From contig NZ_BGOW01000002.1 in NCBI RefSeq assembly GCF_003851125.1, positions 1-64,000 on the forward strand: a stretch of 64,000 nucleotides of DNA, read 5' to 3'. This stretch comes from Sulfuriferula multivorans (GTDB lineage Bacteria; Pseudomonadota; Gammaproteobacteria; Burkholderiales; Sulfuriferulaceae). Position 1 is the first letter of the stretch. Each line of letters begins with the position of its first letter. Shown here one piece after another: positions 1 to 64,000 of this stretch. The translations under genes were made by a program, and so were the position numbers. The notes under the pieces are model-generated. The model worked only from the letters and a program-made list of their open reading frames with translations. It did not search any database and was not told where the DNA came from.

Positions 1-937
1 CTTCCATGGAGCTGGCGGTCTCTTCCAGGGAACTGGCCTGCGATTCGGTACGCGCTGACAGGTCCGCGTTGCCAGAGGCGATCTGGCGTGAGGCGACGGC
101 TATGGTCTCGGTGCCGCTGCGAACCTGGCCCACGATATGCGCCAGACTGTCGTTCATGTCCTTCATTGCCTGCATCAATTGTCCCGTCTCGTCTTTGGAG
201 TGGACTTCAATGGTCTGGGTTAAATCTCCTGCGGCAACACTTTTAGCAATTCGAACAGCCTCATTCAATGGCCCGGAAATGGCACGAATAAGCCAGACAC
301 CGATGAAGGCGGCGAGCAGCACGCCTGCCAGAATAGCGATGATTGAAATATTGCGCACCGTCGCATACATGCTCTGGGTGTTTTCAAACTCGTGCCTGGC
401 CTGATCCATCTGATACTGAATTAGCGCATCAATATTCTTGCGCACTTCCTTATAACTATCTTTCATTGGGCCCTGCACAAGCTCTCCAGCCTGCTGATAA
501 TCCGCTGCACGCAATGCCGCGATTGCCGGGCGCAATCCACCCCGTCCATATTTGATGCGACTTGCGACAAAGCTGTCCGCGAGTTTTTTCTCTTCCGGAC
601 TCAGCTTGGTCTTGAGGTAGGCATGCCAGACCTGATCAATCTCCTTGATGACCTTTTCCGCCTCATCCATCTGTTTGCCGACTACCGCTGGTCCCTCTGC
701 GAAGGCCCCCACCTGTCCGACAATAGATTCGGCAACCAACAATTGATTTTTATTGATCAGCCTGACCACCTCGTCCAGGTGCCCCACGGTAACCATCCGC
801 TCCTCGTATACACTTTTCAATGCACTATTGGCGGAATTCAGGCTCACCAAACCCAGGATGCCTATCCCGGTAAGCAGCATGGAAAGAAAACCGATCACAA
901 AAATCAGCCGCGATTTGATACTTAGATTCCTTAACAT
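1..937 (-). CDS. Methyl-accepting chemotaxis protein (C-terminus cut by window edge)
   Basis: Transmembrane chemoreceptor that would signal to the CheA/CheW pair encoded just upstream. The frame is open from the ATG at 937 (preceded by GGAGG-type ribosome site) to base 1, 312 codons. Visible parts: short cytoplasmic N-terminus, first membrane helix at about residues 10-30, a helical periplasmic four-helix-bundle-like sensor to about 190, second membrane helix at about 196-217, then a HAMP linker and the start of the signalling coiled coil (adaptation-type run ARTESQASSLEETASSME at the edge). The conserved signalling tip lies outside the window. Ligand unknown. It follows cheW by about 80 bases containing a hairpin, so it is probably the last gene or near the last gene of the chemotaxis run. 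Confidence 0.9.
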   Translation of the reverse strand, partial: MLRNLSIKSRLIFVIGFLSMLLTGIGILGLVSLNSANSALKSVYEERMVTVGHLDEVVRLINKNQLLVAESIVGQVGAFAEGPAVVGKQMDEAEKVIKEIDQVWHAYLKTKLSPEEKKLADSFVASRIKYGRGGLRPAIAALRAADYQQAGELVQGPMKDSYKEVRKNIDALIQYQMDQARHEFENTQSMYATVRNISIIAILAGVLLAAFIGVWLIRAISGPLNEAVRIAKSVAAGDLTQTIEVHSKDETGQLMQAMKDMNDSLAHIVGQVRSGTETIAVASRQIASGNADLSARTESQASSLEETASSME

Positions 938-963
938 TTCTCCATCCTCCAAATTCTTATGCA

Positions 964-999
964 GGGTCGGAATTTGCCGGAAGCGGCATTTTGCGACCC
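964..999. other. Nested hairpin between cheW and the chemoreceptor gene
   Basis: Inverted repeat with outer arms GGGTCG/CGACCC (964-969 and 994-999) and inner arms TGCCG/CGGCA (975-979 and 984-988) around a 4-base loop, with matched internal loops. No T run follows it in the direction of the che genes, so it looks more like an mRNA-processing or attenuation structure than a full terminator. Function inferred only. Confidence 0.5.
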
Positions 1000-1015
1000 C
1001 GGCATTTTTTCTTCG

Positions 1016-1528
1016 TTATGCTGCAGCTTCCTCGATCAGACCCATTTCTGCGCTGGACATGAGTTTGTCGATATCCACCAGAATCAGCATGCGCTCATCC
1101 AGCGTACCGAGGCCAATCAGGTAATCCGTGTCGAACGTCGTTCCCATCTCCGGGGCCGCTTTGATTTGCTCAGGAGAGAGGGTTGTGACGTCGGAGACGC
1201 TGTCAACCACCATTCCCATTACCCGGCCGGCGATATTGAGGATGATCACCACGGTAAACTGGTCATAGACCGGCTCGCCAAGATTGAATTTGATACGCAT
1301 GTCGACGATCGGCACAATGATGCCGCGCAGATTCACTACACCTTTGATGAACTCCGGTGAATTGGCGATGCGCGTCACTGGCTCGTATCCACGAATCTCC
1401 TGAACCTTGAGAATGTCGATGCCGTATTCTTCCTTGCCTAAAGTAAAGGCAAGAAACTCGTTTCCGGAGACCTCGGAGTGCGCCTGATGCAAGGCGGCAT
1501 TGGTTTGTGTGTGTGCAGTTTGTGACAT
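1016..1528 (-). CDS. cheW: Chemotaxis coupling protein CheW
   Basis: Adaptor that links chemoreceptors to the CheA kinase in the polar array. 170 residues, the usual CheW size. After a polar 22-residue lead the CheW fold begins ([20 protein letters not shown]), followed by the typical [19 protein letters not shown] segment and [17 protein letters not shown], all hallmark CheW strands. It follows cheA by 14 bases on the same strand and precedes a chemoreceptor gene, so the three are very likely co-transcribed. Confidence 0.96.
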
Positions 1529-1542
1529 GATCCTTGTCCTTA

Positions 1543-3660
1543 TCAGGAGAAAATAGGCGCAGCAGTAAGCTGACGACTTGAGCGCAATAGTGCGGCGACA
1601 TCGAGAATCAGCGAAACGCCGCCGTCACCCAGAATGGTGGCGCCCGAAATGCCGGCCACTTTGCGGAAATTCGACTCGAGATTTTTCACTACTACCTGCT
1701 GCTGCCCGACCAGCGCATCGACCAATAATGCGGCTTTTTTGCCATCGCTTTCCAGAATGACGACAATGCCTTGCGACGGATCGGTGTAACGCGGTTCGAT
1801 CGCAAAAATCTTGTGTAGCGGGATTAGCGGCAAATAATCTTCGCGGACCTTGACCACTTGCCCCTGACCGGCGATTTCCTTGACGTCTGCGGGGGTGGGC
1901 TGGAGTGATTCGATGACGTAACCCAGCGGCAGGATATACACTTCTTCACCAACCTTGACCGACATGCCGTCCAGAATTGCCAGCGTGAGCGGCAGCGAGA
2001 TCGACATCGTGCTGCCGTAGCCTTTGGCTGAACTGATTTCCACAGTGCCGCCCATGGCCATGATGTTGCGCTTGACCACATCCATGCCCACACCACGCCC
2101 GGACACATCGGTCACCGCTTCAGCTGTGGAAAAGCCTGGTGCGAAGATAAGCTGCCATACCTCTGCGTCCGGCATGGTGTCCGAAACCGGCAAACCTTGC
2201 TGCTTTGCCTTGGCAAGAATTCTGTCGCGATTCAGGCCGGCCCCGTCGTCGCTCACTTCGATCACGATGTTGCCACCCTGATGCGCGGCGGAAAGTATCA
2301 GTTTGCCGGCTTCGTCTTTCCCTGCCGCACGCCGCGCATCAGGCATTTCTATGCCATGGTCAACGCTGTTGCGCACCAGATGCGTGAGCGGGTCCACGAT
2401 GCGTTCGATCAAACCCTTATCGAGTTCTGTCGCGGCACCCCGCGTAATGAATTCAACTTTTTTACCCAGCTTGGCAGCCAGATCGCGCACCATGCGCGGG
2501 AAGCGCGAGAATACGTAATCCATCGGCATCATGCGGATGGACATCACCGCTTCCTGCAGGTCGCGCGTATTGCGCGTCAACTGACCGACGCTGTTCAACA
2601 GTCGTTCATGAAGAATCGGGTCAAGAGAACCGGTGCGTTGCTCGATCATGGCCTGGGTAATGACCAGCTCACCGACCAGGTTGATGAGCTGATCCACTTT
2701 TTCAATACCGACGCGAATCGATGACGATTCCTGGGTTGCCGGTTGTTTATCCGCGGCGCGCCTGCCAAATGGCTTGCCTTCAACGGATACTGCGGTTTCG
2801 GCTTCCTGGTGAGCTGATTGAGGCATAGCAGCGGCTTGCTCTGTTGCGGAGGTATCTTTTTTCTCGATTTCAGATTTCAGTGGCTCGAAAAAACCATAGC
2901 CAGGCTCTGATTCCGGCATTGCCGGCGGCGCGGTATCAGCTTCCGGCTGAGCCACTGCCGAAGCAGTTTCCTCGGTAATTTTAAGGTCGTCCGGATCCAG
3001 CACGAATGAGCAAATGGCGATAATATCGTCCAGCTTTTCATTGGTCGCCAGCGTAAAAACGCTGCGCTTATTGTCGAGTACGGACTGGCTGATTTCACCC
3101 AGCAAGCCCAGCTCTGCGGCCAACGCGTCGACATCTCGCTGCGGCACTTCCGGTAATTCAATGCGGAAACTGCGGCTCGCACTCGCAGCTTGAGTGGGTG
3201 TGGACGCTGTTCCGGTAGCGCGTTTTTCCGGTTGGCCTGCAGGTTGCACCGCACTTCCTGCATGCGCGGCGGAATCCTGCGACAGCGCGTGCAGCCGCTG
3301 GCATACACTGCTCACCGCATCCTGATCGACGCTCGAACCCTGCCGGTGGCCATCCATTTGCATTTTCAGGATGTCCTTGGCGGCCAGGAACGCATCCACA
3401 TGCTCTGCCGTCAACGCCATCTCGCCTTTGCGAATTCTGTCGAGCAAGGACTCCAGCATGTGCGTCACTTCGGTAATATCGGTGAAGCCGAAAGTAGCTG
3501 CCCCGCCCTTGATCGAGTGTGCTGCGCGAAAGATCGCATTAAGATCTTCGCTATCCGGTGCTGATACATCAACAGCCAGCAACAGTTTCTCCTTTTCGGC
3601 GAGCAACTCCTCTGCCTCATCAAAGAACACCTGGTAAAACTGGCTCATATCAACTGTCAT
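1543..3660 (-). CDS. cheA: Chemotaxis histidine kinase CheA
   Basis: Two-component kinase that phosphorylates CheY in response to receptor signals. 705 residues. Domains in order: HPt domain with phospho-accepting His48 in the run [16 protein letters not shown]; a low-complexity linker (about 130-160); a further P2-like segment; a second linker rich in Ala/Glu/Gln; dimerisation (about 315-380); HATPase domain with N-box [12 protein letters not shown] and G-boxes DDGAGL and [10 protein letters not shown]-terminal CheW-like domain (about 570-705). Gene sits between cheY (46 bases upstream) and cheW (14 bases downstream). All catalytic boxes look intact. Confidence 0.97.
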
Positions 3661-3706
3661 TTCTTGTCTCCGTCATTTGCTTGCAGCATGATTTCTTATG
3701 CTTTCA

Positions 3707-4075
3707 TCAGCCGATTACTTTTTTTACAACCTCGGTCAGCCGTTGCGGATCGAACGGTTTGACCAGCCATCCATTGGCGCCTGCGGCTTTTCCCTGAGCT
3801 TTCATATCGTCGCCGGATTCGGTGGTCAACATCAGAATCGGCACGCGCTGGTAGCTCGTCATGCCGCGCAATGCCTTGATCAGGCTCAGGCCATCCATGC
3901 GTGGCATGTTCTGATCCGTCAGCACCAGATCAACGGTCTGTTTCTTTGCCTTGTCCAGGCCATCCTGCCCATCCACAGCTTCGATCACCTGGTATCCCGC
4001 TGCTTTCAGACTAAATGCCACCATCTGGCGCAACGAACCCGAGTCATCTACTGCTAGTATTGTTTTGGCCATCAT
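3707..4075 (-). CDS. cheY: Single-domain chemotaxis response regulator CheY
   Basis: Receiver domain that carries the signal from CheA to the flagellar switch. 122 residues with only a REC domain. The acidic pair D10-D11, phospho-accepting D54 (LVLTDQNMP) and the conserved lysine in WLVKPFDP are present, as is the T/S switch position in LMLTTES. Start can be either of two adjacent ATGs. Lies between the CheZ-like gene and cheA, all in the same direction, which supports the chemotaxis role over a generic regulator. Confidence 0.93.
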   Translation of the reverse strand: MMAKTILAVDDSGSLRQMVAFSLKAAGYQVIEAVDGQDGLDKAKKQTVDLVLTDQNMPRMDGLSLIKALRGMTSYQRVPILMLTTESGDDMKAQGKAAGANGWLVKPFDPQRLTEVVKKVIG

Positions 4076-4134
4076 TACTCCTGCTATTTTCGTATCCGGG
4101 CTGACTACCCGTTCGTATTGCTTCCCGCTATTTG

Positions 4135-4695
4135 CTAGAAAAGCTCAATGTCTCCGCTTTCCATATGCCTTTGGTTAACTGCTTTGCGCAAAGCACCCTC
4201 AAGTGCAACACTTCGCTCAGCCAGCATCTGATTGAGGCTATTCAACAAAGTGACGATGTCTTCGTGATCACTTTCAGGCAACACATTGGAACTGCCTGTG
4301 TCGAGCGCGCCGAACACGTCGCGCAGCCCTGACAGATGCGTCACCATTCTGCCAATCAACTGGCTGGTCATATCCTGAAATTGCAGGCCGGTCACGGCAG
4401 CATTCACATGCTGGCCTATCTCACCCTGGATGGCTTCCAGCCTGGCAACACATTCAGGTGCGGGAGTTCCGCCGGACAGCAACAGGTTTACCGTCTCCTG
4501 CTGGATACTGAGCGCTCCATGAATCGCCATGAAGCTCGAACCCAGCTTTTTAATTGCTTCACTCAGCAGAATATTCATCTGCACCAGGTCTGTTTCCACT
4601 TCGACCAGATGCCGGTCGCCATGGTCAGACACCCCGGAGAGCAGATTCTTGACCTGTGAGCCCATTACTTGATTAGGAACCATGTCTAAACTCAC
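4135..4695 (-). CDS. CheZ-like chemotaxis phosphatase candidate
   Basis: Predicted mostly helical protein of 186 residues with no membrane segment. Residues 105-114 read QFQDMTSQLI, which resembles the active-site helix of CheZ (QDFQDLTGQVI in enterobacteria), where Asp and Gln four positions apart act on CheY-P; here they are D108 and Q112. The C-terminus (GDIELF, preceded by an acidic/polar tail) could play the role of the CheY-binding tail peptide of CheZ. Its first four bases overlap the end of flgL and cheY is next downstream (59 bases), so context also favours action on CheY. The rest of the chain is not obviously CheZ-like, so the call is moderate; it could be another helical chemotaxis accessory. 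Confidence 0.6.
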   Translation of the reverse strand: MSLDMVPNQVMGSQVKNLLSGVSDHGDRHLVEVETDLVQMNILLSEAIKKLGSSFMAIHGALSIQQETVNLLLSGGTPAPECVARLEAIQGEIGQHVNAAVTGLQFQDMTSQLIGRMVTHLSGLRDVFGALDTGSSNVLPESDHEDIVTLLNSLNQMLAERSVALEGALRKAVNQRHMESGDIELF

Positions 4696-5606
4696 AGATA
4701 ATTAAATAACGACAAGCCGGCGATTTTCACAAAGGACTGCTGCGCGGCCTGGAGCGTAGTTTGCTGTTGGGTAAGCTGACTGATCGCCTTGGCGTAATCA
4801 ACATCCTGAAGTTGTGACAAGGTCTGGCTGTACTGGATGTCCCGGCTTGAACCGGCGCTGTTCAGGGAATCCAGTTCTCTGAGGCGCGATCCGACAGAAG
4901 CTCGTGTTGTCAGCACATTGTTGAGAGATTGGTCGATATTGCCGTTGGCAGTCGACAGCCCGGCCGTTAGGGCGGCGCTCCCCGCCGGCGTGGTGACCGG
5001 GGTTTGCAGTAATGTAATCAAGTCGGTCAGCGTCTTGAACACATCCTGATTATTCCCCTGGAATATGGCCTGTCCGGAATCGCTCACCGCCATCTGCCGT
5101 GAGGAATCCACCTGTATTTGCCGTTGTCCCTGGTCGCCATTGTATTGAGCACCCGTCGCGGTTTTGACGAACGGCTGAGTTCCGGTCTGATAACCGGAGA
5201 ACAGGTAATTGCCAATGCCATCCGTGGTATTGGCCAATGCCAGCAATTGATCCAGGTCGCTGCTCAATTGCGTCGCCAGATTGCTGCGATCCGAGTTCGA
5301 CAAGGTGCCATTTCCGGCGTAGACAGTTTGCGTTTTGACATCCTGCAGAACCGAAGTAACGCTCGCCAGGGTGCTGTCCACAGCGGTGAGCGAACCGACC
5401 GCAGTCTGGCGGTTGGTGGCGTATTGCGCATTGACTGATTGCGACTGGGTAACGTCCAGCGCACGGGCGGCGGCAACCGGATCATCCGCGGGCGTCAGGA
5501 TGCGACGCCCGGTAGACAACTGTTGTTGCGTCTTCACCAGATTGGTTTGCAGGTCGCTGATTTTGGCTGCGCCCTGCTGAAAGATCATGCTGGTACTGAT
5601 ACGCAT
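4692..5606 (-). CDS. flgL: Flagellar hook-filament junction protein FlgL
   Basis: Second hook-associated protein (HAP3), joining FlgK to the flagellin filament. 304 residues, normal length. The flagellin-like N-terminus (MRISTSMIFQQG, then QTNLVKTQQQLSTGRRI) and the C-terminal helix (AISQLTQQQTTLQAAQQSF) form the D0/D1 coiled coil. It is secreted by the flagellar export system, so no signal peptide is expected or seen. It follows flgK by 10 bases and overlaps the CheZ-like gene by 4 bases, tying the flagellar and chemotaxis genes into one transcription unit. Confidence 0.96.
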   Translation of the reverse strand: MRISTSMIFQQGAAKISDLQTNLVKTQQQLSTGRRILTPADDPVAAARALDVTQSQSVNAQYATNRQTAVGSLTAVDSTLASVTSVLQDVKTQTVYAGNGTLSNSDRSNLATQLSSDLDQLLALANTTDGIGNYLFSGYQTGTQPFVKTATGAQYNGDQGQRQIQVDSSRQMAVSDSGQAIFQGNNQDVFKTLTDLITLLQTPVTTPAGSAALTAGLSTANGNIDQSLNNVLTTRASVGSRLRELDSLNSAGSSRDIQYSQTLSQLQDVDYAKAISQLTQQQTTLQAAQQSFVKIAGLSLFNYL

Positions 5607-5616
5607 GTTTATCCCC

Positions 5617-7782
5617 TTAATTACCCAGCGTGAGCAGAGTGTTGAACAGCTGGCTGGCGATCTGCATGACCTTACCGGCTGCCTGATAGGCCTGCTGATA
5701 GCGCAACAGATTGGTTGCCTCTTCGTCCAGATTGACTCCTGATTCGGACTGCTGCGCCTGCACCAGGCCGGTCAACAAATTACCCGATGCGGTGCTCGAC
5801 ACATTGAGTTCGTTGGTTTTATTACCTACGCTACTGACCAATTGCGAATAGGCGCCCTGATAGGTCGTGGTACCGCCGGCCAGGGTATTGCTGGTTTGCA
5901 AGGCGCCGAGCAGCAGCGCATTGCGGCTGTCGCCAACACCGCCGGTATTGGCTGTAACAGCAAAACTGTCGCCGCTGGCCGGAGCACCGGCGATCTGGAC
6001 GGTCCAGCCGTTGTAGCTGATGTTTGCGCCGGGGGTATAGGTCACGCCGGTAGGGTTTCCGGTGCCGGTGCCGCTCACGTCAAACGTCGTCGGCGAGGTG
6101 AAAGTAATCGTCACCGGCTGCTGCAAATTGGCGTTGGGGGGCGGCGGTGTGTTCACGCTGGGTGCGCTGATCGTTCCCGAGCCCGAGTTGGGTGAAACAG
6201 CGAAGCTGTCGCCACTGGCCGGAGCTCCGGCGATCTGGACGGTCCAGCCGTTGTAGCTGATGTTTGCACCGGGCGTATAGGTCACGCCCGTAGGATTTCC
6301 GGTGCCCGTTCCGCTCACGGAAAACGTCGTTGGAGAAGTAAAGGTAATCGTTACCGGCTGTTGTAAATTGGCGTCGACGGGTGGTGGATTGACACTCGCC
6401 GTCCCAATACTCCCTGTGCCTGTATTGGTCGTGGTGGCCGAAGAACGAATCGGTGGCGAGGTGGCCGAAGAACGAATCGGTGCTGCCGCTGCGATCAGTG
6501 CCGGATCGCTAATGGCCACATTGATCGCCTTGGCGCCATCTACGGTAGGACGGATCAGAAAGCTGTCTCCCGCTGCCGGCGTACCGGTAATATTCAGGCT
6601 CACGCCATCGATGGTTTGCGGAAAAGCGCTGAACGTGGTGACGGCGCCATCCGTAACCCGCGTAAGCTTGTAATTTGTGCCGTCGTAATTCAGCCGGTAA
6701 TCGCTGGCGGTCAAAGCACTCGCACTACTGATCGTGGCTGTAAGCGCTCCGGTTCCGGTATTGGTGGTACTGGCACTCACCCGGGGTGACGCTACGGTAA
6801 AGAAATCGCCGCCCAGATTGCCATTGAGACCCTGACCAAGACGATGCTGGGCGTTGAAATCGCTGGCCAGGCCGATTGCAACCCGCCCCAGTGCATTCTG
6901 TGCAGGATCCAGCGACTGACTGCGGAAAGCGAGCAATCCGCCCAAATTTCCGCCGCTCAGGCTGTTTTCTCCCATGATCACGCTCGTACCATTGGTCGCG
7001 TAAGCGACCTCGATACGGCTTGGATCGGTCGGCGAAATAGTCGTGCTCAACGCATAAGCCTGCTTGCCGATCACCAGCGGCTGGCCATTGCCGATAAAGA
7101 CGTTATATTTCCCGTCATCCTGCTTGACGACTGTGGTCTGAATTTCCTTGCTCAAATCGGCCATCAACTGGTCACGCTGATCAAGCAGATCATTCGCTGG
7201 CTGGCCGTTGTTCGCCCCTTGCGCCAGCGTGATTGCATCATTCAGTTGCGCGATTTTCTGTGCATAGGTGTTGATGACGCCGACGCTCGATGTGATCTGG
7301 CTATTCACGCCCTGGTTCATCTGGGCCAGCTGATCGTTCAAGCTCTGAAAACGCGACACCAGCGACTGACCCGAGGACAACGCAGCCTGACGCGAGGGGA
7401 CCGACGCCGGATTGGCGGCCAGATCCTGCACGCCCTTGAAAAAATCCTGCAACGCGGGCGACAGTCCCGCAGAAGGGTCGGCCAGCATATTGTCGACTTG
7501 CTGAAGCTGCGTCGCGTAAGTGCTCTGACTGCTGTTTGTAGACTGTGCGGCACGAACCTGGGACGCCTGGAAATCGTTGTAGATACGTTTGATCGTTTCA
7601 ATCTGGGTGCCCTGTCCCAGAAAACCATAGCCAAAATTCTGTTCGAGCGCCGAACTCTGTATCACCACCTGACGGCTGTAGCCCGGTGTGGCGGCGTTGG
7701 CGATGTTGTTCCCAGTCGTGCTGATCCCCGCCTGGGCTGCGGCGAGAGCGCTTTGTCCGATGCTGAGAATATTGGAGGCCAT
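5617..7782 (-). CDS. flgK: Flagellar hook-associated protein FlgK with duplicated central domain
   Basis: First hook-filament junction protein (HAP1). 721 residues, longer than the roughly 550 of the enterobacterial protein. N-terminal rod/hook signature (ILSIGQSALAAAQAGISTTGNNIANAATPGYSRQ) and C-terminal helix (NLDEEATNLLRYQQAYQAAGKVM) are canonical. The extra length lies in the surface-exposed middle: a tandem pair of about 80-residue modules at roughly 462-541 and 542-621, each with the run SPTTF-VSGTGTGNPTGV and ISYNGWTVQIAGAPASGD, plus a small 9-residue repeat before them. Encoded between flgJ and flgL. Confidence 0.96.
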   Translation of the reverse strand: MASNILSIGQSALAAAQAGISTTGNNIANAATPGYSRQVVIQSSALEQNFGYGFLGQGTQIETIKRIYNDFQASQVRAAQSTNSSQSTYATQLQQVDNMLADPSAGLSPALQDFFKGVQDLAANPASVPSRQAALSSGQSLVSRFQSLNDQLAQMNQGVNSQITSSVGVINTYAQKIAQLNDAITLAQGANNGQPANDLLDQRDQLMADLSKEIQTTVVKQDDGKYNVFIGNGQPLVIGKQAYALSTTISPTDPSRIEVAYATNGTSVIMGENSLSGGNLGGLLAFRSQSLDPAQNALGRVAIGLASDFNAQHRLGQGLNGNLGGDFFTVASPRVSASTTNTGTGALTATISSASALTASDYRLNYDGTNYKLTRVTDGAVTTFSAFPQTIDGVSLNITGTPAAGDSFLIRPTVDGAKAINVAISDPALIAAAAPIRSSATSPPIRSSATTTNTGTGSIGTASVNPPPVDANLQQPVTITFTSPTTFSVSGTGTGNPTGVTYTPGANISYNGWTVQIAGAPASGDSFAVSPNSGSGTISAPSVNTPPPPNANLQQPVTITFTSPTTFDVSGTGTGNPTGVTYTPGANISYNGWTVQIAGAPASGDSFAVTANTGGVGDSRNALLLGALQTSNTLAGGTTTYQGAYSQLVSSVGNKTNELNVSSTASGNLLTGLVQAQQSESGVNLDEEATNLLRYQQAYQAAGKVMQIASQLFNTLLTLGN
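5941..6376. repeat. Tandem 240-bp repeat inside flgK
   Basis: Two copies with an exact 240-base offset (for example the string GGTCCAGCCGTTGTAGCTG starts at 6001 and at 6241). Differences are scattered and mostly at third positions, and each unit encodes one about 80-residue module of the exposed FlgK domain. A smaller 27-base-period duplication (shared 22 bases at 6434-6455 and 6461-6482) sits just upstream in the gene. Confidence 0.95.
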
Positions 7783-7857
7783 GGTGTCTTTAATCTACTT
7801 GTATAGGGAGGTTGTCGGCACGCCGTCAAAAAACTTTAACGGGGCTAGCGAAGTTTC

Positions 7858-8754
7858 TCAGGCAGACAGCGATTGCGTGATGATGCGCGTCAACTTATCT
7901 GCATAATGCGGATCAGTGGCATAACCGGCACGCTGCAGACCCTGGGCAAAGCCAGCCACATCCTGGGCATTGGCCAGTACTTGTTGATAGCGCGGGTTGC
8001 TGCGCAACATGTGAGCGTAGTCGCGGAAGGCATCGGCGTAGTTGTCATAGGCGCGGAATTTCTGTACTACTTTCTGTGCCACACCGTGCACATATTCAGT
8101 GGTGACATGTTCCACCACCTTGCCTTGCCAGCCACCGCTTGCCTTAATGCCGAACAGATTGTGGCTGGGCGTGCCATCCGCCGCGATGATTTCACGTCGC
8201 CCCCAGCCACTTTCCAGTGCGGCCTGGCCGAGCATGAATTTGGCCGGAATGCCGGTGGTACGACTGGCCTCTTCTGCATGCCCCTCAAGGCGCGCCTGAA
8301 ACGCCTGCACGTGCGCTGACTGGCTCGAACTGGTTTTGGCTGGTGCAGTAGCAGGTGCCGCGTTGGAAGCAGGGGCAGGATTCACGCCGGATGGCAGACC
8401 GGATAAAGACGGCATGGGTTGTCCAGACGGTTTATCTCCCGGCGGGGCCGTCACCGTATTGGAGAGCTGGCGTATCAATACGTCAGCCAGCCCCACGCCG
8501 CGCGAGGCGAGATTCTGGCTTAACTGCTGGTCCAGCATCGAGGTATACATCCGGGTCTGCGCATTGTCGAATGTCCCATCCTGCGGGCTGGCTTCGCGCA
8601 TGCTCTTGAGCATCATGTTCATGAACAAGGCTTCAAACTGCTTGGCGACGGTCTTCAATCCCTCCGGCGTATTCTGCTTGGCCGACTGGCGTAACGCATC
8701 CACACTCTGGGTATCGGTAACCAGATTTGCGGACAGTTCGGTCGGGTTGATCAT
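7858..8754 (-). CDS. flgJ: Flagellar rod assembly protein / peptidoglycan hydrolase FlgJ
   Basis: Rod-capping chaperone and muramidase that opens the peptidoglycan for the flagellar rod. 298 residues. N-terminal rod-binding domain (residues 30-105, with VAKQFEALFMNMMLKSMREA), then a Pro/Ala/Ser-rich linker, then a C-terminal glucosaminidase domain (about 150-298) with GIPAKFMLGQAALESGWGR, including the predicted catalytic Glu, and the conserved HNLFGIKA. This dual-domain form is typical of beta- and gammaproteobacteria. Lies between flgI (12 bases) and flgK (75 bases). Confidence 0.96.
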   Translation of the reverse strand: MINPTELSANLVTDTQSVDALRQSAKQNTPEGLKTVAKQFEALFMNMMLKSMREASPQDGTFDNAQTRMYTSMLDQQLSQNLASRGVGLADVLIRQLSNTVTAPPGDKPSGQPMPSLSGLPSGVNPAPASNAAPATAPAKTSSSQSAHVQAFQARLEGHAEEASRTTGIPAKFMLGQAALESGWGRREIIAADGTPSHNLFGIKASGGWQGKVVEHVTTEYVHGVAQKVVQKFRAYDNYADAFRDYAHMLRSNPRYQQVLANAQDVAGFAQGLQRAGYATDPHYADKLTRIITQSLSA

Positions 8755-8766
8755 GGTCAGCGTTGG

Positions 8767-9900
8767 TCAAATAATTTCGAGCTCGGCGCGCAGTGAGCCA
8801 GCTGCTTTCATTGCCTGCAAAATGGCCAGCAAATCCTGCGGTGTCGCTCCAATGGCATTCAGTGCCCTCACCACTTCGGCCAGGGAAGCACCGCTTTGCA
8901 GCATCAATACCTGGCCAGGTTCTTTCTTGATCTCGACCTGGGAACGCTGGGCTACGACTGTCTGACCCTGTGAAAATGGCGCGGGCTGGCTGATGACCGG
9001 CTGGGTGTCGATCATTACGGAGAGATTGCCGTGCGAAACCGCGCAGCTATCCAGCGTGACCGCCTGGTTCATCACCACGGAACCAGTGCGGGCGTTAAGA
9101 ATCACCTTGGCGGCGGTCTGCGCCGGCGTCACATTGAGGCTTTCCAATGCCCCCAGAAAGGCAACCCGTTCATCGCTGTTGAGCGGCGCCTGCACCTGGA
9201 TTACACGCCCATCCAGTGCGGCAGCCGTGTTATTGCCAAAATGTTTGTTGACCGCGGCGACCACACGACTGGCAGTGGAAAAATCGGTGTCGTTGAGTTC
9301 CAGCCGCACCACATTCCCCTGGCTCAGCGAGCTGGGCACCGCGCGCTCTACGGTTGCACCGGCGGATATGCGTCCCACGCTGAGATGATTGACCTGTACC
9401 TTGCTGCCGCCTGCAGAAGCGCCTACGCCTCCCACCAGCAAGTTGCCCTGGGCCATGGCATAGATCTGGTTATCGGCGCCTTTCAGCGGCGTCATCAGCA
9501 GGGTTCCGCCGCGCAGACTCTTGGCATTGCCCATCGAGGATACGGTAATGTCGAGCGTCTGCCCGGGCTGGGCGAAGGCCGGTAGCGATGCCGTCACCAT
9601 CACCGCCGCCACGTTCTTGAGCTGCAACGTCGTGCCGGGCGGCAGATTGACGCCCATTTGCTGCAACATGCTGGCCACGCTTTGTACGGTGAATGGTGTT
9701 TGGGTGGTCTGGTCGCCGCTGCCGTCCAGACCAACCACCAGACCATAACCGATCAGCTGGTTCTGCCGTACCCCCTGGATGCTGGCCAGATCCTTGAGAC
9801 GCTCGGCATGCGACACGCCAGAGATCAGCGTAGCAAGCAATGCAAACAGCATCACTAAAGTCCTGCCCGATTTTTCCAAACGCATATTTGCGGCTCTCAT
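8767..9900 (-). CDS. flgI: Flagellar P-ring protein FlgI
   Basis: Builds the periplasmic P-ring around the rod. 377 residues, with an N-terminal Sec signal peptide (hydrophobic LVMLFALLATLISGVSHA) and the strongly conserved start of the mature chain (RLKDLASIQGVRQNQLIGYG, VVGLDGSGD). Ends with the typical LLAILQAMKAAGSL helix. The start overlaps the end of flgH by 4 bases. An internal ATG five codons in (MRLEK) is an alternative start. Confidence 0.96.
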   Translation of the reverse strand: MRAANMRLEKSGRTLVMLFALLATLISGVSHAERLKDLASIQGVRQNQLIGYGLVVGLDGSGDQTTQTPFTVQSVASMLQQMGVNLPPGTTLQLKNVAAVMVTASLPAFAQPGQTLDITVSSMGNAKSLRGGTLLMTPLKGADNQIYAMAQGNLLVGGVGASAGGSKVQVNHLSVGRISAGATVERAVPSSLSQGNVVRLELNDTDFSTASRVVAAVNKHFGNNTAAALDGRVIQVQAPLNSDERVAFLGALESLNVTPAQTAAKVILNARTGSVVMNQAVTLDSCAVSHGNLSVMIDTQPVISQPAPFSQGQTVVAQRSQVEIKKEPGQVLMLQSGASLAEVVRALNAIGATPQDLLAILQAMKAAGSLRAELEII

Positions 9901-10565
9901 AATGGCATCACGCTCAAGAAAAATCGCGTCAGGGAAGTCATGACCTGTGCCGCATCGATACGGCTGTTGGACCGATATTCAACCCGCGCATCGGCGACCT
10001 GGGTGGATGACACCACATTACCCGTCGCAATGGTGTCCGGGCTCACTACCCCGGAAAAACGAATGTATTCGACGCCCGTATCCAGCGACACCTGCTTTTC
10101 GCCACTGACCATCAGGTTGCCATTGGGAAGCACATCGGTAACGGTGACAGTCAACGTGCCAGTGAAAATGTTGCTGGAATTTTCTGCGCCCTTCGTATCA
10201 TATTTGTTCGCTGATTGCGCGGAGACCGAGGTTCCTTGCAGCATTTTAAGCGGCAAGCCCAGTATGGTCGGGATACTGGCCGCTACGCTGCCACTCTTGC
10301 TGCCGGAACTGCCGGTCTGCTTGCCGGCATTGGTTTTCTCGTTGATGGCGATGGTGAGCACATCGCCCACCAGGCGCGCACGCCGGTCTTCGAACAGCGG
10401 ACGATACGACGTGGCCTGGAAAATCCCGCCGTTGGTCGGCGCTGCCGGTGCGGCCTGGAGCGGCTTGGCATGGGTGGGCTTCTGCACGATCGTATCGGGC
10501 ACCACGGCGCAACCGCCGAGCAGCACAATCGATAAAATCATCACGGCAACAGCGCGATTATTCAT
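9897..10565 (-). CDS. flgH: Flagellar L-ring lipoprotein FlgH
   Basis: Outer-membrane ring of the flagellar basal body. From the ATG at 10565 the product is 222 residues with a lipoprotein signal ending in the lipobox LLGGC, as expected of FlgH. This start has GGAG five bases upstream; an upstream in-frame start at 10601 would add 12 residues ahead of the signal peptide and is less likely. Conserved stretches include LFEDRRARLVGDVLTI and GVEYIRFSGVVSPDTI. Overlaps flgI by 4 bases. Confidence 0.95.
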   Translation of the reverse strand: MNNRAVAVMILSIVLLGGCAVVPDTIVQKPTHAKPLQAAPAAPTNGGIFQATSYRPLFEDRRARLVGDVLTIAINEKTNAGKQTGSSGSKSGSVAASIPTILGLPLKMLQGTSVSAQSANKYDTKGAENSSNIFTGTLTVTVTDVLPNGNLMVSGEKQVSLDTGVEYIRFSGVVSPDTIATGNVVSSTQVADARVEYRSNSRIDAAQVMTSLTRFFLSVMPL

Positions 10566-10597
10566 TTCTGCTCCATTTACGCGGGTAAAGGAAACAT

Positions 10598-11380
10598 TCA
10601 AAGTTGAGTCAGCTTCTGCAACATCTGATCGGAGGTCGTGATGGCCTTGCTGTTGATCTCGTAAGCACGCTGGGTCTGGATCATATTTACCAGTTCCTCC
10701 GCCACGTTTACGTTCGAGGTCTCCACGTAGCCCTGATTCAGCAGGCCGGCACCATTGCTGCCCGGAGTATTGGTATTGGCAGTGCCCGAGGCAGCAGTTT
10801 CGACATACAGATTCTCGCCTTTGGCTTCCAGCCCGGCCGGATTGATAAATGTAGCCAGTTGCAGCGAACCGACTTGCACCGGCGCCACGCTGCCAGGCTG
10901 GGTCACCGATACCGTGCCATCGCGCCCGATGGTAATGCTCTGCGCATTGGCCGGAATGGTGATGGCAGGCTGGATGACATAACCGCTGGAAGTCACCAGC
11001 TGACCCTGGCTATCACTCTGGAATGAACCGTCGCGGGTATAAGCCGTTGTGCCGTCCGGAAGCAGCACCTGGAAAAAACCGGAGCCCTGGATCGCAACAT
11101 CCTTATCGTTGCCGGTCTGCTGCAGATTGCCCTGAGTGAAAATCCGCTCGGTAGCGACCGGGCGAACACCGGTGCCCAATTGCAAGCCGGTCGGCAACTG
11201 GGTTTGTTGCGACGACTGCGCGCCGGGTTGGCGCATGGTCTGATACAGCAGATCTTCAAATACCGCCCGCGAGCGCTTGAAACCGCTGGTGCTGACGTTG
11301 GCCAGGTTGTTGGCGATTACATCCATTTGTGTCTGCTGCGCATCCAGACCGGTCTTGGCTATCCAAAGCGAACGGATCAT
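10598..11380 (-). CDS. flgG: Flagellar distal rod protein FlgG
   Basis: Distal rod of the basal body, 260 residues, the usual size. N-terminus [20 protein letters not shown] and the rod signature [19 protein letters not shown] are near-invariant in FlgG, and the C-terminus ([26 protein letters not shown]) is equally diagnostic. Secreted through the flagellar export gate. Lies 86 bases downstream of flgF and just ahead of flgH. Confidence 0.97.
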
Positions 11381-11466
11381 TTTTTTCTCCAGAAAAACAT
11401 TTCATCACCGATGCACAAAAACCAACTGTCCATCGGCATACAATTGCCATTTTGCGCCGCCCATCA

Positions 11467-12210
11467 CTAACTCAAACTGAGAAGCTGACTCGCTTTATTG
11501 GCGTTATTCTCGGCGTTCTGCAACAACTTCATTTGCATTTCAAACTGGCGGCCCAGGCTGATCATGTTAACCATGGCTTCCACCACATTGACATTACTGC
11601 CTTCCAGCGCGCCACCGATTAGCGCCACATTCGGATCGGATTCGGCAGGGCTGCCATCCTTGGTACGGAAGTAGCCATCATCACCGCGTACCAAAGACGC
11701 ATCCGGCGGATCAACCAGCTTGATACGCCCCAATACGTTCACCGCTGAAGGCGAACCGGTTTTCGGGATCGCTGACACGGTGCCATCTTTGGCGATGGCG
11801 ATCGTGACATCAGGCGGAATGCTGATAGGGCCGCCGTCACCCATTACATTGAGTCCGCTTTGTGTCTGCAAAACCCCATTTTCACTGAGCTTCAGACTGC
11901 CATTGCGTGTGTAGGCTTCGGCGCCGTTTTCCGATTCCACAGCGATCCAGCCTTTGCCCTGCACCGCCACGTCGAGCTCGCGCCCGGTTTGCTGGATGGC
12001 GCCGGGAGTAAAATCACTGCCCACCGTCGAATCCACCACAAAGGCGCGCGTCGGCAAGCCTTCGCTGCTGACCACAGGCACAGCCCGGAACGAATCCAGC
12101 TGGGCGCGAAAGCCGGTCGTGGTGGCATTGGCCAGATTGTTCGTCGTCGTCGCCTGCTGTTCCAGGATGTGCTTCGCGCCGGTCATGGCGGTGTAGATCA
12201 GACGGTCCAT
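11467..12210 (-). CDS. flgF: Flagellar proximal rod protein FlgF
   Basis: Rod subunit between FlgB/C and FlgG. 247 residues. The start MDRLIYTAMTGAKHILEQQA followed by NNLANATTTGFRAQ is the FlgF form of the rod/hook signature, and the C-terminal EGSNVNVVEAMVNMISLGRQFEMQMKLL is conserved. It follows flgE by 31 bases. Confidence 0.96.
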   Translation of the reverse strand: MDRLIYTAMTGAKHILEQQATTTNNLANATTTGFRAQLDSFRAVPVVSSEGLPTRAFVVDSTVGSDFTPGAIQQTGRELDVAVQGKGWIAVESENGAEAYTRNGSLKLSENGVLQTQSGLNVMGDGGPISIPPDVTIAIAKDGTVSAIPKTGSPSAVNVLGRIKLVDPPDASLVRGDDGYFRTKDGSPAESDPNVALIGGALEGSNVNVVEAMVNMISLGRQFEMQMKLLQNAENNANKASQLLSLS

Positions 12211-12241
12211 GCGGGTCTCCCAGTGGCTTGGCTAATGCGGA

Positions 12242-13474
12242 TTAACGCAGATTCACCAGAGTTTGCAGAACCTGATCCTGCGTCTTGATGGTTTGCGCAT
12301 TCGCCTGGTAATTGCGCTGTGCAGTAATCATGTTCACCAGCTCGGCAGTAAGATCGACGTTCGAATCTTCCACCGCAGACGACTGCAATACACCCAGGCT
12401 GCCTGAGTTGGGCGTACCCACCAGTGCCGGGCCGGAGGCCGCAGTATCCGTCCAGAGATTATTGCCGAGTGATTGCAGACCGTTGGGGTTGGTGAAATTC
12501 GCCAGTACCACCTGTCCCAGCGTGGCGGATTGTCCATTGGTATAGCGCCCGACGATGGTGCCGTCCGCACTGATACTGAAGCCGGCCAGTCGGCCGGAGG
12601 TATAGCCATCTTGCTTCAGTGCATTAACGCTGAAGGCTGATCCATACTGCGACGTTCCCGTGTAATCAACACTAACCGTAAATGGAGAAGTTGCACCTGT
12701 GCCTACAGTCAGCGGCACGGCGAAGGGTGGGGCGGGGACGAGCGAACCATCGGTGGCAAAAGCCAGCGAACCCACTGGGACCGGTGCAGCGGGTGGCACA
12801 TAACCGATAGGCACGCCGTCGTTGGCTGCGTATACATTCCAGGCATTGGCGCCGGTCTTGACGTAGAAAGTCTGCAGGGTGTGCGCGTTACCCAGGCTGT
12901 CGTAAACAGAAACCGCTGTCGAACTGTTGTAAGTAGTCGGATCCGCCATATTGAATGGCGTGGTCACTGGCACTGTGCTACCCGAATCCAGATTCAATAC
13001 GGCTTTCACTTTTGTCGTAGTCTGAGGTGTGAGATCCGAGGTATTGATATTTAAATCGGCAGGAGCCCCTGTTGACAGCACACCATTGGCATTCGCTGTA
13101 TAACCGGTCAGCCGTGCGCCAGTAGCGTTGATGATATAACCGGATTTATCAAGCTGAAACTGGCCATTACGCGCGTAGGTAATGGTGCCGTTATTGCTCA
13201 TGCGAAAAAAACCGCCGCCGTTGATCGCCACGTCCAGCGGATTATTGGAAGCCGAGATATTGCCCTGGGTGAACTGCTGGGCAACCACAGCCACCTTGGT
13301 ACCGATACCGATCTGGGAAGCCCCTGCGCCGGTCAGCGAATTGGCGTAGACATCAGCGAATTGCGCCTGCGATTCCTTGAAACCGACCGTGTTGGCATTG
13401 GATACGTTGTTGCCGATCACATCCAGACTCTTTGACGCCGCATTCAAGCCGCTTAAACCTTGTTGAAAACCCAT
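12242..13474 (-). CDS. flgE: Flagellar hook protein FlgE
   Basis: Hook subunit, 410 residues, typical length. Starts MGFQQGLSGLNAASKSLDVI with the hook signature GNNVSNANTVGFKESQAQFA and ends with NVDLTAELVNMITAQRNYQANAQTI. The variable exposed domain lies around residues 150-290. It is downstream of the hook-cap gene flgD by 32 bases, the standard order. Confidence 0.97.
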   Translation of the reverse strand: MGFQQGLSGLNAASKSLDVIGNNVSNANTVGFKESQAQFADVYANSLTGAGASQIGIGTKVAVVAQQFTQGNISASNNPLDVAINGGGFFRMSNNGTITYARNGQFQLDKSGYIINATGARLTGYTANANGVLSTGAPADLNINTSDLTPQTTTKVKAVLNLDSGSTVPVTTPFNMADPTTYNSSTAVSVYDSLGNAHTLQTFYVKTGANAWNVYAANDGVPIGYVPPAAPVPVGSLAFATDGSLVPAPPFAVPLTVGTGATSPFTVSVDYTGTSQYGSAFSVNALKQDGYTSGRLAGFSISADGTIVGRYTNGQSATLGQVVLANFTNPNGLQSLGNNLWTDTAASGPALVGTPNSGSLGVLQSSAVEDSNVDLTAELVNMITAQRNYQANAQTIKTQDQVLQTLVNLR

Positions 13475-13506
13475 TTCGCTCTCCTAAATATGTACTTGAT
13501 GCTGGT

Positions 13507-14178
13507 TCAAAGAATCTGCCGGATATCAGCCAGATTGACCGGGCCGAGACCGGGCACATTCAGCACCACGCCTTGACCACTGCTTGCCACGCTTGCTACC
13601 TGGCCGAACGCCAGGCCGTTTGCACTCACATTCTGGCCACCTTGAGTGGCGCTGACTGTGAAGCTGTACTGGCCGTTGGCGGCTGCCGCACCGCTATCGG
13701 TCGTACCATCCCATTGCAAAGCCAGCATGCCAGCCTGCTGGGAACCCAGATCCATGCTGTGTATCGCTCTCCCGCTGGCATCCTTGATAGTGACTTTTAC
13801 ATCGTCAGCCGACGTGGCGAGATCGATGCCGAATGGCGCCTGGCCATTGTTCAAGTTCAGGCTGGATCCTGCTACCAATACCCCATGGCCGATCATCCCC
13901 GCTGCCTGCAAGGTCTGGCTGGACTGGTAGCTGCCCATCAGGGACTGCAGCGTCGTATTCATTTTATCGATACCGGTGACCGTAGACAGCTGCGCGAGCT
14001 GGCTGGTTACCTGCGCGTTATCGAGCGGGTTGAGCGGATCCTGATTTTTCATCTGGGTGACCAGCAGCTTCATGAAGGTATCCTGTGCGGCGGCAGCGGT
14101 ACTCTGCGTTGCCGCGGCTGCCGGATTCATGGAAGCCAGCAAGCTGGGAGAAACGGTGTTGTTTTGCACGGTGCTCAT
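13507..14178 (-). CDS. flgD: Flagellar hook-capping protein FlgD
   Basis: Scaffold protein needed for polymerisation of the hook. 223 residues. The N-terminal capping motif FMKLLVTQMKNQDPLNPLDN and the following TSQLAQLSTVTGIDKMN are characteristic, and the rest forms an immunoglobulin/Tudor-like domain (VKVTIKDASGRAIHSMDLG). Lies between flgC (14 bases) and flgE. Confidence 0.96.
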   Translation of the reverse strand: MSTVQNNTVSPSLLASMNPAAAATQSTAAAAQDTFMKLLVTQMKNQDPLNPLDNAQVTSQLAQLSTVTGIDKMNTTLQSLMGSYQSSQTLQAAGMIGHGVLVAGSSLNLNNGQAPFGIDLATSADDVKVTIKDASGRAIHSMDLGSQQAGMLALQWDGTTDSGAAAANGQYSFTVSATQGGQNVSANGLAFGQVASVASSGQGVVLNVPGLGPVNLADIRQIL

Positions 14179-14192
14179 TTAATTCTCCTTGG

Positions 14193-14597
14193 CTACTGGC
14201 CGATGGTGAGGGTTTTCAGCAGCATGGTTTTGGCTGCATTCATGGTTTCCACGTTGGTCTGATAAGAGCGCGACGCAGAAATCATGTTGACCATTTCTTC
14301 CACAACGTTGACGTTGGGCATGGCGACGTAGCCTTTTTCGTCGGCAACGGGATTTTTCGGGTCGTAAACCATCCGCGGCGGTGAAGTGTCCTCGACTACC
14401 CCCAGCACCTTCACCCCGCTTGCCTGCGAACCGGCAACCGGCACCGCACTGAATATGACCTGCTTGGCGCGATAGGGTTGGCCGGTGGAACTGGTAGTGC
14501 TGTCGGCGTTGGCGAGATTGCTGGCCGTAGTATTAAGGCGCTGTGCCTGCGCACTCATGGCGGAACCGGCGACATTGAAAACATCGAAGAGCGACAT
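14193..14597 (-). CDS. flgC: Flagellar proximal rod protein FlgC
   Basis: Proximal rod subunit, 134 residues. N-terminal helix with [20 protein letters not shown] and C-terminal [20 protein letters not shown] are the canonical FlgC motifs. Starts 5 bases after flgB ends. Confidence 0.96.
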
Positions 14598-14602
14598 GAT
14601 GA

Positions 14603-15010
14603 TTACCCCTGTATTGCAGCCAGCAGACTCTTGATCTGCCCGCTGATCATGGTGAGACTCGCCTCATAGCGAATTGCGTTGTCGGCGAACTGATTGCGTT
14701 CGGTATCCATATCCACGGTGTTGCCATCGACGCTGCCCTGCTGGACACTGCGATACAGCACCGGTGTACCACTGGGGCCCGTTGTGCCGGGAGCATTCAG
14801 GTGCACGGCGGAAGTCTTGGCAAGCTCGGATGGCGACTGCCCGGCAGGAGTCAGCGCATTCTGCAGGGCGCTGCTGAAGTCGATATCGCGCGCCTTGTAA
14901 TTAGGCGTATCCGCATTGGCGATATTGGATGCCAGCAATTGCTGGCGCTGCGCACGCAGGCTGAGCGCGGTTTCCTGAAAACGCAGGTATTCATCTAGTT
15001 TCCCGATCAT
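14603..15010 (-). CDS. flgB: Flagellar proximal rod protein FlgB
   Basis: First gene of the leftward rod-hook operon, encoding the most proximal rod subunit (135 residues). Contains [28 protein letters not shown] and the C-terminal [20 protein letters not shown] typical of FlgB. It is divergent from flgA, with a 194-base intergenic region that must hold both promoters; I could not assign a convincing sigma-54 or sigma-28 site for flgB. Confidence 0.96.
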
Positions 15011-15204
15011 GGCAATCCCCGAAAATATGGTGCTAGAGAAAACGTGTAGTCATAGAGCTATTACAGTTTCACTGCTCCGATCTTACGGCGGCACTGGCAA
15101 ACGCAATTGCTTGATAAGCGCCCATATCCGCAAGCTATTCCTTGCTTTGACTAAACGCTGACCCTATAAGATAGGCGGGTAATCAATCCGTTGGCCAATT
15201 ACCC

Positions 15205-15897
15205 ATGAAAACCCTGCTCGCCACGCTACTGTTCATGTTCATGCAAATTGCCGTCGCGCAAACCGACGGCTTGCGCCAGGATCCGGCGGTCGTTCGCCAG
15301 ATCGCGGAACAGTTTTTGCACGCACAGACTCGCGGGCTTCCCGGTCATGTCAGCATCAGTGTCAACAAGCTCGATCCGCGCCTGGATCTGGCATCCTGCG
15401 CTGCACCCCAGGCATTTATGCCCAGCGGCAGCCGGGTATGGGGGAAAACCACGGTAGGCATCCGTTGCACGGTACCTACGCCCTGGACGGTTTACATTCA
15501 GGCCAAAGTCAGCGTGGTGGCCGACTACATTGTTACTGCCGCACCGCTGGCCCAGGGTCAGATCGTCAGCGCGACCGATCTCGCCACCATGCAAGGCGAC
15601 CTGACCACCCTGCCTACCGGCATCATTACCGATGCCGCTCAAGCCATTGGCCGCACCGTCACCCTGTCCCTGCAAGCGGGAAGCGCATTGCGCCAGGATA
15701 GTTTGCGCAGCCAGCCTGCCGTACAGCAAGGGCAAACGGTACGCCTGGTATCCGTGGGGCCGGGATTTCAGGTTTCGTCGGAAGGCCAGGCGCTGACCAG
15801 TGCCAGCGAAGGTCAATTGGTACAAGCCCGGACTCAGGCTGGACAAATGATCAGGGGAATAGCCAAAGCGGGTGGCGTGATCGAGGTAAGCTATTAA
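15205..15897 (+). CDS. flgA: Flagellar P-ring assembly chaperone FlgA
   Basis: Periplasmic chaperone for FlgI. 230 residues with an N-terminal Sec signal peptide (LLATLLFMFMQIAVAQ) and a C-terminal SAF domain (about 105-225: VTAAPLAQGQIVSATDLATM through VRLVSVGPGFQVSSEGQAL). Divergent from flgB, as in most proteobacteria. Followed after about 110 bases by flgM with its own sigma-28 promoter. Confidence 0.95.
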   Translation: MKTLLATLLFMFMQIAVAQTDGLRQDPAVVRQIAEQFLHAQTRGLPGHVSISVNKLDPRLDLASCAAPQAFMPSGSRVWGKTTVGIRCTVPTPWTVYIQAKVSVVADYIVTAAPLAQGQIVSATDLATMQGDLTTLPTGIITDAAQAIGRTVTLSLQAGSALRQDSLRSQPAVQQGQTVRLVSVGPGFQVSSEGQALTSASEGQLVQARTQAGQMIRGIAKAGGVIEVSY

Positions 15898-15929
15898 CGA
15901 GATTCCGCCAATATGTTCTGATTGAGCGT

Positions 15930-15956
15930 TAAAGTTTGCAACAGCCTCGCCGATAT
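15930..15956 (+). promoter_or_regulatory. Sigma-28 (FliA) promoter for flgM-flgN
   Basis: TAAAGTTT at 15930-15937, 11 bases, then GCCGATAT at 15949-15956. The enterobacterial FliA consensus is TAAAGTTT-N11-GCCGATAA, so the match is 15 of 16 with exact spacing. It sits 52 bases upstream of the flgM start, which fits the known late-class expression of flgM and flgN. Confidence 0.88.
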
Positions 15957-16008
15957 AATGAACACTGGCTCTGGCTTAGTTGGGCCCAAATCAGATTGAG
16001 ATAACACA

Positions 16009-16317
16009 ATGAAAATCAATGACTCGAAAAAGTCAACCAGCTTACCGCTCGGACAAACCCAGGCAAACACAGGTAAAAAGGTAGATAAGGCCGAGACCGC
16101 GCCCGCCACGGCTGCAGGGACGATCAAGTCCTCCCCCATGTCTGCGCAATTACAGGCTTTGCAAGGCTCCATGGCCGCGGGCGAAGTTTTCGATGCGGGC
16201 AAAGTGGACGCCATCAAGACGGCCATTGCCGATGGAAAGTTCAAGGTCAATGCCGAGAAAGTTGCAGACGGGCTCCTGGCAGCCGTGAAAAACCTGCTGC
16301 AGGGACGTCGGCACTAA
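16009..16317 (+). CDS. flgM: Anti-sigma-28 factor FlgM
   Basis: Small exported inhibitor of FliA that couples hook completion to late flagellar gene expression. 102 residues, mostly polar and Lys/Ala-rich with a disordered N-terminal half and a C-terminal amphipathic part (FDAGKVDAIKTAIADGKFKV, VADGLLAAVKNLL) that matches the FliA-binding region of the family. Its own sigma-28 site and the following flgN support the call. Confidence 0.93.
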   Translation: MKINDSKKSTSLPLGQTQANTGKKVDKAETAPATAAGTIKSSPMSAQLQALQGSMAAGEVFDAGKVDAIKTAIADGKFKVNAEKVADGLLAAVKNLLQGRRH

Positions 16318-16340
16318 ATCTGAATCTCAAGGGTATCCGC

Positions 16341-16793
16341 TTGATGCAAACACTCAACGAAGAACGCGATGCAATGCAGCATCTGCTCGGATTTATCCGG
16401 CAGGAACAGGCATTATTGCTCGAAGCCAACATCGACGGGATGCATGCAATCACCGTTGAAAAAGCCGGCGCCGTGGCCCGCATGACGGAATTGGTCAATG
16501 CCCGCCTGCAAGCGCTGGCGGCAGCCGGTTACCCGCAGAACGATGCAGGCATGCAGGCATGGCTGGCCAGCCAAACAACCGGTGAAGCCGCAGCAACTTG
16601 GGCGGAACTGCTGGCGCTGACACATACCGCGAAAGAAGCCAATCGTATCAATGGCCTGCTGATCAATACTCATTTAACGCGTAATCAAGTAGCCCTTAAC
16701 GTACTGCATGGCGCGGATCAGCGCACTGGTTTCTACGGGCCGGATGGGCAATCGAAGATTTCAATAGCGGCACGCAATCTGGTCATCGGCTAG
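16341..16793 (+). CDS. flgN: Flagellar export chaperone FlgN
   Basis: Type III export chaperone for FlgK and FlgL. 150 residues, all-helical: N-terminal EERDAMQHLLGFIRQEQALL and a C-terminal end rich in Asn/Gln (AKEANRINGLLINTHLTRNQVALNVLHG, FYGPDGQS) typical of FlgN. It follows flgM by 23 bases and shares its promoter. Confidence 0.93.
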   Translation: MMQTLNEERDAMQHLLGFIRQEQALLLEANIDGMHAITVEKAGAVARMTELVNARLQALAAAGYPQNDAGMQAWLASQTTGEAAATWAELLALTHTAKEANRINGLLINTHLTRNQVALNVLHGADQRTGFYGPDGQSKISIAARNLVIG

Positions 16794-16907
16794 GCTGGGC
16801 TCAACGGCAAGTTGTATCAAAATTCGACCTTTGCGATCCCGCAAGATGTAACAACAAGGTGCCTGGCATGTCAGGCCACGAATATATCGGCTACCAGCCC
16901 CCAATTC

Positions 16908-18473
16908 ATGCGCGCTGACTCTATTTCCACATCGTTATCCGCGAGCCCTGCCGCAAAGCGCATTTCGCTTTTACAAAAATTCAGTGATGATGCAAACCTG
17001 CCGGCTTTGGGCAGCGCGGTATCGCGGGTTGTGCAACTCGCTTCATCCAACGACGAGGCCTTGCAGGAACTCACCAATTTCGTCTTGTCCGATGTCGCGC
17101 TGACGCAAAAAATTCTGCGCCTCTCCAATACGGTGTCTTACCGTACCGCCTCAGGCCGGCAGATCAGCACCATCTCGAGCGCAATTTTTTTACTTGGCTT
17201 CGACATGGTGAAGACCTGTGCATTGGCCATGCTGCTGGTCGATCGCCTGCCCGACAACAACCACGCCCAGAGTGTACGCTTCGAACTGGCGCAAGCCTTG
17301 CGTGCCAGTGTGATTGGGCGCCAACTGGCGCGCCGCAGCCACTTTCCCGATTCCGAGGAAGCCGCGATTACCGCCCTGTTCAAGAACCTGGGTCAACTCC
17401 TGGTCGCTTCGCATGATCATGACGTATACAACGAAATTAACGTACTGACCCATGCCGCCAACCTCACCCCGGCCAGGGCATCCATACAGGTACTGGGTTG
17501 CAGCTACGACCAGCTCGCCGTTACCGTGCTGCAGGACTGGAAAATTTCGGATACGCTCATTCATGCCCTCACCCCGCTATCCAGCCGTACCCTGAAAGCA
17601 CCGTTAAATCGGCAGGAATGGATGGCCCAGGTGGCTTCGTTCAGCGCGGAAGCCGCAGGATTGATGCCGCATCTGTACGATGCGAAACAGCTCACCGATA
17701 ACCAGGCACTGGTGACGCGCTTCGGCGCCGCACTCAATCTCGACAAGGCGCAAATCGACCAGCTATTTGTCGCAGCAAGCGAAGAAGCCCATATTCTGCT
17801 GGACAGCATGGGTTTGCTCTCCGTGCCCGACAAACAGGCTGAATTGCCGAGCGATACGGACTCCAGCGCAGAAAACCTGTTAAACGATTTCCTGCTCGCC
17901 TCACCCGATCCCGACAGCCAGCCAACCATAAGCTGCCACCCCAGCGGCAAACCCATTAACGCTCATGCGTTGTTACTGGCGGGCGTACAGGACGTGACTC
18001 AGATGATGGGCTCCGGTCATGGCAAACTAAACGAGCTGATCATGCAGGTGCTGGAAACCCTGTACCAGGGCATGGGCTTTCGATTCGCTACGCTATGCAT
18101 GAAAGACCTGAAAACCGAACAGTATCGGGCACGTGTTGCAATAGGTGAGAGCCACGCCGCACGCCAGGCCGGTTTCCGATTCTCCACCACCAGCACCAAC
18201 GATATATTTCATCTGGCGATAAAAAATAACGCCGACCTGATGATCGCCGACGCCACCGCCACCAAAATTTATCCGCTCATCCCCAGCTGGCACCGCCAAT
18301 TACTGCCTGATACGCAAAGTTTCATTGTCCTGCCTTTGGTGATACAGGAAAAAGTGCTGGGCTTACTCTATGCAGACCGATCCTTACTGGCGCCAGAAGG
18401 CGTCTCGGCAGATGAAACCTCGCTGATTAAAACCCTGAAAGGCTTGTTGTTGGCGGCGCTCAATTCCCGTTGA
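16908..18473 (+). CDS. HDOD and GAF domain signalling protein
   Basis: Cytoplasmic protein of 521 residues from the chosen ATG. An N-terminal HDOD domain (about 20-230; DANLPALGSAVSRVVQLAS, FVLSDVALTQKILRLSNT, SSAIFLLGFDMVKTCALAML) resembles catalytically dead HD domains used in motility and c-di-GMP circuits. The C-terminal part (about 355-520) looks like a GAF domain (LNELIMQVLETLYQGMGFRF, IVLPLVIQEKVLGLLYADRS). A TTG start at 16812 would add 32 residues of weak coding character, so the ATG at 16908 is preferred, though neither has a strong ribosome site. It lies next to flagellar genes, suggesting a role in motility control; the ligand is unknown. Confidence 0.8.
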   Translation: MRADSISTSLSASPAAKRISLLQKFSDDANLPALGSAVSRVVQLASSNDEALQELTNFVLSDVALTQKILRLSNTVSYRTASGRQISTISSAIFLLGFDMVKTCALAMLLVDRLPDNNHAQSVRFELAQALRASVIGRQLARRSHFPDSEEAAITALFKNLGQLLVASHDHDVYNEINVLTHAANLTPARASIQVLGCSYDQLAVTVLQDWKISDTLIHALTPLSSRTLKAPLNRQEWMAQVASFSAEAAGLMPHLYDAKQLTDNQALVTRFGAALNLDKAQIDQLFVAASEEAHILLDSMGLLSVPDKQAELPSDTDSSAENLLNDFLLASPDPDSQPTISCHPSGKPINAHALLLAGVQDVTQMMGSGHGKLNELIMQVLETLYQGMGFRFATLCMKDLKTEQYRARVAIGESHAARQAGFRFSTTSTNDIFHLAIKNNADLMIADATATKIYPLIPSWHRQLLPDTQSFIVLPLVIQEKVLGLLYADRSLLAPEGVSADETSLIKTLKGLLLAALNSR

Positions 18474-18496
18474 GATAGGCACGAAACCATTACGCT

Positions 18497-18587
18497 GCCG
18501 GGTCAACACCAGAAAGCGCCGACCCGGCGGTCCTTTGCCGGCTGGTCCATCACTTCTTTTGAACCAGCCCGGTTGTGCTTCGACCGG
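18497..18587. other. Clustered stem-loops between convergent genes
   Basis: The 153-base gap between the HDOD gene and the multicopper oxidase gene holds three inverted repeats in a row: GCCGGGTC/GACCCGGC (18497-18504 with 18521-18528), GGCTGGT/ACCAGCC (18540-18546 with 18563-18569) and CCGGT/ACCGG (18569-18573 with 18583-18587). No long T runs follow. They could end transcription from both sides, but this is inference. Confidence 0.45.
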
Positions 18588-18626
18588 CTGTGCTATTGCC
18601 GCATCCACTCGGAGCGTTTACTCCTA

Positions 18627-20024
18627 TCAGTGCTCATGCACTCCACCCCGCTTGATATTCAATACAGGTTGCTCCGCACCGGTTGGGGCGACCGATTTGG
18701 CGTCGTGCTTGACGGGGGCACTGGGTGCTTCAGGCATTTCACCAGTCCATTCGTAGGCTTGCGTGCCCGGTGGTTGTTTGTACCAGCCGGGGTCTTTGTA
18801 GTCATTGCGCGCCAGTCCTTCACGCACTTTGACGACAGTGAACATGCCGCCCATCTCGATCGGGCCAAACTGCCCCTGCCCGGTCATCATGGGCAGGGTG
18901 TTATCCGGGATGGGCATCTCCATGCCGCCCATCGAAGCGCCTTTATCGCCCATCACCATGTAATCCGGTACCAGTTGGGTGATCTTTTCGGCGATGCCTT
19001 TCTGATCAACGCCGATCATGGTCGGCACGTTGTGCCCCATCGCATTCATGGTGTGATGCGATTTATGGCAGTGGAACGCCCAGTCGCCCGGTGCATCGGC
19101 GATAAACTCGATGGCGCGCATCTGGCCGACGGCGATATCGGTGGTCACCTCCGGCCAGCGCGCCGATTTAGGCACCCAGCCGCCATCGGTTCCGGTGACT
19201 TCGAAGTTGTGCCCATGCAGATGCAGGGGATGGTTGGTCATGGTCAGATTGCCGGCGCGGATACGCACCCGGTCGCCTTTTCTAACCACCAGCGGGTCGA
19301 TTCCAGGAAATGCCCGGCTGTTCCAGGTCCACAGATTGAAATCGAGCATGGTATTGATCTTGGGCGTGTAGCTGCCCGGCTCGACATCGTAGGCGTTGAG
19401 CAGGAAAACGAAATCCCGGTCGACCGGCATGAAGCCGGGATTTTTCGGATGCGTGACCCAGAACCCCATCATCCCCATCGCCATCTGCGCCATTTCATCG
19501 GCGTGCGGGTGATACATGAATGTGCCGGGGTGGCGTGCAACAAATTCATAGACGTAGGTTTTGCCGGGCTGGATTGCGGGTTGCGTCAGCCCGCTTACAC
19601 CGTCCATGCCGTTGGGCAAAATCTGCCCATGCCAGTGAACGCTGGTGTGTTCGGGCAGCTTGTTGGTCACGAAAATACGTACCTTGTCGCCTTCCACCAC
19701 TTCGATGGTGGGGCCGGGGCTCTGGCCGTTATAGCCCCACAGATTGGCTTTCATGCCGGGTGAAATCTCGCGTACCACCGGTTCGGCCACCAGGTGAAAT
19801 TCCTTCCAGCCGTTTTTCATGCGCCAGGGCAGGCTCCAGCCGTTCAGCGTGACGACCGGGTTATAGGGACGACCATTCGGCGGCACCAGCGGCGGCATGG
19901 TGGCAGGGTTCATTTGGGTAACGGCTTCCGGCAGCGAAGCGGCCTGTGTCCGGCTTACCATCGCGGCGCCCATCAGTACTGCACCGGATGCGGATAAAAA
20001 ATCTCGACGACTGGTCATGGTCAC
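18627..20024 (-). CDS. Tat-exported multicopper oxidase
   Basis: Periplasmic copper enzyme, probably an oxidase that detoxifies Cu(I) or another metal. 465 residues with a twin-arginine signal (SRRDFLSASGA). Three cupredoxin domains are implied by the four copper-binding clusters: HWHGQ, MYHPHADEM, HPLHLHGHNF and HCHKSHHTMNAMGH; the last gives type-1 ligands Cys and His with Met at +10. A Met/His-rich stretch (GMEMPIPDNTLPMMTGQGQ) precedes the C-terminal tail. The gene overlaps the TolC-family gene by 4 bases. It resembles CopA-type oxidases, but no copB partner is seen, so the substrate is left open. Confidence 0.88.
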   Translation of the reverse strand: MTMTSRRDFLSASGAVLMGAAMVSRTQAASLPEAVTQMNPATMPPLVPPNGRPYNPVVTLNGWSLPWRMKNGWKEFHLVAEPVVREISPGMKANLWGYNGQSPGPTIEVVEGDKVRIFVTNKLPEHTSVHWHGQILPNGMDGVSGLTQPAIQPGKTYVYEFVARHPGTFMYHPHADEMAQMAMGMMGFWVTHPKNPGFMPVDRDFVFLLNAYDVEPGSYTPKINTMLDFNLWTWNSRAFPGIDPLVVRKGDRVRIRAGNLTMTNHPLHLHGHNFEVTGTDGGWVPKSARWPEVTTDIAVGQMRAIEFIADAPGDWAFHCHKSHHTMNAMGHNVPTMIGVDQKGIAEKITQLVPDYMVMGDKGASMGGMEMPIPDNTLPMMTGQGQFGPIEMGGMFTVVKVREGLARNDYKDPGWYKQPPGTQAYEWTGEMPEAPSAPVKHDAKSVAPTGAEQPVLNIKRGGVHEH

Positions 20025-21394
20025 TCCTTGTTCGATAGATTGGCGGGCAGATTACCGCCCAGTGCGGCTGTCAGATCTGTCTGGGCGACCCAGTAGTCTT
20101 TCAGCGCATTGATGTAGCCGTTCACGCTCAGCACCTGTTCGCGCGCATCCGCCAGCAGTTCGAACACGCTGATGAGCATGCCGTTGTAGCGCAGCATGTT
20201 CTCATCCGAGATCTGCTTTCTGAGCGGCACGATGTTGTCGCGGTAATGCCTGGCAAGGTCGTAGGCACTGCGATAGCCGAGGTAGCTTTCACGTACTTCG
20301 CTGCGGGCGTTGACGGCGGTTTCGGCAAGGTGATTGACCGACTGCATGTAGATCGCTTCGGCCTTGGCCACGCGCGCACTACCCCAGTCGAACAGCGGAA
20401 TCTCCAGGCTGAGTTCATAGCCCGTGGCACGCGGCAACCCGCTGTCGGTATTGCGCAGATACCCCAGATCCAGCACGTTGATGAAACGGGTCGTGCGGGT
20501 GAGACCCAGCGATGATGCGAGACTTGCCGTCTGCTGTCTGGCCGCCTGAATATCGAGGCGATTATTGATGGCGTATGCTTCGGCATCCTGCACTTGCAGC
20601 GGTTTGGCGGGCAGGTCGGGCAGGCGCTCGGGCAACTGGAACTGCGTCTCGCTGCCCCACAAGCCCATCAGGCGCGTCAGTTTTTCGCGCGCCCTCACCG
20701 CTTCCTGTTCGGTCCGCGCCAGCGCTGCCGTGGCATCGGCATAAAATACCTGCTCGCGGTCCTGTTCCAGCTTGCTCCAGTTGCCCACCCTGGCCATGCG
20801 TCCACCCAGCTCCGCGCCCGCTTCTGCCGCCGCATTGACCTGCCGGGCGTACATCACACTTTGCTGGGCGGCCACGGCCTCGAAATAGGCTTTGCGCGTG
20901 TCGGCAGCCAGGCGCAGCACCTGATTGGCCACTTGCAGCTTGACCGCCTCGAAGCGCTGCCGCTCCAGACGGCTTGCCTGGGGCAGCATGATCAGATTGA
21001 CCAGGCTCATCGTAAAGGTGCGCTCTATCATCGTATCTGCGCCCTGCGTGATGTGCTTGAAATCGAACCTGGGGTTTTGCAAACGCCCGGCCTGCACCAG
21101 ATCCGCTTCGGCGATACCCAGCTCGGCATAGCCGGCCTGCAGCCCCCGATTGTTCAACAGCGCAATTTGCACTGCATCCTCGGCATTCAGCGGTTTCGCC
21201 AGCAGGTTTTTGATGGAGGCATCGACAGCCTTCGCGTCATCGCTGTTGCGTACCAGCTTGACCGTTTTGCCCAGGCGCGCTTCGCTAAGCTGCGCCACCG
21301 AATCAAACCCGCCGTCTTTGGAGAACGTCGCGCAGCCGCCCAGCAGCAGCGTGAGCGCAACGCCTGATACTGTTCTGTGCATCAAGCTGCTCAT
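20021..21394 (-). CDS. TolC-family outer-membrane efflux lipoprotein
   Basis: Outer-membrane channel of the TolC/NodT type, 457 residues. The N-terminus carries a lipoprotein signal with lipobox LLLGGC. The body shows the two repeated helical halves of the family (DAVQIALLNNRGLQAGYAEL, then EAYAINNRLDIQAARQQTAS) and the expected end (LLADAREQVLSVNGYINALKDYWVAQTDL). It overlaps the small gene upstream and the oxidase gene downstream by 4 bases each, so the three are translationally coupled. No inner-membrane pump or periplasmic adaptor is encoded nearby, which is unusual for a TolC-type protein. Confidence 0.9.
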   Translation of the reverse strand: MSSLMHRTVSGVALTLLLGGCATFSKDGGFDSVAQLSEARLGKTVKLVRNSDDAKAVDASIKNLLAKPLNAEDAVQIALLNNRGLQAGYAELGIAEADLVQAGRLQNPRFDFKHITQGADTMIERTFTMSLVNLIMLPQASRLERQRFEAVKLQVANQVLRLAADTRKAYFEAVAAQQSVMYARQVNAAAEAGAELGGRMARVGNWSKLEQDREQVFYADATAALARTEQEAVRAREKLTRLMGLWGSETQFQLPERLPDLPAKPLQVQDAEAYAINNRLDIQAARQQTASLASSLGLTRTTRFINVLDLGYLRNTDSGLPRATGYELSLEIPLFDWGSARVAKAEAIYMQSVNHLAETAVNARSEVRESYLGYRSAYDLARHYRDNIVPLRKQISDENMLRYNGMLISVFELLADAREQVLSVNGYINALKDYWVAQTDLTAALGGNLPANLSNKE

Positions 21395-21687
21395 GGTTTG
21401 CCTCCTTGCTGCGGTTTGCCGGCAGCGCCGGACATATCCATGCCGCTCATCCCGCCCTCGTTGCCGACGGCCTCGTTGGCGGAACGCCAGTTTTTGTCCG
21501 GCGACACGGTGTCATCAATGATGACACGGTAGTCATCCAGCGGCGATTGATACTGTGGCGCCGGCACCGTGACCTGCGCATTGGCAGGATCCGGCAGCGC
21601 GCTGGCGCCGGGCCCGCCCTGCGCCAGCGCGACCAGCGGCGCTGCCGACCACAACGCCGCGCATACAAATGCTTTAAATGTGTTCAT
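21391..21687 (-). CDS. Small exported protein of copper-type operon
   Basis: 98 residues, not a family I recognise. Sec signal peptide (AFVCAALWSAAPLVALAQ), then a short chain with PQYQSPLDDYRVIIDD and a Gly/Met-rich C-terminus (GGMSGMDMSGAAG) that could bind Cu(I) through Met. First gene of the coupled trio with the TolC-family protein and the multicopper oxidase, so a periplasmic copper carrier or sensor role is plausible but inferred. Confidence 0.75.
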   Translation of the reverse strand: MNTFKAFVCAALWSAAPLVALAQGGPGASALPDPANAQVTVPAPQYQSPLDDYRVIIDDTVSPDKNWRSANEAVGNEGGMSGMDMSGAAGKPQQGGKP

Positions 21688-21795
21688 GATAATCCTCGTT
21701 CGTGTAAGCAGAATTCTGCCACCGCAATCAAAGCCGTGGCGAAACCATACCGGGTGCGGACAGACGCCCTGCTGGACGCATGCGCCGGCTCGTGG

Positions 21796-22155
21796 CTAAA
21801 CGAAAGAGGATTGGGGGGGACGTTCCGGGGTTGCCGAAACGAAACTGCGGAATGACCGGGAACGGAAAGGAATGACTTCGCTGCCATAAACCGGCATGGA
21901 AGAAACTGCCATGAACGGCGGAGCAATCGCCACACTCAAACAACCGTCCAGGCAAGCACTGCATTTGCCCGCTGCATCGTGATGGCTGTCGGTTGATACG
22001 CAACAGTCAGCATGTTCCATAGTCGAGGCAGCATACTGCAGAGGCATCTCATGCATGGCATGATCGCCTGACATCATCGCCGCTGCTGCGAATCCCTGGA
22101 TGGGTACGCAGAGCAACAATAGCCAGACGAGGATGGTTTTAAACAGGATTTTCAT
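21796..22155 (-). CDS. Small exported Cys/His/Met-rich protein
   Basis: 119 residues from the ATG at 22155 (a GTG at 22182 would add 9). Sec signal (LFKTILVWLLLLCVPIQGFAAA), then many potential metal ligands: MMSGDHAMHEMPL, HADCC, DSHHDAAGKCSACLDGC. The overall look resembles the small CopL-like proteins found ahead of copper operons, but I cannot confirm that by homology. It precedes the copper-type trio by 108 bases on the same strand. A perfect 14-base palindrome lies directly before the start codon. Confidence 0.7.
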   Translation of the reverse strand: MKILFKTILVWLLLLCVPIQGFAAAAMMSGDHAMHEMPLQYAASTMEHADCCVSTDSHHDAAGKCSACLDGCLSVAIAPPFMAVSSMPVYGSEVIPFRSRSFRSFVSATPERPPQSSFV

Positions 22156-22156
22156 A

Positions 22157-22170
22157 ACGAAAATTTTCGT
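22157..22170. promoter_or_regulatory. Palindrome at start of small Cys/His-rich gene
   Basis: ACGAAAATTTTCGT, a perfect 14-base inverted repeat ending one base before the ATG at 22155. Its position would let a bound regulator block transcription or translation start. No known regulator box is recognised. Confidence 0.35.
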
Positions 22171-22217
22171 ACGTAGAATCACTCACCAGTTAAAACCAAT
22201 AGCATCTGGCAGTAATC

Positions 22218-22520
22218 TTAACGCGCCTTGGCTACTTTGGCTTTGGAGTTGGCCACGGCATCAGCCATGGATTTACCGACCTTGAACTTGACTACTTTCT
22301 TGGCCGGGATAGTGATGGTTTTACCAGTCGCCGGGTTACGGCCTTCGCGACCTGCGCGTTCCGTGACGGCAAAAGTTCCGAAACCAACCAGTTGCACGGC
22401 ATCCATTTTGGTCAGGGCTTCCTGGACAGTAGCCATCAGTGCATCCAGCATGGCTGCGGTTTGGGCCTTGGTGCTGTCGGTTTTGGTGGCAACGGCTTCG
22501 ATCAGTTCTGCTTTGTTCAT
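22218..22520 (-). CDS. HU-family histone-like DNA-binding protein
   Basis: Nucleoid protein that bends DNA, 100 residues. Start chosen at MNKAELIEAVA, the universal HU start, over an in-frame start 22 codons upstream. Conserved VQLVGFGTFAVTERAGREGR-NPATGKTI arm and VKFKVGKSMADAVA are present. The C-terminal tail has extra Ala/Lys (NSKAKVAKAR), a mild extension over E. coli HU. Divergent from murJ, with a 187-base gap. Confidence 0.95.
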   Translation of the reverse strand: MNKAELIEAVATKTDSTKAQTAAMLDALMATVQEALTKMDAVQLVGFGTFAVTERAGREGRNPATGKTITIPAKKVVKFKVGKSMADAVANSKAKVAKAR

Positions 22521-22707
22521 AGGATAGCTCCTGTGGGTTGTGGGAAAAGAGGGGACATTCTTACAGGTATTGCCTCCATACGGCAATGTTTTTCAGCGCT
22601 TCCGGGAGGAAACTACTAAAGCTCAACTTTACAATATCTTCTCAATATTTGGATTTTAGCGTTGTCCCCTATACCATTGCGGCTGTTTCGCGCCCCCTGC
22701 TGAATCC

Positions 22708-24246
22708 ATGAACCTGCTCAGATCGCTCGCCAAAGTCAGTAGCATGACCCTGTTGTCACGCATCTTCGGCTTCGTTCGTGATGCAGTCATTGCCCGCGGC
22801 TTTGGCGCAGGCATCTACACTGACGCGTTTTTCGTCGCTTTCAAAATTCCCAACCTGTTGCGGCGCCTGTTTGCCGAAGGCGCCTTTTCGCAGGCGTTCG
22901 TACCGATACTGGCCGAGTACAAAAACCGCCGTGGCCACGAAGACACGCAACGGCTGGTGGACCATGTCGCCACGCTGCTGTTTCTGGCGCTGCTGGCGGT
23001 GACCCTGATCGGGGTGCTGGCAGCCCCCGCCGTGGTCTATATCAGCGCGCCCGGCTTCTCCGCCGAACCGGAAAAATTCGCGGTGACAGTGTCCATGCTG
23101 CGTATTATTTTCCCGTACATCCTGTTTATTTCGCTGGTCTCGCTGGCAGGCGGCATACTGAATACTTACAGCCGCTTTTCGGTACCCGCATTCACGCCGG
23201 TTCTGCTCAATGTGGCAACCATTGCAGCCGCCTTGTGGCTGGCACCGCACCTCGCCATCCCGGCGATGGCACTGGCCTGGGGAGTGACGCTGGGCGGCAT
23301 CCTGCAATTATTGCTGCAACTGCCCTTCCTGAAGCAGCTTGGCTTGTTGCCGCGTTTTCGGCTTGAACTGCATGATGAAGGTGTGTGGCGCATCCTCAAA
23401 CTGATGGGACCCGCGCTGTTCGGCGTTTCCATCGCGCAGCTGTCTCTGCTGATCAATACCATTTTCGCTTCTTTCCTGGCGACTGGCAGCGTGTCCTGGC
23501 TGTATTACGCGGATCGCCTGATGGAGTTTCCCACCGGCATGCTGGGGGTGGCGCTCGGCACCATACTGTTACCCAGTCTGGCCAAGCATTATGTGGATAA
23601 CGACCCCACGCAATATTCGCAACTGCTGGACTGGGGGCTACGCCTCACCCTGATGCTGGCGCTACCCGCCGCTGCGGCTTTAGCGATATTGGCGGTACCC
23701 TTGATCAGCACCCTATTTCTGTATGGCCATTTTAGTTTTCACGATGTCTTCATGACGCGCCAGGCGCTGGTGGCCTATAGCCTCGGGCTGCTGGGGCTGA
23801 TCATGGTGAAGATTCTCGCGCCCGGATTTTATGCGCGGCAAAACATCCGCACCCCGGTAAAAATCGCCGTGATTACCCTGTTTGCCACCCAGCTCATGAA
23901 CCTGATGTTCGTATGGAAACTGCAGCATGCCGGACTGGCGCTATCCATCGGCCTGGGCGCTTGCCTGAATGCTGCGCTGCTACTTTGGAAACTGCGCAGC
24001 CAGGGCATTTATCAGCCGCGGCCGGGCTGGTATGCGTTTTTCATGAAAATTGGGGTTGCGCTGGGTGTGATGAGCCTGCTGCTATGGTGGGGCATGATGG
24101 GAGAGTCAAGCTGGCTGCATATGCATGCCTTGCAACGCCTTGCTCATCTGAGCGCTCTGGTGGTGTTGGGCGCAGGGAGCTATTTTGGCACGCTGTGGGT
24201 GCTGGGCATGCGTCCGATCCAGTTCATGCGCCGCACAGCCGAATAG
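22708..24246 (+). CDS. murJ: Lipid II flippase MurJ
   Basis: Inner-membrane flippase that moves lipid II to the periplasm for peptidoglycan synthesis. 512 residues with about 14 membrane helices. The N-terminus ([58 protein letters not shown]) is the MviN/MurJ hallmark with its conserved arginines. First gene of the murJ-ribF-ileS-lspA-slpA-ispH stretch typical of Betaproteobacteria. Confidence 0.97.
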
Positions 24247-24330
24247 TTCAGGGCCGGTGAATAGCTTTGACCGGCGCGCCGCACAACCGCTAAAATCCCT
24301 TATTTTCAGGTTGTTTCAACCCATTCCTCA

Positions 24331-25299
24331 ATGCGTATTACTCACGGCATAGCGCCTGTCGTCAGCCAGCCCAGCGCGGTGACAATAGGTAACTTTGACG
24401 GCGTCCACCTCGGTCACCGGGCGATGCTGCGTCGTCTGGTAGAAGCAGCCAGTCAACGCGGCCTGGTACCGTGCGCGATAACTTTCGAGCCGCATCCGCG
24501 CGAATTTTTTGCACCGGACAAAGCCCCCGCCCGTCTCTCCAGCCTGCGCGAAAAGCTGCAAATGCTGGGCGAATGCGGGATTGCCCATGTCCATATCTGC
24601 GCTTTCAATCAGGCATTTTCACAACTCTCGGCAGAAACTTTCATCGAGCGCATCCTGGTCGCCAGTCTGCAAACACGTTTCCTGCTGATCGGCGACGATT
24701 TTCGCTTCGGTGCACGGCGCGGCGGCGACTTCGCCATGTTGCAGGCGTACGGCGCGCAGTCAGGCTTTGAAGTGGCCGCAATGGGTAGCGTCACCCTGGA
24801 CGAATTGCGCATTTCCAGCACCGCGGTACGCGAAGCGCTGGCAGCGGGCGATCTCGACCTGGCCGGCCGCCTGCTGGGCCGCCCTTACAGCATCAGCGGA
24901 CGAGTCGTCGACGGCGACAAACTGGGGCGCGACATCGGTTTTCCCACCGCCAATATCCAGCTCAAACATAACCGCCCGCCGCTGACCGGGATTTTCGTGG
25001 TGCAAGTGCGCGGACTGGCCGATGCGCCGCTGCCCGGCGTGGCCAGCCTGGGCGTGCGCCCCACCGTCAAGGAAAACGGCCGGCCGGTGCTGGAAGTACA
25101 CCTGCTGGACTTCGACCGCAGCATCTACGGACAGCATGTGTGCGTGGATTTTCTGGCCAGGCTGCGCGACGAGGAAAAATATCCCGACCTGCCCACGCTC
25201 ATTCATCAGATTGGCCGCGATGCAGAAAATGCCAGGCAGTATTTCCGGGCTGGTTCACAGGCGCCAGCATCGCTTGCCATACCCGCCAAACCCGATTAA
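24331..25299 (+). CDS. ribF: Bifunctional riboflavin kinase / FAD synthetase
   Basis: Makes FMN from riboflavin and then FAD. 322 residues. N-terminal adenylyltransferase domain (VTIGNFDGVHLGHRAMLRRL with the nucleotide-binding GNFDGVHLGH; RFGARRGGD) and C-terminal flavokinase domain from about 180 (RPYSISGRVVDGDKLGRDIGFPTANI with the PTAN motif; GVRPTVKENGRPVLEVHLLDF). No FMN riboswitch-like structure is visible upstream. Confidence 0.97.
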   Translation: MRITHGIAPVVSQPSAVTIGNFDGVHLGHRAMLRRLVEAASQRGLVPCAITFEPHPREFFAPDKAPARLSSLREKLQMLGECGIAHVHICAFNQAFSQLSAETFIERILVASLQTRFLLIGDDFRFGARRGGDFAMLQAYGAQSGFEVAAMGSVTLDELRISSTAVREALAAGDLDLAGRLLGRPYSISGRVVDGDKLGRDIGFPTANIQLKHNRPPLTGIFVVQVRGLADAPLPGVASLGVRPTVKENGRPVLEVHLLDFDRSIYGQHVCVDFLARLRDEEKYPDLPTLIHQIGRDAENARQYFRAGSQAPASLAIPAKPD

Positions 25300-25301
25300 A
25301 C

Positions 25302-25328
25302 TTGTACAGTAATTTGAACAGGTATACT
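25302..25328 (+). promoter_or_regulatory. Putative promoter/operator of first toxin-antitoxin pair
   Basis: TGTACA at 25303-25308, the core motif described for YefM operators, lies 24 bases ahead of the antitoxin start, and TATACT at 25323-25328 could serve as -10. The spacing to a TTGTAC -35-like element is only 15 bases, so promoter strength is uncertain. Confidence 0.35.
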
Positions 25329-25331
25329 GCC

Positions 25332-25586
25332 ATGCACATTATCAATTTCTCCGACGCGCGCAACAACCTCAAACGCGTGATCGACCAGGTTGTGGAAGAC
25401 GCTGACTACGCCGTCATCACCCGTCGCGACGATGCCGACGCCGTGGTCATGTCGCTCGATACCTTCAATAGCCTGATGGAGACAGTTCACCTGCTGAAAA
25501 CACCCGCCAACGCCGCACATCTCGCTCGTTCGATTGAGCAGTTGCGCAAGGGCAAAACCAAGTTGAAAGATCTGGTGGATGCCTGA
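25332..25586 (+). CDS. Phd/YefM-family antitoxin
   Basis: 84-residue antitoxin that binds the YoeB-like toxin and represses its own operon. Start chosen at MHIINFSDARNNLKRVIDQV, the usual YefM N-terminus; a longer upstream extension overlaps ribF and is not credible. N-terminal DNA-binding half, then the typical middle VVMSLDTFNSLMETVHLLKTP. The C-terminus overlaps the toxin start by 8 bases. Sequence clearly differs from the second antitoxin of the window, so the two pairs are not a recent duplication. Confidence 0.92.
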   Translation: MHIINFSDARNNLKRVIDQVVEDADYAVITRRDDADAVVMSLDTFNSLMETVHLLKTPANAAHLARSIEQLRKGKTKLKDLVDA

Positions 25587-25842
25587 ACGGCTGGTATGGA
25601 CAGCCGCCGCATGGGATGACTATCTCTATTGGCAAACTCAGGATCGAAAAGCGCTCAAACGCATCAATACGTTGACTCAGGATGCCATGCGCAATCCGTT
25701 CACCGGTATCGGCAAACCGGAACCGCTGAGGGAAAACCTGAGTGGATTCTGGTCACGCCGCATCGACGAGCAGAACCGGCTGGTTTATGCCGTGGACAAC
25801 GCAGACCTGGCGATCGTGGCGTGCCGCTATCACTACGACTGA
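25579..25842 (+). CDS. YoeB-family toxin (ribosome-dependent mRNA interferase)
   Basis: 87 residues. Contains [41 protein letters not shown] and the C-terminal CRYHY, whose His-Tyr pair matches the catalytic end of E. coli YoeB. Known YoeB toxins cut mRNA in the ribosomal A site. Overlaps its antitoxin gene by 8 bases. Looks intact; it ends with one additional Asp after the usual terminal Tyr. Confidence 0.92.
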   Translation: MPERLVWTAAAWDDYLYWQTQDRKALKRINTLTQDAMRNPFTGIGKPEPLRENLSGFWSRRIDEQNRLVYAVDNADLAIVACRYHYD

Positions 25843-25881
25843 ACTCCATTTACCATTTATGCCACCTCTGCAGCCAATCCA

Positions 25882-28653
25882 ATGACTGACTATAAAAATA
25901 CCCTGAACCTGCCCGATACGCCCTTCCCCATGCGCGGCGATCTCGCCAAACGCGAGCCGGGCTGGCTGGCCCAGTGGCGCGAGAAACAACGCTACCAGCA
26001 AATCCGCAAGGCCGCCGCCGGGCGCCCCAAATTCATCCTGCACGACGGCCCGCCCTACGCCAACGGCGACATCCACATCGGCCATGCGGTGAACAAAATC
26101 CTCAAGGACATCATCGTCAAGAGCAAGACCCTGGCCGGTTTCGACGCACCGTATGTGCCGGGCTGGGACTGCCACGGGCTGCCGATCGAATTGCAGGTGG
26201 AAAAACAGCACGGCAAGGCCATCCCCGCGGCGCGCTTCCGCGAGTTGTGCCGCGAATACGCCGCGACCCAGATCGAGCGCCAGAAGGCTGACTTCATCCG
26301 CCTCGGCGTGCTCGGCGACTGGGACCATCCCTACCGCACCATGGACTTCGCCTTCGAGGCCGGCATCATGCGCGAGCTCGGGCGCATCCTCGCCAACGGC
26401 TATCTCTATCAGGGCGCCAAGCCGGTGCACTGGTGCGTGGACTGCGGCTCTGCGCTGGCCGAGGCCGAGGTGGAATACGAGGACAAGACCTCGGCCACCA
26501 TCGACGTGGCGTTTCAGGTCGCCGATAACGCGGATTTCGCGCAGCGGCTGGGCATGCCCAAACTCACCGGGCCGGTATATGCGGTGATCTGGACCACCAC
26601 GCCGTGGACCTTGCCCGCCAACCAGGCGGTGTCGGTGCATCCGGATTTCATTTACGACCTGATCCTGACGCCGAAAGGCATCCTGATTCTGGCGCGCGAC
26701 CTGGCGGAAGCATCGATCAAACGTTACGGCTTCGAATCCGTGGAAGTGCTCGGCCAGTGCAAGGGCAGCATGCTGGAGCACCTGCAACTGCGCCACCCTT
26801 TCCTCGACCGCAGCGTACCCGTCATCTGCGGCGAACACGTCACCCTGGAAGCCGGTACCGGCCTGGTGCACACCGCGCCGGCGCACGGCGTGGACGACTA
26901 TCAGATCGGCTTGAAATATCACCTGGCAGTGGACAACCCGGTGGGCGATGACGGCAAGTTCTTCGACGGCATCCCGCTGGTAGGCGGACAGACGGTGTGG
27001 CAGGGCAACAAGACCGTGGTCGAAACCCTTGCCGCCAGCGGCCTGCTGCTCGCCAATGAAAAACTGCTGCACAGCTACCCGCACTGCTGGCGGCACAAGA
27101 CGCCGATCATCTTCCGCGCCACGCATCAGTGGTTCATCGGCATGGACAAGACCGGCGCGGATGGCGTGAGCCTGCGCAACCACGCCATCGGCGCAGTGGA
27201 CAATACCGCGTTCTTCCCGGCCTGGGGCCGCGCCCGCCTGGAAGCCATGATGAAAAACCGCCCCGACTGGTGCGTGTCGCGCCAGCGCAACTGGGGCGTG
27301 CCAATGCCGCTGTTCGTGCACAAGGAAAGCGGTGAGTTGCACCCGCGCACCGCAGAGCTGATCGAAGCCGCGGCGCAACGCGTGGAGCAGACCGGCATCG
27401 AAGCCTGGTTCAGCCTCGACCCCGCTGAACTGCTTGGCGATGAGGCCAGCGAGTACAAGAAAATCACCGACACGCTGGACGTGTGGTTCGATTCCGGCGT
27501 AACACACGCCTGCGTGCTCAAGCAGCGTCCCGAACTCGCCTACCCTGCCGATCTGTACCTGGAAGGCTCGGACCAGCATCGCGGCTGGTTCCAGTCCAGC
27601 CTGCTCACCGGCTGCGCGACTGACGGTCGTGCGCCCTACCATGCCCTGCTCACCCACGGCTTCGTGGTGGATGCCAAGGGTCACAAGATGAGCAAGTCCA
27701 AGGGCAATGTGGTCGCCCCGCAAAAAATCATGGACACCTACGGCGCCGACATCCTGCGCCTGTGGGTGGCGTCCACCGACTATTCCGGCGAACTGACTAT
27801 CTCCGACGAGATCCTCAAGCGCGTGGCCGACGCCTACCGCCGCATCCGCAACACGCTGCGCTTCCTGCTCGCCAACCTGGCCGATTTCGATCCGGCCCGG
27901 GATACCCTGCCGGTGGACGACTGGCAGGAAATCGATCGTTACGCGATGGTGATGCTGGGCGAATTCCAGACTGAATTACTGGCGGCCTACGACCGATACG
28001 AATTCCACCATGCCGTGCAGCGCATGCACAATTTCTGCTCGGAAGACCTGGGCGGTTTTTACCTCGACATCCTCAAGGACCGGCTCTACACCACAGCCGC
28101 CGGCTCGCATGCGCGGCGCTCGGCACAAAATGCACTGCATCACATTACTCACGCGCTGGTGCGACTGATGGCGCCATACCTGAGCTTCACCGGCGAAGAA
28201 GTGTGGCAACTGCTGACGGCCGACGAGAACGACAGCATTTTCCTGCATCAGTGGCACAACCTGCCGGTGGCTACAGACGCGCCGCAACTGGCCGCCAAAT
28301 GGCCGCTGATCCGCGCCACTCTGGCCGACGTGCGCAAGCATCTGGAAACCCTGCGCATCGCCGGCGATATCGGCTCCTCGCTGCAGGCTGAGGTGTCGAT
28401 TCATGCCAGCGGTGAACAATACCAGGCGCTGGCCGATCTCGGCAACGACCTGCGCTTCGTGATGATTACCTCTGCCGCCACGGTGACGCAGGCCGCAGCC
28501 GCTTCCGTCAGCGCCGAACCCAGCACCCATACCAAATGCGAGCGCTGCTGGCACTATCGCAGCGATGTCGGCAGTCACGCCGATCATCCCGCCTTGTGTG
28601 GGCGTTGTTACAGCAATCTTTTCGGCCAGGGCGAGGACAGACAGCATGCCTAG
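25882..28653 (+). CDS. ileS: Isoleucyl-tRNA synthetase
   Basis: Charges tRNA-Ile; class I synthetase of 923 residues. HIGH motif ([15 protein letters not shown]) and KMSKS motif ([13 protein letters not shown]) are present, as are the editing-domain stretch [14 protein letters not shown] and the C-terminal zinc-type CERCWHY...CGRC. The end overlaps lspA by 8 bases. All expected domains are complete. Confidence 0.98.
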
Positions 28654-29116
28654 ACTCAAACAGGGACTCGTAGTGGCTGGATTGATCATTGCCCTCGACC
28701 AGCTCAGCAAATACGCGATTACGCACACCTTCATGCTCGGCGATTACCTCACCGTCACGCCATTTTTCGACCTGGTGCTTGCCCACAATACCGGCGCGGC
28801 GTTCAGCCTGTTTGCGGATCAGGCCGGCTGGCAGCGCGCATTTTTCATCAGCACTGCGCTGATCGCGTCTGCCATCATCATCTATCTGCTGCGGCGCGAA
28901 TCCGGCAGCGTGCTGTTCAAGCTCGCGCTCAGCCTGATTCTGGGCGGCGCCCTCGGCAACCTGATCGACCGCATTCTGAACGGCTACGTGGTGGATTTCC
29001 TGTCCTTCCATATCCAGCAGCACTACTGGCCGGCGTTCAACGTGGCCGATTCCGCCATCACCATCGGTGCGCTGCTACTGGTCTGGGACAGCCTGAAAAA
29101 ACCGCGCAAGCCATGA
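28646..29116 (+). CDS. lspA: Lipoprotein signal peptidase
   Basis: Inner-membrane aspartyl protease that removes signal peptides from diacylated prolipoproteins. 156 residues from the ATG at 28646; a longer frame would begin inside ileS. Four membrane helices; both catalytic-Asp regions are visible ([16 protein letters not shown] and [11 protein letters not shown]). Coupled to ileS upstream and overlaps slpA by 4 bases, the standard ileS-lspA-slpA-ispH arrangement. Confidence 0.97.
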
Positions 29117-29568
29117 GCGACGGGATGCGGCAGATTGAGCCTGGCGACACGCTCACCCTGCATTTTGCCCTGCGGGTAAATGGGGGTGTTGAAGTAGACA
29201 GCAGCTTTGACGACGCACCCATTACGCTGACGCTCGGTGACGGTACCCTGATGCCGAATCTGGAGCACTGGCTGATCGGCATTGCCCCCGGCGAACGCCA
29301 TGTGTTCCAGCTTGATCCCATGCAAGCCTTCGGCGAATATAATGCCGAGCTTGTGCAAACGCTAGCGCTTAGCGACTTTTCCCCTGACAAGCTTCCACAG
29401 ACCGATAGCGTAATTGAATTCAGCCTGCCCAACGGCAGCACCCTGGCCGGACGCATCCTGACGCTGACGGACACTCACGCCAGCGTGGATTTCAACCACC
29501 TGCTGGCGGGCTTGCCGATCGAATTTGAGGTTGAAGTCGTCGAGATTTGCCGTCAACCCGGAGATTGA
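29113..29568 (+). CDS. slpA: FKBP-type peptidyl-prolyl isomerase (SlpA-like)
   Basis: 151-residue FKBP-fold isomerase/chaperone. The SlyD/SlpA-type sequence starts IEPGDTLTLHFALRVNGGVEVDSSFDD and has the inserted-in-flap domain (about 70-125) with ASVDFNHLLAGLPIEFEVEV near the end. Overlaps lspA by 4 bases (ATGA) and would normally be followed directly by ispH, but a toxin-antitoxin pair separates them here. Confidence 0.94.
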   Translation: MSDGMRQIEPGDTLTLHFALRVNGGVEVDSSFDDAPITLTLGDGTLMPNLEHWLIGIAPGERHVFQLDPMQAFGEYNAELVQTLALSDFSPDKLPQTDSVIEFSLPNGSTLAGRILTLTDTHASVDFNHLLAGLPIEFEVEVVEICRQPGD

Positions 29569-29580
29569 CACGCCGCCGGG

Positions 29581-29618
29581 AAAAAGTTATTGTACAAATA
29601 TCAGTACAATAACTTTTT
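29581..29618. promoter_or_regulatory. Perfect 15-bp inverted repeat, YefM-type operator
   Basis: AAAAAGTTATTGTAC (29581-29595), 8-base spacer, then its exact reverse complement (29604-29618), 10 bases before the antitoxin start. It contains TGTACA and AGTACA; the TGTACA hexamer is the published core of the E. coli yefM operator. Very likely the autorepression site of the second toxin-antitoxin pair. In RNA it would also form a strong hairpin. Confidence 0.85.
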
Positions 29619-29627
29619 GAGCCAAAA

Positions 29628-29888
29628 ATGGATGCCATCAGCTACAGCTACACGCGCCAGCACTTTGCCGATGTGATGGACAAAGTGAATGACGATTGCG
29701 CGCCGGTTCTGGTGACGCGCCAGAATGGCAAACCGGTAGTGATGATGTCCCTCGCGGATTTCAACGCACTGGAAGAAACGGCATATTTGCTGCGCAGTCC
29801 GGAAAACGCGCGCCGCCTGATGGCTGCAGTGGATGAATTAAGAAGTGGCGCGGGCGTCAAACGCGAGCTGCTACCCGATGCAGATTAA
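29628..29888 (+). CDS. YefM-family antitoxin
   Basis: 86-residue antitoxin, closer to enterobacterial YefM than the first pair: ISYSYTRQHFADVMDKVNDD, APVLVTRQNGKPVVMMSL, EETAYLLRSPENARRLMAAV. DNA binding is expected through the N-terminal half at the palindrome just upstream. Overlaps the toxin gene by 11 bases. The pair sits between slpA and ispH. Confidence 0.94.
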   Translation: MDAISYSYTRQHFADVMDKVNDDCAPVLVTRQNGKPVVMMSLADFNALEETAYLLRSPENARRLMAAVDELRSGAGVKRELLPDAD

Positions 29889-30132
29889 GTTTGCCGAACA
29901 AGGATGGCAGGATTACCTCTACTGGCAGCAAACAGATAAAGCAGCGCTCAAGCGGATCAATGCGCTCATCCATGACATCGTGCGCTCACCTTTCGATGGC
30001 ATCGGAAAGCCCGAACCGCTACGCCACAACCTGGCTGGATTCTGGTCACGCAGGATTAACGATGAGCATCGTCTGGTTTATGCAATCGAGGATGGCTGCC
30101 TGCTGATCGCCCAATGCCGCTATCATTACTAA
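29878..30132 (+). CDS. yoeB: YoeB-family toxin
   Basis: 84 residues from the ATG at 29878, chosen because [20 protein letters not shown] aligns with YoeB starts; an earlier in-frame start would add 11 residues without homology. Shows [20 protein letters not shown] and ends CRYHY, the catalytic C-terminus of the family. About half of the residues match the other YoeB in the window. Looks functional. Confidence 0.94.
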
Positions 30133-30152
30133 CCATTTCCGGGCAGACCCCC

Positions 30153-31100
30153 ATGACCACCCAAACCCAAATCCTTCTCGCCAACCCCCGCGGCTTTTGC
30201 GCCGGGGTGGATCGCGCCATTGAAATCGTCGAGCGTGCACTGGAACGCTTCGGCGCCCCTATCTACGTGCGCCACGAAGTCGTGCACAACAAATTCGTGG
30301 TCGATGACCTCAAGGCCAAGGGTGCGATCTTCATTGAAGACCTGGCGGAAGTACCCGCCGGCAGCACGCTGATCTACAGCGCCCACGGCGTCTCCCAGGA
30401 AGTGCGGCGTGAAGCCGGGGCACGCGGCCTGAAGGTATTCGATGCCACCTGCCCTCTGGTCACCAAAGTCCACATCGAAGTCGCTAAAATGCGCGAAAAG
30501 GATCTGGAAATTATCATGATCGGCCACAAGGGCCACCCCGAGGTGGAAGGCACCATGGGGCAATCGGCGGGCGGCATGTACCTGGTGGAAACGCCGGAAG
30601 ACGTGGCGAAACTGGAAGTGAAAGACGCAGATAAACTTGCCTTCGTCACCCAGACCACCCTCTCGATAGACGACGCCGCGCGCGTGATTGCAGCGCTCAA
30701 GGCACGTTTCCCCGCCATCGTCGGCCCGAAAAAAGACGACATCTGCTACGCCACGCAAAATCGCCAGGACGCGGTCAAGGCGCTGGCAGCGCAATGCGAC
30801 TTGGTCATCGTAGTGGGTTCACCGAACAGCTCCAACTCCAACCGCCTGCGCGAAGTGGCGCAAAATCTGGGAGTGGATGCCTATATGGTGGATAACGCTG
30901 GAGAGTTGAAAGAGGAATGGCTGGCGGATAAAACACGAATTGGCGTCACAGCAGGCGCCTCCGCACCGGATGTGCTGGTTCAGGAAGTCATCGCCCGGCT
31001 TAAATCATTGGGCGCCGACGATGTAACGGAGTTGAGCGGCACTGCCGAAAGCGTGGTGTTTCCGTTGCCGAAGGGGCTGATTCAGCTGGTGTCAATTTAG
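30153..31100 (+). CDS. ispH: 4-hydroxy-3-methylbut-2-enyl diphosphate reductase
   Basis: Last step of the MEP isoprenoid pathway, a [4Fe-4S] enzyme. 315 residues from the ATG at 30153. The three cluster-binding cysteines are visible in [24 protein letters not shown] and [10 protein letters not shown], with the substrate motifs [11 protein letters not shown] and VTAGASAPD. The last 96 codons have a second copy downstream (31894-32187) beyond vapBC, with the region from residue 220 to 311 about 92% identical at DNA level. The gene itself is complete. Confidence 0.97.
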
Positions 31101-31157
31101 CCCCTCCCCTATGCATCTCCCACTCCATGGCCGGGATGCATACAGATTAATGCCGTA

Positions 31158-31583
31158 TCAATCAGCCCCAGTCAACGGCTCCAGCCAATTCTCGACCCCG
31201 AGGCCGGCAACTCGGGTAAATTCACCCATGTTATCCGTCACCAATGTAAGCTCCAGCGACAGCGTGTGGGCTGCGATCAGATAGTCGTTCGCGCCGATTG
31301 GCGTACCAAGCTTCTCCAGTGCCGAGCGTACCTCGGCGTATTTCTCGTCAGCCCCAGTTTCGAGCGGCAGCACCTCAATCGCGGACAGCAACTGCTCAAT
31401 CTTGCTTGACAAGATTTGAGACCCCTTCTTTGCCGCACCGTAGCGCAACTCACAGGCGACCACGACACTGGTGCAAATTGCGTCTTCACCGACTGCATTG
31501 ATTCGGCTGGCTACAACCCCAGACGGTTGCTTGAGAAGGCTACTCAGGATGTTGGTATCAAGCAGATAGCGATAGCCTGCCAT
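31158..31583 (-). CDS. vapC: VapC-type PIN-domain toxin
   Basis: 141-residue ribonuclease toxin. Acidic catalytic residues of the PIN fold are all seen: YLLDTNILSSLL, VVACELRYGAAKKG, GANDYLIAAHTL and LVTDNMGEF. Such VapCs often cut initiator tRNA or rRNA; the target here is unknown. Start chosen at MAGYRYLLDTN, one base after the antitoxin stop; a longer frame overlaps the antitoxin. Confidence 0.93.
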   Translation of the reverse strand: MAGYRYLLDTNILSSLLKQPSGVVASRINAVGEDAICTSVVVACELRYGAAKKGSQILSSKIEQLLSAIEVLPLETGADEKYAEVRSALEKLGTPIGANDYLIAAHTLSLELTLVTDNMGEFTRVAGLGVENWLEPLTGAD

Positions 31584-31584
31584 T

Positions 31585-31818
31585 TCAGAGTTCCACAGGT
31601 TCGGCAGGCAAATCCTCGACAGCGGGGAAATTCTCTTCCATCGGCTCCCATCCGGCGAGCAATCCCAGCAGCGAACGGCGCGTGAGCGGTTCAATGATCA
31701 AGCGATCCCCTTCTTTGCGGATGATGGCTTCCGTACCCGACAGTTCGAACTCGCGGGGAATGCGTATCGCCTGGTTGCGACCGTTTTTGAATAGACGTAC
31801 ATGACGTTCGGTTAACAT
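31585..31818 (-). CDS. vapB: VapB-type AbrB-fold antitoxin
   Basis: 77-residue antitoxin with the swapped-hairpin start [20 protein letters not shown] typical of VapB/MazE, and a toxin-neutralising C-terminal tail. Start at 31818 has GGAGG just upstream. First gene of the pair; its upstream region holds an 11-base direct repeat that may be the operator. The pair is oriented against ispH. Confidence 0.92.
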
Positions 31819-31842
31819 GGTGGCCTCCTTGCTGGGACAATG

Positions 31843-31865
31843 TGGCATATACTCTGGCATATACT
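31843..31865. promoter_or_regulatory. Direct repeats upstream of vapBC
   Basis: TGGCATATACT occurs at 31843-31853 and again at 31855-31865, period 12 bases, 25 bases upstream of the vapB start. On the vapB strand each copy reads AGTATATGCCA and includes TATA-rich promoter-like sequence. A likely binding site for the VapBC complex. Confidence 0.5.
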
Positions 31866-31893
31866 ACCAAGCAGACACCTTTACGGCAATACC

Positions 31894-32187
31894 GTGGTCG
31901 GCTCCCCCAACAGCTCAAACTCCAACCGCCTGCGCGAAGTGGCGCAAAATCTGGGCGTGGATGCCTATATGGTGGATAACGCCACGGAATTGAAAACGGA
32001 ATGGCTGGCGGATAAAACCCGAATTGGCGTCACAGCAGGCGCCTCCGCACCGGATGTGTTGGTGCAGGAAGTCATCACCCGGCTTAAATCATTAGGCGCA
32101 GACGATGTAACGGAGTTGAGCGGCACTGCCGAGAGCGTGGTGTTTCCGTTGCCGAAGGGGTTGATTCAGCAAAGCCAGCTTACGTAG
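31894..32187 (+). pseudogene. Detached 3' end of ispH
   Basis: From 31894 to 32169 the DNA matches ispH 30810-31085 with about 22 differences in 276 bases by hand count, no gaps and the frame kept. It encodes the [10 protein letters not shown] and VTAGASAPD substrate motifs but none of the three cluster cysteines and has no start of its own, so it cannot make IspH. Of 19 altered codons only 3 change the amino acid. After 32169 it ends with a different short tail (QQSQLT-stop) than ispH. It is separated from ispH by vapBC. Confidence 0.93.
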
Positions 32188-32340
32188 GAATCCTTGCGCC
32201 CTCTTGCGCTGTCCATGTTCGGGCGGCGATTTTTCTATGTGTGGTGGCTGCAGCTTCGCATCCGAGGTTCTGATGCGTGAAACCATCATACAAATAAGAA
32301 AATCGGGCAAAGAGTTGTTAACCGAACTCCCTGGCGCAGA

Positions 32341-32358
32341 GAAAAGTATAAACTTTTC
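32341..32358. other. Small AT-rich hairpin downstream of pilE
   Basis: GAAAAGT/ACTTTTC with a 4-base loop, about 40 bases past the pilE stop on the minus strand. It could contribute to ending the pilus transcript, but there is no clear T run. The remaining sequence between the ispH fragment and pilE (32188-32399) shows no gene. Confidence 0.3.
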
Positions 32359-32399
32359 ACGACCCAAGTGACTTGCCACAACTCACTAATTGTCTCGGC

Positions 32400-32852
32400 T
32401 CATTTGCTCCAGCAAGCGATCGATCCCAAACTACCTGATGCAGTTTTGGCTCCCGTGTTATCCAGGGAAAGATTGCCGCACGCATCACCCGACATAATAC
32501 CGGTAGGTAGTGCTTGCAAAGTATATGTGTTGGTACCCGAAGCGGAAATACTCAACGTGTATTTTGCTGTGCCTGTCTTGGGCGATTGGGTATAAGGCAA
32601 GGTAGGATTGCTGCCCCCGGGCGTATAGGTCCCATTTTCAGTATAAGTACGCTCCATGAACTGGCTAAGTTCGGTAAGCGCACCCTTAGCGTCGCCTCTT
32701 GCTGCTCGCTGAACGTAACTTGTGTATGAGGGGTAGGCAATCGCGGCTAGTAAGCCCACGATAGCCACCACAACCATGAGTTCTATCAGCGTAAACCCGC
32801 CATTATGGGAAAACACTCGAACGGGATTTTTAATTTCTTTTCGGGTAAGCAT
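32400..32852 (-). CDS. pilE: Type IV pilus minor pilin PilE
   Basis: Pilin-like protein of 150 residues. Start at 32852 is preferred because GGAG lies six bases upstream. Prepilin leader ends HNGG before FTLIELMVVVAIVGLLAAIA, with Glu5 of the mature chain for assembly. C-terminal disulfide-type cysteines are present (SGDACGNL and SIACWSK). It closes the fimU-pilV-pilW-pilX-pilY1-pilY2-pilE order known from Pseudomonas, which supports the minor pilin name rather than the major pilin. Confidence 0.92.
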   Translation of the reverse strand: MLTRKEIKNPVRVFSHNGGFTLIELMVVVAIVGLLAAIAYPSYTSYVQRAARGDAKGALTELSQFMERTYTENGTYTPGGSNPTLPYTQSPKTGTAKYTLSISASGTNTYTLQALPTGIMSGDACGNLSLDNTGAKTASGSLGSIACWSK

Positions 32853-32886
32853 GTCCATCTCCAGCACTTGGTTAGACTGCCCGATA

Positions 32887-33216
32887 TCAATTTATACGTA
32901 TCTGTATCAGCTGGCGACCGCCATTGCCAGGGGGTTGCTGATAAATAATATCAACCTGTTCCCCCGCTTTGGGTAAGGTTCCATTGAGCACTACTAGCCT
33001 GGAATCATAGTGATAGCTGACATTACCGATCACCATGATCATGGTGGCGGAATCCACTCGTTCCACTTTTCCGCTCAATTTCTTGGCTTCAGGTGCTCGG
33101 TAAGACTTGGCACTGTCTACAGGAATTTTTCCCAAGGCACCCGTCGTGCTCGCCGCAATCATCCCCGACTGAAGCATCAACAACCCCGACATCAAAATCT
33201 GCGGTAGATATTTCAT
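32887..33216 (-). CDS. PilY2-like small exported protein
   Basis: 109 residues with an N-terminal signal peptide (LMSGLLMLQSGMIAAS) and a small beta-rich domain (LSGKVERVDSATMIMVIGNVSYHYDSRLVVL). Sequence alone does not name it; its place between pilY1 and pilE is where Pseudomonas carries pilY2, a protein of similar size with unclear function in fimbrial biogenesis. It starts 17 bases after pilY1. Confidence 0.7.
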   Translation of the reverse strand: MKYLPQILMSGLLMLQSGMIAASTTGALGKIPVDSAKSYRAPEAKKLSGKVERVDSATMIMVIGNVSYHYDSRLVVLNGTLPKAGEQVDIIYQQPPGNGGRQLIQIRIN

Positions 33217-33232
33217 GACTGTCTCCTCGTCA

Positions 33233-36200
33233 TTATTGAATCAACTCATGCCAAGATACGCGTCCATTTGCACCCGATGCGCCAAGGTTCAGTACTTGGC
33301 TCATTGATCCATTAGATTGGTTCATGAGCTTATTCATATACTTCTTGGGCTTGTTGCTCTTAAGCGACTGTATTGACACGCCGGAAGGTATCGAATCTAT
33401 CATCAAGCCTCCTGCTGCAACTGACCCACCACCATAAGTGAGATTGTCGCTTGAATCAATCGAACCATTACCATTCGTATCGAACGGACTGCCCGCCAAA
33501 CGTCCCCCTGTTGCAGCATCGAGTTCCATTAGCGCGCCTGTACCACCCGCCGAACAGGCCCCGGTTGAAGGTATCAGCGTGGTAAAAATTATGCGTTTGT
33601 CGTACAACACCGGGTCGGTCACAACCCGCTCGCCAGAAGTCAGATCCATATACCAGCCGTCAGGCGTGCTTACATTGGCTGGGTTTTGCGAGGTAATACG
33701 GTAAGTGTTGGTACCTACAATTTGCGTACCAAGTATGCTCTGTTGAATTAGCGTGCTACGCGAAGCAACTATGGCACCCGCATCGCGTATTCCGTAGAAA
33801 CTACCTCCGGGTGTAGTGGAGGTAATATCGCTTACTTCCAGATATTTTCCCGTGCCGAAATACACCATCAAGTTATTGGTATTACTCGGGTCAAATCCGA
33901 CATCCGGCGCATCGGTGATCGGTTGCGGGTTATTGGACGCATCCAGTGCGGTGAACAAGGGTTTGGGGCTCCCCACGCTTCCATAAGCAATTTTCCATGA
34001 ACTGGGGTTGGTGCTGGTCAGGTCAAACTTCCACATGTTCCCGCGCAAATCCCCGGCGTACACATAATCAGCCACACGATCGCCGTTGACATCAATCACA
34101 GCGGGGGTTGCTAGCCCATTGGGGGTTGTGGTGCTGCCCACCGGAAGGGTAAATTTTTTGACCAGACTACCCGTTTCCAGATCAACGATATACAGCGCTG
34201 CGTAACCTGTGGTACTAGCATGGCCATCCGCATCAGTATTGTTATAACCATTGCCGAAGATTGCCACCCATTCACCATTATTCAACTTCACAATAGCTGG
34301 CTGGCTGAAGGAATAGCCCATGTCAGAATCGTTCAGGTCATTAAATTCCCAGCGCACAATGCTTGCTGCATTTGCTTCAGAAAAGTTAGCGGGATCGGTG
34401 ACGTCCAGCGCAAAGAAACCCTGCCCGCCAGCCGCCAGCCCGCTGACCAGAACTGAGCGCCATTCCGGCGATGCGGCGAGTGCGCCGCTTGTTGTGCGTT
34501 TTTTGATAAACGCATCTCCGGCGCTTGGGGAGCCATCCACAAAATAGCGATGACCATAGCTGGTTGCGGTCAACTGGGTCAGATTTGCGTAAACAGAGGC
34601 CGGTATATAGGCCAGTTTTTCCTGCCCCGTGGCCTCGTCAAACCCATGCAACATACCGTCATTCGCTCCGGCGTAGATCATGCCAGGACGAGTTGCATAG
34701 GCCGTGCGAAACGCCGAATACATGCTTGTTTCAAAATCATCCGGGTAATTGAATACCGGCGCACCGACATAGTAAGGGGCAGAGTGGACAATATCGCCCA
34801 ATTTGCTGGTGTTACGCGGGCGGAAATTAAGACCGGTGCCCTCGTTGGCCGCACTGCCACGAATATAGTCCAGCCGGGCTGCGCCATTGGTATCGACCAC
34901 ATTGCTCGGACTGGTGTTTAAAGCCAGAACCTGAGCAGGATCCAGTTCTGTTGCACTCGGCGAACTCGGTACTACAGGCCACCGGAACGCAATACCCAAA
35001 CCAGTCGAAGGCTTGATAGTGAGTATTTTTCGACCGGTATCGTAATTCTGGCCATTGATAGCCTGCCCCGCATCCCAGGCTATTGGTGTCTGGATAATAT
35101 TGCCCGCGCTATCCAGATTGTAAGCGATCAGCTGACCAGACCAGTCGGCACTACTGAACTTGGCCTGGAATACTTTTTGACTGCTGCTGGCACTTCCCGA
35201 ATTAAGCGATACCGAAGAAGCCGCCCCGGTTTTAGACAGGATGTCAGAAAAAATCGTGTTGAGCGCAGTCGTCAAAGAGCTGGAATCGGTTGCTGAATAG
35301 GCCGTGCCTGTGCCACCTGCACTTGCAATGGTATTGAGTTGCGATGGATTGGTGCCGTAGGGCATGGCGAAGCCCACGATGTAGGTTTCCACCTTCGCCG
35401 GGCTACTCAGCAAATTTCCTGCAGCCGTGGCCGCATTGGTCAGTGCTGCACTTACCCCACTAGGCTGAATCGGGTTGCCATTCTTGTCCACGGACGGCAA
35501 GCCGTTGGTAATGAACACATTGAAATTCTTGCCGCAGGAATTGGGCAAAGCGGAAGCAGGCCCCCCGTTCTGACTAGCCAAGCTTGCCGGGGTATTGAAG
35601 TAGGTCTGCGTTGTTACTAATGTCCCTTCAATTGCGGTCAACCCTGCATTCTGCAATGGATAAGCGGGATCAGTAGGCTTGTTGGAGACAAACTGGGAAG
35701 TACCCAGCTTGGTATTCATTTTCCCCGCCTGCGTGGCGTCAAGAAAGCTGATAGGCACGTGCAGATAGCCGCCGCCGGGCGAGGCATTGGAGAACCAGGT
35801 CGGGCCAACATAGAAATAGGGATTGAAACGGCCAAAATCGCTGATACCCTGGGCCAGATCGCTGTCCGTCGGATACACATAATATGCGCCATTGAATCCG
35901 CTGTAGCCCGCCGAACTTTCGGTTGCCGTCACCGTGTTATTGCAATAGCTACCGCAAGAAATGGAATGAGGTGCTGGTGCAGGGCCTGGTGGGGTGGGTA
36001 AAGTATCGGTAGTCCCAGTGTAATTGCTAAAACAGCGGTAGTAATCCCATGGGCCATCCTGGGAACCTGCGTTCCAGTCGACATTGCTGCCGTCGAAATA
36101 ATACTCGCCATTGGTGAAGTTATGAGAAGCATCCGCCGTAGTTGAATAGCAATACCCAGTGCCCAGATTAGAGCCAGCATAAAAAGGCGCCGCCACATTG

Positions 36201-36709
36201 TAGTAAATGTACTGGGTTGAACTACCCGGCTTCAGAATTCGGAATTTTTTGGTGAGTGAATCCCTTGATCCGGTAAAACCCGAATTGTAATTCGTCGGAT
36301 CGTAACTCGCATCGTAGGGTGAGTTATGTAGCGCAAATAACGAGACTGCATTTCCGCCGCTGGTGTACTGCTGAAAAGCCATCAACCCCATGTTGAGTTT
36401 GGTGGTGTAGTTGGAGATCAGCGTCTTCGCTACACCCCGGGCAATTTCTGATTTGCTGAGTGGACTTGCACTACCGCACAGGCCGCTAACACAGGCAGCG
36501 GCAGAGCCGGTCGGATCCTCATCCATATTCTGTGCGTTGGTCAGCGTAATCAGAATATTCGGTATAGCGCTGGTGGTCAGAAACAATGGCGCCTGGCTCA
36601 GCGCAATCGAAGCGGCGTGAGCCGCCGGCACCACCACAGAACAGCCTGCATACAGCGCAAGCTGTAAACAGCGGCTTAGAAGTTTGGCTTGTGGCATCGA
36701 CGTTATCAT
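33233..36709 (-). CDS. pilY1: Type IV pilus tip-associated protein PilY1
   Basis: 1158 residues, exported by a Sec-type signal ending around AAHAA. The C-terminal half (about 600-1100) is the PilY1 beta-propeller (MIYAGANDGMLHGFDEATGQE, YGHRYFVDGSPSAGDAFIKK, YLEVSDITS), with a calcium-loop-like DVNGDRVAD and a second Asp-rich DTNGNGSIDSSD near the end. The N-terminal half should be a von Willebrand A domain, but its metal site is degenerate: the usual DxSxS appears as LTNAQNMDED and the later TDG as ITNG. Acts in pilus extension and surface contact. Longest gene of the pilus operon. Confidence 0.94.
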   Translation of the reverse strand: MITSMPQAKLLSRCLQLALYAGCSVVVPAAHAASIALSQAPLFLTTSAIPNILITLTNAQNMDEDPTGSAAACVSGLCGSASPLSKSEIARGVAKTLISNYTTKLNMGLMAFQQYTSGGNAVSLFALHNSPYDASYDPTNYNSGFTGSRDSLTKKFRILKPGSSTQYIYYNVAAPFYAGSNLGTGYCYSTTADASHNFTNGEYYFDGSNVDWNAGSQDGPWDYYRCFSNYTGTTDTLPTPPGPAPAPHSISCGSYCNNTVTATESSAGYSGFNGAYYVYPTDSDLAQGISDFGRFNPYFYVGPTWFSNASPGGGYLHVPISFLDATQAGKMNTKLGTSQFVSNKPTDPAYPLQNAGLTAIEGTLVTTQTYFNTPASLASQNGGPASALPNSCGKNFNVFITNGLPSVDKNGNPIQPSGVSAALTNAATAAGNLLSSPAKVETYIVGFAMPYGTNPSQLNTIASAGGTGTAYSATDSSSLTTALNTIFSDILSKTGAASSVSLNSGSASSSQKVFQAKFSSADWSGQLIAYNLDSAGNIIQTPIAWDAGQAINGQNYDTGRKILTIKPSTGLGIAFRWPVVPSSPSATELDPAQVLALNTSPSNVVDTNGAARLDYIRGSAANEGTGLNFRPRNTSKLGDIVHSAPYYVGAPVFNYPDDFETSMYSAFRTAYATRPGMIYAGANDGMLHGFDEATGQEKLAYIPASVYANLTQLTATSYGHRYFVDGSPSAGDAFIKKRTTSGALAASPEWRSVLVSGLAAGGQGFFALDVTDPANFSEANAASIVRWEFNDLNDSDMGYSFSQPAIVKLNNGEWVAIFGNGYNNTDADGHASTTGYAALYIVDLETGSLVKKFTLPVGSTTTPNGLATPAVIDVNGDRVADYVYAGDLRGNMWKFDLTSTNPSSWKIAYGSVGSPKPLFTALDASNNPQPITDAPDVGFDPSNTNNLMVYFGTGKYLEVSDITSTTPGGSFYGIRDAGAIVASRSTLIQQSILGTQIVGTNTYRITSQNPANVSTPDGWYMDLTSGERVVTDPVLYDKRIIFTTLIPSTGACSAGGTGALMELDAATGGRLAGSPFDTNGNGSIDSSDNLTYGGGSVAAGGLMIDSIPSGVSIQSLKSNKPKKYMNKLMNQSNGSMSQVLNLGASGANGRVSWHELIQ

Positions 36710-36737
36710 CGCGCGGCTCCTTGATTAACGGGTTGCA

Positions 36738-37316
36738 TCATTGCTTGAGGTAAACACTTTGCAAAGTTGAACGGGACAGGACATTGCTACCCCAACCTAC
36801 AGCTGTCACTCGAAAAGGCGTGACCAAGTTTGATGGGGTATTCGATTTCTGACTGCCGCTATCCGGCACAAAAGAGTTCATCATTTCGATCACATAGCGG
36901 GGTTGCTGCGCCACGCCGGTTATGCTGCTACTGATCAGCACAGTGTTGGTGCTGGAGGGAGCCCAACTGACGTTTTGCCATTGCGGCGTACCCGCTACCG
37001 GGGTGCAGGTTCCGCCGCTGTCGCAGAAAGTTGGGCGGCACAATCCATTGGTACACGCGTAATCCGCCGGGCTTGCCGTGTTTAGACTCGCCGCAACCAC
37101 CGATTCCCCGTCTCTCAATGCGGCTTCCGCCGACTGGAAAGCAACGCTCTGATCCCTGAGGTTACCGGTCATTTTTTCCTGCAAGGTGGCCGACTGAAAC
37201 GCGGCAACACCCAACAGCGTCAGTATCACCAAAAAAACCAGGCTGACGAACAAGGCAGCACCGCGCTGCACGACTAGTGGCCTTGGGAACTGAATAATTT
37301 CGCGAGTAGTTTTCAT
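36738..37316 (-). CDS. pilX: Type IV pilus minor pilin PilX
   Basis: 192 residues. Prepilin-like N-terminus RGAALFVSLVFLVILTLLGVAAFQSATLQEKMTGN, which like other PilX proteins lacks the usual Glu5. The downstream helix (QSVAFQSAEAALRDGE) is typical. Stop overlaps the start region of neighbours in a tight array: its start abuts the pilW stop by a single shared base. Part of the priming complex of minor pilins with PilV, PilW and FimU. Confidence 0.9.
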   Translation of the reverse strand: MKTTREIIQFPRPLVVQRGAALFVSLVFLVILTLLGVAAFQSATLQEKMTGNLRDQSVAFQSAEAALRDGESVVAASLNTASPADYACTNGLCRPTFCDSGGTCTPVAGTPQWQNVSWAPSSTNTVLISSSITGVAQQPRYVIEMMNSFVPDSGSQKSNTPSNLVTPFRVTAVGWGSNVLSRSTLQSVYLKQ

Positions 37317-38347
37317 CAGATCACCCGATTACGTATTGTGACTAGGGCTGAGAATGCTCTGCGCAACCTGAAGTCGGTAGCAGTAACGGACACTCCTTTA
37401 CAGTTAACGTAAGTCTGTTTTTTTGTGGTGACATTGTCGGCAGTGGACCGTACAAGGACACAAAGACGTACCGCTTTGATGTTTTTGTCTGTGGCAAGAA
37501 CAGCACTATTTTGAAATTTGTCTGGCACGCCATCGTTGTCGGTATCATTGCCGTACTGTATTTGCATGTCCTCAACCCCCTCCACCAGTTCTTCTGCGGG
37601 GGAGGATGGGTAGTTCACCAGCCGATACAGGCTGGGCTGAGCGGGTGAGGCTGCATTATTCTTCAGGAAAAAACTGGTGGTGGCCAGACTAAAAACCTGG
37701 GCATCACTTTTATATATTTTCCCCAGATCCGATGTCGAATTGCCGGGACTGCCGGCGCCAGTACCGTGCGTCAATGTGCCCGAAGTATTTGGCGTCCCAC
37801 TGGATATCTGCAAGGCCGCAGAGGAGTTGCAGTCTGACACCACCACCACGTCACCCGAATTCAGCCCATTGCCAGTTGCAATATGCAAAGCTGCGGAAGT
37901 GGTCGGCATGAATGGCGTGGTGACACTTGCGCCTGTGGATTGTGCAGCGCGTACCGTAATCGTATCGGCATCAATCAGCGGTGCCTGTGCCGAGATCGAA
38001 CTATCGAGCGCGGGGCTCCAGGCGCCTGGACCGGTGTTATCTGAACCATCCACAGCATTACCATAAGAAAATACATACCCATCTGGATTGAGTGTGTTCT
38101 TCATTTTTGTGATGTTACCCATGCACCCAACGTAGCCCGCCCCACGGATAGCCTGGCTTAAAAGCTGGATGGCATAACGTCCATTGCTGTCTACTTCCGA
38201 TGCCGCGTCATTGGCTTTATAAGCACCTCGGCTACCGATATAAATCGACCCAACCGCCAAAACCACCACCAAACCTATGGTAATGGCGATCATCATTTCG
38301 ATCAGCGTTAAACCTTGTTGGCCAGATTTCGTTGGGAAAGTATTCAT
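37316..38347 (-). CDS. pilW: Type IV pilus minor pilin PilW
   Basis: 343 residues, the long minor pilin. Leader ends SGQQG before LTLIEMMIAITIGLVVVLAVGSIYIGS. A large pseudopilin head follows, with paired cysteines (GYVGCMGN, VVVSDCNSS, VRLCVLVR, YVNCKG). Overlaps pilV by 4 bases upstream and meets pilX downstream, so the minor pilins are made together. Confidence 0.92.
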   Translation of the reverse strand: MNTFPTKSGQQGLTLIEMMIAITIGLVVVLAVGSIYIGSRGAYKANDAASEVDSNGRYAIQLLSQAIRGAGYVGCMGNITKMKNTLNPDGYVFSYGNAVDGSDNTGPGAWSPALDSSISAQAPLIDADTITVRAAQSTGASVTTPFMPTTSAALHIATGNGLNSGDVVVVSDCNSSAALQISSGTPNTSGTLTHGTGAGSPGNSTSDLGKIYKSDAQVFSLATTSFFLKNNAASPAQPSLYRLVNYPSSPAEELVEGVEDMQIQYGNDTDNDGVPDKFQNSAVLATDKNIKAVRLCVLVRSTADNVTTKKQTYVNCKGVSVTATDFRLRRAFSALVTIRNRVI

Positions 38348-38823
38348 GGAATTATCCGGGTCACAAATGATTTGGTTACGGTGCCATCCGCTGCCACACC
38401 GGGAGCGCCAGGGGTATCACGCTCAACCCAGCTGATCGTAATGGTATACACGTTACCGCTCTTGCTTACTGTGCCGGCACCGCTCGGCAGAAGTGCGGCA
38501 TTGGCAGTATTCCAGGCAAATGCATCGTAGGTCGCCAGGTTTGTCGTTGAACAGAAAGTTGAAATGCAACCCGGATCAACTGGTGTACTGCTAATTGCAT
38601 CATATTGGCCCGCCTGCCTGCCGACAAAATTGGCGCGCATCCGATCGGCCATATCGAATGCCTGTTGAGTCGCGATGGTACGGTACAGGCTGTTTTGATT
38701 GTTTTTTAAGGCGAGCGCCTGCAAACCAGCCAGCCCCAGCAGACCAATGGAAAGCACCAATATGGCAACCAGGACTTCAAGCAAACTAACTCCTGATTGT
38801 TTTGTTGATAACGAGCTATCCAC
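38344..38823 (-). CDS. pilV: Type IV pilus minor pilin PilV
   Basis: 159 residues. Leader ends KQSG before VSLLEVLVAILVLSIGLLGLAGLQ with Glu5 present, then the PilV-typical LYRTIATQQAFDMADRMRAN. Lies between fimU (9 bases) and pilW (4-base overlap). Confidence 0.93.
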   Translation of the reverse strand: MDSSLSTKQSGVSLLEVLVAILVLSIGLLGLAGLQALALKNNQNSLYRTIATQQAFDMADRMRANFVGRQAGQYDAISSTPVDPGCISTFCSTTNLATYDAFAWNTANAALLPSGAGTVSKSGNVYTITISWVERDTPGAPGVAADGTVTKSFVTRIIP

Positions 38824-38832
38824 ACTATCTCC

Positions 38833-39411
38833 TTATGGGCAGGCTACTGCTGAGGGCTGACCATGCATGCGCCCCGTCGTCAACACCTGGATATCTCTAC
38901 CAGCAACGCCAGAACCCGAGGTAGGGCAGAGCACAAATGTTCCAGGTGGTGTACCGCTGCCAGTGACTCGGGGTATTGAGTAATAAGTCAGGTAACTACC
39001 AAATGCAGCACCGCCATTCATACTCCAGCCTGCCGGCATCGCCGCATGTACCCGGATAATTGCCTCATTATCAGCGCTGCCACTGTTGTCTCGATCCAGA
39101 CACGTGGCAGTATCGACTACCCCGTTGCTGTTACAATCCTCAAACACTATCCAGCCTTGAGCCCAGTCACCCGTAGTAGCGCATGAAGTTGCGTTCGCGC
39201 TTTTGCACAAAGTCACCGGACTATTACGCTTGATTGCCTCAGATCGGGCCAGATTCAATGCTGCCAAGAAATCATTGCTCTCCGTTGCAATCCTGCTACT
39301 AATCATGAAGCTCCTGTAGGAAGGCACGGCAACGGCTAACAATATAGCCGCCACCGCTATGGTGACCAGCAGCTCAATCAGCGTGAATCCGTGGTTGAAT
39401 TGTCCGTTCAT
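38833..39411 (-). CDS. Minor pseudopilin FimU/FimT (GspH-like)
   Basis: 192 residues from the ATG at 39411, giving a short leader MNGQFNHG before FTLIELLVTIAVAAILLAVAVPSYRSF; an in-frame start 15 codons upstream would give an unusually long leader. The head has the GspH-type pattern (SNDFLAALNLARSEAIKRNSPVTLC) and ends in VACP. First gene of the minor pilin operon, the place of fimU in Pseudomonas. Confidence 0.88.
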   Translation of the reverse strand: MNGQFNHGFTLIELLVTIAVAAILLAVAVPSYRSFMISSRIATESNDFLAALNLARSEAIKRNSPVTLCKSANATSCATTGDWAQGWIVFEDCNSNGVVDTATCLDRDNSGSADNEAIIRVHAAMPAGWSMNGGAAFGSYLTYYSIPRVTGSGTPPGTFVLCPTSGSGVAGRDIQVLTTGRMHGQPSAVACP

Positions 39412-39548
39412 GATGTTTTCTTTTTTCACAGCCTGAATCCTAGACAGATGTTTCACAAGCCACCAGCGTCACCCGACGAGCGGCAGGTTTGTTAGAATGA
39501 ACGGCCAAAAACGGCTTGTCTTGAGCCTCAAACCTTCATTCGTTCACT

Positions 39549-40625
39549 TTGAATCCGGACTTCCTCATCATCGGCGGTGGTGTCATCGGCTTATCCAGCG
39601 CACTCGAACTGGCGCGTGATGGCGCGCGCGTTACGGTGCTGGAGCGCGGCGTGGCTGGGGCGGAATCTTCCTGGGCGGGTGGCGGCATCTTGTCGCCATT
39701 GCTGCCATGGGACTACCCGGATGCGGTTTCCCGGCTGTGCAATCTGGGTGTCGAACTTTACCCGCACTGGTCGGCTGATCTGATATCCAACAGCGGCATA
39801 GACCCCGAATTTCAAGTCAGCGGGATGCTGGTGCTGCCGCCGGTGGACGAGATTTCCGCCGAACACTGGTGCGTGCAGCACGGCTGGCGCCATAGCTACG
39901 AACCCGCGCAACAGCGAGTACCTGGATTAGCGGGGAACAGCTCTGCGTTGTGGCTGCCGGATGTGGCGCAGGTGCGCAATCCGCGTCTGGTGCAGGCGCT
40001 GCGCGTTGCTGCCCTGGATGCCGGGATCAATCTGCTGGAGGGCGTTGAAGTCACGCGAGTTGCGCGCGCCAGTCCGGCACGCATTGATTATCTCGATACG
40101 TCACGGGGAAAACTACAGGCCAGCGCCTACATCGTAGCTGCCGGTGCCTGGAGCCAGTCGGTATTGGGTGAGATCGCGCCCCATTGGCCGATCAAGCCGA
40201 TGCGCGGGCAGATGCTGCTGTTCAAGGCCGCTCCGGATCTGCTCCCGCATATCGTCTATCGCCAGAGCATTTATCTGATCCCGCGCCGGGACGGGCATAT
40301 TCTGGCAGGCAGCACGGTGGAAGATGTGGGCTTTGACAAAAGCACCACCGAAACGGTCAGGCAAATGCTCTACAACGCCGCAACCGATATCCTGCCCACG
40401 CTACAGTCGGCACCGCTGGTGCAGCACTGGAGCGGACTGCGCCCCGGCTCGCCGGATAATATCCCGACCATAGGGCGCCACCCGCTGGTCGAAAATCTCT
40501 ACGCCAACACCGGGCACTTTCGCTATGGCGTGACCATGGCACCCGCCAGTGCGCGGCTGCTGACGGATTTGATCGCAGGCAGGAAACCGGCGCTGGATAT
40601 GACGGCATATCAGTGGACTCTTTGA
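39549..40625 (+). CDS. thiO: Glycine oxidase ThiO
   Basis: FAD enzyme that oxidises glycine to iminoacetate for the thiazole ring of thiamin. 358 residues from a TTG start. Rossmann motif IIGGGVIGLSSALELARDGA and the C-terminal GHFRYGVTMAPASARLLTDL are typical of DadA/ThiO oxidases; MRGQMLLF and GSTVEDVGFDK narrow it to ThiO. No other thiamin genes or TPP riboswitch are visible here. Its end overlaps the glycosyltransferase start. Confidence 0.9.
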   Translation: MNPDFLIIGGGVIGLSSALELARDGARVTVLERGVAGAESSWAGGGILSPLLPWDYPDAVSRLCNLGVELYPHWSADLISNSGIDPEFQVSGMLVLPPVDEISAEHWCVQHGWRHSYEPAQQRVPGLAGNSSALWLPDVAQVRNPRLVQALRVAALDAGINLLEGVEVTRVARASPARIDYLDTSRGKLQASAYIVAAGAWSQSVLGEIAPHWPIKPMRGQMLLFKAAPDLLPHIVYRQSIYLIPRRDGHILAGSTVEDVGFDKSTTETVRQMLYNAATDILPTLQSAPLVQHWSGLRPGSPDNIPTIGRHPLVENLYANTGHFRYGVTMAPASARLLTDLIAGRKPALDMTAYQWTL

Positions 40626-41767
40626 ACAACAAATCCCTCACCGTCCTGCAAGTCCTTCCGGCACTTCAGGGTGGCGGGGTAGAGCGCGGCACACTGGAAG
40701 TGGCGCGCCATCTGGTGCAGCACGGACATCGTGCGCTGGTGATGTCGGCGGGCGGGCGCATGGTGGCGCAACTGGAAGCGGAAGGCGCGACGCATTTCAC
40801 CTGGCCGGTGGGCAAGAAATCGCTGTTTACGCTGCGCCTGGTGCCGCGCCTGCGGCGTTTTCTGCTTGAGCACGAGGTAGACATCCTGCATGTACGCTCG
40901 CGCATGCCGGCGTGGGTGGCTTATCTGGCCTGGCGCGGCATGGACCCGGCAACGCGGCCACGACTGGTGACCACCGTGCACGGGCTGTATTCGGTCAACC
41001 GCTACAGCAAGGTGATGCTGCAAGGCGAGCGCATTATCTCCGTTTCCAACACCATCCGCGACTACATCCTGCGCAACTATCCGGATACCGACGCCAGCCG
41101 CATCCAGGTCATTTACCGGGGCGTGGATGCGGCGGAATTTCCCTACGGCTACAGGCCTGCACCAGACTGGCTGGCCGCATGGCGCGCGCAGTACCCGCAA
41201 CTGGCGGGCAAGCGCATCCTCACCCTGCCCGGCCGTCTGACCCGGCTGAAAGGCCACGAAGCCTTCATCGAACTCATCGCGCGCCTGAAACAACGCGGGC
41301 TGCCGGTACACGGGCTGATCGTGGGCGGCGAAGACCCCAGACGCGGGGCCTACGCACGCGAACTGCACCAGGCCGTGGCGGCGCGCGGGCTGGCTGGCGA
41401 CATCACGTTTACCGGCCATCGCAGCGACATGCGCGAAGTGTTTGCGGTGTCGGAAATCGTGCTTTCGCTGTCCAGCAAACCGGAGTCATTTGGCCGCACA
41501 GTGCTGGAGGCGCTGCGGCTGGGCACGCCGGTGGTCGGGTATAATCACGGCGGCGTGGGGGAGATACTCGCGACCGCCTATCCGGCTGGGTTGGTTGAAC
41601 TGGGCGATATGAACGCGCTGATCGAACGCGTTACTGGATTACTGGAGCAGCCAGTTGTGGTTGCCGATTCTGGGGCTTACCCTTTGGCGGCGATGCTGGA
41701 AAAAACCATGGCACTCTATTTAGATCTTGGCGGATTGGTAATCCCCCCACAAAAAAGAGGCGTTTGA
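40613..41767 (+). CDS. Family 4 glycosyltransferase
   Basis: GT-B fold glycosyltransferase of 384 residues, likely acting on lipopolysaccharide or another surface glycan. N-terminal acceptor domain starts VLQVLPALQGGGVERGTLEVARHL; C-terminal donor domain shows ILTLPGRLTRLKGHEAFIEL and the EX7E-type region SSKPESFGRTVLEALRLGTPVVG. GTG start overlaps thiO by 13 bases. The exact sugar is not predictable from sequence. Confidence 0.88.
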   Translation: MDSLNNKSLTVLQVLPALQGGGVERGTLEVARHLVQHGHRALVMSAGGRMVAQLEAEGATHFTWPVGKKSLFTLRLVPRLRRFLLEHEVDILHVRSRMPAWVAYLAWRGMDPATRPRLVTTVHGLYSVNRYSKVMLQGERIISVSNTIRDYILRNYPDTDASRIQVIYRGVDAAEFPYGYRPAPDWLAAWRAQYPQLAGKRILTLPGRLTRLKGHEAFIELIARLKQRGLPVHGLIVGGEDPRRGAYARELHQAVAARGLAGDITFTGHRSDMREVFAVSEIVLSLSSKPESFGRTVLEALRLGTPVVGYNHGGVGEILATAYPAGLVELGDMNALIERVTGLLEQPVVVADSGAYPLAAMLEKTMALYLDLGGLVIPPQKRGV

Positions 41768-41806
41768 AAGTAGAATTTTCTTAAATGAGATTTGAGGAAT
41801 TTTTAC

Positions 41807-41917
41807 ATGAGGACATCCCGCTTTACCGACAGCCAGATCATGCAGATTTTGAAACAAGCAGAGGCTGGCAGCCCCGTCCCTGAAATAAACTCAACAAATA
41901 TAGCAGTCTATTTTTAA
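41807..41917 (+). mobile_element. IS3-family transposase OrfA remnant (5' stump)
   Basis: A 36-codon reading frame beginning MRTSRFTDSQIMQILKQAEAG followed by SPVPEI, which is the well-known N-terminus of IS3-family OrfA helix-turn-helix proteins (SRFTDSQI-ILKQAEAG-PVPE). The similarity stops after about 26 residues and the frame runs into a stop, so only the first quarter of orfA survives; orfB and the right end are gone. It lies between the glycosyltransferase and tRNA-Val. Confidence 0.85.
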
Positions 41918-41937
41918 TGGTAACTAGTTGTATTATT

Positions 41938-42012
41938 TGGTGGGCGGTGCAAGGTTTGAACTTGCGACCCCTGCCGTGTGAAGGCAGTGCTCTACCACTG
42001 AGCTAACCGCCC
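41938..42012 (-). tRNA. tRNA-Val (anticodon CAC)
   Basis: 75 bases on the minus strand including an encoded CCA (41938-41940). Acceptor stem GGGCGGT/ACCGCCC, D arm GCTC...GAGC, anticodon stem CTGCC/GGCAG around loop TTCACAC (anticodon CAC, reading GTG), 5-base variable region, T arm GCAAG-TTCAAAC-CTTGC. All four stems pair perfectly. Stands alone, with no other tRNA nearby. Confidence 0.97.
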
Positions 42013-42115
42013 AATAAGGCGCGCATTTAATCACAGCGGGCTTTTTCAGTCAAACAAATTGCGCGCATCTTACCCAGTGTCGCGTAAAATTCCGGCTTTT
42101 GAACTGGCCTGCATT

Positions 42116-42847
42116 GTGGACACCATTCGACTCTCCAAACTCATGTCTGAACGTGGTCTGTGCTCGCGACGCGAGGCGGATGTTTATATTGAACGCGGCT
42201 GGGTGAAGGTGGACGGCATACTGGTCAATGAACTGGGAAGCAAGGTATCGCCGGATTGCAGCATCGAGTTGGCCCGGCAAGCGCAGCACGAACAAGGCAG
42301 TCGGGTGACGATTTTGCTGAACAAGCCGGTGGGATTTGTGTCTGCCCAGGCGGAGGATGGCTACAAACCCGCTGCAACGCTGGTGACAGCACCCAATCAT
42401 TATGCTGACGACCGCTCCGGGATACGTTTTTCCAACGAACACGCGCGCGGGCTGGCACCTGCCGGGCGTCTGGATATTGATTCCACGGGTTTGCTGGTGC
42501 TGACACAGGATGGACGGATTGCCAAACAGCTGATCGGTGATGATTCGAGCGTGGACAAGGAATATCTGGTGCGGGTGCAGGGAAAACTCAGTGCTGAAGG
42601 GCTCAAATTGCTCAACCACGGCTTGAAACTTGATGATGTGGCGCTGCGTCCGGCACGGGTAACCTGGCAAAACCAGGATCAATTGAGCTTTATCCTGCGC
42701 GAAGGAAAAAAGCGCCAGATTCGCCGCATGTGCGAATTGGTGGGGCTCAAGGTGGTGGGTTTGAAGCGCGTGCGCATCGGCAAAGTGAAACTGGGCGATT
42801 TGCCCGTCGGGCAGTGGCGTTATCTTGCGGCGGATGAGAAATTCTGA
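42116..42847 (+). CDS. RsuA/RluF-family pseudouridine synthase
   Basis: rRNA pseudouridine synthase of 243 residues from a GTG at 42116; a TTG at 42059 would add 19 residues but precedes the S4 fold. N-terminal S4 RNA-binding domain ([20 protein letters not shown]), then the catalytic domain with the Asp-containing [19 protein letters not shown] and [29 protein letters not shown]. Closest in pattern to RluF (23S U2604) but RsuA or RluE-like target cannot be excluded. Confidence 0.9.
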
Positions 42848-42878
42848 GTTTGGCCTGAAATAGCGTTCGACTATATGA

Positions 42879-43394
42879 TCAAGTATGGCTCAGTGGCTTG
42901 AGCGTGAGTTCGGAGCCGCGCTGGGTGAATTCCATCTGCTTCAGGAAGCTCATCCCCAGCAATACCGTATTGTCATCCAGCCCTGTGGTAATCAATGCTG
43001 CCACATCATGCACCTCGATCGAACCCAGTCGCACCGTTTGCAAACGCGTCTGGTAGGCGCGCGTGGCGCCATTGGCAGTTTGTACGTTGACCGCGGAGCC
43101 GGCTACCAAAGCCAGTTTTTGTGCCAGCTGTGGCGACATGGCAACTCGCGTCGCTCCGGTGTCCACCAGAAACGTGACGGTCTGGCCATTGATTTTGCCT
43201 TGCGCCAGATAATGTCCATCCTGATTGCGTTGCAGGCGCACTTCACCGTGCTGGAGAGCCAGAACTTCGGCACGATTGGGGTTGGCATTGTGCGTCAGGC
43301 GCAGTTGAAAATACCAATAAGCACCGGCAAACAATAACGCCCAGGCGATTGTCAGCATGATGAGGCCGCCACGGCGATGCGGATTTTCGCCCAT
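42879..43394 (-). CDS. Membrane-anchored retropepsin-like aspartic protease
   Basis: 171 residues. One N-terminal membrane helix (LTIAWALLFAGAYWYFQL), then a retroviral-type aspartyl protease domain with the catalytic Asp in VTFLVDTGATRVAMS and the conserved VLLGMSFLKQMEF near the end. Matches the TIGR02281-type clan AA proteins of proteobacteria, whose substrates are unknown. Two bases separate it from orn upstream. Confidence 0.85.
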   Translation of the reverse strand: MGENPHRRGGLIMLTIAWALLFAGAYWYFQLRLTHNANPNRAEVLALQHGEVRLQRNQDGHYLAQGKINGQTVTFLVDTGATRVAMSPQLAQKLALVAGSAVNVQTANGATRAYQTRLQTVRLGSIEVHDVAALITTGLDDNTVLLGMSFLKQMEFTQRGSELTLKPLSHT

Positions 43395-43396
43395 AT

Positions 43397-43954
43397 TTAC
43401 GCCAGATTGATGAAGTTGTCGCGATAAAATTTGAGTTCGACAATGGAATCGTAAATGTCGGCCAGTGCTTCGTGCTTGCTTTCCTTCACAAAGCCTTTGG
43501 CGACGGCGGGTTTCCAGCGCTTGACCAGCTCTTTGAGCGTGCTGACATCCAGATTACGATAGTGGAAGTAAGCTTCAAGATTGGGCATGTAGCGTGCGAG
43601 AAAACGGCGATCCTGACAGATCGAATTTCCGCACATGGGCGAAATACCTTTGCCTACGTACTGCGACAAAAACGCTATCATCTGGTTTTCCACTGCTGAT
43701 TCATCCAGGGTAGATGCCTTGACCTTGTCAATCAGTCCGGAGCGTCCGTGCGTGCCCTTGTTCCAGCTATCCATGCCGTCCAGTACGGCGTCGGACTGAT
43801 GTACCACCAGCACCGGCGCTTCGGCTACGGTGTTGAGCTGGGAGTCGGTGACTACCAGCGCCACTTCGATAATGCGGTCGCTGTCGGGGAGCAAACCGGA
43901 CATTTCCATGTCTATCCAGACCAGGTTGTTGTTATCTTGAGCCATCATGTCCAT
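43397..43954 (-). CDS. orn: Oligoribonuclease
   Basis: 3'-to-5' exonuclease that degrades short RNA oligomers and pGpG, the final step of c-di-GMP breakdown. 185 residues, DEDDh family: [11 protein letters not shown], the SGLIDKV region, [14 protein letters not shown] with the catalytic His-x4-Asp. Start could be any of three close ATGs (43954, 43948, 43945). Divergent from the M48 protease gene. Links functionally to the diguanylate cyclase further along the window. Confidence 0.96.
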
Positions 43955-43991
43955 TCAAAGTTGAAAAAGGCAATTGTGTCATAATCACACC

Positions 43992-45239
43992 ATGAATACA
44001 TTCACACTTATTTTCCTTGCTGCCCTGGCGATCAGTATATCGGTGCGGATTTGGCTGGCACAGCGTCATTTGCGTTATGTTGCGAGCCACCGGGACGCCG
44101 TGCCTGCTGCATTTTCTGACACCATCACGCTTACGCAACACCATAAGGCAGCTGACTACACGCTCGCCAAAACCCGTCTTTCATTCCTGCAAATCATGGT
44201 GGAAACATCATTATTACTGGCATTTACCTTGGGAGGCGGATTGCAGTGGCTGGATAACGCTTTGTCTGGCGTTTTCGCTTCGGAAATGACGCGCAATATT
44301 CTGCTTATTGGCAGCGTGATGGTGATAGCTGCCGCCATCGAATTGCCCCTGGATTTATACCGAAAATTTGTCATCGAAAACCGCTTCGGGTTTAACGCGC
44401 TGACACCTAAACGCTTTTTTATTGACTTGTTAATGCAGACCACGATTGGCGTGCTGCTTGGGCTACCCTTGCTGTTCGTCGTATTGTGGCTGATGCAGGC
44501 GGCAGGCAATTTATGGTGGCTCTATACCTGGCTGGTATGGGTAGGCTTCAATCTCACCCTGCTTGCCATCTATCCGACCTTCATTGCGCCATTGTTCAAC
44601 CGTTTTGAGCCGATGGAAAATGGCACGCTCAAATCGCGCATAGAACAGTTATTGCAAAAATGCGGCTTTACCGCACAGGGCTTGTTCGTGATGGATGGCT
44701 CCAAACGCAGCAGTCATGGCAATGCCTACTTCACCGGCTTTGGCAAAACCAAGCGTATCGTATTGTTCGATACCCTGCTGAAACACCTGGAGGCGGATGA
44801 GGTAGAAGCCGTGCTCGCACATGAACTGGGCCATTTCAAGCGCCGCCATGTGGTCAAGCGCATGGCCTGGGTGTTTGCAGCCAGCTTGGTGTTTCTGTGG
44901 GTACTCAACTGGTTGATGACGCAAACCTGGTTTTTTAACGGCCTGAATGTAACAAGCCAGAACACCGGCATGGCGCTGGTACTGTTTTTTCTGGTATTGC
45001 CGGTATTCACCTTCCTGTTGCAACCGCTGAGCAGCCTGTATTCACGCAAACATGAGTTCGAAGCAGATCAGTATGCTGCGGTGCAAACGCAGGCACATAG
45101 CCTGATCAGTGCATTGATCAAATTATACCGGGATAACGCTTCTACCCTCACCCCGGACCCGCTCTATGCCATGTTCTATAATTCGCATCCGGATGCTCAA
45201 CAGCGCATAGCGCGTTTGCAGATAGCCGTGCATAATTAA
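43992..45239 (+). CDS. Membrane M48-family zinc metalloprotease (Ste24-like)
   Basis: 415 residues from the ATG at 43992 (a TTG six codons earlier is unlikely). Several membrane helices, the zinc motif VLAHELGHFKRRHVVKR (HExxH), a distal zinc ligand region SLYSRKHEFEADQYAAVQT, and the Ste24-type FVIENRFGFNALTPKRFFID. Bacterial relatives are believed to act on membrane or exported proteins. Followed after 29 bases by the cytochrome c gene. Confidence 0.92.
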   Translation: MNTFTLIFLAALAISISVRIWLAQRHLRYVASHRDAVPAAFSDTITLTQHHKAADYTLAKTRLSFLQIMVETSLLLAFTLGGGLQWLDNALSGVFASEMTRNILLIGSVMVIAAAIELPLDLYRKFVIENRFGFNALTPKRFFIDLLMQTTIGVLLGLPLLFVVLWLMQAAGNLWWLYTWLVWVGFNLTLLAIYPTFIAPLFNRFEPMENGTLKSRIEQLLQKCGFTAQGLFVMDGSKRSSHGNAYFTGFGKTKRIVLFDTLLKHLEADEVEAVLAHELGHFKRRHVVKRMAWVFAASLVFLWVLNWLMTQTWFFNGLNVTSQNTGMALVLFFLVLPVFTFLLQPLSSLYSRKHEFEADQYAAVQTQAHSLISALIKLYRDNASTLTPDPLYAMFYNSHPDAQQRIARLQIAVHN

Positions 45240-45268
45240 CACAGATACTCTGTTTCAAAGGGCCTTAC

Positions 45269-45574
45269 ATGAAATCCATTCTTGCCGTTGCATTGTTAAT
45301 TGCCACTGCTCCACTCTATGCTGCCCCGTTCGACAAGGGCGACCCGAAAATAGGAAAAACGCTGGTGGATAAATCCTGCTTGAGTTGCCATGCTTCGATG
45401 GTCGGCGGCGACGGCTCCAAAATCTATACCCGCGCCGATCGCAAGGTCAAAAACCCGCAGCAACTCGCAGCGCGCGTTGCTGCATGCAACGCCAATACCG
45501 GTGCCAACTGGTTTCCGCAGGATGAGTTGCATGTAGAGGCTTACCTGAACCAGGAATATTACAAGTTCAAGTAA
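45269..45574 (+). CDS. Small periplasmic class I c-type cytochrome
   Basis: 101 residues with a Sec signal (LAVALLIATAPLYA) and one haem-binding CLSCH motif. The chain resembles short mono-haem cytochromes that carry electrons in the periplasm, ending LHVEAYLNQEYYKFK. A distal Met ligand could be in the run SMVGGDG, but this is unsure. Only 6 bases separate it from phhB; the pairing is probably not functional. Confidence 0.85.
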   Translation: MKSILAVALLIATAPLYAAPFDKGDPKIGKTLVDKSCLSCHASMVGGDGSKIYTRADRKVKNPQQLAARVAACNANTGANWFPQDELHVEAYLNQEYYKFK

Positions 45575-45580
45575 TACCAC

Positions 45581-45919
45581 ATGACCGACGCATGCGACCT
45601 CACCACTAAATCCTGCCTGCCTTGCGAGGGTGGCACACCTGCGCTGAGCCAGACGGAAATCTCCACGCTGTTGGCCCAACTGGACGGGTGGGAACAGAAC
45701 GGCGTATTAATAGCAAAAACTTACCGCTTTAAAGACCACTATCAAGCCATGGCATTCGTGAATGCAGTGGCTTGGATATCCCACCGCGAAAATCATCATC
45801 CCGACATCCATCTCGGCTACAATCAGTGTCGCGTGGAATACACCACCCACGCGCTGAACGGCCTGTCTGAAAACGATTTCATCTGTGCTGCCAAGATCGA
45901 CGCCCTGTTCCATCTGTAA
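45581..45919 (+). CDS. phhB: Pterin-4a-carbinolamine dehydratase
   Basis: 112 residues. Recycles the 4a-hydroxy-pterin product of aromatic amino acid hydroxylases. Active-site pattern SHRENHHPDIHLGYNQCRVEYTTHA, including the His-His pair, matches the PhhB/DCoH family. No phenylalanine hydroxylase gene is nearby. An N-terminal Cys-rich lead (CDLTTKSCLPCEGG) precedes the fold and is also seen in some bacterial family members. Confidence 0.94.
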   Translation: MTDACDLTTKSCLPCEGGTPALSQTEISTLLAQLDGWEQNGVLIAKTYRFKDHYQAMAFVNAVAWISHRENHHPDIHLGYNQCRVEYTTHALNGLSENDFICAAKIDALFHL

Positions 45920-46030
45920 GCCGCCCATCCTGAACGAGCGTTTCTGAAATATTAAGTCGCCACTTCTGCAACTATACCGTCAAGTGAAATAGAATACGGG
46001 CATGATCTACCCTGCCAGCCTCCCGCACTG

Positions 46031-46909
46031 ATGACCAGCCCAATACCCATGCAGGGCCTGGTGACTGCCACCTTCGGCAGGCACTACCAGGTTGAAGCCG
46101 GGGACACACAGATCGAATGCGTATCGCGCGGTAAACGCAGCGGCATCGCCTGTGGCGATCGCGTGGTTTTTCTGCCGACCTCTCCCGGACAAGGCGTCAT
46201 CGAATCGATACTCCCGCGCGACAATCTGTTGCATCGCTCGGTTGCGCATCGCAGCAAGCTGATCGCAGCGAACGTGTCGCGCATCGTCATCGTCGTCGCG
46301 CCGGTTCCCAGCTTTTATGATTTGCTCATCAACCGCTGCCTGGTTGCCGCCGAAGCCGCAGCCATCCCGGCACTCATCTGTTTGAATAAATACGACCTGG
46401 GGGAACCTGCGTATGCGGCTCAGCGCCGTCTTGAACCATATATAAAGCTGGGCTATCCGCTCCTGACGCTCTCTGCCCACCAAGACATCAGCGCGTTACG
46501 GCCTTATCTGTCAGGTCAAATCAGTGTCTTCGTAGGCCAATCCGGCATGGGCAAATCCAGCCTGATCAACGCGCTGGTACCTGAAGCACACACCACAGTC
46601 GGGGAGGTATCCGAAGCACTGGATTCAGGGCGCCACACCACCACCGGTGCACGCATGTACAAACTGGATGCATCGAGCAGATTGATTGATTCACCAGGCA
46701 TGCAGGAGTTTGGATTAAACCACATCGAGCCTGGACAACTCGACCGGTATTTTGTCGAGTTTCGCCCATATATCGGTCATTGCCGATTCAGCAATTGTCG
46801 TCATCAACACGAGCCGGACTGTGCCGTGGCACAAGCAGTGGTTGCCGGGGATATTTCATCGGACCGCCTAACGGCTTATCGACAGATTTTAAGCAGCCTG
46901 AAACAGTAA
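46031..46909 (+). CDS. rsgA: Small ribosomal subunit biogenesis GTPase RsgA
   Basis: 292 residues, a circularly permuted GTPase that aids late 30S maturation. OB-fold N-terminus, G4 motif LNKYD before G1 P-loop GQSGMGKSSLINAL, and G3 DSPGMQEFG; the C-terminal zinc site is CRFSNCRHQHEPDC. Stands 111 bases after phhB. An ATG six codons downstream is an alternative start. Confidence 0.96.
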   Translation: MTSPIPMQGLVTATFGRHYQVEAGDTQIECVSRGKRSGIACGDRVVFLPTSPGQGVIESILPRDNLLHRSVAHRSKLIAANVSRIVIVVAPVPSFYDLLINRCLVAAEAAAIPALICLNKYDLGEPAYAAQRRLEPYIKLGYPLLTLSAHQDISALRPYLSGQISVFVGQSGMGKSSLINALVPEAHTTVGEVSEALDSGRHTTTGARMYKLDASSRLIDSPGMQEFGLNHIEPGQLDRYFVEFRPYIGHCRFSNCRHQHEPDCAVAQAVVAGDISSDRLTAYRQILSSLKQ

Positions 46910-46960
46910 AGCAGGATAGCGTCTATAAACAGATTATTCTCAATACAGGGAGAGATAATC

Positions 46961-47464
46961 ATGAAAAGACGCCTGTTTATTGTTTCGCTCCTGGCGTGGC
47001 CGACATCTGCCTTGGCAGACGCTACTATCGTCAAAACTCCTTATAAGCCTGCCAGGGTCGTATTTGATTTTTTTCTGGATGATCCGCGGAAAATTGGCAG
47101 TGCGCTGTACTGGATACGCTCCCTGATGAACCCGTTGCTGGAAGATCCCTATGGTTATTCACCCGAGCAGCTGGATATCAAGGTAGTCATACACGGTACG
47201 GAAATTGTCACTGTCGCCAAAAAAAACGAAGCGAAATACAAAGACGCCGTGGACAGGATGCGCTACTACGCAAACCTGGGAGTGAGCTTCAAGGTTTGCA
47301 GCTATGCCGCCGAAGAATACGGCTATAGTGCGCGAGATTTCCAGGATTTTATCGAGATCGTTCCCAATGCCATCACTGAGTTGGTCCATTGGCAAATGCA
47401 GGGCTATGCGCTGATTACGCCAAATGTGCAGTACAAGAAATTTTCGATTGAGGCGATCCGTTGA
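46961..47464 (+). CDS. Exported DsrE/DsrF-like protein
   Basis: 167 residues with a Sec-type signal (RLFIVSLLAWPTSALA). The mature part resembles DsrE/DsrF-like domains (LDIKVVIHGTEIVTVAKKN, MRYYANLGVSFKVCSYAAEEYG) that bind or transfer sulfur, with one Cys in the position often used. Periplasmic forms of the family have no settled role. Ribosome site GGGAGAG is 8 bases upstream. It converges on the CBS gene. Confidence 0.8.
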   Translation: MKRRLFIVSLLAWPTSALADATIVKTPYKPARVVFDFFLDDPRKIGSALYWIRSLMNPLLEDPYGYSPEQLDIKVVIHGTEIVTVAKKNEAKYKDAVDRMRYYANLGVSFKVCSYAAEEYGYSARDFQDFIEIVPNAITELVHWQMQGYALITPNVQYKKFSIEAIR

Positions 47465-47476
47465 GGGGGCAGCCGA

Positions 47477-47911
47477 TTATTCCGGCCAGTGTTTGATGTA
47501 GCGCTTGAGCAGGCGGTTTTCAAAATCCGCTTCGTTGAGACAGGCGCGCGCGACGTCATGGAAGGAAATCACGCCAAGCAATGTTTCGCCTTCCATTACC
47601 GGCAGATGGCTAACCCGGTTTTCTGTCATCACGCCGCGCACATAATCCACGGTGTCGTCCGGGTTGCCGATGATGGGTTCAGTGACCATCATATCGCTGA
47701 CTTTAACCGCAATCAGCGCACAGCCGCGCTCATTCAATCCGCGCAGCACATCACGCTCGGTAAGTAATCCGACCATGGTTCCATTCTGACGTACGATTAA
47801 CGAACCGACATCGTGTTTCACCATCACCTCAACCGCTTCTGAAACTGGTTGATCCGGGTCGATAGCGAAAATATCGCCACCCTTGATAGTCAGAATTTCA
47901 CGAATAATCAT
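47477..47911 (-). CDS. Two-CBS-domain protein
   Basis: 144 residues consisting of a tandem CBS (Bateman) pair: DQPVSEAVEVMVKHDVGSLIVRQNGTMVGLLTERDVLR and VSDMMVTEPIIGNPDDTVDYVRGVMTENRVSHLPVMEG. Such proteins bind adenine nucleotides and regulate partners. No fused enzyme domain, and no obvious partner gene next to it. Confidence 0.92.
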   Translation of the reverse strand: MIIREILTIKGGDIFAIDPDQPVSEAVEVMVKHDVGSLIVRQNGTMVGLLTERDVLRGLNERGCALIAVKVSDMMVTEPIIGNPDDTVDYVRGVMTENRVSHLPVMEGETLLGVISFHDVARACLNEADFENRLLKRYIKHWPE

Positions 47912-48001
47912 TTGATCATAGCTCCAGGCAAACCTGCTTACACACGCATACAGAATATCAGATGCCCGGCATGCATGAAAGCCGAATGCACCTTGGATAG
48001 G

Positions 48002-48487
48002 TCAATCCCTGAAGTTCTGGAACTGTAATGGAAAATCGCTGACGCTTTTACGTACCAGCGCGATGGTTTCCTGCAACAGGTCACGCTTGGCGCCTGTCAC
48101 GCGTACCGCTTCACCCTGAATACTGGCTTGCACCTTGAGCTTGCTGTCCTTGATGATTTTTACGATTTTTTTGGCAAGTTCGCTTTCCACGCCGGTTTTC
48201 ACCGTGGCACTCCGCTTGACCTTGTTACCGGTGACTTTCTCCGACTTTCCCATCTCCAGGCACTTAATGTCTATGCCCCGTTTGATGAGCTTGCCATTGA
48301 GGATTTCCTGCACCTGATCGAGTTTGAAGTCGTCGTCGGCGTAAATCGTAAGCACATATTCCGCCTGTTCCACACGCGCGTCGGATCCCTTGAAATCGAA
48401 GCGCGTCGAGACTTCCTTGTTGGTTTGCTCGACTGCATTTTTGACTTCTTGTTTGTCTACTTCGGAGACGATATCAAATGAGGGCAT
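48002..48487 (-). CDS. YajQ-family nucleotide-binding protein
   Basis: 161 residues. [21 protein letters not shown] and [12 protein letters not shown] are the family signature; in Xanthomonas a YajQ protein binds c-di-GMP. Two related alpha-beta repeats are present. Same strand as ppnP and the arg genes upstream, 32 bases after ppnP. Confidence 0.94.
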
Positions 48488-48519
48488 GTCGGACTCCAGT
48501 TCAGTATTGATTGAACATA

Positions 48520-48831
48520 TCAGCCGAAGTGGCAGACATAATCCAGTGTTTCCATGGTTTCTATATCGAATTTGCTATTACCCGGCACTGAGAACCGCTC
48601 ACCCGCTTTGTAGGTTTTCCAGTCGGATTCACCAGCGAGCTTGACTCTGCATACACCACCGTTTATTTCCATGATTTCAGGTGCGCCGGTATTGAACACC
48701 AACTGGCTGGGAAAAATCACACCCACACTTTTTTTGCTGCCGTCGGCAAATACCACGGTATGCGACACGCATTTGCCATCAAAATATATATTGGCCTGTT
48801 TGACCACGCTCACGTTATCGAATTGAGGCAT
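48520..48831 (-). CDS. ppnP: Pyrimidine/purine nucleoside phosphorylase PpnP
   Basis: 103-residue cupin-fold enzyme of the YaiE/DUF1255 family that phosphorolyses nucleosides. Signature [27 protein letters not shown] and [26 protein letters not shown]. Lies 14 bases downstream of argG, so it may be in the tail of the arginine operon. Confidence 0.92.
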
Positions 48832-48845
48832 GACTGGTTCCTGTA

Positions 48846-50064
<1,219 letters not shown>

Positions 50065-50072
<8 letters not shown>

Positions 50073-50991
50073 TTACTTTTCCCAACAATAAATATTCCAT
50101 CAAGGCTTTCTGCGTGTGCAACCGGTTCTCGGCTTCATCCCACACCACGCTTTGCGGGCCGTCGATCACCTCGGCCGCCACTTCCTCGCCGCGGTGGGCG
50201 GGCAGGCAGTGCATGAACAGCGCGTCGCTGGCCGCCACGCGCATCATGTCGGCGTCCACCTGCCAGTCCTGAAAATCACGCACACGCTCTTCGTTTTCCG
50301 CTTCGAAACCCATGCTGGTCCACACGTCGGTGGTCACCAGATCAGCACCGCGGCAGGCTTCCATGGGGTCGGCAAAACTCTCGTAGTGACTGGTGTCGTA
50401 CAGTCCGGCACGTTCCGGTTCGACTTCATAACCTTGCGGAGTCGACACATGCACATTGAAATCCAGTACCACGGCAGCTTGCAGCCAGGTATTGCACATG
50501 TTGTTGGAGTCCCCGATCCAGGCTACTGTCTTGCCCATGATGCAACCGTGACGCTCGATAAAGGTGAAAATGTCGGCCATGATTTGGCACGGATGGTATT
50601 CGTTGGTCAGCCCGTTAATCACCGGCACCCGCGAATAGGCGGCGAAGCGTTCAATAATGTCCTGCTCGAAGGTGCGGATCATCACAATATCCACCATGCG
50701 CGAAATCACCTGCGCCGCATCTTCCACCGGCTCACCGCGCCCCAGCTGCGTGTCGCGGGTGTTGAGGTAAATTGCCGAGCCGCCCAGCTGGTGCATTCCT
50801 GCTTCAAATGACAGGCGGGTGCGAGTGGATTGTTTCTCGAAAATCATCGCCAGCGTACGATCCATCAGCGGATGATAGGTTTGATAGCCCTTGAAACGCG
50901 CCTTGATGATTTTCGCGCGCTCAAAAATGTATTCGAATTCTTCGCGCGTCAAATCCTGGAACTGTAGGAAGTGCTTGATGGCTTGCATCAC
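50065..50991 (-). CDS. argF: Ornithine carbamoyltransferase
   Basis: Makes citrulline from ornithine and carbamoyl phosphate. 308 residues. Carbamoyl-phosphate motif STRTR, ornithine motif [10 protein letters not shown], and [11 protein letters not shown] are intact. Overlaps argD by 4 bases and argG by 8. Either of the first two Met codons may be the start. Confidence 0.98.
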
Positions 50992-52166
50992 ACGGCCCTG
51001 CCGAGAAAACTGCGCACCAGTGGCGCAAGCACGGCCACCAGCTGTGCCGCTTCGGCTGAATTCATCACCAGCGGCGGTACCAGGCGCACCACGTTATCGG
51101 CGGTCACGTTGATCAACAGGCGTTGCGCCAGCGCCAGTTTGACCAGCTCGCCACACGGACGATCCAGCTCGATGCCGATCATCATGCCCAAGCCGCGTAT
51201 TTGCTTGACGCCCGCCACACCGTCAAGCTCTTGCCTGAGTCCTGACAAAATTTCACCGCCAATGCGGGTTGCATTGGCCAGCAGGCCTTCATCTTCCATG
51301 ACCTGCAAGGTGGTCAGCCCGGCGGTGCAAGCCAGCAGGTTGCCGCCAAAAGTGGAGCCGTGATTGCCCGGCTTGAATACATCCGCCGCCGCACCGCGCG
51401 CGAGGCAAGCACCTATCGGCATACCGGAGCCCAGGCCTTTGGCCAAGGCCATCACATCCGGCAACAGGTCAGAGTGCTGAAAACCAAACCAGGTACCAGT
51501 GCGGCCGATACCCGTTTGCACCTCATCCAGCATCAGCAGCCAGCCCTTGTCGTCGCAAATCTTGCGCAAGGCGAGCAGATATTCGGCATCCGGAATCTTG
51601 ATGCCGCCCTCGCCTTGTACCGGCTCGACCAGTATCGCCACCACATCATGATTGTGCTCAGCCACCTGGCGTACCGCTTCCACATCATTATAGGGTACCC
51701 GCGCGAAGCCCATCAGCAAAGGCTCGAAACCGGCCTGTACCTTGCGGCTGCCAGTCGCGGTCAGCGTCGCCATGGTGCGCCCGTGAAAGGCTTTTTCCAT
51801 GACAATGATGGTAGGTGTAGTGATCCCTTTCTGATGACCATATAGTCGCGCCAGCTTGATGGCAGCTTCGTTGGCTTCACAGCCGGAGTTGCAGAAAAAC
51901 GCCTTGTCCATGCCGGATATCTGGCACAAACGCTGGGCGAGTTGCTCCTGACGCCGTATCTCGTAGATATTTGAAGTGTGGATCAGTGTACGTGCCTGCT
52001 CGCATAGCGCGGCAGCCAGCCTGGGGTGCGCGTGTCCCAATCCGTTGACGGCCACGCCTGCCAGCGCATCCAGGTATTTGTCACCGGCTTCGTCCCACAG
52101 CCACACGCCTTCACCCCGAACAAACGCCACAGGTTGACGTGCATAAGTATTCATCAAATAAGACAT
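50988..52166 (-). CDS. argD: Acetylornithine aminotransferase
   Basis: PLP-dependent class III aminotransferase of arginine biosynthesis, 392 residues from MSYLMNTYARQPVAFVRGEG (52166; another ATG at 52172). A longer frame to 52232 runs into the sodB terminator and is rejected. PLP-lysine region is ALAKGLGSGMPIGA, and LLMLDEVQTGIGRTGT precedes it. First gene of the argD-argF-argG set. Confidence 0.95.
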   Translation of the reverse strand: MSYLMNTYARQPVAFVRGEGVWLWDEAGDKYLDALAGVAVNGLGHAHPRLAAALCEQARTLIHTSNIYEIRRQEQLAQRLCQISGMDKAFFCNSGCEANEAAIKLARLYGHQKGITTPTIIVMEKAFHGRTMATLTATGSRKVQAGFEPLLMGFARVPYNDVEAVRQVAEHNHDVVAILVEPVQGEGGIKIPDAEYLLALRKICDDKGWLLMLDEVQTGIGRTGTWFGFQHSDLLPDVMALAKGLGSGMPIGACLARGAAADVFKPGNHGSTFGGNLLACTAGLTTLQVMEDEGLLANATRIGGEILSGLRQELDGVAGVKQIRGLGMMIGIELDRPCGELVKLALAQRLLINVTADNVVRLVPPLVMNSAEAAQLVAVLAPLVRSFLGRAV

Positions 52167-52190
52167 AGCCATTGACTTATAGAGAGGGTT

Positions 52191-52220
52191 AAAAAGCACA
52201 CGGCGGCTTACGCCGCCGTG
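52191..52220 (-). terminator. Intrinsic terminator downstream of sodB
   Basis: On the minus strand a perfect 9-base stem CACGGCGGC/GCCGCCGTG with loop GTAA (52199-52220) is followed after TG by CTTTTT (52191-52196). It ends sodB transcription just ahead of argD. Confidence 0.88.
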
Positions 52221-52241
52221 ATGTGTTACCAACTGCTACGT

Positions 52242-52823
52242 TCAGGACGCAAAATTTTGCGCCACGAATTTCCAGTTTACCAGATTCCAGAACGCCTCTA
52301 CATATTTGGGACGGGCGTTGCGATAATCCACATAGTAGGCATGCTCCCACACATCGCAGGTCATTAGCGCCTTTTGGCCGCTGGTCATCGGTGTAGCCGC
52401 GTTACTGGTGGAAACAATGTCAATCTGACCGTCAGCCGTTTTCACCAGCCATGCCCAACCCGATCCGAAAGTACCCACGGCAGCTTTGCTGAAAGCTTCC
52501 TTGAATGCATCAAACGAACCCCATTTGGCCTTGATGGCATCGCCCAGCGCTCCGCTCGGCTCACCGCCACCGTTGGGGCTGAGGCAATTCCAGTAAAAGG
52601 TATGATTCCATACTTGGGCAGCATTGTTGAACACACCGCCGGAAGATTTCTTGATGATTTCCTCCAGGGTCATGCTTTCAAATTCATTGCCCTTGATCAG
52701 GTTATTCAGATTGGTCACATATGCCTGATGGTGCTTGCCATAGTGATACTCGAGAGTTTCCGCAGAAATATGCGGTTGCAAAGCATCTTTGGCATAAGGT
52801 AAGGCCGGTAATTCATGAATCAT
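52242..52823 (-). CDS. sodB: Iron superoxide dismutase
   Basis: 193 residues from the ATG at 52823, which has AAAGGAG six bases upstream. Metal ligands are in [24 protein letters not shown] and [13 protein letters not shown]; the [19 protein letters not shown] run is of the Fe-specific type. Cytoplasmic, no signal peptide. Own terminator downstream. Confidence 0.96.
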
Positions 52824-52859
52824 CGCTTTCTCCTTTAAACAGACCACAGTTAAACAAAT

Positions 52860-53351
52860 TTAAAAGCCGTATACGCCGCTATGTGCCCCCGCAGCCATGA
52901 AAAACAACATCGGGATGGACAGCATGGTATTGGTACGAGACGCCAGAAAAGCTATCCTGCGTGCAGTATTTTTCTGCGTATCCGTGGCTTTAGCCAAACC
53001 CAGGATTTTTCTCTGATTGGGCCAGATTAACATCCATACATTAAACAACATAATCGTACCCAGCCATGCCCCTATCCCAATCACGGCATGGGATGGTTGC
53101 AGACTGAATGCCGCCTTGAAGTATGGTCCCAGCAATGCTGCTCCAGCCAGCCAGGTAACCAGAGCAGACCAGCGAAAAAACAATAACGCGCGTGGTACAA
53201 CATGCTTGCTGATCCCAGCCGCACTACCGTCTGCGGCTGCCGCCTTCATGGCATCAGCCTGTACAAAATTAAAATAATACAGAAGGCCAATCCACATTAC
53301 GCCCGCCATCAAGTGCAGCCATCTGGCTAGTGCCGGAACGAATTCCATCAT
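52860..53351 (-). CDS. Urate-oxidase-N-like four-helix membrane protein
   Basis: 163 residues, four predicted membrane helices. The opening WLHLMAGVMWIGLLYYFNFVQ and the later IMLFNVWMLIWPNQRKIL fit the membrane domain of PuuD-type proteins (Urate_ox_N), here without the cytochrome part. Stand-alone forms are common in betaproteobacteria and have no proven function. Start at 53351 overlaps by ATGA with a tiny upstream ORF. Confidence 0.8.
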   Translation of the reverse strand: MMEFVPALARWLHLMAGVMWIGLLYYFNFVQADAMKAAAADGSAAGISKHVVPRALLFFRWSALVTWLAGAALLGPYFKAAFSLQPSHAVIGIGAWLGTIMLFNVWMLIWPNQRKILGLAKATDTQKNTARRIAFLASRTNTMLSIPMLFFMAAGAHSGVYGF

Positions 53352-53452
53352 ACCCCCGGCAACAAAAAGTTTTTGAGAAAAACGTAAAGTACTATGGTGA
53401 GTACCAAACCGGAAAAAATGGTTCCCCACAACGAATCCAATGGATTTTTCAC
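53348..53452 (-). CDS. Tiny membrane protein coupled to the urate-oxidase-N-like gene
   Basis: 34 codons from a GTG with AGGA ten bases upstream: VKNPLDSLWGTIFSGLVLTI, then one hydrophobic helix, ending FLLPGV. Its stop shares ATGA with the next gene, a classic coupling overlap. The frame stays open further upstream for about 39 more codons with another hydrophobic stretch (FQLIIIVWLVYFSPAAI) but no conventional in-frame start except a GTG, so a longer two-helix form is possible. Family not recognised. Confidence 0.55.
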   Translation of the reverse strand: MKNPLDSLWGTIFSGLVLTIVLYVFLKNFLLPGV

Positions 53453-53767
53453 AGATTTATTTTCCTCAGGAAATTTACTGATTGCGGCAGGGGAAAAATA
53501 CACCAGCCATACGATTATAATTAGCTGAAACCATGCCAGGCAGCAAGCGTTAAACTTTTAAGCACTTGAATCGTTTAGATGTTGTTGGGGATTCGATGAC
53601 CCACTGTTTGACACGCAACTAAACTGGAAAATCACAGTCCTGTCTAATATTCATCAATATTCCTAGCCGACTAAATGAATGAACATGCATATTAGCCTAC
53701 CAGTACATTAACCGATGCGCCATACTCTGGTAAAATGCACATCAGGCATACAGCAAAAACCACCATA
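53453..53767. other. Gene-poor spacer with possible promoter
   Basis: 315 bases without a convincing gene apart from the open extension of the tiny membrane ORF at its left end. The right end holds the promoter candidate for the DUF3579 gene. No repeats or structured RNA were recognised. Confidence 0.6.
53708..53736 (+). promoter_or_regulatory. Sigma-70 type promoter for DUF3579 gene
   Basis: TTAACC at 53708-53713 (4 of 6 to TTGACA), 17-base spacer, TAAAAT at 53731-53736 (5 of 6 to TATAAT), 31 bases before the ATG at 53768. Confidence 0.5.
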
Positions 53768-54064
53768 ATGTCCGAGCCTTCCAATACCGAACTTATCATC
53801 CAAGGTTTAACTACATCCGGACGCACATTTCGCCCCAGCGATTGGGCAGAGCGCCTGTCCAGTGTGTTATCGACTTTTGGCGAAGACCACCGTATGACTT
53901 ATTCACCTTACGTGCGCCCGACCACGCTGGATGGTGTGAAATGTGTCGTAGTAGATAAACAGCTACAAATTGAGCAACCGGCGGCTTTTTCTTTCCTGAT
54001 GAATTTTGCGCGTGAAAATGACCTGAAAGTGCTGGATCCAGCACAGACCGACGATCAGCCGTAA
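53768..54064 (+). CDS. DUF3579 family protein
   Basis: 98 residues from the ATG at 53768; an upstream in-frame ATG at 53735 overlaps the promoter and is unlikely. The run ELIIQGLTTSGRTFRPSDWAERLSSVL is the conserved core of DUF3579, a small cytoplasmic family found in betaproteobacteria with unknown function. It is monocistronic here, convergent with rpsT. Confidence 0.88.
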   Translation: MSEPSNTELIIQGLTTSGRTFRPSDWAERLSSVLSTFGEDHRMTYSPYVRPTTLDGVKCVVVDKQLQIEQPAAFSFLMNFARENDLKVLDPAQTDDQP

Positions 54065-54074
54065 ATGTAAATAT

Positions 54075-54095
54075 TGCGCAGTTTTTTACTGCGCA
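54075..54095. terminator. Hairpin downstream of DUF3579 gene
   Basis: TGCGCAGT/ACTGCGCA, a perfect 8-base stem with a TTTTT loop, 11 bases after the DUF3579 stop. There is no T run after it, so it is only a possible terminator. Confidence 0.4.
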
Positions 54096-54126
54096 CGATC
54101 TTATAGGGAAGAATACTGTGCAGACG

Positions 54127-54151
54127 CGCCTGGAAACTATTTTCCCAGGCG
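54127..54151 (-). terminator. Hairpin downstream of rpsT
   Basis: Stem CGCCTGG/CCAGGCG with an 11-base loop, 12 bases after the rpsT stop on the minus strand. No strong T tract follows, so termination efficiency is uncertain. Confidence 0.45.
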
Positions 54152-54162
54152 GTTGAAGCTAT

Positions 54163-54426
54163 TCAGGCCATTGCCTTGACAGCTGAGGACAGGCGACTTT
54201 TGTGACGCGACGCTTTGTTCTTGTGGATGATTCGTTTGTCAGCGATGCTGTCGATAGCTTTCATCGACTCGCCGAATACGGTTTGAGCAGCAGCTTTATC
54301 ACCTGCCAGCACAGCTTTTTGAACTTTCTTGATGGCGGTACGCAAAGTGGAACGCAGAGCGGCATTACGCGCGCGCTGTTTGTCATTCTGTCTGGCGCGC
54401 TTTCTGGCCTGTGCGCTATTTGCCAT
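54163..54426 (-). CDS. rpsT: Ribosomal protein bS20
   Basis: 87 residues, Ala/Lys/Arg-rich helical 30S protein. Signature [20 protein letters not shown] and [27 protein letters not shown]. In many betaproteobacteria rpsT sits next to murJ; here it is about 30 kb away. Own strong promoter upstream. Confidence 0.97.
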
Positions 54427-54741
54427 GGATGAAACTCCTGTCTGATTTCGCTAAACGTGGAATTATAAAGACCATCAACATTTCTGGCAAGTCCAATTGC
54501 GAACACCTTCGTCCCTGCTGCATACACTTTCCGCTTCCGGTCCAAGGTATACCTCTTCGGACATACCGAATGGTCAGAATGGCTCGGTCCCGCATATTAC
54601 ATTTTTATTTTTGGGTACATAAAATTCCTGGTGGCATACGTTGATTTAATGTTTTTGTTATATTGATGTAACCTGTATTTTAAACACTGAACAAGATGTG
54701 AATAATAAAAAGCAGTAATTTATGAGTGGAGCGAGACAAAC
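54427..54741. other. Spacer between divergent rpsT and diguanylate cyclase genes
   Basis: 315 bases. The left part holds the rpsT promoter; the right part (about 54600-54740) is AT-rich with no clear -35/-10 pair at correct spacing. No gene or repeat is seen in it. Confidence 0.6.
54462..54490 (-). promoter_or_regulatory. Sigma-70 promoter of rpsT
   Basis: On the minus strand TTGCCA (54485-54490), exact 17-base spacer, perfect TATAAT (54462-54467), about 36 bases before the rpsT start codon. Confidence 0.85.
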
Positions 54742-56598
54742 ATGCGGGCGGCAAGTACTCCGGCGGGAACCCTTCGGGGTTCCATGGCCGATGAATTAGA
54801 GTTATACAAGCGTTACCTCAAAGCGCTCAGCAGTGTCGCTGAGGTTTTGCTGGAAGGAACCAGCGAACAAAACCTGACTGAAGTACTGCAGCTATTGGTC
54901 GCAAACTCTGGAATAGACTGTTGCGCACTATTCCTGAACAAGCCCGAAAAAAACGCACAAGGCGCCAAACTTTACTGCACGTGGTCGTCTGCCGAAGCAG
55001 TGAGTCAATTATCCGATTTCATGCAGTTCCGGGATATCGATTATCAAAAGTACCCGCTGCTTTTCGATACATTGCATGCGGGCATGGTGTTTTCCAAAAA
55101 TATCGCGGAATTACCGATCGAGGAAGCCACGCTCTTTGGCACGCAACAAATCCATACCGCATTGTGCATACCATTGCTCATGCAGGACAAAATGGAAGGT
55201 TTTCTCGGCCTCTTTAGCCGGAATGAATCGCGCAACTGGCTGCCCATAGAGGTGAGTGTGTTGTGCGCGATAACCAATAGTCTCGCGCTCGCACTGGTCC
55301 GCAAACGTGCTGAGCAAAACCTGGAAGCTAGCAGCGAGCGGTTGAAGGCATTGGTCGGCGCAACCGAAGACATGATTATCGAATATGATCTCAATGGTCA
55401 TATCGTCAATGTGTGGTCCGATAACAGTTCCTTTTCCATTGGTCTGGCTTCGGGCATTGCCGGCTTGACATTGGAACAGGCATTGCCCGATGACATGACC
55501 CAGGCAATCCGGCGAGCCACACCGAAATTGCTGGCTGGCAGCAATCGTGAAACCTTTGAATTCACGCTCAACATCGACAGCACAGATCGTTTTTTTCTGG
55601 GCAGATTACAAATGCTGCCTTCAGAAACAGGCCAAACCAGAAACATCGTGGCGCTGATACGCGACATTACCGAATTGATGCGAGAAGAAGCACAGCGCCT
55701 GTCCATGCTGGAAACGCTTAATCTGCTCGAAGAAGCCATTATCGATCTCTCTCTTGATGGCCTGCTGCTTAATTTCAGCGGCGCCTGGAACAAACTGCTG
55801 GATTTGCCCAGCGGACACACCAATGACCATCTCGGGAAACCGCTGATTGATTTTGTTTACCAGGACGACCGCCCTGCGCTTGTTTCAGCTATTCATCTAT
55901 TGGCCTCCGGCAAGAAACATTCCGAGGCGGTTCGTTTTCGTCTTTTGCAAGGCCAGGATCCTGTCTGGATCGAAGCACACTTGCTTGCACACCATTCTCT
56001 GCAAGGACAGATCACCGCACTGCGCGGCGTTCTGCGCGACATCACCTCCAGCTATTTACAGGAGCGGCGCATTACCCAGATGGCATTGCATGATGCGCTG
56101 ACCCAGTTGCCCAACCGTATTCTGCTGGAAGAGCACCTGCAACAATCCATTGCCCGCGCACAGCGCGGAAATGAAAAAGTCGCATTGGGATTTATCGACG
56201 TCGACTATTTCAAGCATATCAACGACACCTTGGGACACAAAGCCGGCGACATCGTACTCGTTACGTTAAGCAAACGCCTGCAGTCCGTGCTCAGAGAGAT
56301 AGACACGCTGTCGCGCTGGGGAGGCGATGAGTTTGTTGTATTGTTGCCCGATGCCAGCAGCGAACATGACATCCGCAGAATTGCGGAACGCATGCGCAAA
56401 GTAGCCCTTAAAAGTATCGACCTGGACGGCATTGAGACCAAGATTACACTCAGCATCGGCCTGGCAATTTATCCGGATGATGCAGATAGCTCGGAAACAC
56501 TGATGAGCATGGCGGATCACACCATGTTCCACGCCAAAAGTGTCGGGCGCAACAATGTGCAGTTTTTCCAGGACATCCGCGCAACCCTGAAACGCTAA
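54742..56598 (+). CDS. GAF-PAS-PAS-GGDEF diguanylate cyclase
   Basis: 618 residues from the ATG at 54742 (604 from the ATG at 54784). Order: GAF domain (about 25-205; IDCCALFLNKP, IPLLMQDKMEGFLGLFSRNE), PAS (about 210-325), PAS with PAC-type end (about 335-455), GGDEF (about 455-618). The active motif is RWGGDEFVVLLP and an intact inhibitory I-site REID lies five residues before it, so the enzyme should make c-di-GMP and be product-inhibited. No membrane segment; it likely senses a cytoplasmic signal. No EAL domain. Confidence 0.93.
   Translation: MRAASTPAGTLRGSMADELELYKRYLKALSSVAEVLLEGTSEQNLTEVLQLLVANSGIDCCALFLNKPEKNAQGAKLYCTWSSAEAVSQLSDFMQFRDIDYQKYPLLFDTLHAGMVFSKNIAELPIEEATLFGTQQIHTALCIPLLMQDKMEGFLGLFSRNESRNWLPIEVSVLCAITNSLALALVRKRAEQNLEASSERLKALVGATEDMIIEYDLNGHIVNVWSDNSSFSIGLASGIAGLTLEQALPDDMTQAIRRATPKLLAGSNRETFEFTLNIDSTDRFFLGRLQMLPSETGQTRNIVALIRDITELMREEAQRLSMLETLNLLEEAIIDLSLDGLLLNFSGAWNKLLDLPSGHTNDHLGKPLIDFVYQDDRPALVSAIHLLASGKKHSEAVRFRLLQGQDPVWIEAHLLAHHSLQGQITALRGVLRDITSSYLQERRITQMALHDALTQLPNRILLEEHLQQSIARAQRGNEKVALGFIDVDYFKHINDTLGHKAGDIVLVTLSKRLQSVLREIDTLSRWGGDEFVVLLPDASSEHDIRRIAERMRKVALKSIDLDGIETKITLSIGLAIYPDDADSSETLMSMADHTMFHAKSVGRNNVQFFQDIRATLKR
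54766..54783 (+). promoter_or_regulatory. UUCG tetraloop hairpin at start of diguanylate cyclase gene
   Basis: GGAACCC-TTCG-GGGTTCC: a perfect 7-base stem closed by a C-TTCG-G tetraloop, one of the most stable small RNA folds, ending one base before the ATG at 54784. It lies within the first codons if translation starts at 54742, or masks the ribosome site if it starts at 54784. Confidence 0.6.
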
Positions 56599-56628
56599 GC
56601 CCCATCCTGCTGCGCGTCACCGCGTACG

Positions 56629-56646
56629 CAAGGCGCGAACGCCTTG
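56629..56646. terminator. Hairpin between convergent diguanylate cyclase and aroC genes
   Basis: CAAGGCG-CGAA-CGCCTTG, a perfect 7-base stem, 31 bases after the cyclase stop, followed on the plus strand by ATGCTATTTTGTTT. It probably helps end transcription of the cyclase gene and may act in both directions. Confidence 0.5.
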
Positions 56647-56649
56647 ATG

Positions 56650-57756
56650 CTATTTTGTTTGAATATTTCCCGGAATCTGCGGTGTTTCCATCACCACATC
56701 CGCGCACTGGGCACGGTGTCTCAACGCATGATCCATCAGCACGATCGCCATCAGCGCTTCGGCAATTGGTGTAGCGCGGATGCCGACACAAGGGTCATGA
56801 CGGCCATGCGTGACAACCTCGATGGGGTTACCCTGCTTGTCAATGGAACGGCCGGGCAGACGGATTGATGAAGTGGGTTTGATGGCGACATGGGCGACAA
56901 TATTCTGCCCACTGGAGATGCCGCCCAGCACACCGCCGGCGTGATTGGACAGGAAACCTTCCGGGGTAAGTTCGTCGCGATGTTCAGTGCCTTTCTGACG
57001 CACGCATTCGAAGCCGTCGCCAATTTCCACACCTTTGACGGCATTGAGTCCCATCAGGGCATGGGCGAGGTCGGCATCGATGCGGTCATAGAGCGGCTCG
57101 CCCCAACCTGCCGGTACATTCTCGGCCACCACAGTGATTTTGGCGCCGACTGAGTCACCGGATTTGCGCAGTTCGTCCATGTAGGCTTCCAGCGCCGCGA
57201 CACTATCGGGATCAGGACTGAAGAAAGCATTTTCGCCAACGGCTGCCCAGTTTTTAAAAGTCAAATCTATCGGCCCCAGCGCAGACATGTGGCCGCGCAC
57301 CTGGATGCCGTATTTTTGCGCCAGCCATTTTTTGGCGATGGCACCGGCACCCACCGTCGGTGCGGTGAGCCGTGCCGATGAACGCCCGCCACCACGATAA
57401 TCGCGGATGCCGTATTTGTGCCAGTAGGTATAGTCGGCGTGTCCAGGGCGGAAGGTGTCGGCGATGTTGCCGTAATCCTTGCTGCGCTGGTCTTCGTTGC
57501 GGATCAACAATGCAATGGGAGCGCCGGTCGTGTAGCCTTCAAAGATGCCGGAGAGGATTTCCACCGTGTCCGACTCGCGCCGCTGGGTGACGTGACGCGA
57601 GGTGCCGGGCTTGCGCCGATCCAGTTGCGCCTGGATATCCTCGGCGCACAATTCCATCCCCGGCGGACAACCATCCACCACGCAGCCTATGGCCGGGCCG
57701 TGGGATTCTCCGAAGTTAGTAACGCTGAATAACTTGCCTATGCTGCTGCCGGACAT
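56650..57756 (-). CDS. aroC: Chorismate synthase
   Basis: Final shikimate-pathway enzyme, FMN-dependent, 368 residues. [23 protein letters not shown], the GRGSSAR-type motif [21 protein letters not shown], and [20 protein letters not shown] are characteristic. Single gene, convergent with the diguanylate cyclase, divergent from nothing obvious. Confidence 0.98.
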
Positions 57757-57803
57757 GGTCGTGCTCGCTCAGATTTCAAAGCGCCGAGTTTAACATGGCA
57801 CGC

Positions 57804-59279
57804 TTACTTGCTGACCTGCAACTCGGCCAGCAGCCTGATTCCCCAGGCCACGCCAAATCCGGTCACCTCGGTGTCCACCGCACCCAATCCGTCATCGCAG
57901 TTGCTAGAAGACAAGTCCACATGCAGCCACGGACGCTTGTCCACGAAACGGTTAAGGAAACGCGCTGCAAGAATATGATCGGCATCACCGTCAAGCGTAC
58001 ATTGCTTGATATCGGCAATATCGGAATCCAGCGCGGGTTCGTAGTCTTCATCCATCGGAAAGGCACACATGCGCTCACCGCTGGCTTTGCCCGCCGCAAC
58101 CGCTTGCGTGAGCAGTTCATCGCGGTTGGACAGCACCCCGCTATAGCGCTCGCCCAGCGCAGCGCCCATGCTGCCGGTCAGCGTGGCAAAATCGACGATG
58201 GCATTGGGCTTCTCGCGCGCAGCCAGCGCGAGCGTATCGGCCAGCACCATGCGGCCTTCGGCATCGGTGTGCACCACTTCGATGGTGGTACCGTTGAGCG
58301 CAGTGACCACGTCGTTCTGCTTATAGGCTTTCGCGCTGATGTGATTTTGCGCGATCGCCAGCCAGCAATCGATGTTCACCGGCAAATCCAGACGCGTGGC
58401 CGCCACCAGAATGCCCAGCGCCACCGCCGAACCGTTCATGTCCTCGTGCATGCCCTGCATATGTCGGGCGGGCTTGAGGTTGTGCCCGCCGGTATCGAAG
58501 CAGATGCCCTTACCCACCAGCGCGACGGTTAATCTGGTTTTGGGATGACGACGGCGCAGATGCACAATGGCAGCGTCCTCCGGATCCGACCCTTGCGCCA
58601 CCGCGACGAACGCGCCGGCGCCGAGTTTGCGCAGTTTTTTCATGTCGTATTCGATATGCTTCCAGCCATTGTCTTTGGCCAGCTCGCGCACCCGTTCCCG
58701 GTAGATGCCGGGGGTGAGCTGGTTGGGTGGCGTGACCGTGAGACTGCGACACAGGGTATTGCCTTCCGCCACCGCGCGCTGCGCGGCAAAACCATCGGTA
58801 GAACTATAGCCAAACAGGTGCAAAGTTTGCAGCGGTTTGGGCCTATCCTTGCTTTTCAGGCTGGGCAGCGCTGCGCCGTTGATCCACACCACATACACCG
58901 CAGCAGCCGCAGCTTGAGCGCGAAAATCCTCATCGCCGCTGATCGCCAGACTGATTTCCCTGGGTGATTCGTCCAGAAGGATATGCAAGGCCTGGCGCAG
59001 TACGGTGTGCTGGCTGAATGCGGGCTGTTTGGTATCCAGCATGACCCACACGATCAAGCCGCCATGTGCCGTTTCCACAGCGACTGGCGTTTTCGCCAAT
59101 TCAGCTGGTTTTTTGTCTCGTCTCCGCAGTGCGGCAGCGAGTTGCGTCAGACCCGGCAGGTCGCCGTCTGGGGGCAAGGCGGCGGTTTTCGGCAAAACCA
59201 TCAAAATATGACTGGCTTTATCCATTTGCGTTATAGGAATTTGTTTTTTATTTTCAATAAGTTTTGCGAGCATATTCAA
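57804..59279 (-). CDS. M17-family leucyl aminopeptidase
   Basis: 491 residues, cytosolic dizinc aminopeptidase. C-terminal catalytic domain with VALVGKGICFDTGGHNLKP, HEDMNGSAVALG and the family signature VVHTDAEGRMVLADTLAL (usual NTDAEGR). The second-position His for Asn and HNLKP for the usual NLKP mark a PepB/PepA-like side branch rather than classical PepA. Divergent from the pyruvate dehydrogenase locus. Confidence 0.9.
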   Translation of the reverse strand: MNMLAKLIENKKQIPITQMDKASHILMVLPKTAALPPDGDLPGLTQLAAALRRRDKKPAELAKTPVAVETAHGGLIVWVMLDTKQPAFSQHTVLRQALHILLDESPREISLAISGDEDFRAQAAAAAVYVVWINGAALPSLKSKDRPKPLQTLHLFGYSSTDGFAAQRAVAEGNTLCRSLTVTPPNQLTPGIYRERVRELAKDNGWKHIEYDMKKLRKLGAGAFVAVAQGSDPEDAAIVHLRRRHPKTRLTVALVGKGICFDTGGHNLKPARHMQGMHEDMNGSAVALGILVAATRLDLPVNIDCWLAIAQNHISAKAYKQNDVVTALNGTTIEVVHTDAEGRMVLADTLALAAREKPNAIVDFATLTGSMGAALGERYSGVLSNRDELLTQAVAAGKASGERMCAFPMDEDYEPALDSDIADIKQCTLDGDADHILAARFLNRFVDKRPWLHVDLSSSNCDDGLGAVDTEVTGFGVAWGIRLLAELQVSK

Positions 59280-59388
59280 CCTTGACGTTGGGTTTTGGCT
59301 TGACCGGATAGGGTGTTTTAACCGATCATAGCAGAGTTTGTATTACCTAAAATCAGTCCGGGCTCAAGCTCTTGCAAGGAAGAAATAC

Positions 59389-60348
59389 ATGAAACTGGAA
59401 GATAAAAAGCGCGTGCTGCGCGAAATGGTGTTGCACCGCCGCTTTGAAGAGCGCTGCTATCAGGCCTATATCGAACGCAAAATCGGTGGCTTTCTGCACC
59501 TCTACCCCGGTCAGGAAGCCTGCTGCAACGGCGTGATGGAAGCGGCCCGCCCCGGACACGATTATGTCATCACCGGCTACCGCGATCATATCCACGCCAT
59601 CAAATGCGGTTCCGACCCCAAGGCCGTCATGGCCGAGCTGTACGGCAAGGAAACCGGTTCCTCCAAAGGACGCGGCGGCTCCATGCACATCTTTGATGTG
59701 GCGCATCGCTTCATGGGCGGTTACGCCCTGGTTGGCGGTCCGTTCCCCCTTGCTGCCGGCATTGCCAAAGGCATTCAGATGAAAGGCGGCGACGAAATTT
59801 CCATCTGCTTTCTGGGTGACGCCGCCAATAACCAGGGGGTGTTCCACGAAACCCTGAACATGGCCGCATTATGGAAACTGCCGGTGTTGTTCGTGTGTGA
59901 AAACAACCAATATGGTATCGGCACCTCGATTGACCGCTCCACCGCCGTGCTCGACCAGTTCAAACGCGTATGCGGCTATGGCATCGAATCGGCTCAGTGC
60001 GACGGACAGGATATCGACGTCGTATATGAACACGCGCGCAAAGCCGTGGATTATGTGCGCAGCCGCAAGGGGCCGTATTTCCTTGAGTTGATGACCTACC
60101 GTTATCGCGGCCACTCGATGTCCGATTCACGCGGCTACCGCACGCGCGAAGAAGAAGAACAATGGAAACAGCGCGACCCCATCAACATCCTGCGTGATCG
60201 CCTGATTGACGCCGGCGCGCTGACCATGGACGACTATAACGCCATGGAAAAAGACACTGACGCCTATATCGAAAACGAAGTGATCAAGTTCGCCGAGGAA
60301 TCGCCGGAACCGGATGTGGCAGACCTGGAAAAATACGTTTTCGCATAA
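59389..60348 (+). CDS. pdhA: Pyruvate dehydrogenase E1 component, alpha subunit
   Basis: Thiamin-diphosphate enzyme subunit of an alpha2-beta2 E1. 319 residues from MKLEDKKRVLREMVLHRRFE (59389), which has AGGA nine bases upstream; an in-frame start 17 codons earlier is less likely. ThDP motif reads GDAANNQG...ENNQYGIG, where most E1-alpha proteins have GDGA-NQG. Phosphorylation-loop region YRYRGHSMSDSRGYRTREEEE is conserved. Forms a transcription unit with pdhB and the E2-E3 fusion. Substrate pyruvate is most likely; acetoin or branched-chain acids are not excluded. Confidence 0.9.
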   Translation: MKLEDKKRVLREMVLHRRFEERCYQAYIERKIGGFLHLYPGQEACCNGVMEAARPGHDYVITGYRDHIHAIKCGSDPKAVMAELYGKETGSSKGRGGSMHIFDVAHRFMGGYALVGGPFPLAAGIAKGIQMKGGDEISICFLGDAANNQGVFHETLNMAALWKLPVLFVCENNQYGIGTSIDRSTAVLDQFKRVCGYGIESAQCDGQDIDVVYEHARKAVDYVRSRKGPYFLELMTYRYRGHSMSDSRGYRTREEEEQWKQRDPINILRDRLIDAGALTMDDYNAMEKDTDAYIENEVIKFAEESPEPDVADLEKYVFA

Positions 60349-60471
60349 ATGCGATAGCCGCAGGGATCACAAAGGCCACCGGGAAAAACTCCTGCTGCGC
60401 CTCTAAAAACCACTCTGTGGATTCTGTGCCTTCCGAGGCAACAAAAGATTCGAGAATTAAGGAAGATCGAC

Positions 60472-61452
60472 ATGGCTGAAATAATGTACTGGGAAGCGCT
60501 GCAGCGCGCCCACGATGAAGAAATGGCGCGTGACCCGCTGGTCATCTGTATGGGTGAAGATATAGGCGTGGCCGGCGGCACCTACAAGGCCACCAAAGGG
60601 CTGTATGAAAAATATGGCCCGTTGCGCGTGATGGATACCCCCATCTCCGAAGGCGGCTACACCGGTCTGGGTATCGGCGCATCATTCCTTGGCATCCGCC
60701 CCATCATCGAAATCATGTCGGTGAACTTTGCCTGGCTGGCCATGGACCAGATGTTCAACTCCGCAGCCAAAGTACGCTATATGTCCGGCGGCCAGCTCAC
60801 CTCCCCCAGCGTGTTCCGTGCCGCGGGTGGTGCCGCGCATCAACTGGGCGCCCAGCATTCGGCGCGCATGGAAAAGGTATTCATGGGCATCGCCGGCCTG
60901 CGCGTGGTCACCCCATCCAATCCCAAACAGGCCTACGGCTTGTTGAAGTCCGCCGTGCGCAGCGATGATCCTGTCTTCATCAACGAGCATGAGCTCATGT
61001 ACAACATGAAAGGCGAAGTGCCGGACGAAGAATATTTCCATCCGCTGGAAGGCTCTGAAATCAGTCGCTCCGGCAACGATGTCACCCTGTTCGGCTATAA
61101 CATCTCGGTACACTGGTGTCTCAAGGCCGCCGAAATTCTGGACAAGCAATATGGTATCTCCGCCGAAGTGGTGGACCTGTATTCGCTCTCCCCGCTGGAT
61201 CGCGCCGGCATCAAAAAATCGGTATGCAAAACCCATCGTGCGATCATCGCCGAAGAAGACGAAGCCCCGGTAGGTGTCGGCTCCGAAGTGATCGCCATCA
61301 TCAACGAGGAATGCTTCTTCGAACTCGATGCTGCACCGGTGCGCGTACATTCCGCACTCGTGCCGCAACCCTATAACCACAAGCTGGAAAAAGCCGCCAT
61401 TCCCGACCATGAAGACGTGATTTCGGCAGTTTTGAAGATGCTCGGCAAATGA
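60472..61452 (+). CDS. pdhB: Pyruvate dehydrogenase E1 component, beta subunit
   Basis: 326 residues, partner of PdhA. Typical stretches: MGEDIGVAGGTYKATKGL, DTPISEGGYTGLGIGASFLG, IEIMSVNFAWLAMDQMFNSA, and the C-terminal DLYSLSPLDRAGIKKSV with EEDEAPVGVGSEV. Lies 123 bases after pdhA and 101 bases before the E2-E3 gene; an intrinsic terminator-like hairpin is in the latter gap. Confidence 0.93.
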   Translation: MAEIMYWEALQRAHDEEMARDPLVICMGEDIGVAGGTYKATKGLYEKYGPLRVMDTPISEGGYTGLGIGASFLGIRPIIEIMSVNFAWLAMDQMFNSAAKVRYMSGGQLTSPSVFRAAGGAAHQLGAQHSARMEKVFMGIAGLRVVTPSNPKQAYGLLKSAVRSDDPVFINEHELMYNMKGEVPDEEYFHPLEGSEISRSGNDVTLFGYNISVHWCLKAAEILDKQYGISAEVVDLYSLSPLDRAGIKKSVCKTHRAIIAEEDEAPVGVGSEVIAIINEECFFELDAAPVRVHSALVPQPYNHKLEKAAIPDHEDVISAVLKMLGK

Positions 61453-61485
61453 AACCGCCGGTGGCAGATCACCGCTAGCAGAGTT

Positions 61486-61514
61486 CTGTGCGGCCACTGG
61501 CCGCACAGCTTTTT
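61486..61514 (+). terminator. Strong terminator-like hairpin between pdhB and the E2-E3 gene
   Basis: CTGTGCGGCC-ACT-GGCCGCACAG (61486-61508), a perfect 10-base stem with a 3-base loop, followed by CTTTTT. All signs of a rho-independent terminator, yet 40 bases before the next gene of the same pathway. It may act as a partial terminator that sets subunit ratio. Confidence 0.8.
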
Positions 61515-61553
61515 GGCTACGGGCTGCAACGTTACAGGCTAGAGGAAAAAGCA

Positions 61554-64000
61554 ATGTCATCACATTACGTCATTACCATGCCGCAGTTGTCCGACACCAT
61601 GACCGAAGGGGTTGTGGTGACTTGGGAGAAACAGGTCGGCGACAAAGTCGAGCGCGGCGATATTGTCGCCACTGTCGAAACCGACAAAGCCATCATGGAC
61701 GTGGAAGTATTCAAAGCCGGTTATCTGGCCGGCCCGTTGGCGGAAGTCGGCGCCACTGTTACTGTCAGCGGCGCACTGGGCTATATCACCGATACCCTGG
61801 GCGATCTCGCCATTGGTGAAGGCGAGGTTGTCACCGAACAGGCGGCCACCGAGATGATCCCGCACCAGGCCGGCATGCCGATTGTCATGCCACAGCTGTC
61901 CGACACCATGACCGAAGGCATCGTGGTGACCTGGGAAAAAGCCATCGGCGCCGCCCTCAAACGCGGCGACATCGTGGCTACAGTGGAAACCGACAAGGCC
62001 ATCATGGATGTGGAAGTGTTCCAGGAAGGTTTTCTGTCTGGCCCGCTGGCAGGCGTGGGCAGCACGGTGGAAGTGGCGCATCCGATGGCCTTCATCGTCA
62101 GCGACGCCGCTCAGGTGAACAATACCGAAGTCACCGTTTCCGCCGAACACAAGGTGATCGAAAGCCATCACCAGAAAGACAAGACTCCGATCTACGCCGC
62201 GGCGGCCAAATCCACGCCAGCAGCCACTCCCGCAGTGACCCAACCAGGTGCCAAACCGGTGGCCCGTCCGGCCGGTCGTCAGGCCAGCCCCTACGCACGC
62301 AAGTTGGCAGGCGAAATCGGTGTTGATTTGAGCCAGCTGGCCGGTTCCGGTCCGGCCGGCGTGATTGTCGCCCAGGACGTGGCGCGCGCCCGCCCGAGCA
62401 TGGCGCAAGTCGCCCACTCCCTGCCGCAGGTCGAAGTGCCCGGCACTGGCCGCCCCATGTCCTCGATGGAAAAGGCCGTGTCGCACGCGATGACGGCGGC
62501 GCTGACGCTGCCCACCTTCGATGTCACCTTCAACATCAAACCCGAGAAACTCATCGCTGCCGCCAAGGCGCGCAAGGTTTCGGTGACGGTAGCCATCGCC
62601 AAAGCCTGTTCCGTGGCCATGCTGAAGCACCCGATGCTGAACAATTGCTACCAGCCGGTGGACAAAATCGTCGAGCGCAGCAACCACGATTTCGGCGTTG
62701 CCGTCGCTGCCGATGGTGGCGGGCTGGTAGTGCCGATCCTGCACAACATCGAACAGAAATCCCTGGAGCAACTGCAGGCCGAGTGGAGCGACCTGATGCC
62801 GCGCGCCCGCGCCCGCAAGCTGTCGCCCAATGAATACGCCAGCCCGACTTTCACCATCTCCAACATGGGCATGTTCGGCGTCACCCACTTCACCGCCATC
62901 CCCACTCCCGGCATCGCCGCCATCATGGCCATCGCCGCTACCGGGCCGGACGGCATGCCGGTGAACATCACCGGCGATCATCGCGTGGTGAACGGCGCGC
63001 ACGTCGCCGCCTACCTGGCTGATTTGAAGAAAATTATCGAAAACCCGGAAAGCTGGCTGGAAGCAACCGCCACCAACCCGATTCCCGAAGGCGACTGGGA
63101 CTTTCCGGTCATCGTCATCGGCGGCGGTCCCGGCGGCGAAGACTGCGCACGCGACCTGGTCGAGCATGGCGTCAAGGCGGCAATGATCAACAACGCCCCG
63201 CTGCCTGGCGGCGAGTGCCTGTGGCGCGGTTGCATTCCGTCCAAGGCCTGGCGCCACAATGCCGACCTGATGCGCGACCGCGCCCACGACGCGGAAAAAG
63301 GCATCACCGGTACCAATACCCCCAAGCTTGACTGGGCAACACTGGAAACACGCCGCAAGGGCATCCTGCAAACCCGCGGCGAACTGGCGCTGAAAACCGA
63401 CAAGGGCGTCAAAATTGACGTACGCGAAGGCTTTGCCTCCTTTGTCGATGATCACACCATCAAGGTGCAGCCAGCCGGAGGCGAAGCCTACACCCTGCGC
63501 TTCGGCGCTGCAGTGATTGCGCCGGGCGCGCCGCCGTTCGTGCCGCCCATCCCGGGCGCGCTGGAAGGCCTGACCGGCGGCGGCGTGATTACTTCCGACA
63601 CCATCTGGAACCTGCCTGCCCCGCCAAAGAAAATGGCCATCGTAGGCGGCGGCGTCATCGGCGTGGAAATGGCGCAGATTTTCCGCGATTTCGGCACCGA
63701 GATTCTGATGCTGGAAGCCAGGGACCGCATTCTTGCCGAAGTCGAAGAAGAAATCGCCAAGCAGCTCACCGAGCTCCTCAAGCAGGAATTCAGCGTTGTC
63801 ACCAGCGCCAAAATCGGCAGCATTGCCGGTACACCTGGCAAAATGAAACTCGACTACGCCGACGCCGAGGGCAAAACCGCCAGCTTCGATTGCGATTATG
63901 TACTGATGGCTACCGGCAAGCGCCCCGACACCAGCAAGCTCAATCTGGAAGCCGCAGGCGTGCAACTGGATGGTGCGGCGATCAAGGTCGATACCCGTGG
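61554..64000 (+). CDS. Fused pyruvate dehydrogenase E2-E3 (dihydrolipoyl acetyltransferase / dihydrolipoyl dehydrogenase), C-terminus cut by window edge
   Basis: One open frame of 815 codons from the ATG at 61554 to the window end. Parts: lipoyl domain 1 with lipoyl-Lys45 (ETDKAIMDVEVF), lipoyl domain 2 with Lys148 (same motif), peripheral-subunit-binding domain (about 242-280; ASPYARKLAGEIGVDLSQL), acetyltransferase core (about 300-505), a roughly 15-residue join (NPESWLEATATNPIPEGDWD), then E3 with FAD motif GGGPGG (523-528), redox disulfide C555-LWRG-C560 and NAD motif GGGVIG (698-703). The E2 catalytic motif reads DHRVVNG (H476, N480) instead of DHRxxDG. About 170 residues of E3 are expected beyond the edge. 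Free E2 and E3 genes would normally be separate. Confidence 0.93.
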   Translation, partial: MSSHYVITMPQLSDTMTEGVVVTWEKQVGDKVERGDIVATVETDKAIMDVEVFKAGYLAGPLAEVGATVTVSGALGYITDTLGDLAIGEGEVVTEQAATEMIPHQAGMPIVMPQLSDTMTEGIVVTWEKAIGAALKRGDIVATVETDKAIMDVEVFQEGFLSGPLAGVGSTVEVAHPMAFIVSDAAQVNNTEVTVSAEHKVIESHHQKDKTPIYAAAAKSTPAATPAVTQPGAKPVARPAGRQASPYARKLAGEIGVDLSQLAGSGPAGVIVAQDVARARPSMAQVAHSLPQVEVPGTGRPMSSMEKAVSHAMTAALTLPTFDVTFNIKPEKLIAAAKARKVSVTVAIAKACSVAMLKHPMLNNCYQPVDKIVERSNHDFGVAVAADGGGLVVPILHNIEQKSLEQLQAEWSDLMPRARARKLSPNEYASPTFTISNMGMFGVTHFTAIPTPGIAAIMAIAATGPDGMPVNITGDHRVVNGAHVAAYLADLKKIIENPESWLEATATNPIPEGDWDFPVIVIGGGPGGEDCARDLVEHGVKAAMINNAPLPGGECLWRGCIPSKAWRHNADLMRDRAHDAEKGITGTNTPKLDWATLETRRKGILQTRGELALKTDKGVKIDVREGFASFVDDHTIKVQPAGGEAYTLRFGAAVIAPGAPPFVPPIPGALEGLTGGGVITSDTIWNLPAPPKKMAIVGGGVIGVEMAQIFRDFGTEILMLEARDRILAEVEEEIAKQLTELLKQEFSVVTSAKIGSIAGTPGKMKLDYADAEGKTASFDCDYVLMATGKRPDTSKLNLEAAGVQLDGAAIKVDTR

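What the first reader, a model, noticed from the sequence alone, without database searches (positions are those of the whole stretch)
61554..64000. E2 and E3 of pyruvate dehydrogenase fused in one polypeptide
The frame runs without stop from two lipoyl domains and the acetyltransferase core straight into a dihydrolipoyl dehydrogenase with its FAD motif, redox disulfide and NAD motif. E3 enzymes with one lipoyl domain in front are well known, but a whole E2 core joined to E3 would change how the multienzyme particle is built, because E3 would be present one per E2 and cover the core rather than bind reversibly. The peripheral-subunit-binding domain, normally the docking site for E1 or E3, is still present and may be left for E1.
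Basis: partly seen in the sequence, partly recalled or inferred. Interest (0 to 1): 0.72.

Follow-up and report, generated by a model that had tools for sequence, protein, structure and literature searches.

The report
Fused E2-E3 pyruvate dehydrogenase subunit
In this bacterium and many of its relatives two separate parts of the pyruvate dehydrogenase machine are made as one protein, which seems to have replaced the free third enzyme that other metabolic machines normally borrow.

Summary
One 984-residue frame (window 61554 to contig base 64505, past the window) carries two lipoyl domains, a subunit-binding domain (PSBD), the acetyltransferase core and a complete E3, behind E1alpha and E1beta genes. 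It is neither a sequencing error nor rare: 19 of 200 genomes drawn from the order and 77 of 369 from the class match it. The open-access paper searches made showed no description.

(1) Free E3 is often gone: a standalone dihydrolipoyl dehydrogenase over NCBI's cut-off is in 21 of 21 chosen genomes without the fusion, in 18 of 54 with it, and in none of the 19 of the window's order. (2) In the 8 examined genomes that have the fusion, lack that E3 and keep 2-oxoglutarate dehydrogenase, the latter's E2 has no PSBD (0 of 8, against 38 of 38 others; one or two losses). A published study calls this domain preserved in bacteria.

Most likely the fused protein is the E2/E3 core of pyruvate dehydrogenase and also the E3 of glycine cleavage and 2-oxoglutarate dehydrogenase. 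That service, enzyme activity and the shape of the particle are inferred.

The parts
59338..60348 (+). E1 alpha gene (pdhA type); frame opens at TTG 59338, first ATG 59389
   Evidence: TIGR03182 413 bits against a cut-off of 394; Pfam E1_dh; upstream in 70 of 80 relatives, 9 of the other 10 being cut by a contig end
60472..61452 (+). E1 beta gene (pdhB type)
   Evidence: NF006667 358 bits against a cut-off of 321; Transket_pyr and Transketolase_C; upstream in 78 of 80 relatives, the other 2 cut by a contig end
61554..64000 (+). E2-E3 fusion gene; continues beyond the window, last codon ends at G000:C2:64505, 984 residues in all
   Evidence: open frame; Pfam domains; 19 one-frame full-length matches in the order, this one included
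61572..61778 (+). lipoyl domain 1 (ETDKAIMD motif)
   Evidence: Pfam Biotin_lipoyl residues 7-75
61881..62093 (+). lipoyl domain 2 (approximate limits, residues 110-180)
   Evidence: second Biotin_lipoyl stretch; second ETDKAIMD at residues 145-152; strands in the AF2 model of the 90% identical L041 protein
62280..62381 (+). peripheral subunit-binding domain, Arg of the GR(I/V) motif replaced by Val
   Evidence: Pfam E3_binding residues 243-276; 0 Arg in 56 rows of A2 and in 19 rows of A1 at that position
62451..63059 (+). E2 acetyltransferase core, active site DHRVVNG at residues 475-481
   Evidence: Pfam 2-oxoacid_dh residues 300-502; Asn invariant in 19 of 19 rows and 56 of 56 rows
63060..63104 (+). 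junction: E2 C-terminus to E3 start, no stop and no in-frame start codon
   Evidence: sequence; script
63105..64000 (+). E3 (dihydrolipoyl dehydrogenase): FAD motif GGGPGG, redox pair C555/C560, NAD motif GGGVIG; the dimerisation domain with H960/E965 lies beyond the window
   Evidence: Pfam Pyr_redox_2 518-843 and Pyr_redox_dim 865-970; model of the L041 relative matches solved E3s, TM-score by target up to 0.89

Best explanation
The gene encodes a genuine, old fusion of the E2 and E3 subunits of pyruvate dehydrogenase, made from a gene set E1alpha - E1beta - E2E3. E1 acetylates the two lipoyl domains, the E2 core passes the acetyl group to CoA, and the same lipoyl domains are re-oxidised by the E3 at the C-terminus of the same chain with NAD+. 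The subunit-binding domain no longer needs to dock E3 and probably holds E1 alone. In about two thirds of the fusion genomes examined, including this one, the usual standalone E3 is missing, so the fused E3 most likely also re-oxidises the lipoyl groups of the glycine cleavage H-protein and, where present, of 2-oxoglutarate dehydrogenase, whose E2 has lost its E3-docking domain. Shown: fusion, conservation, gene order, missing standalone E3 family, missing docking domain. Inferred: enzyme activity, E1-only docking, service in trans, and the shape of the particle.
For: Frame and domains. 19 of 200 order genomes have it full length in one frame; 77 of 369 class genomes match at E <= 1e-150, 56 of 272 genera. 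Named hosts include Thiobacillus thioparus DSM 505, T. denitrificans RG and Sulfuriferula MAGs. E1beta lies upstream in 78 of 80 loci and E1alpha in 70 of 80. E2 and E3 halves diverge together, r = 0.90 over pairs of 56 rows. E3 redox pair invariant, C-terminal His/Glu nearly so. Standalone Lpd over the TIGR01350 cut-off: 21 of 21 chosen non-fusion genomes, 0 of 19 order fusions, 18 of 35 chosen class fusions. SucB in 46 of these 75 genomes: 18 of 18 fusion+Lpd, 20 of 21 non-fusion, 8 of 36 fusion/no-Lpd; Pfam E3_binding in 18 of 18, 20 of 20 and 0 of 8 of these. Glycine dehydrogenase P-protein domain in 34 of the 36. In the single-contig genome G043, which has a SucB without docking domain, the only other E3-like protein at E <= 1e-60 is a mercuric reductase; the same holds for G008.
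Against: No activity, expression or oligomer data. Both halves score below NCBI's equivalog cut-offs (E2 297 against 445 bits, E3 370 against 409), so acetyl specificity and NAD+ use are inferred. The E2 active-site Asp is Asn in every fusion aligned; Ala at the matching place in E. coli E2o leaves about 9.5% activity (PMC5986005, passage), so catalysis may be altered. Other E3-like flavoproteins exist in several genomes: own C15:8960 (380 bits, near dsrO), the CVPKK proteins of the window's genus, G167's FAD oxidoreductase (389 bits), and G057's NF004939 protein over its own cut-off; some may do E3 work, and TIGR01350 may miss divergent E3s, as it does the fused one. The 8 docking-domain losses need only one or two events on the SucB tree. 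G057 and G008 lack the P-protein. The comparison genomes were chosen by me, not at random. One locus (L049) has E1beta and 4.9 kb more upstream but no E1alpha hit.
Confidence: 0.72

Rival explanations
1. The fused E3 serves pyruvate dehydrogenase only; a different, divergent or misnamed flavoprotein is the E3 for glycine cleavage and 2-oxoglutarate dehydrogenase.
For: Own genome has E3-like proteins at C15:8960 (380 bits) and C3:8106 (319 bits) with the redox pair and a C-terminal His-Pro-x-x-x-Glu; G057 has an NF004939 protein that NCBI names dihydrolipoyl dehydrogenase; G167 has an FAD oxidoreductase of 389 bits.
Against: None of these is common to the 8 genomes concerned; G043 and G008 have only mercuric reductases besides the fusion at E <= 1e-60. 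The own C15 protein lies between a cobB-like gene and cysG, with dsrO nearby, which points to sulfur metabolism.
Confidence: 0.25
2. A frameshift or lost stop codon in the assembly, or translation restart, hides two normal genes.
For: E2 and E3 genes are often adjacent: the other listed order matches that start before query residue 360 run through both halves and contain one or more stops. 11 of 70 relatives scanned have a start codon with a Shine-Dalgarno-like 4-mer in the junction.
Against: 75 of 77 class genomes with a match, 19 of 19 order genomes and 77 of 80 named contigs are open over the region; the window protein has no in-frame start codon at the junction.
Confidence: 0.02
3. The protein belongs to another 2-oxoacid dehydrogenase (for example acetoin or branched-chain), not pyruvate dehydrogenase.
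For: E2 and E3 halves lie below the PDH and Lpd equivalog cut-offs.
Against: E1alpha passes the cut-off of a pyruvate dehydrogenase equivalog and E1beta that of a PDH subfamily model; the best E2-type NCBIfam score is the mitochondrial-type PDH model; among the fusion's own-genome matches the only other E2 is SucB. A homodimeric E1 (AceE) was not searched for.
Confidence: 0.08

Closest known systems
Actinobacterial OdhA/KGD two-in-one 2-oxoglutarate dehydrogenase (PMC10415282, passages)
   Same: Two components of a 2-oxoacid dehydrogenase on one chain; works with lipoyl groups and E3 of pyruvate dehydrogenase.
   Different: OdhA joins E2o to E1o; here E2p is joined to E3. OdhA depends on lipoyl groups supplied in trans; here the chain has its own two lipoyl domains.
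E3 with an N-terminal lipoyl domain (e.g. the 602-aa chain 5u25 listed; architecture recalled)
   Same: E3 covalently linked to a lipoyl domain.
   Different: There the lipoyl domain alone is attached; here the whole E2 with subunit-binding domain and acetyltransferase core precedes E3.
Mitochondrial pyruvate dehydrogenase E2 (8piu, 60 chains; best solved match of the E2 half; that it is mammalian is recalled)
   Same: Two lipoyl domains, PSBD with GxGP, same core.
   Different: Separate E3; against it the fusion core lacks about 14 residues before the active-site strand, the Asp of HRVVDG is Asn, and the PSBD lacks the Arg of GRI.
Eukaryotic 2-oxoglutarate dehydrogenase E2 without PSBD, E3 recruited by MRPS36 (PMC9974300, abstract and passages)
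   Same: An E2o without E3-docking domain, with a Pro/Ala-rich linker in its place.
   Different: Here it is bacterial, no adaptor was looked for or found, and the lack goes with the lack of a free E3. The paper says the PSBD is preserved across prokaryotic E2o.

Membership tests
Pyruvate dehydrogenase E2 (dihydrolipoyl acetyltransferase) | lipoyl domain(s), PSBD and acyltransferase core in order | tested here: met
   Pfam
Pyruvate dehydrogenase E2 (dihydrolipoyl acetyltransferase) | NCBIfam equivalog cut-off TIGR01349 (445 bits) | tested here: not met
   297 bits
Pyruvate dehydrogenase E2 (dihydrolipoyl acetyltransferase) | active-site HxxxDG | tested here: not met
   His kept, Asp is Asn in 56 of 56 rows and 19 of 19 rows
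Pyruvate dehydrogenase E2 (dihydrolipoyl acetyltransferase) | acetyl transfer to CoA; 24-mer or 60-mer core | not testable with these tools
   needs protein
Dihydrolipoyl dehydrogenase (E3) | FAD motif, CxxxxC redox pair, NAD motif, C-terminal His/Glu | tested here: met
   A1 and A2 alignments; fold match TM 0.89 by target
Dihydrolipoyl dehydrogenase (E3) | NCBIfam equivalog cut-off TIGR01350 (408.8 bits) | tested here: not met
   369.8 bits
Dihydrolipoyl dehydrogenase (E3) | separate polypeptide docking on a PSBD | tested here: not met
   fused
alpha2beta2-type pyruvate dehydrogenase complex | E1alpha and E1beta genes beside E2 | tested here: met
OdhA/KGD-type fusion | E2 core fused to E1 | tested here: not met
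   E1 subunits are separate genes
PSBD-less E2o (known from eukaryotes) | SucB lacking E3_binding | tested here: met
   own SucB and 7 others, 0 of 8 with E3_binding at E <= 0.01

The most novel reading that the evidence does not exclude
The fused chain joins a domain that is trimeric in its relatives (E2 core) to one that is dimeric (E3) by a short linker at the E2 C-terminus, the region that in actinobacteria decides whether trimers join. The particle may therefore be a new kind of self-assembling cage in which E3 dimers bridge or crown E2 trimers, and this single particle is the only E3 of the cell: a hub on which pyruvate dehydrogenase, glycine cleavage, 2-oxoglutarate dehydrogenase and perhaps the lipoate-dependent sulfur oxidation carrier LbpA are all re-oxidised.
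Probability: 0.25. Interest if true: 0.82.

Novelty: new variant of a known kind. Interest (0 to 1): 0.62.

Why it matters
E3 is a textbook shared, exchangeable enzyme: one free dimer docks on several lipoyl complexes through the PSBD. Here a conserved lineage has welded it into one complex, and in the genomes examined the docking domain of the other complex is missing where the free enzyme is missing. That gives a natural experiment on what the PSBD is for, on whether an E2 core can carry a full complement of E3, and on how sulfur-oxidising autotrophs supply E3 to glycine cleavage and perhaps LbpA. It also means that scans with the standard Lpd model report these genomes as lacking E3, and that the statement that bacterial E2o keeps the PSBD needs a correction.

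Tried and rejected
Sequencing error or hidden stop: rejected. Separate translation of E3 from an internal start: no conserved start (64 of 70 rows have some in-frame ATG/GTG/TTG, 11 of 70 one with a Shine-Dalgarno-like 4-mer, the window protein none). A fusion on plasmids: tblastn against PLSDB gave 33 records, all under 60% identity; the 5 rows seen are 27-30% identical, two of them adjacent separate E2 and lpdA genes, the others without annotation. Own C15 E3-like protein as the general E3: not found in the other seven genomes concerned at E <= 1e-60 by place and motif, and near dsrO and a cobB-like gene. Eight independent PSBD losses: not claimed; the SucB tree needs one or two changes (L170 dropped for lack of the cutting motif, so 45 of 46 rows). 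Phylum-wide search: 3 of 398, all from the window's order; which classes the other genomes belong to is mostly not listed, so absence outside the class is only suggested. The placing of E2 against E3 in the AF2 model is not used: pTM 0.51; no complex was modelled and the second structure job was not used. Paper searches that showed no account of an E2-E3 fusion: 0 papers; 3; 6; 20 of 21 listed; 12 of 36 listed; 3; 15 of 393 listed; 10 of 49 listed; listings only, open-access library; the Thiobacillus genome papers themselves were not read. Passages were read in PMC6270654, PMC9974300, PMC5986005, PMC6067878, PMC5178258 and PMC10415282. Control genomes were chosen by me from complete ones: 14 of 181 non-fusion in the order draw, 7 of 292 non-matching in the class draw; fusion genomes: all 19 of the order draw, 35 of the 76 others of the class draw. 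In the junction scan 70 of 75 rows carried both motifs; five (L028, L041, L070, L112, L120) were left out. The GR(I/V) Arg in SucB: a motif search found R in 31 of 33 SucBs and no motif in 5 of 38.
Full report
WHAT IS THERE. The frame at 61554 is open to the window end and, read in the assembly, its last codon ends at contig base 64505, with the stop at 64506-64508: 984 residues, 103.9 kDa. Pfam finds two lipoyl domains, the E3_binding domain (PSBD, residues 243-276), the acyltransferase core (300-502), and E3 with its dimerisation domain (518-970). E1alpha and E1beta lie upstream and pass the NCBIfam cut-offs of a PDH equivalog (E1alpha) and a PDH subfamily model (E1beta). Both halves of the fusion fall below their equivalog cut-offs (E2 297 of 445 bits, E3 370 of 409), so they are divergent members. 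Between them there is no stop and, in the window protein, no in-frame start codon.

HOW COMMON. With the 19-row profile A1, 77 of 369 genomes drawn from the class matched at E <= 1e-150, in 56 of 272 genera; by the match ranges, 75 of these 77 have one frame across the junction. Several matches begin near residue 108 in frames of about 890-935 aa, which suggests a single lipoyl domain. A phylum draw gave 3 of 398, all from the window's order. The named collection gave 443 relatives, of which the best 80 were kept: Sulfuriferula, Thiobacillus (T. thioparus DSM 505, T. denitrificans RG), Hydrogenophilaceae and Gammaproteobacteria MAGs, among others. In these, 77 of 80 have no stop in the matched region, E1beta is upstream in 78 of 80 and E1alpha in 70 of 80; the misses are contig ends, except L049, which has E1beta and 4.9 kb more upstream but no E1alpha hit. 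Pairwise distances of the two halves correlate at r = 0.90 over 56 rows, as expected if they have been inherited together.

THE PROTEIN. In 56 of 56 rows of A2 the E2 active site reads DHRVxNG: the His is kept, the Asp of HxxxDG is Asn. In E. coli E2o, Asp379Ala at what I take to be the matching place leaves about 9.5% of complex activity (PMC5986005, passage), so the change need not be inactivating. The best solved relative of the E2 half is a mitochondrial 60-chain E2 (8piu); against it the fusion lacks about 14 residues just before the active-site strand, and its alignment runs to three residues from that chain's end before the linker to E3; from the Trp of the E2 end to the FAD motif there are 19-45 residues in 70 rows. 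In the PSBD the Arg of the GR(I/V) motif, present in 8piu and in 31 of 33 SucBs in which the motif was found, is absent in 56 of 56 rows: Val 45, Ala 4, Glu 4, Leu, Ile and Met 1 each. That this Arg takes part in E3 docking is recalled; that charged PSBD residues make the contact with E3 is in PMC9974300 and PMC6270654 (passages). The E3 redox pair is invariant and the C-terminal His/Glu nearly so. An AlphaFold2 model of the 90% identical L041 protein has mean pLDDT 80 and pTM 0.51; its E3 half matches solved E3s with a TM-score by target of up to 0.89, but the placing of the domains is not reliable.

FREE E3 IS OFTEN GONE. TIGR01350 over its cut-off was found in 21 of 21 chosen genomes without the fusion, in 0 of 19 order genomes with it and in 18 of 35 chosen class genomes with it; no fused E3 in the list reaches the cut-off, so these 18 have separate genes. 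This genome has none. Yet it has 2-oxoglutarate dehydrogenase E1 and E2 without an lpd beside them, GcvT, GcvH, GcvPA and GcvPB and lipoyl synthase, which imply a need for E3. Of the 36 fusion genomes without a cut-off Lpd, 34 have the glycine dehydrogenase P-protein domain. A paper on Sideroxydans likewise notes that E1 and E2 of its 2-oxoglutarate dehydrogenase stand together without E3 (PMC5178258, passage).

THE DOCKING DOMAIN OF THE OTHER COMPLEX. SucB (TIGR01347) is present in 46 of the 75 genomes: 18 of 18 with fusion and Lpd, 20 of 21 without fusion, 8 of 36 with fusion and no Lpd. Pfam E3_binding is found in 18 of 18 (one of them, G235, cut by a contig end), 20 of 20 and 0 of 8 of these SucBs; the eight have a variable, often Pro/Ala-rich stretch instead. 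So a separate Lpd accompanies the PSBD of SucB even in fusion genomes, and the PSBD is missing where Lpd is missing. The tree of the catalytic domains needs only one or two changes for this, so it is a coincidence of characters in few lineages, not eight independent cases. PMC9974300 (abstract and passages) says that the PSBD is preserved across prokaryotic E2o and absent in eukaryotes, where MRPS36 is proposed to recruit E3; these eight bacterial E2o proteins are exceptions.

WHO IS THE E3. In G043 (one contig) and G008 the only other E3-like proteins at E <= 1e-60 are mercuric reductases. Four genomes of the window's genus have an E3-like protein with CVPKK below the TIGR01350 cut-off (298-334 bits), G167 an FAD oxidoreductase of 389 bits, and G057 a protein over the cut-off of NF004939, which NCBI names dihydrolipoyl dehydrogenase. 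The own C15 protein (380 bits) lies between a cobB-like gene and cysG, with dsrO nearby. The fused E3 is the only candidate common to all eight, but single genomes may use another enzyme. This genome also has three further GCV_H-type proteins, possibly LbpA; [quoted passage not shown]

MECHANISM. Shown: one chain, gene order, conservation, absence of the standalone E3 family, absence of the PSBD in SucB. Inferred: E1 loads the lipoyl domains, the E2 core makes acetyl-CoA, the attached E3 re-oxidises the lipoyl groups; the PSBD holds E1; the E3 also serves glycine cleavage and 2-oxoglutarate dehydrogenase in trans. The nearest known logic is the actinobacterial PDH/ODH supercomplex, where OdhA fuses E2o to E1o and uses lipoyl groups and E3 of pyruvate dehydrogenase, and where a three-residue insertion at the E2p C-terminus keeps E2p trimeric (PMC10415282, passages). 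The fused E3 hangs from that same C-terminus, which is why an unusual particle is worth testing.

NOVELTY. Fusions among these components are a known kind (OdhA; lipoyl-E3, recalled); an E2 core joined to E3 is, as far as the listings show within an open-access library, not described. None of the 25 best of 66 NCBIfam models names the fusion. I call it a new variant of a known kind.

Noticed in passing
L161:8604-10130 (minus), G000 contig C45: SdhE (Pfam Sdh5, residues 2-71) and citrate synthase (125-491) lie in one 508-residue open frame upstream of sucA; possible second fusion or a missing stop.
   Followed up: no
L002:12690-14327 (minus): A mercuric reductase over its cut-offs, with an extra N-terminal part, lies about 6 kb downstream of the fusion gene.
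   Followed up: no
G000:C15:8960-10345 (minus), L007: An E3-like flavoprotein (TIGR01350 380 bits, CIPKK) between a cobB-like gene and cysG, with dsrO nearby; possibly a sulfur-oxidation E3 paralogue.
   Followed up: partly
G000:C3:8106-9449; L226, L227, L228: A 462-467 residue E3-like protein with GGCCLNRGCVPKK or GGTCLNRGCVPKK in 4 genomes of the window's genus, below the TIGR01350 cut-off in each; function unknown.
   Followed up: partly
G000:C15:167334-167669, C15:168278-168628, C3:143168-143530: Three GCV_H-type proteins besides the GcvH at C44, possibly LbpA carriers of the Hdr-like sulfur oxidation pathway.
   Followed up: no
SucB tree: The PSBD-less SucBs of the window's order branch with SucBs of other orders of the class (G506, G254), apart from the 14 non-fusion SucBs of the order.
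   Followed up: no
window 54742-56598 (plus): A 618-residue frame that reads like a sensor protein ending in a diguanylate cyclase (GGDEF) domain, by eye from the translation.
   Followed up: no
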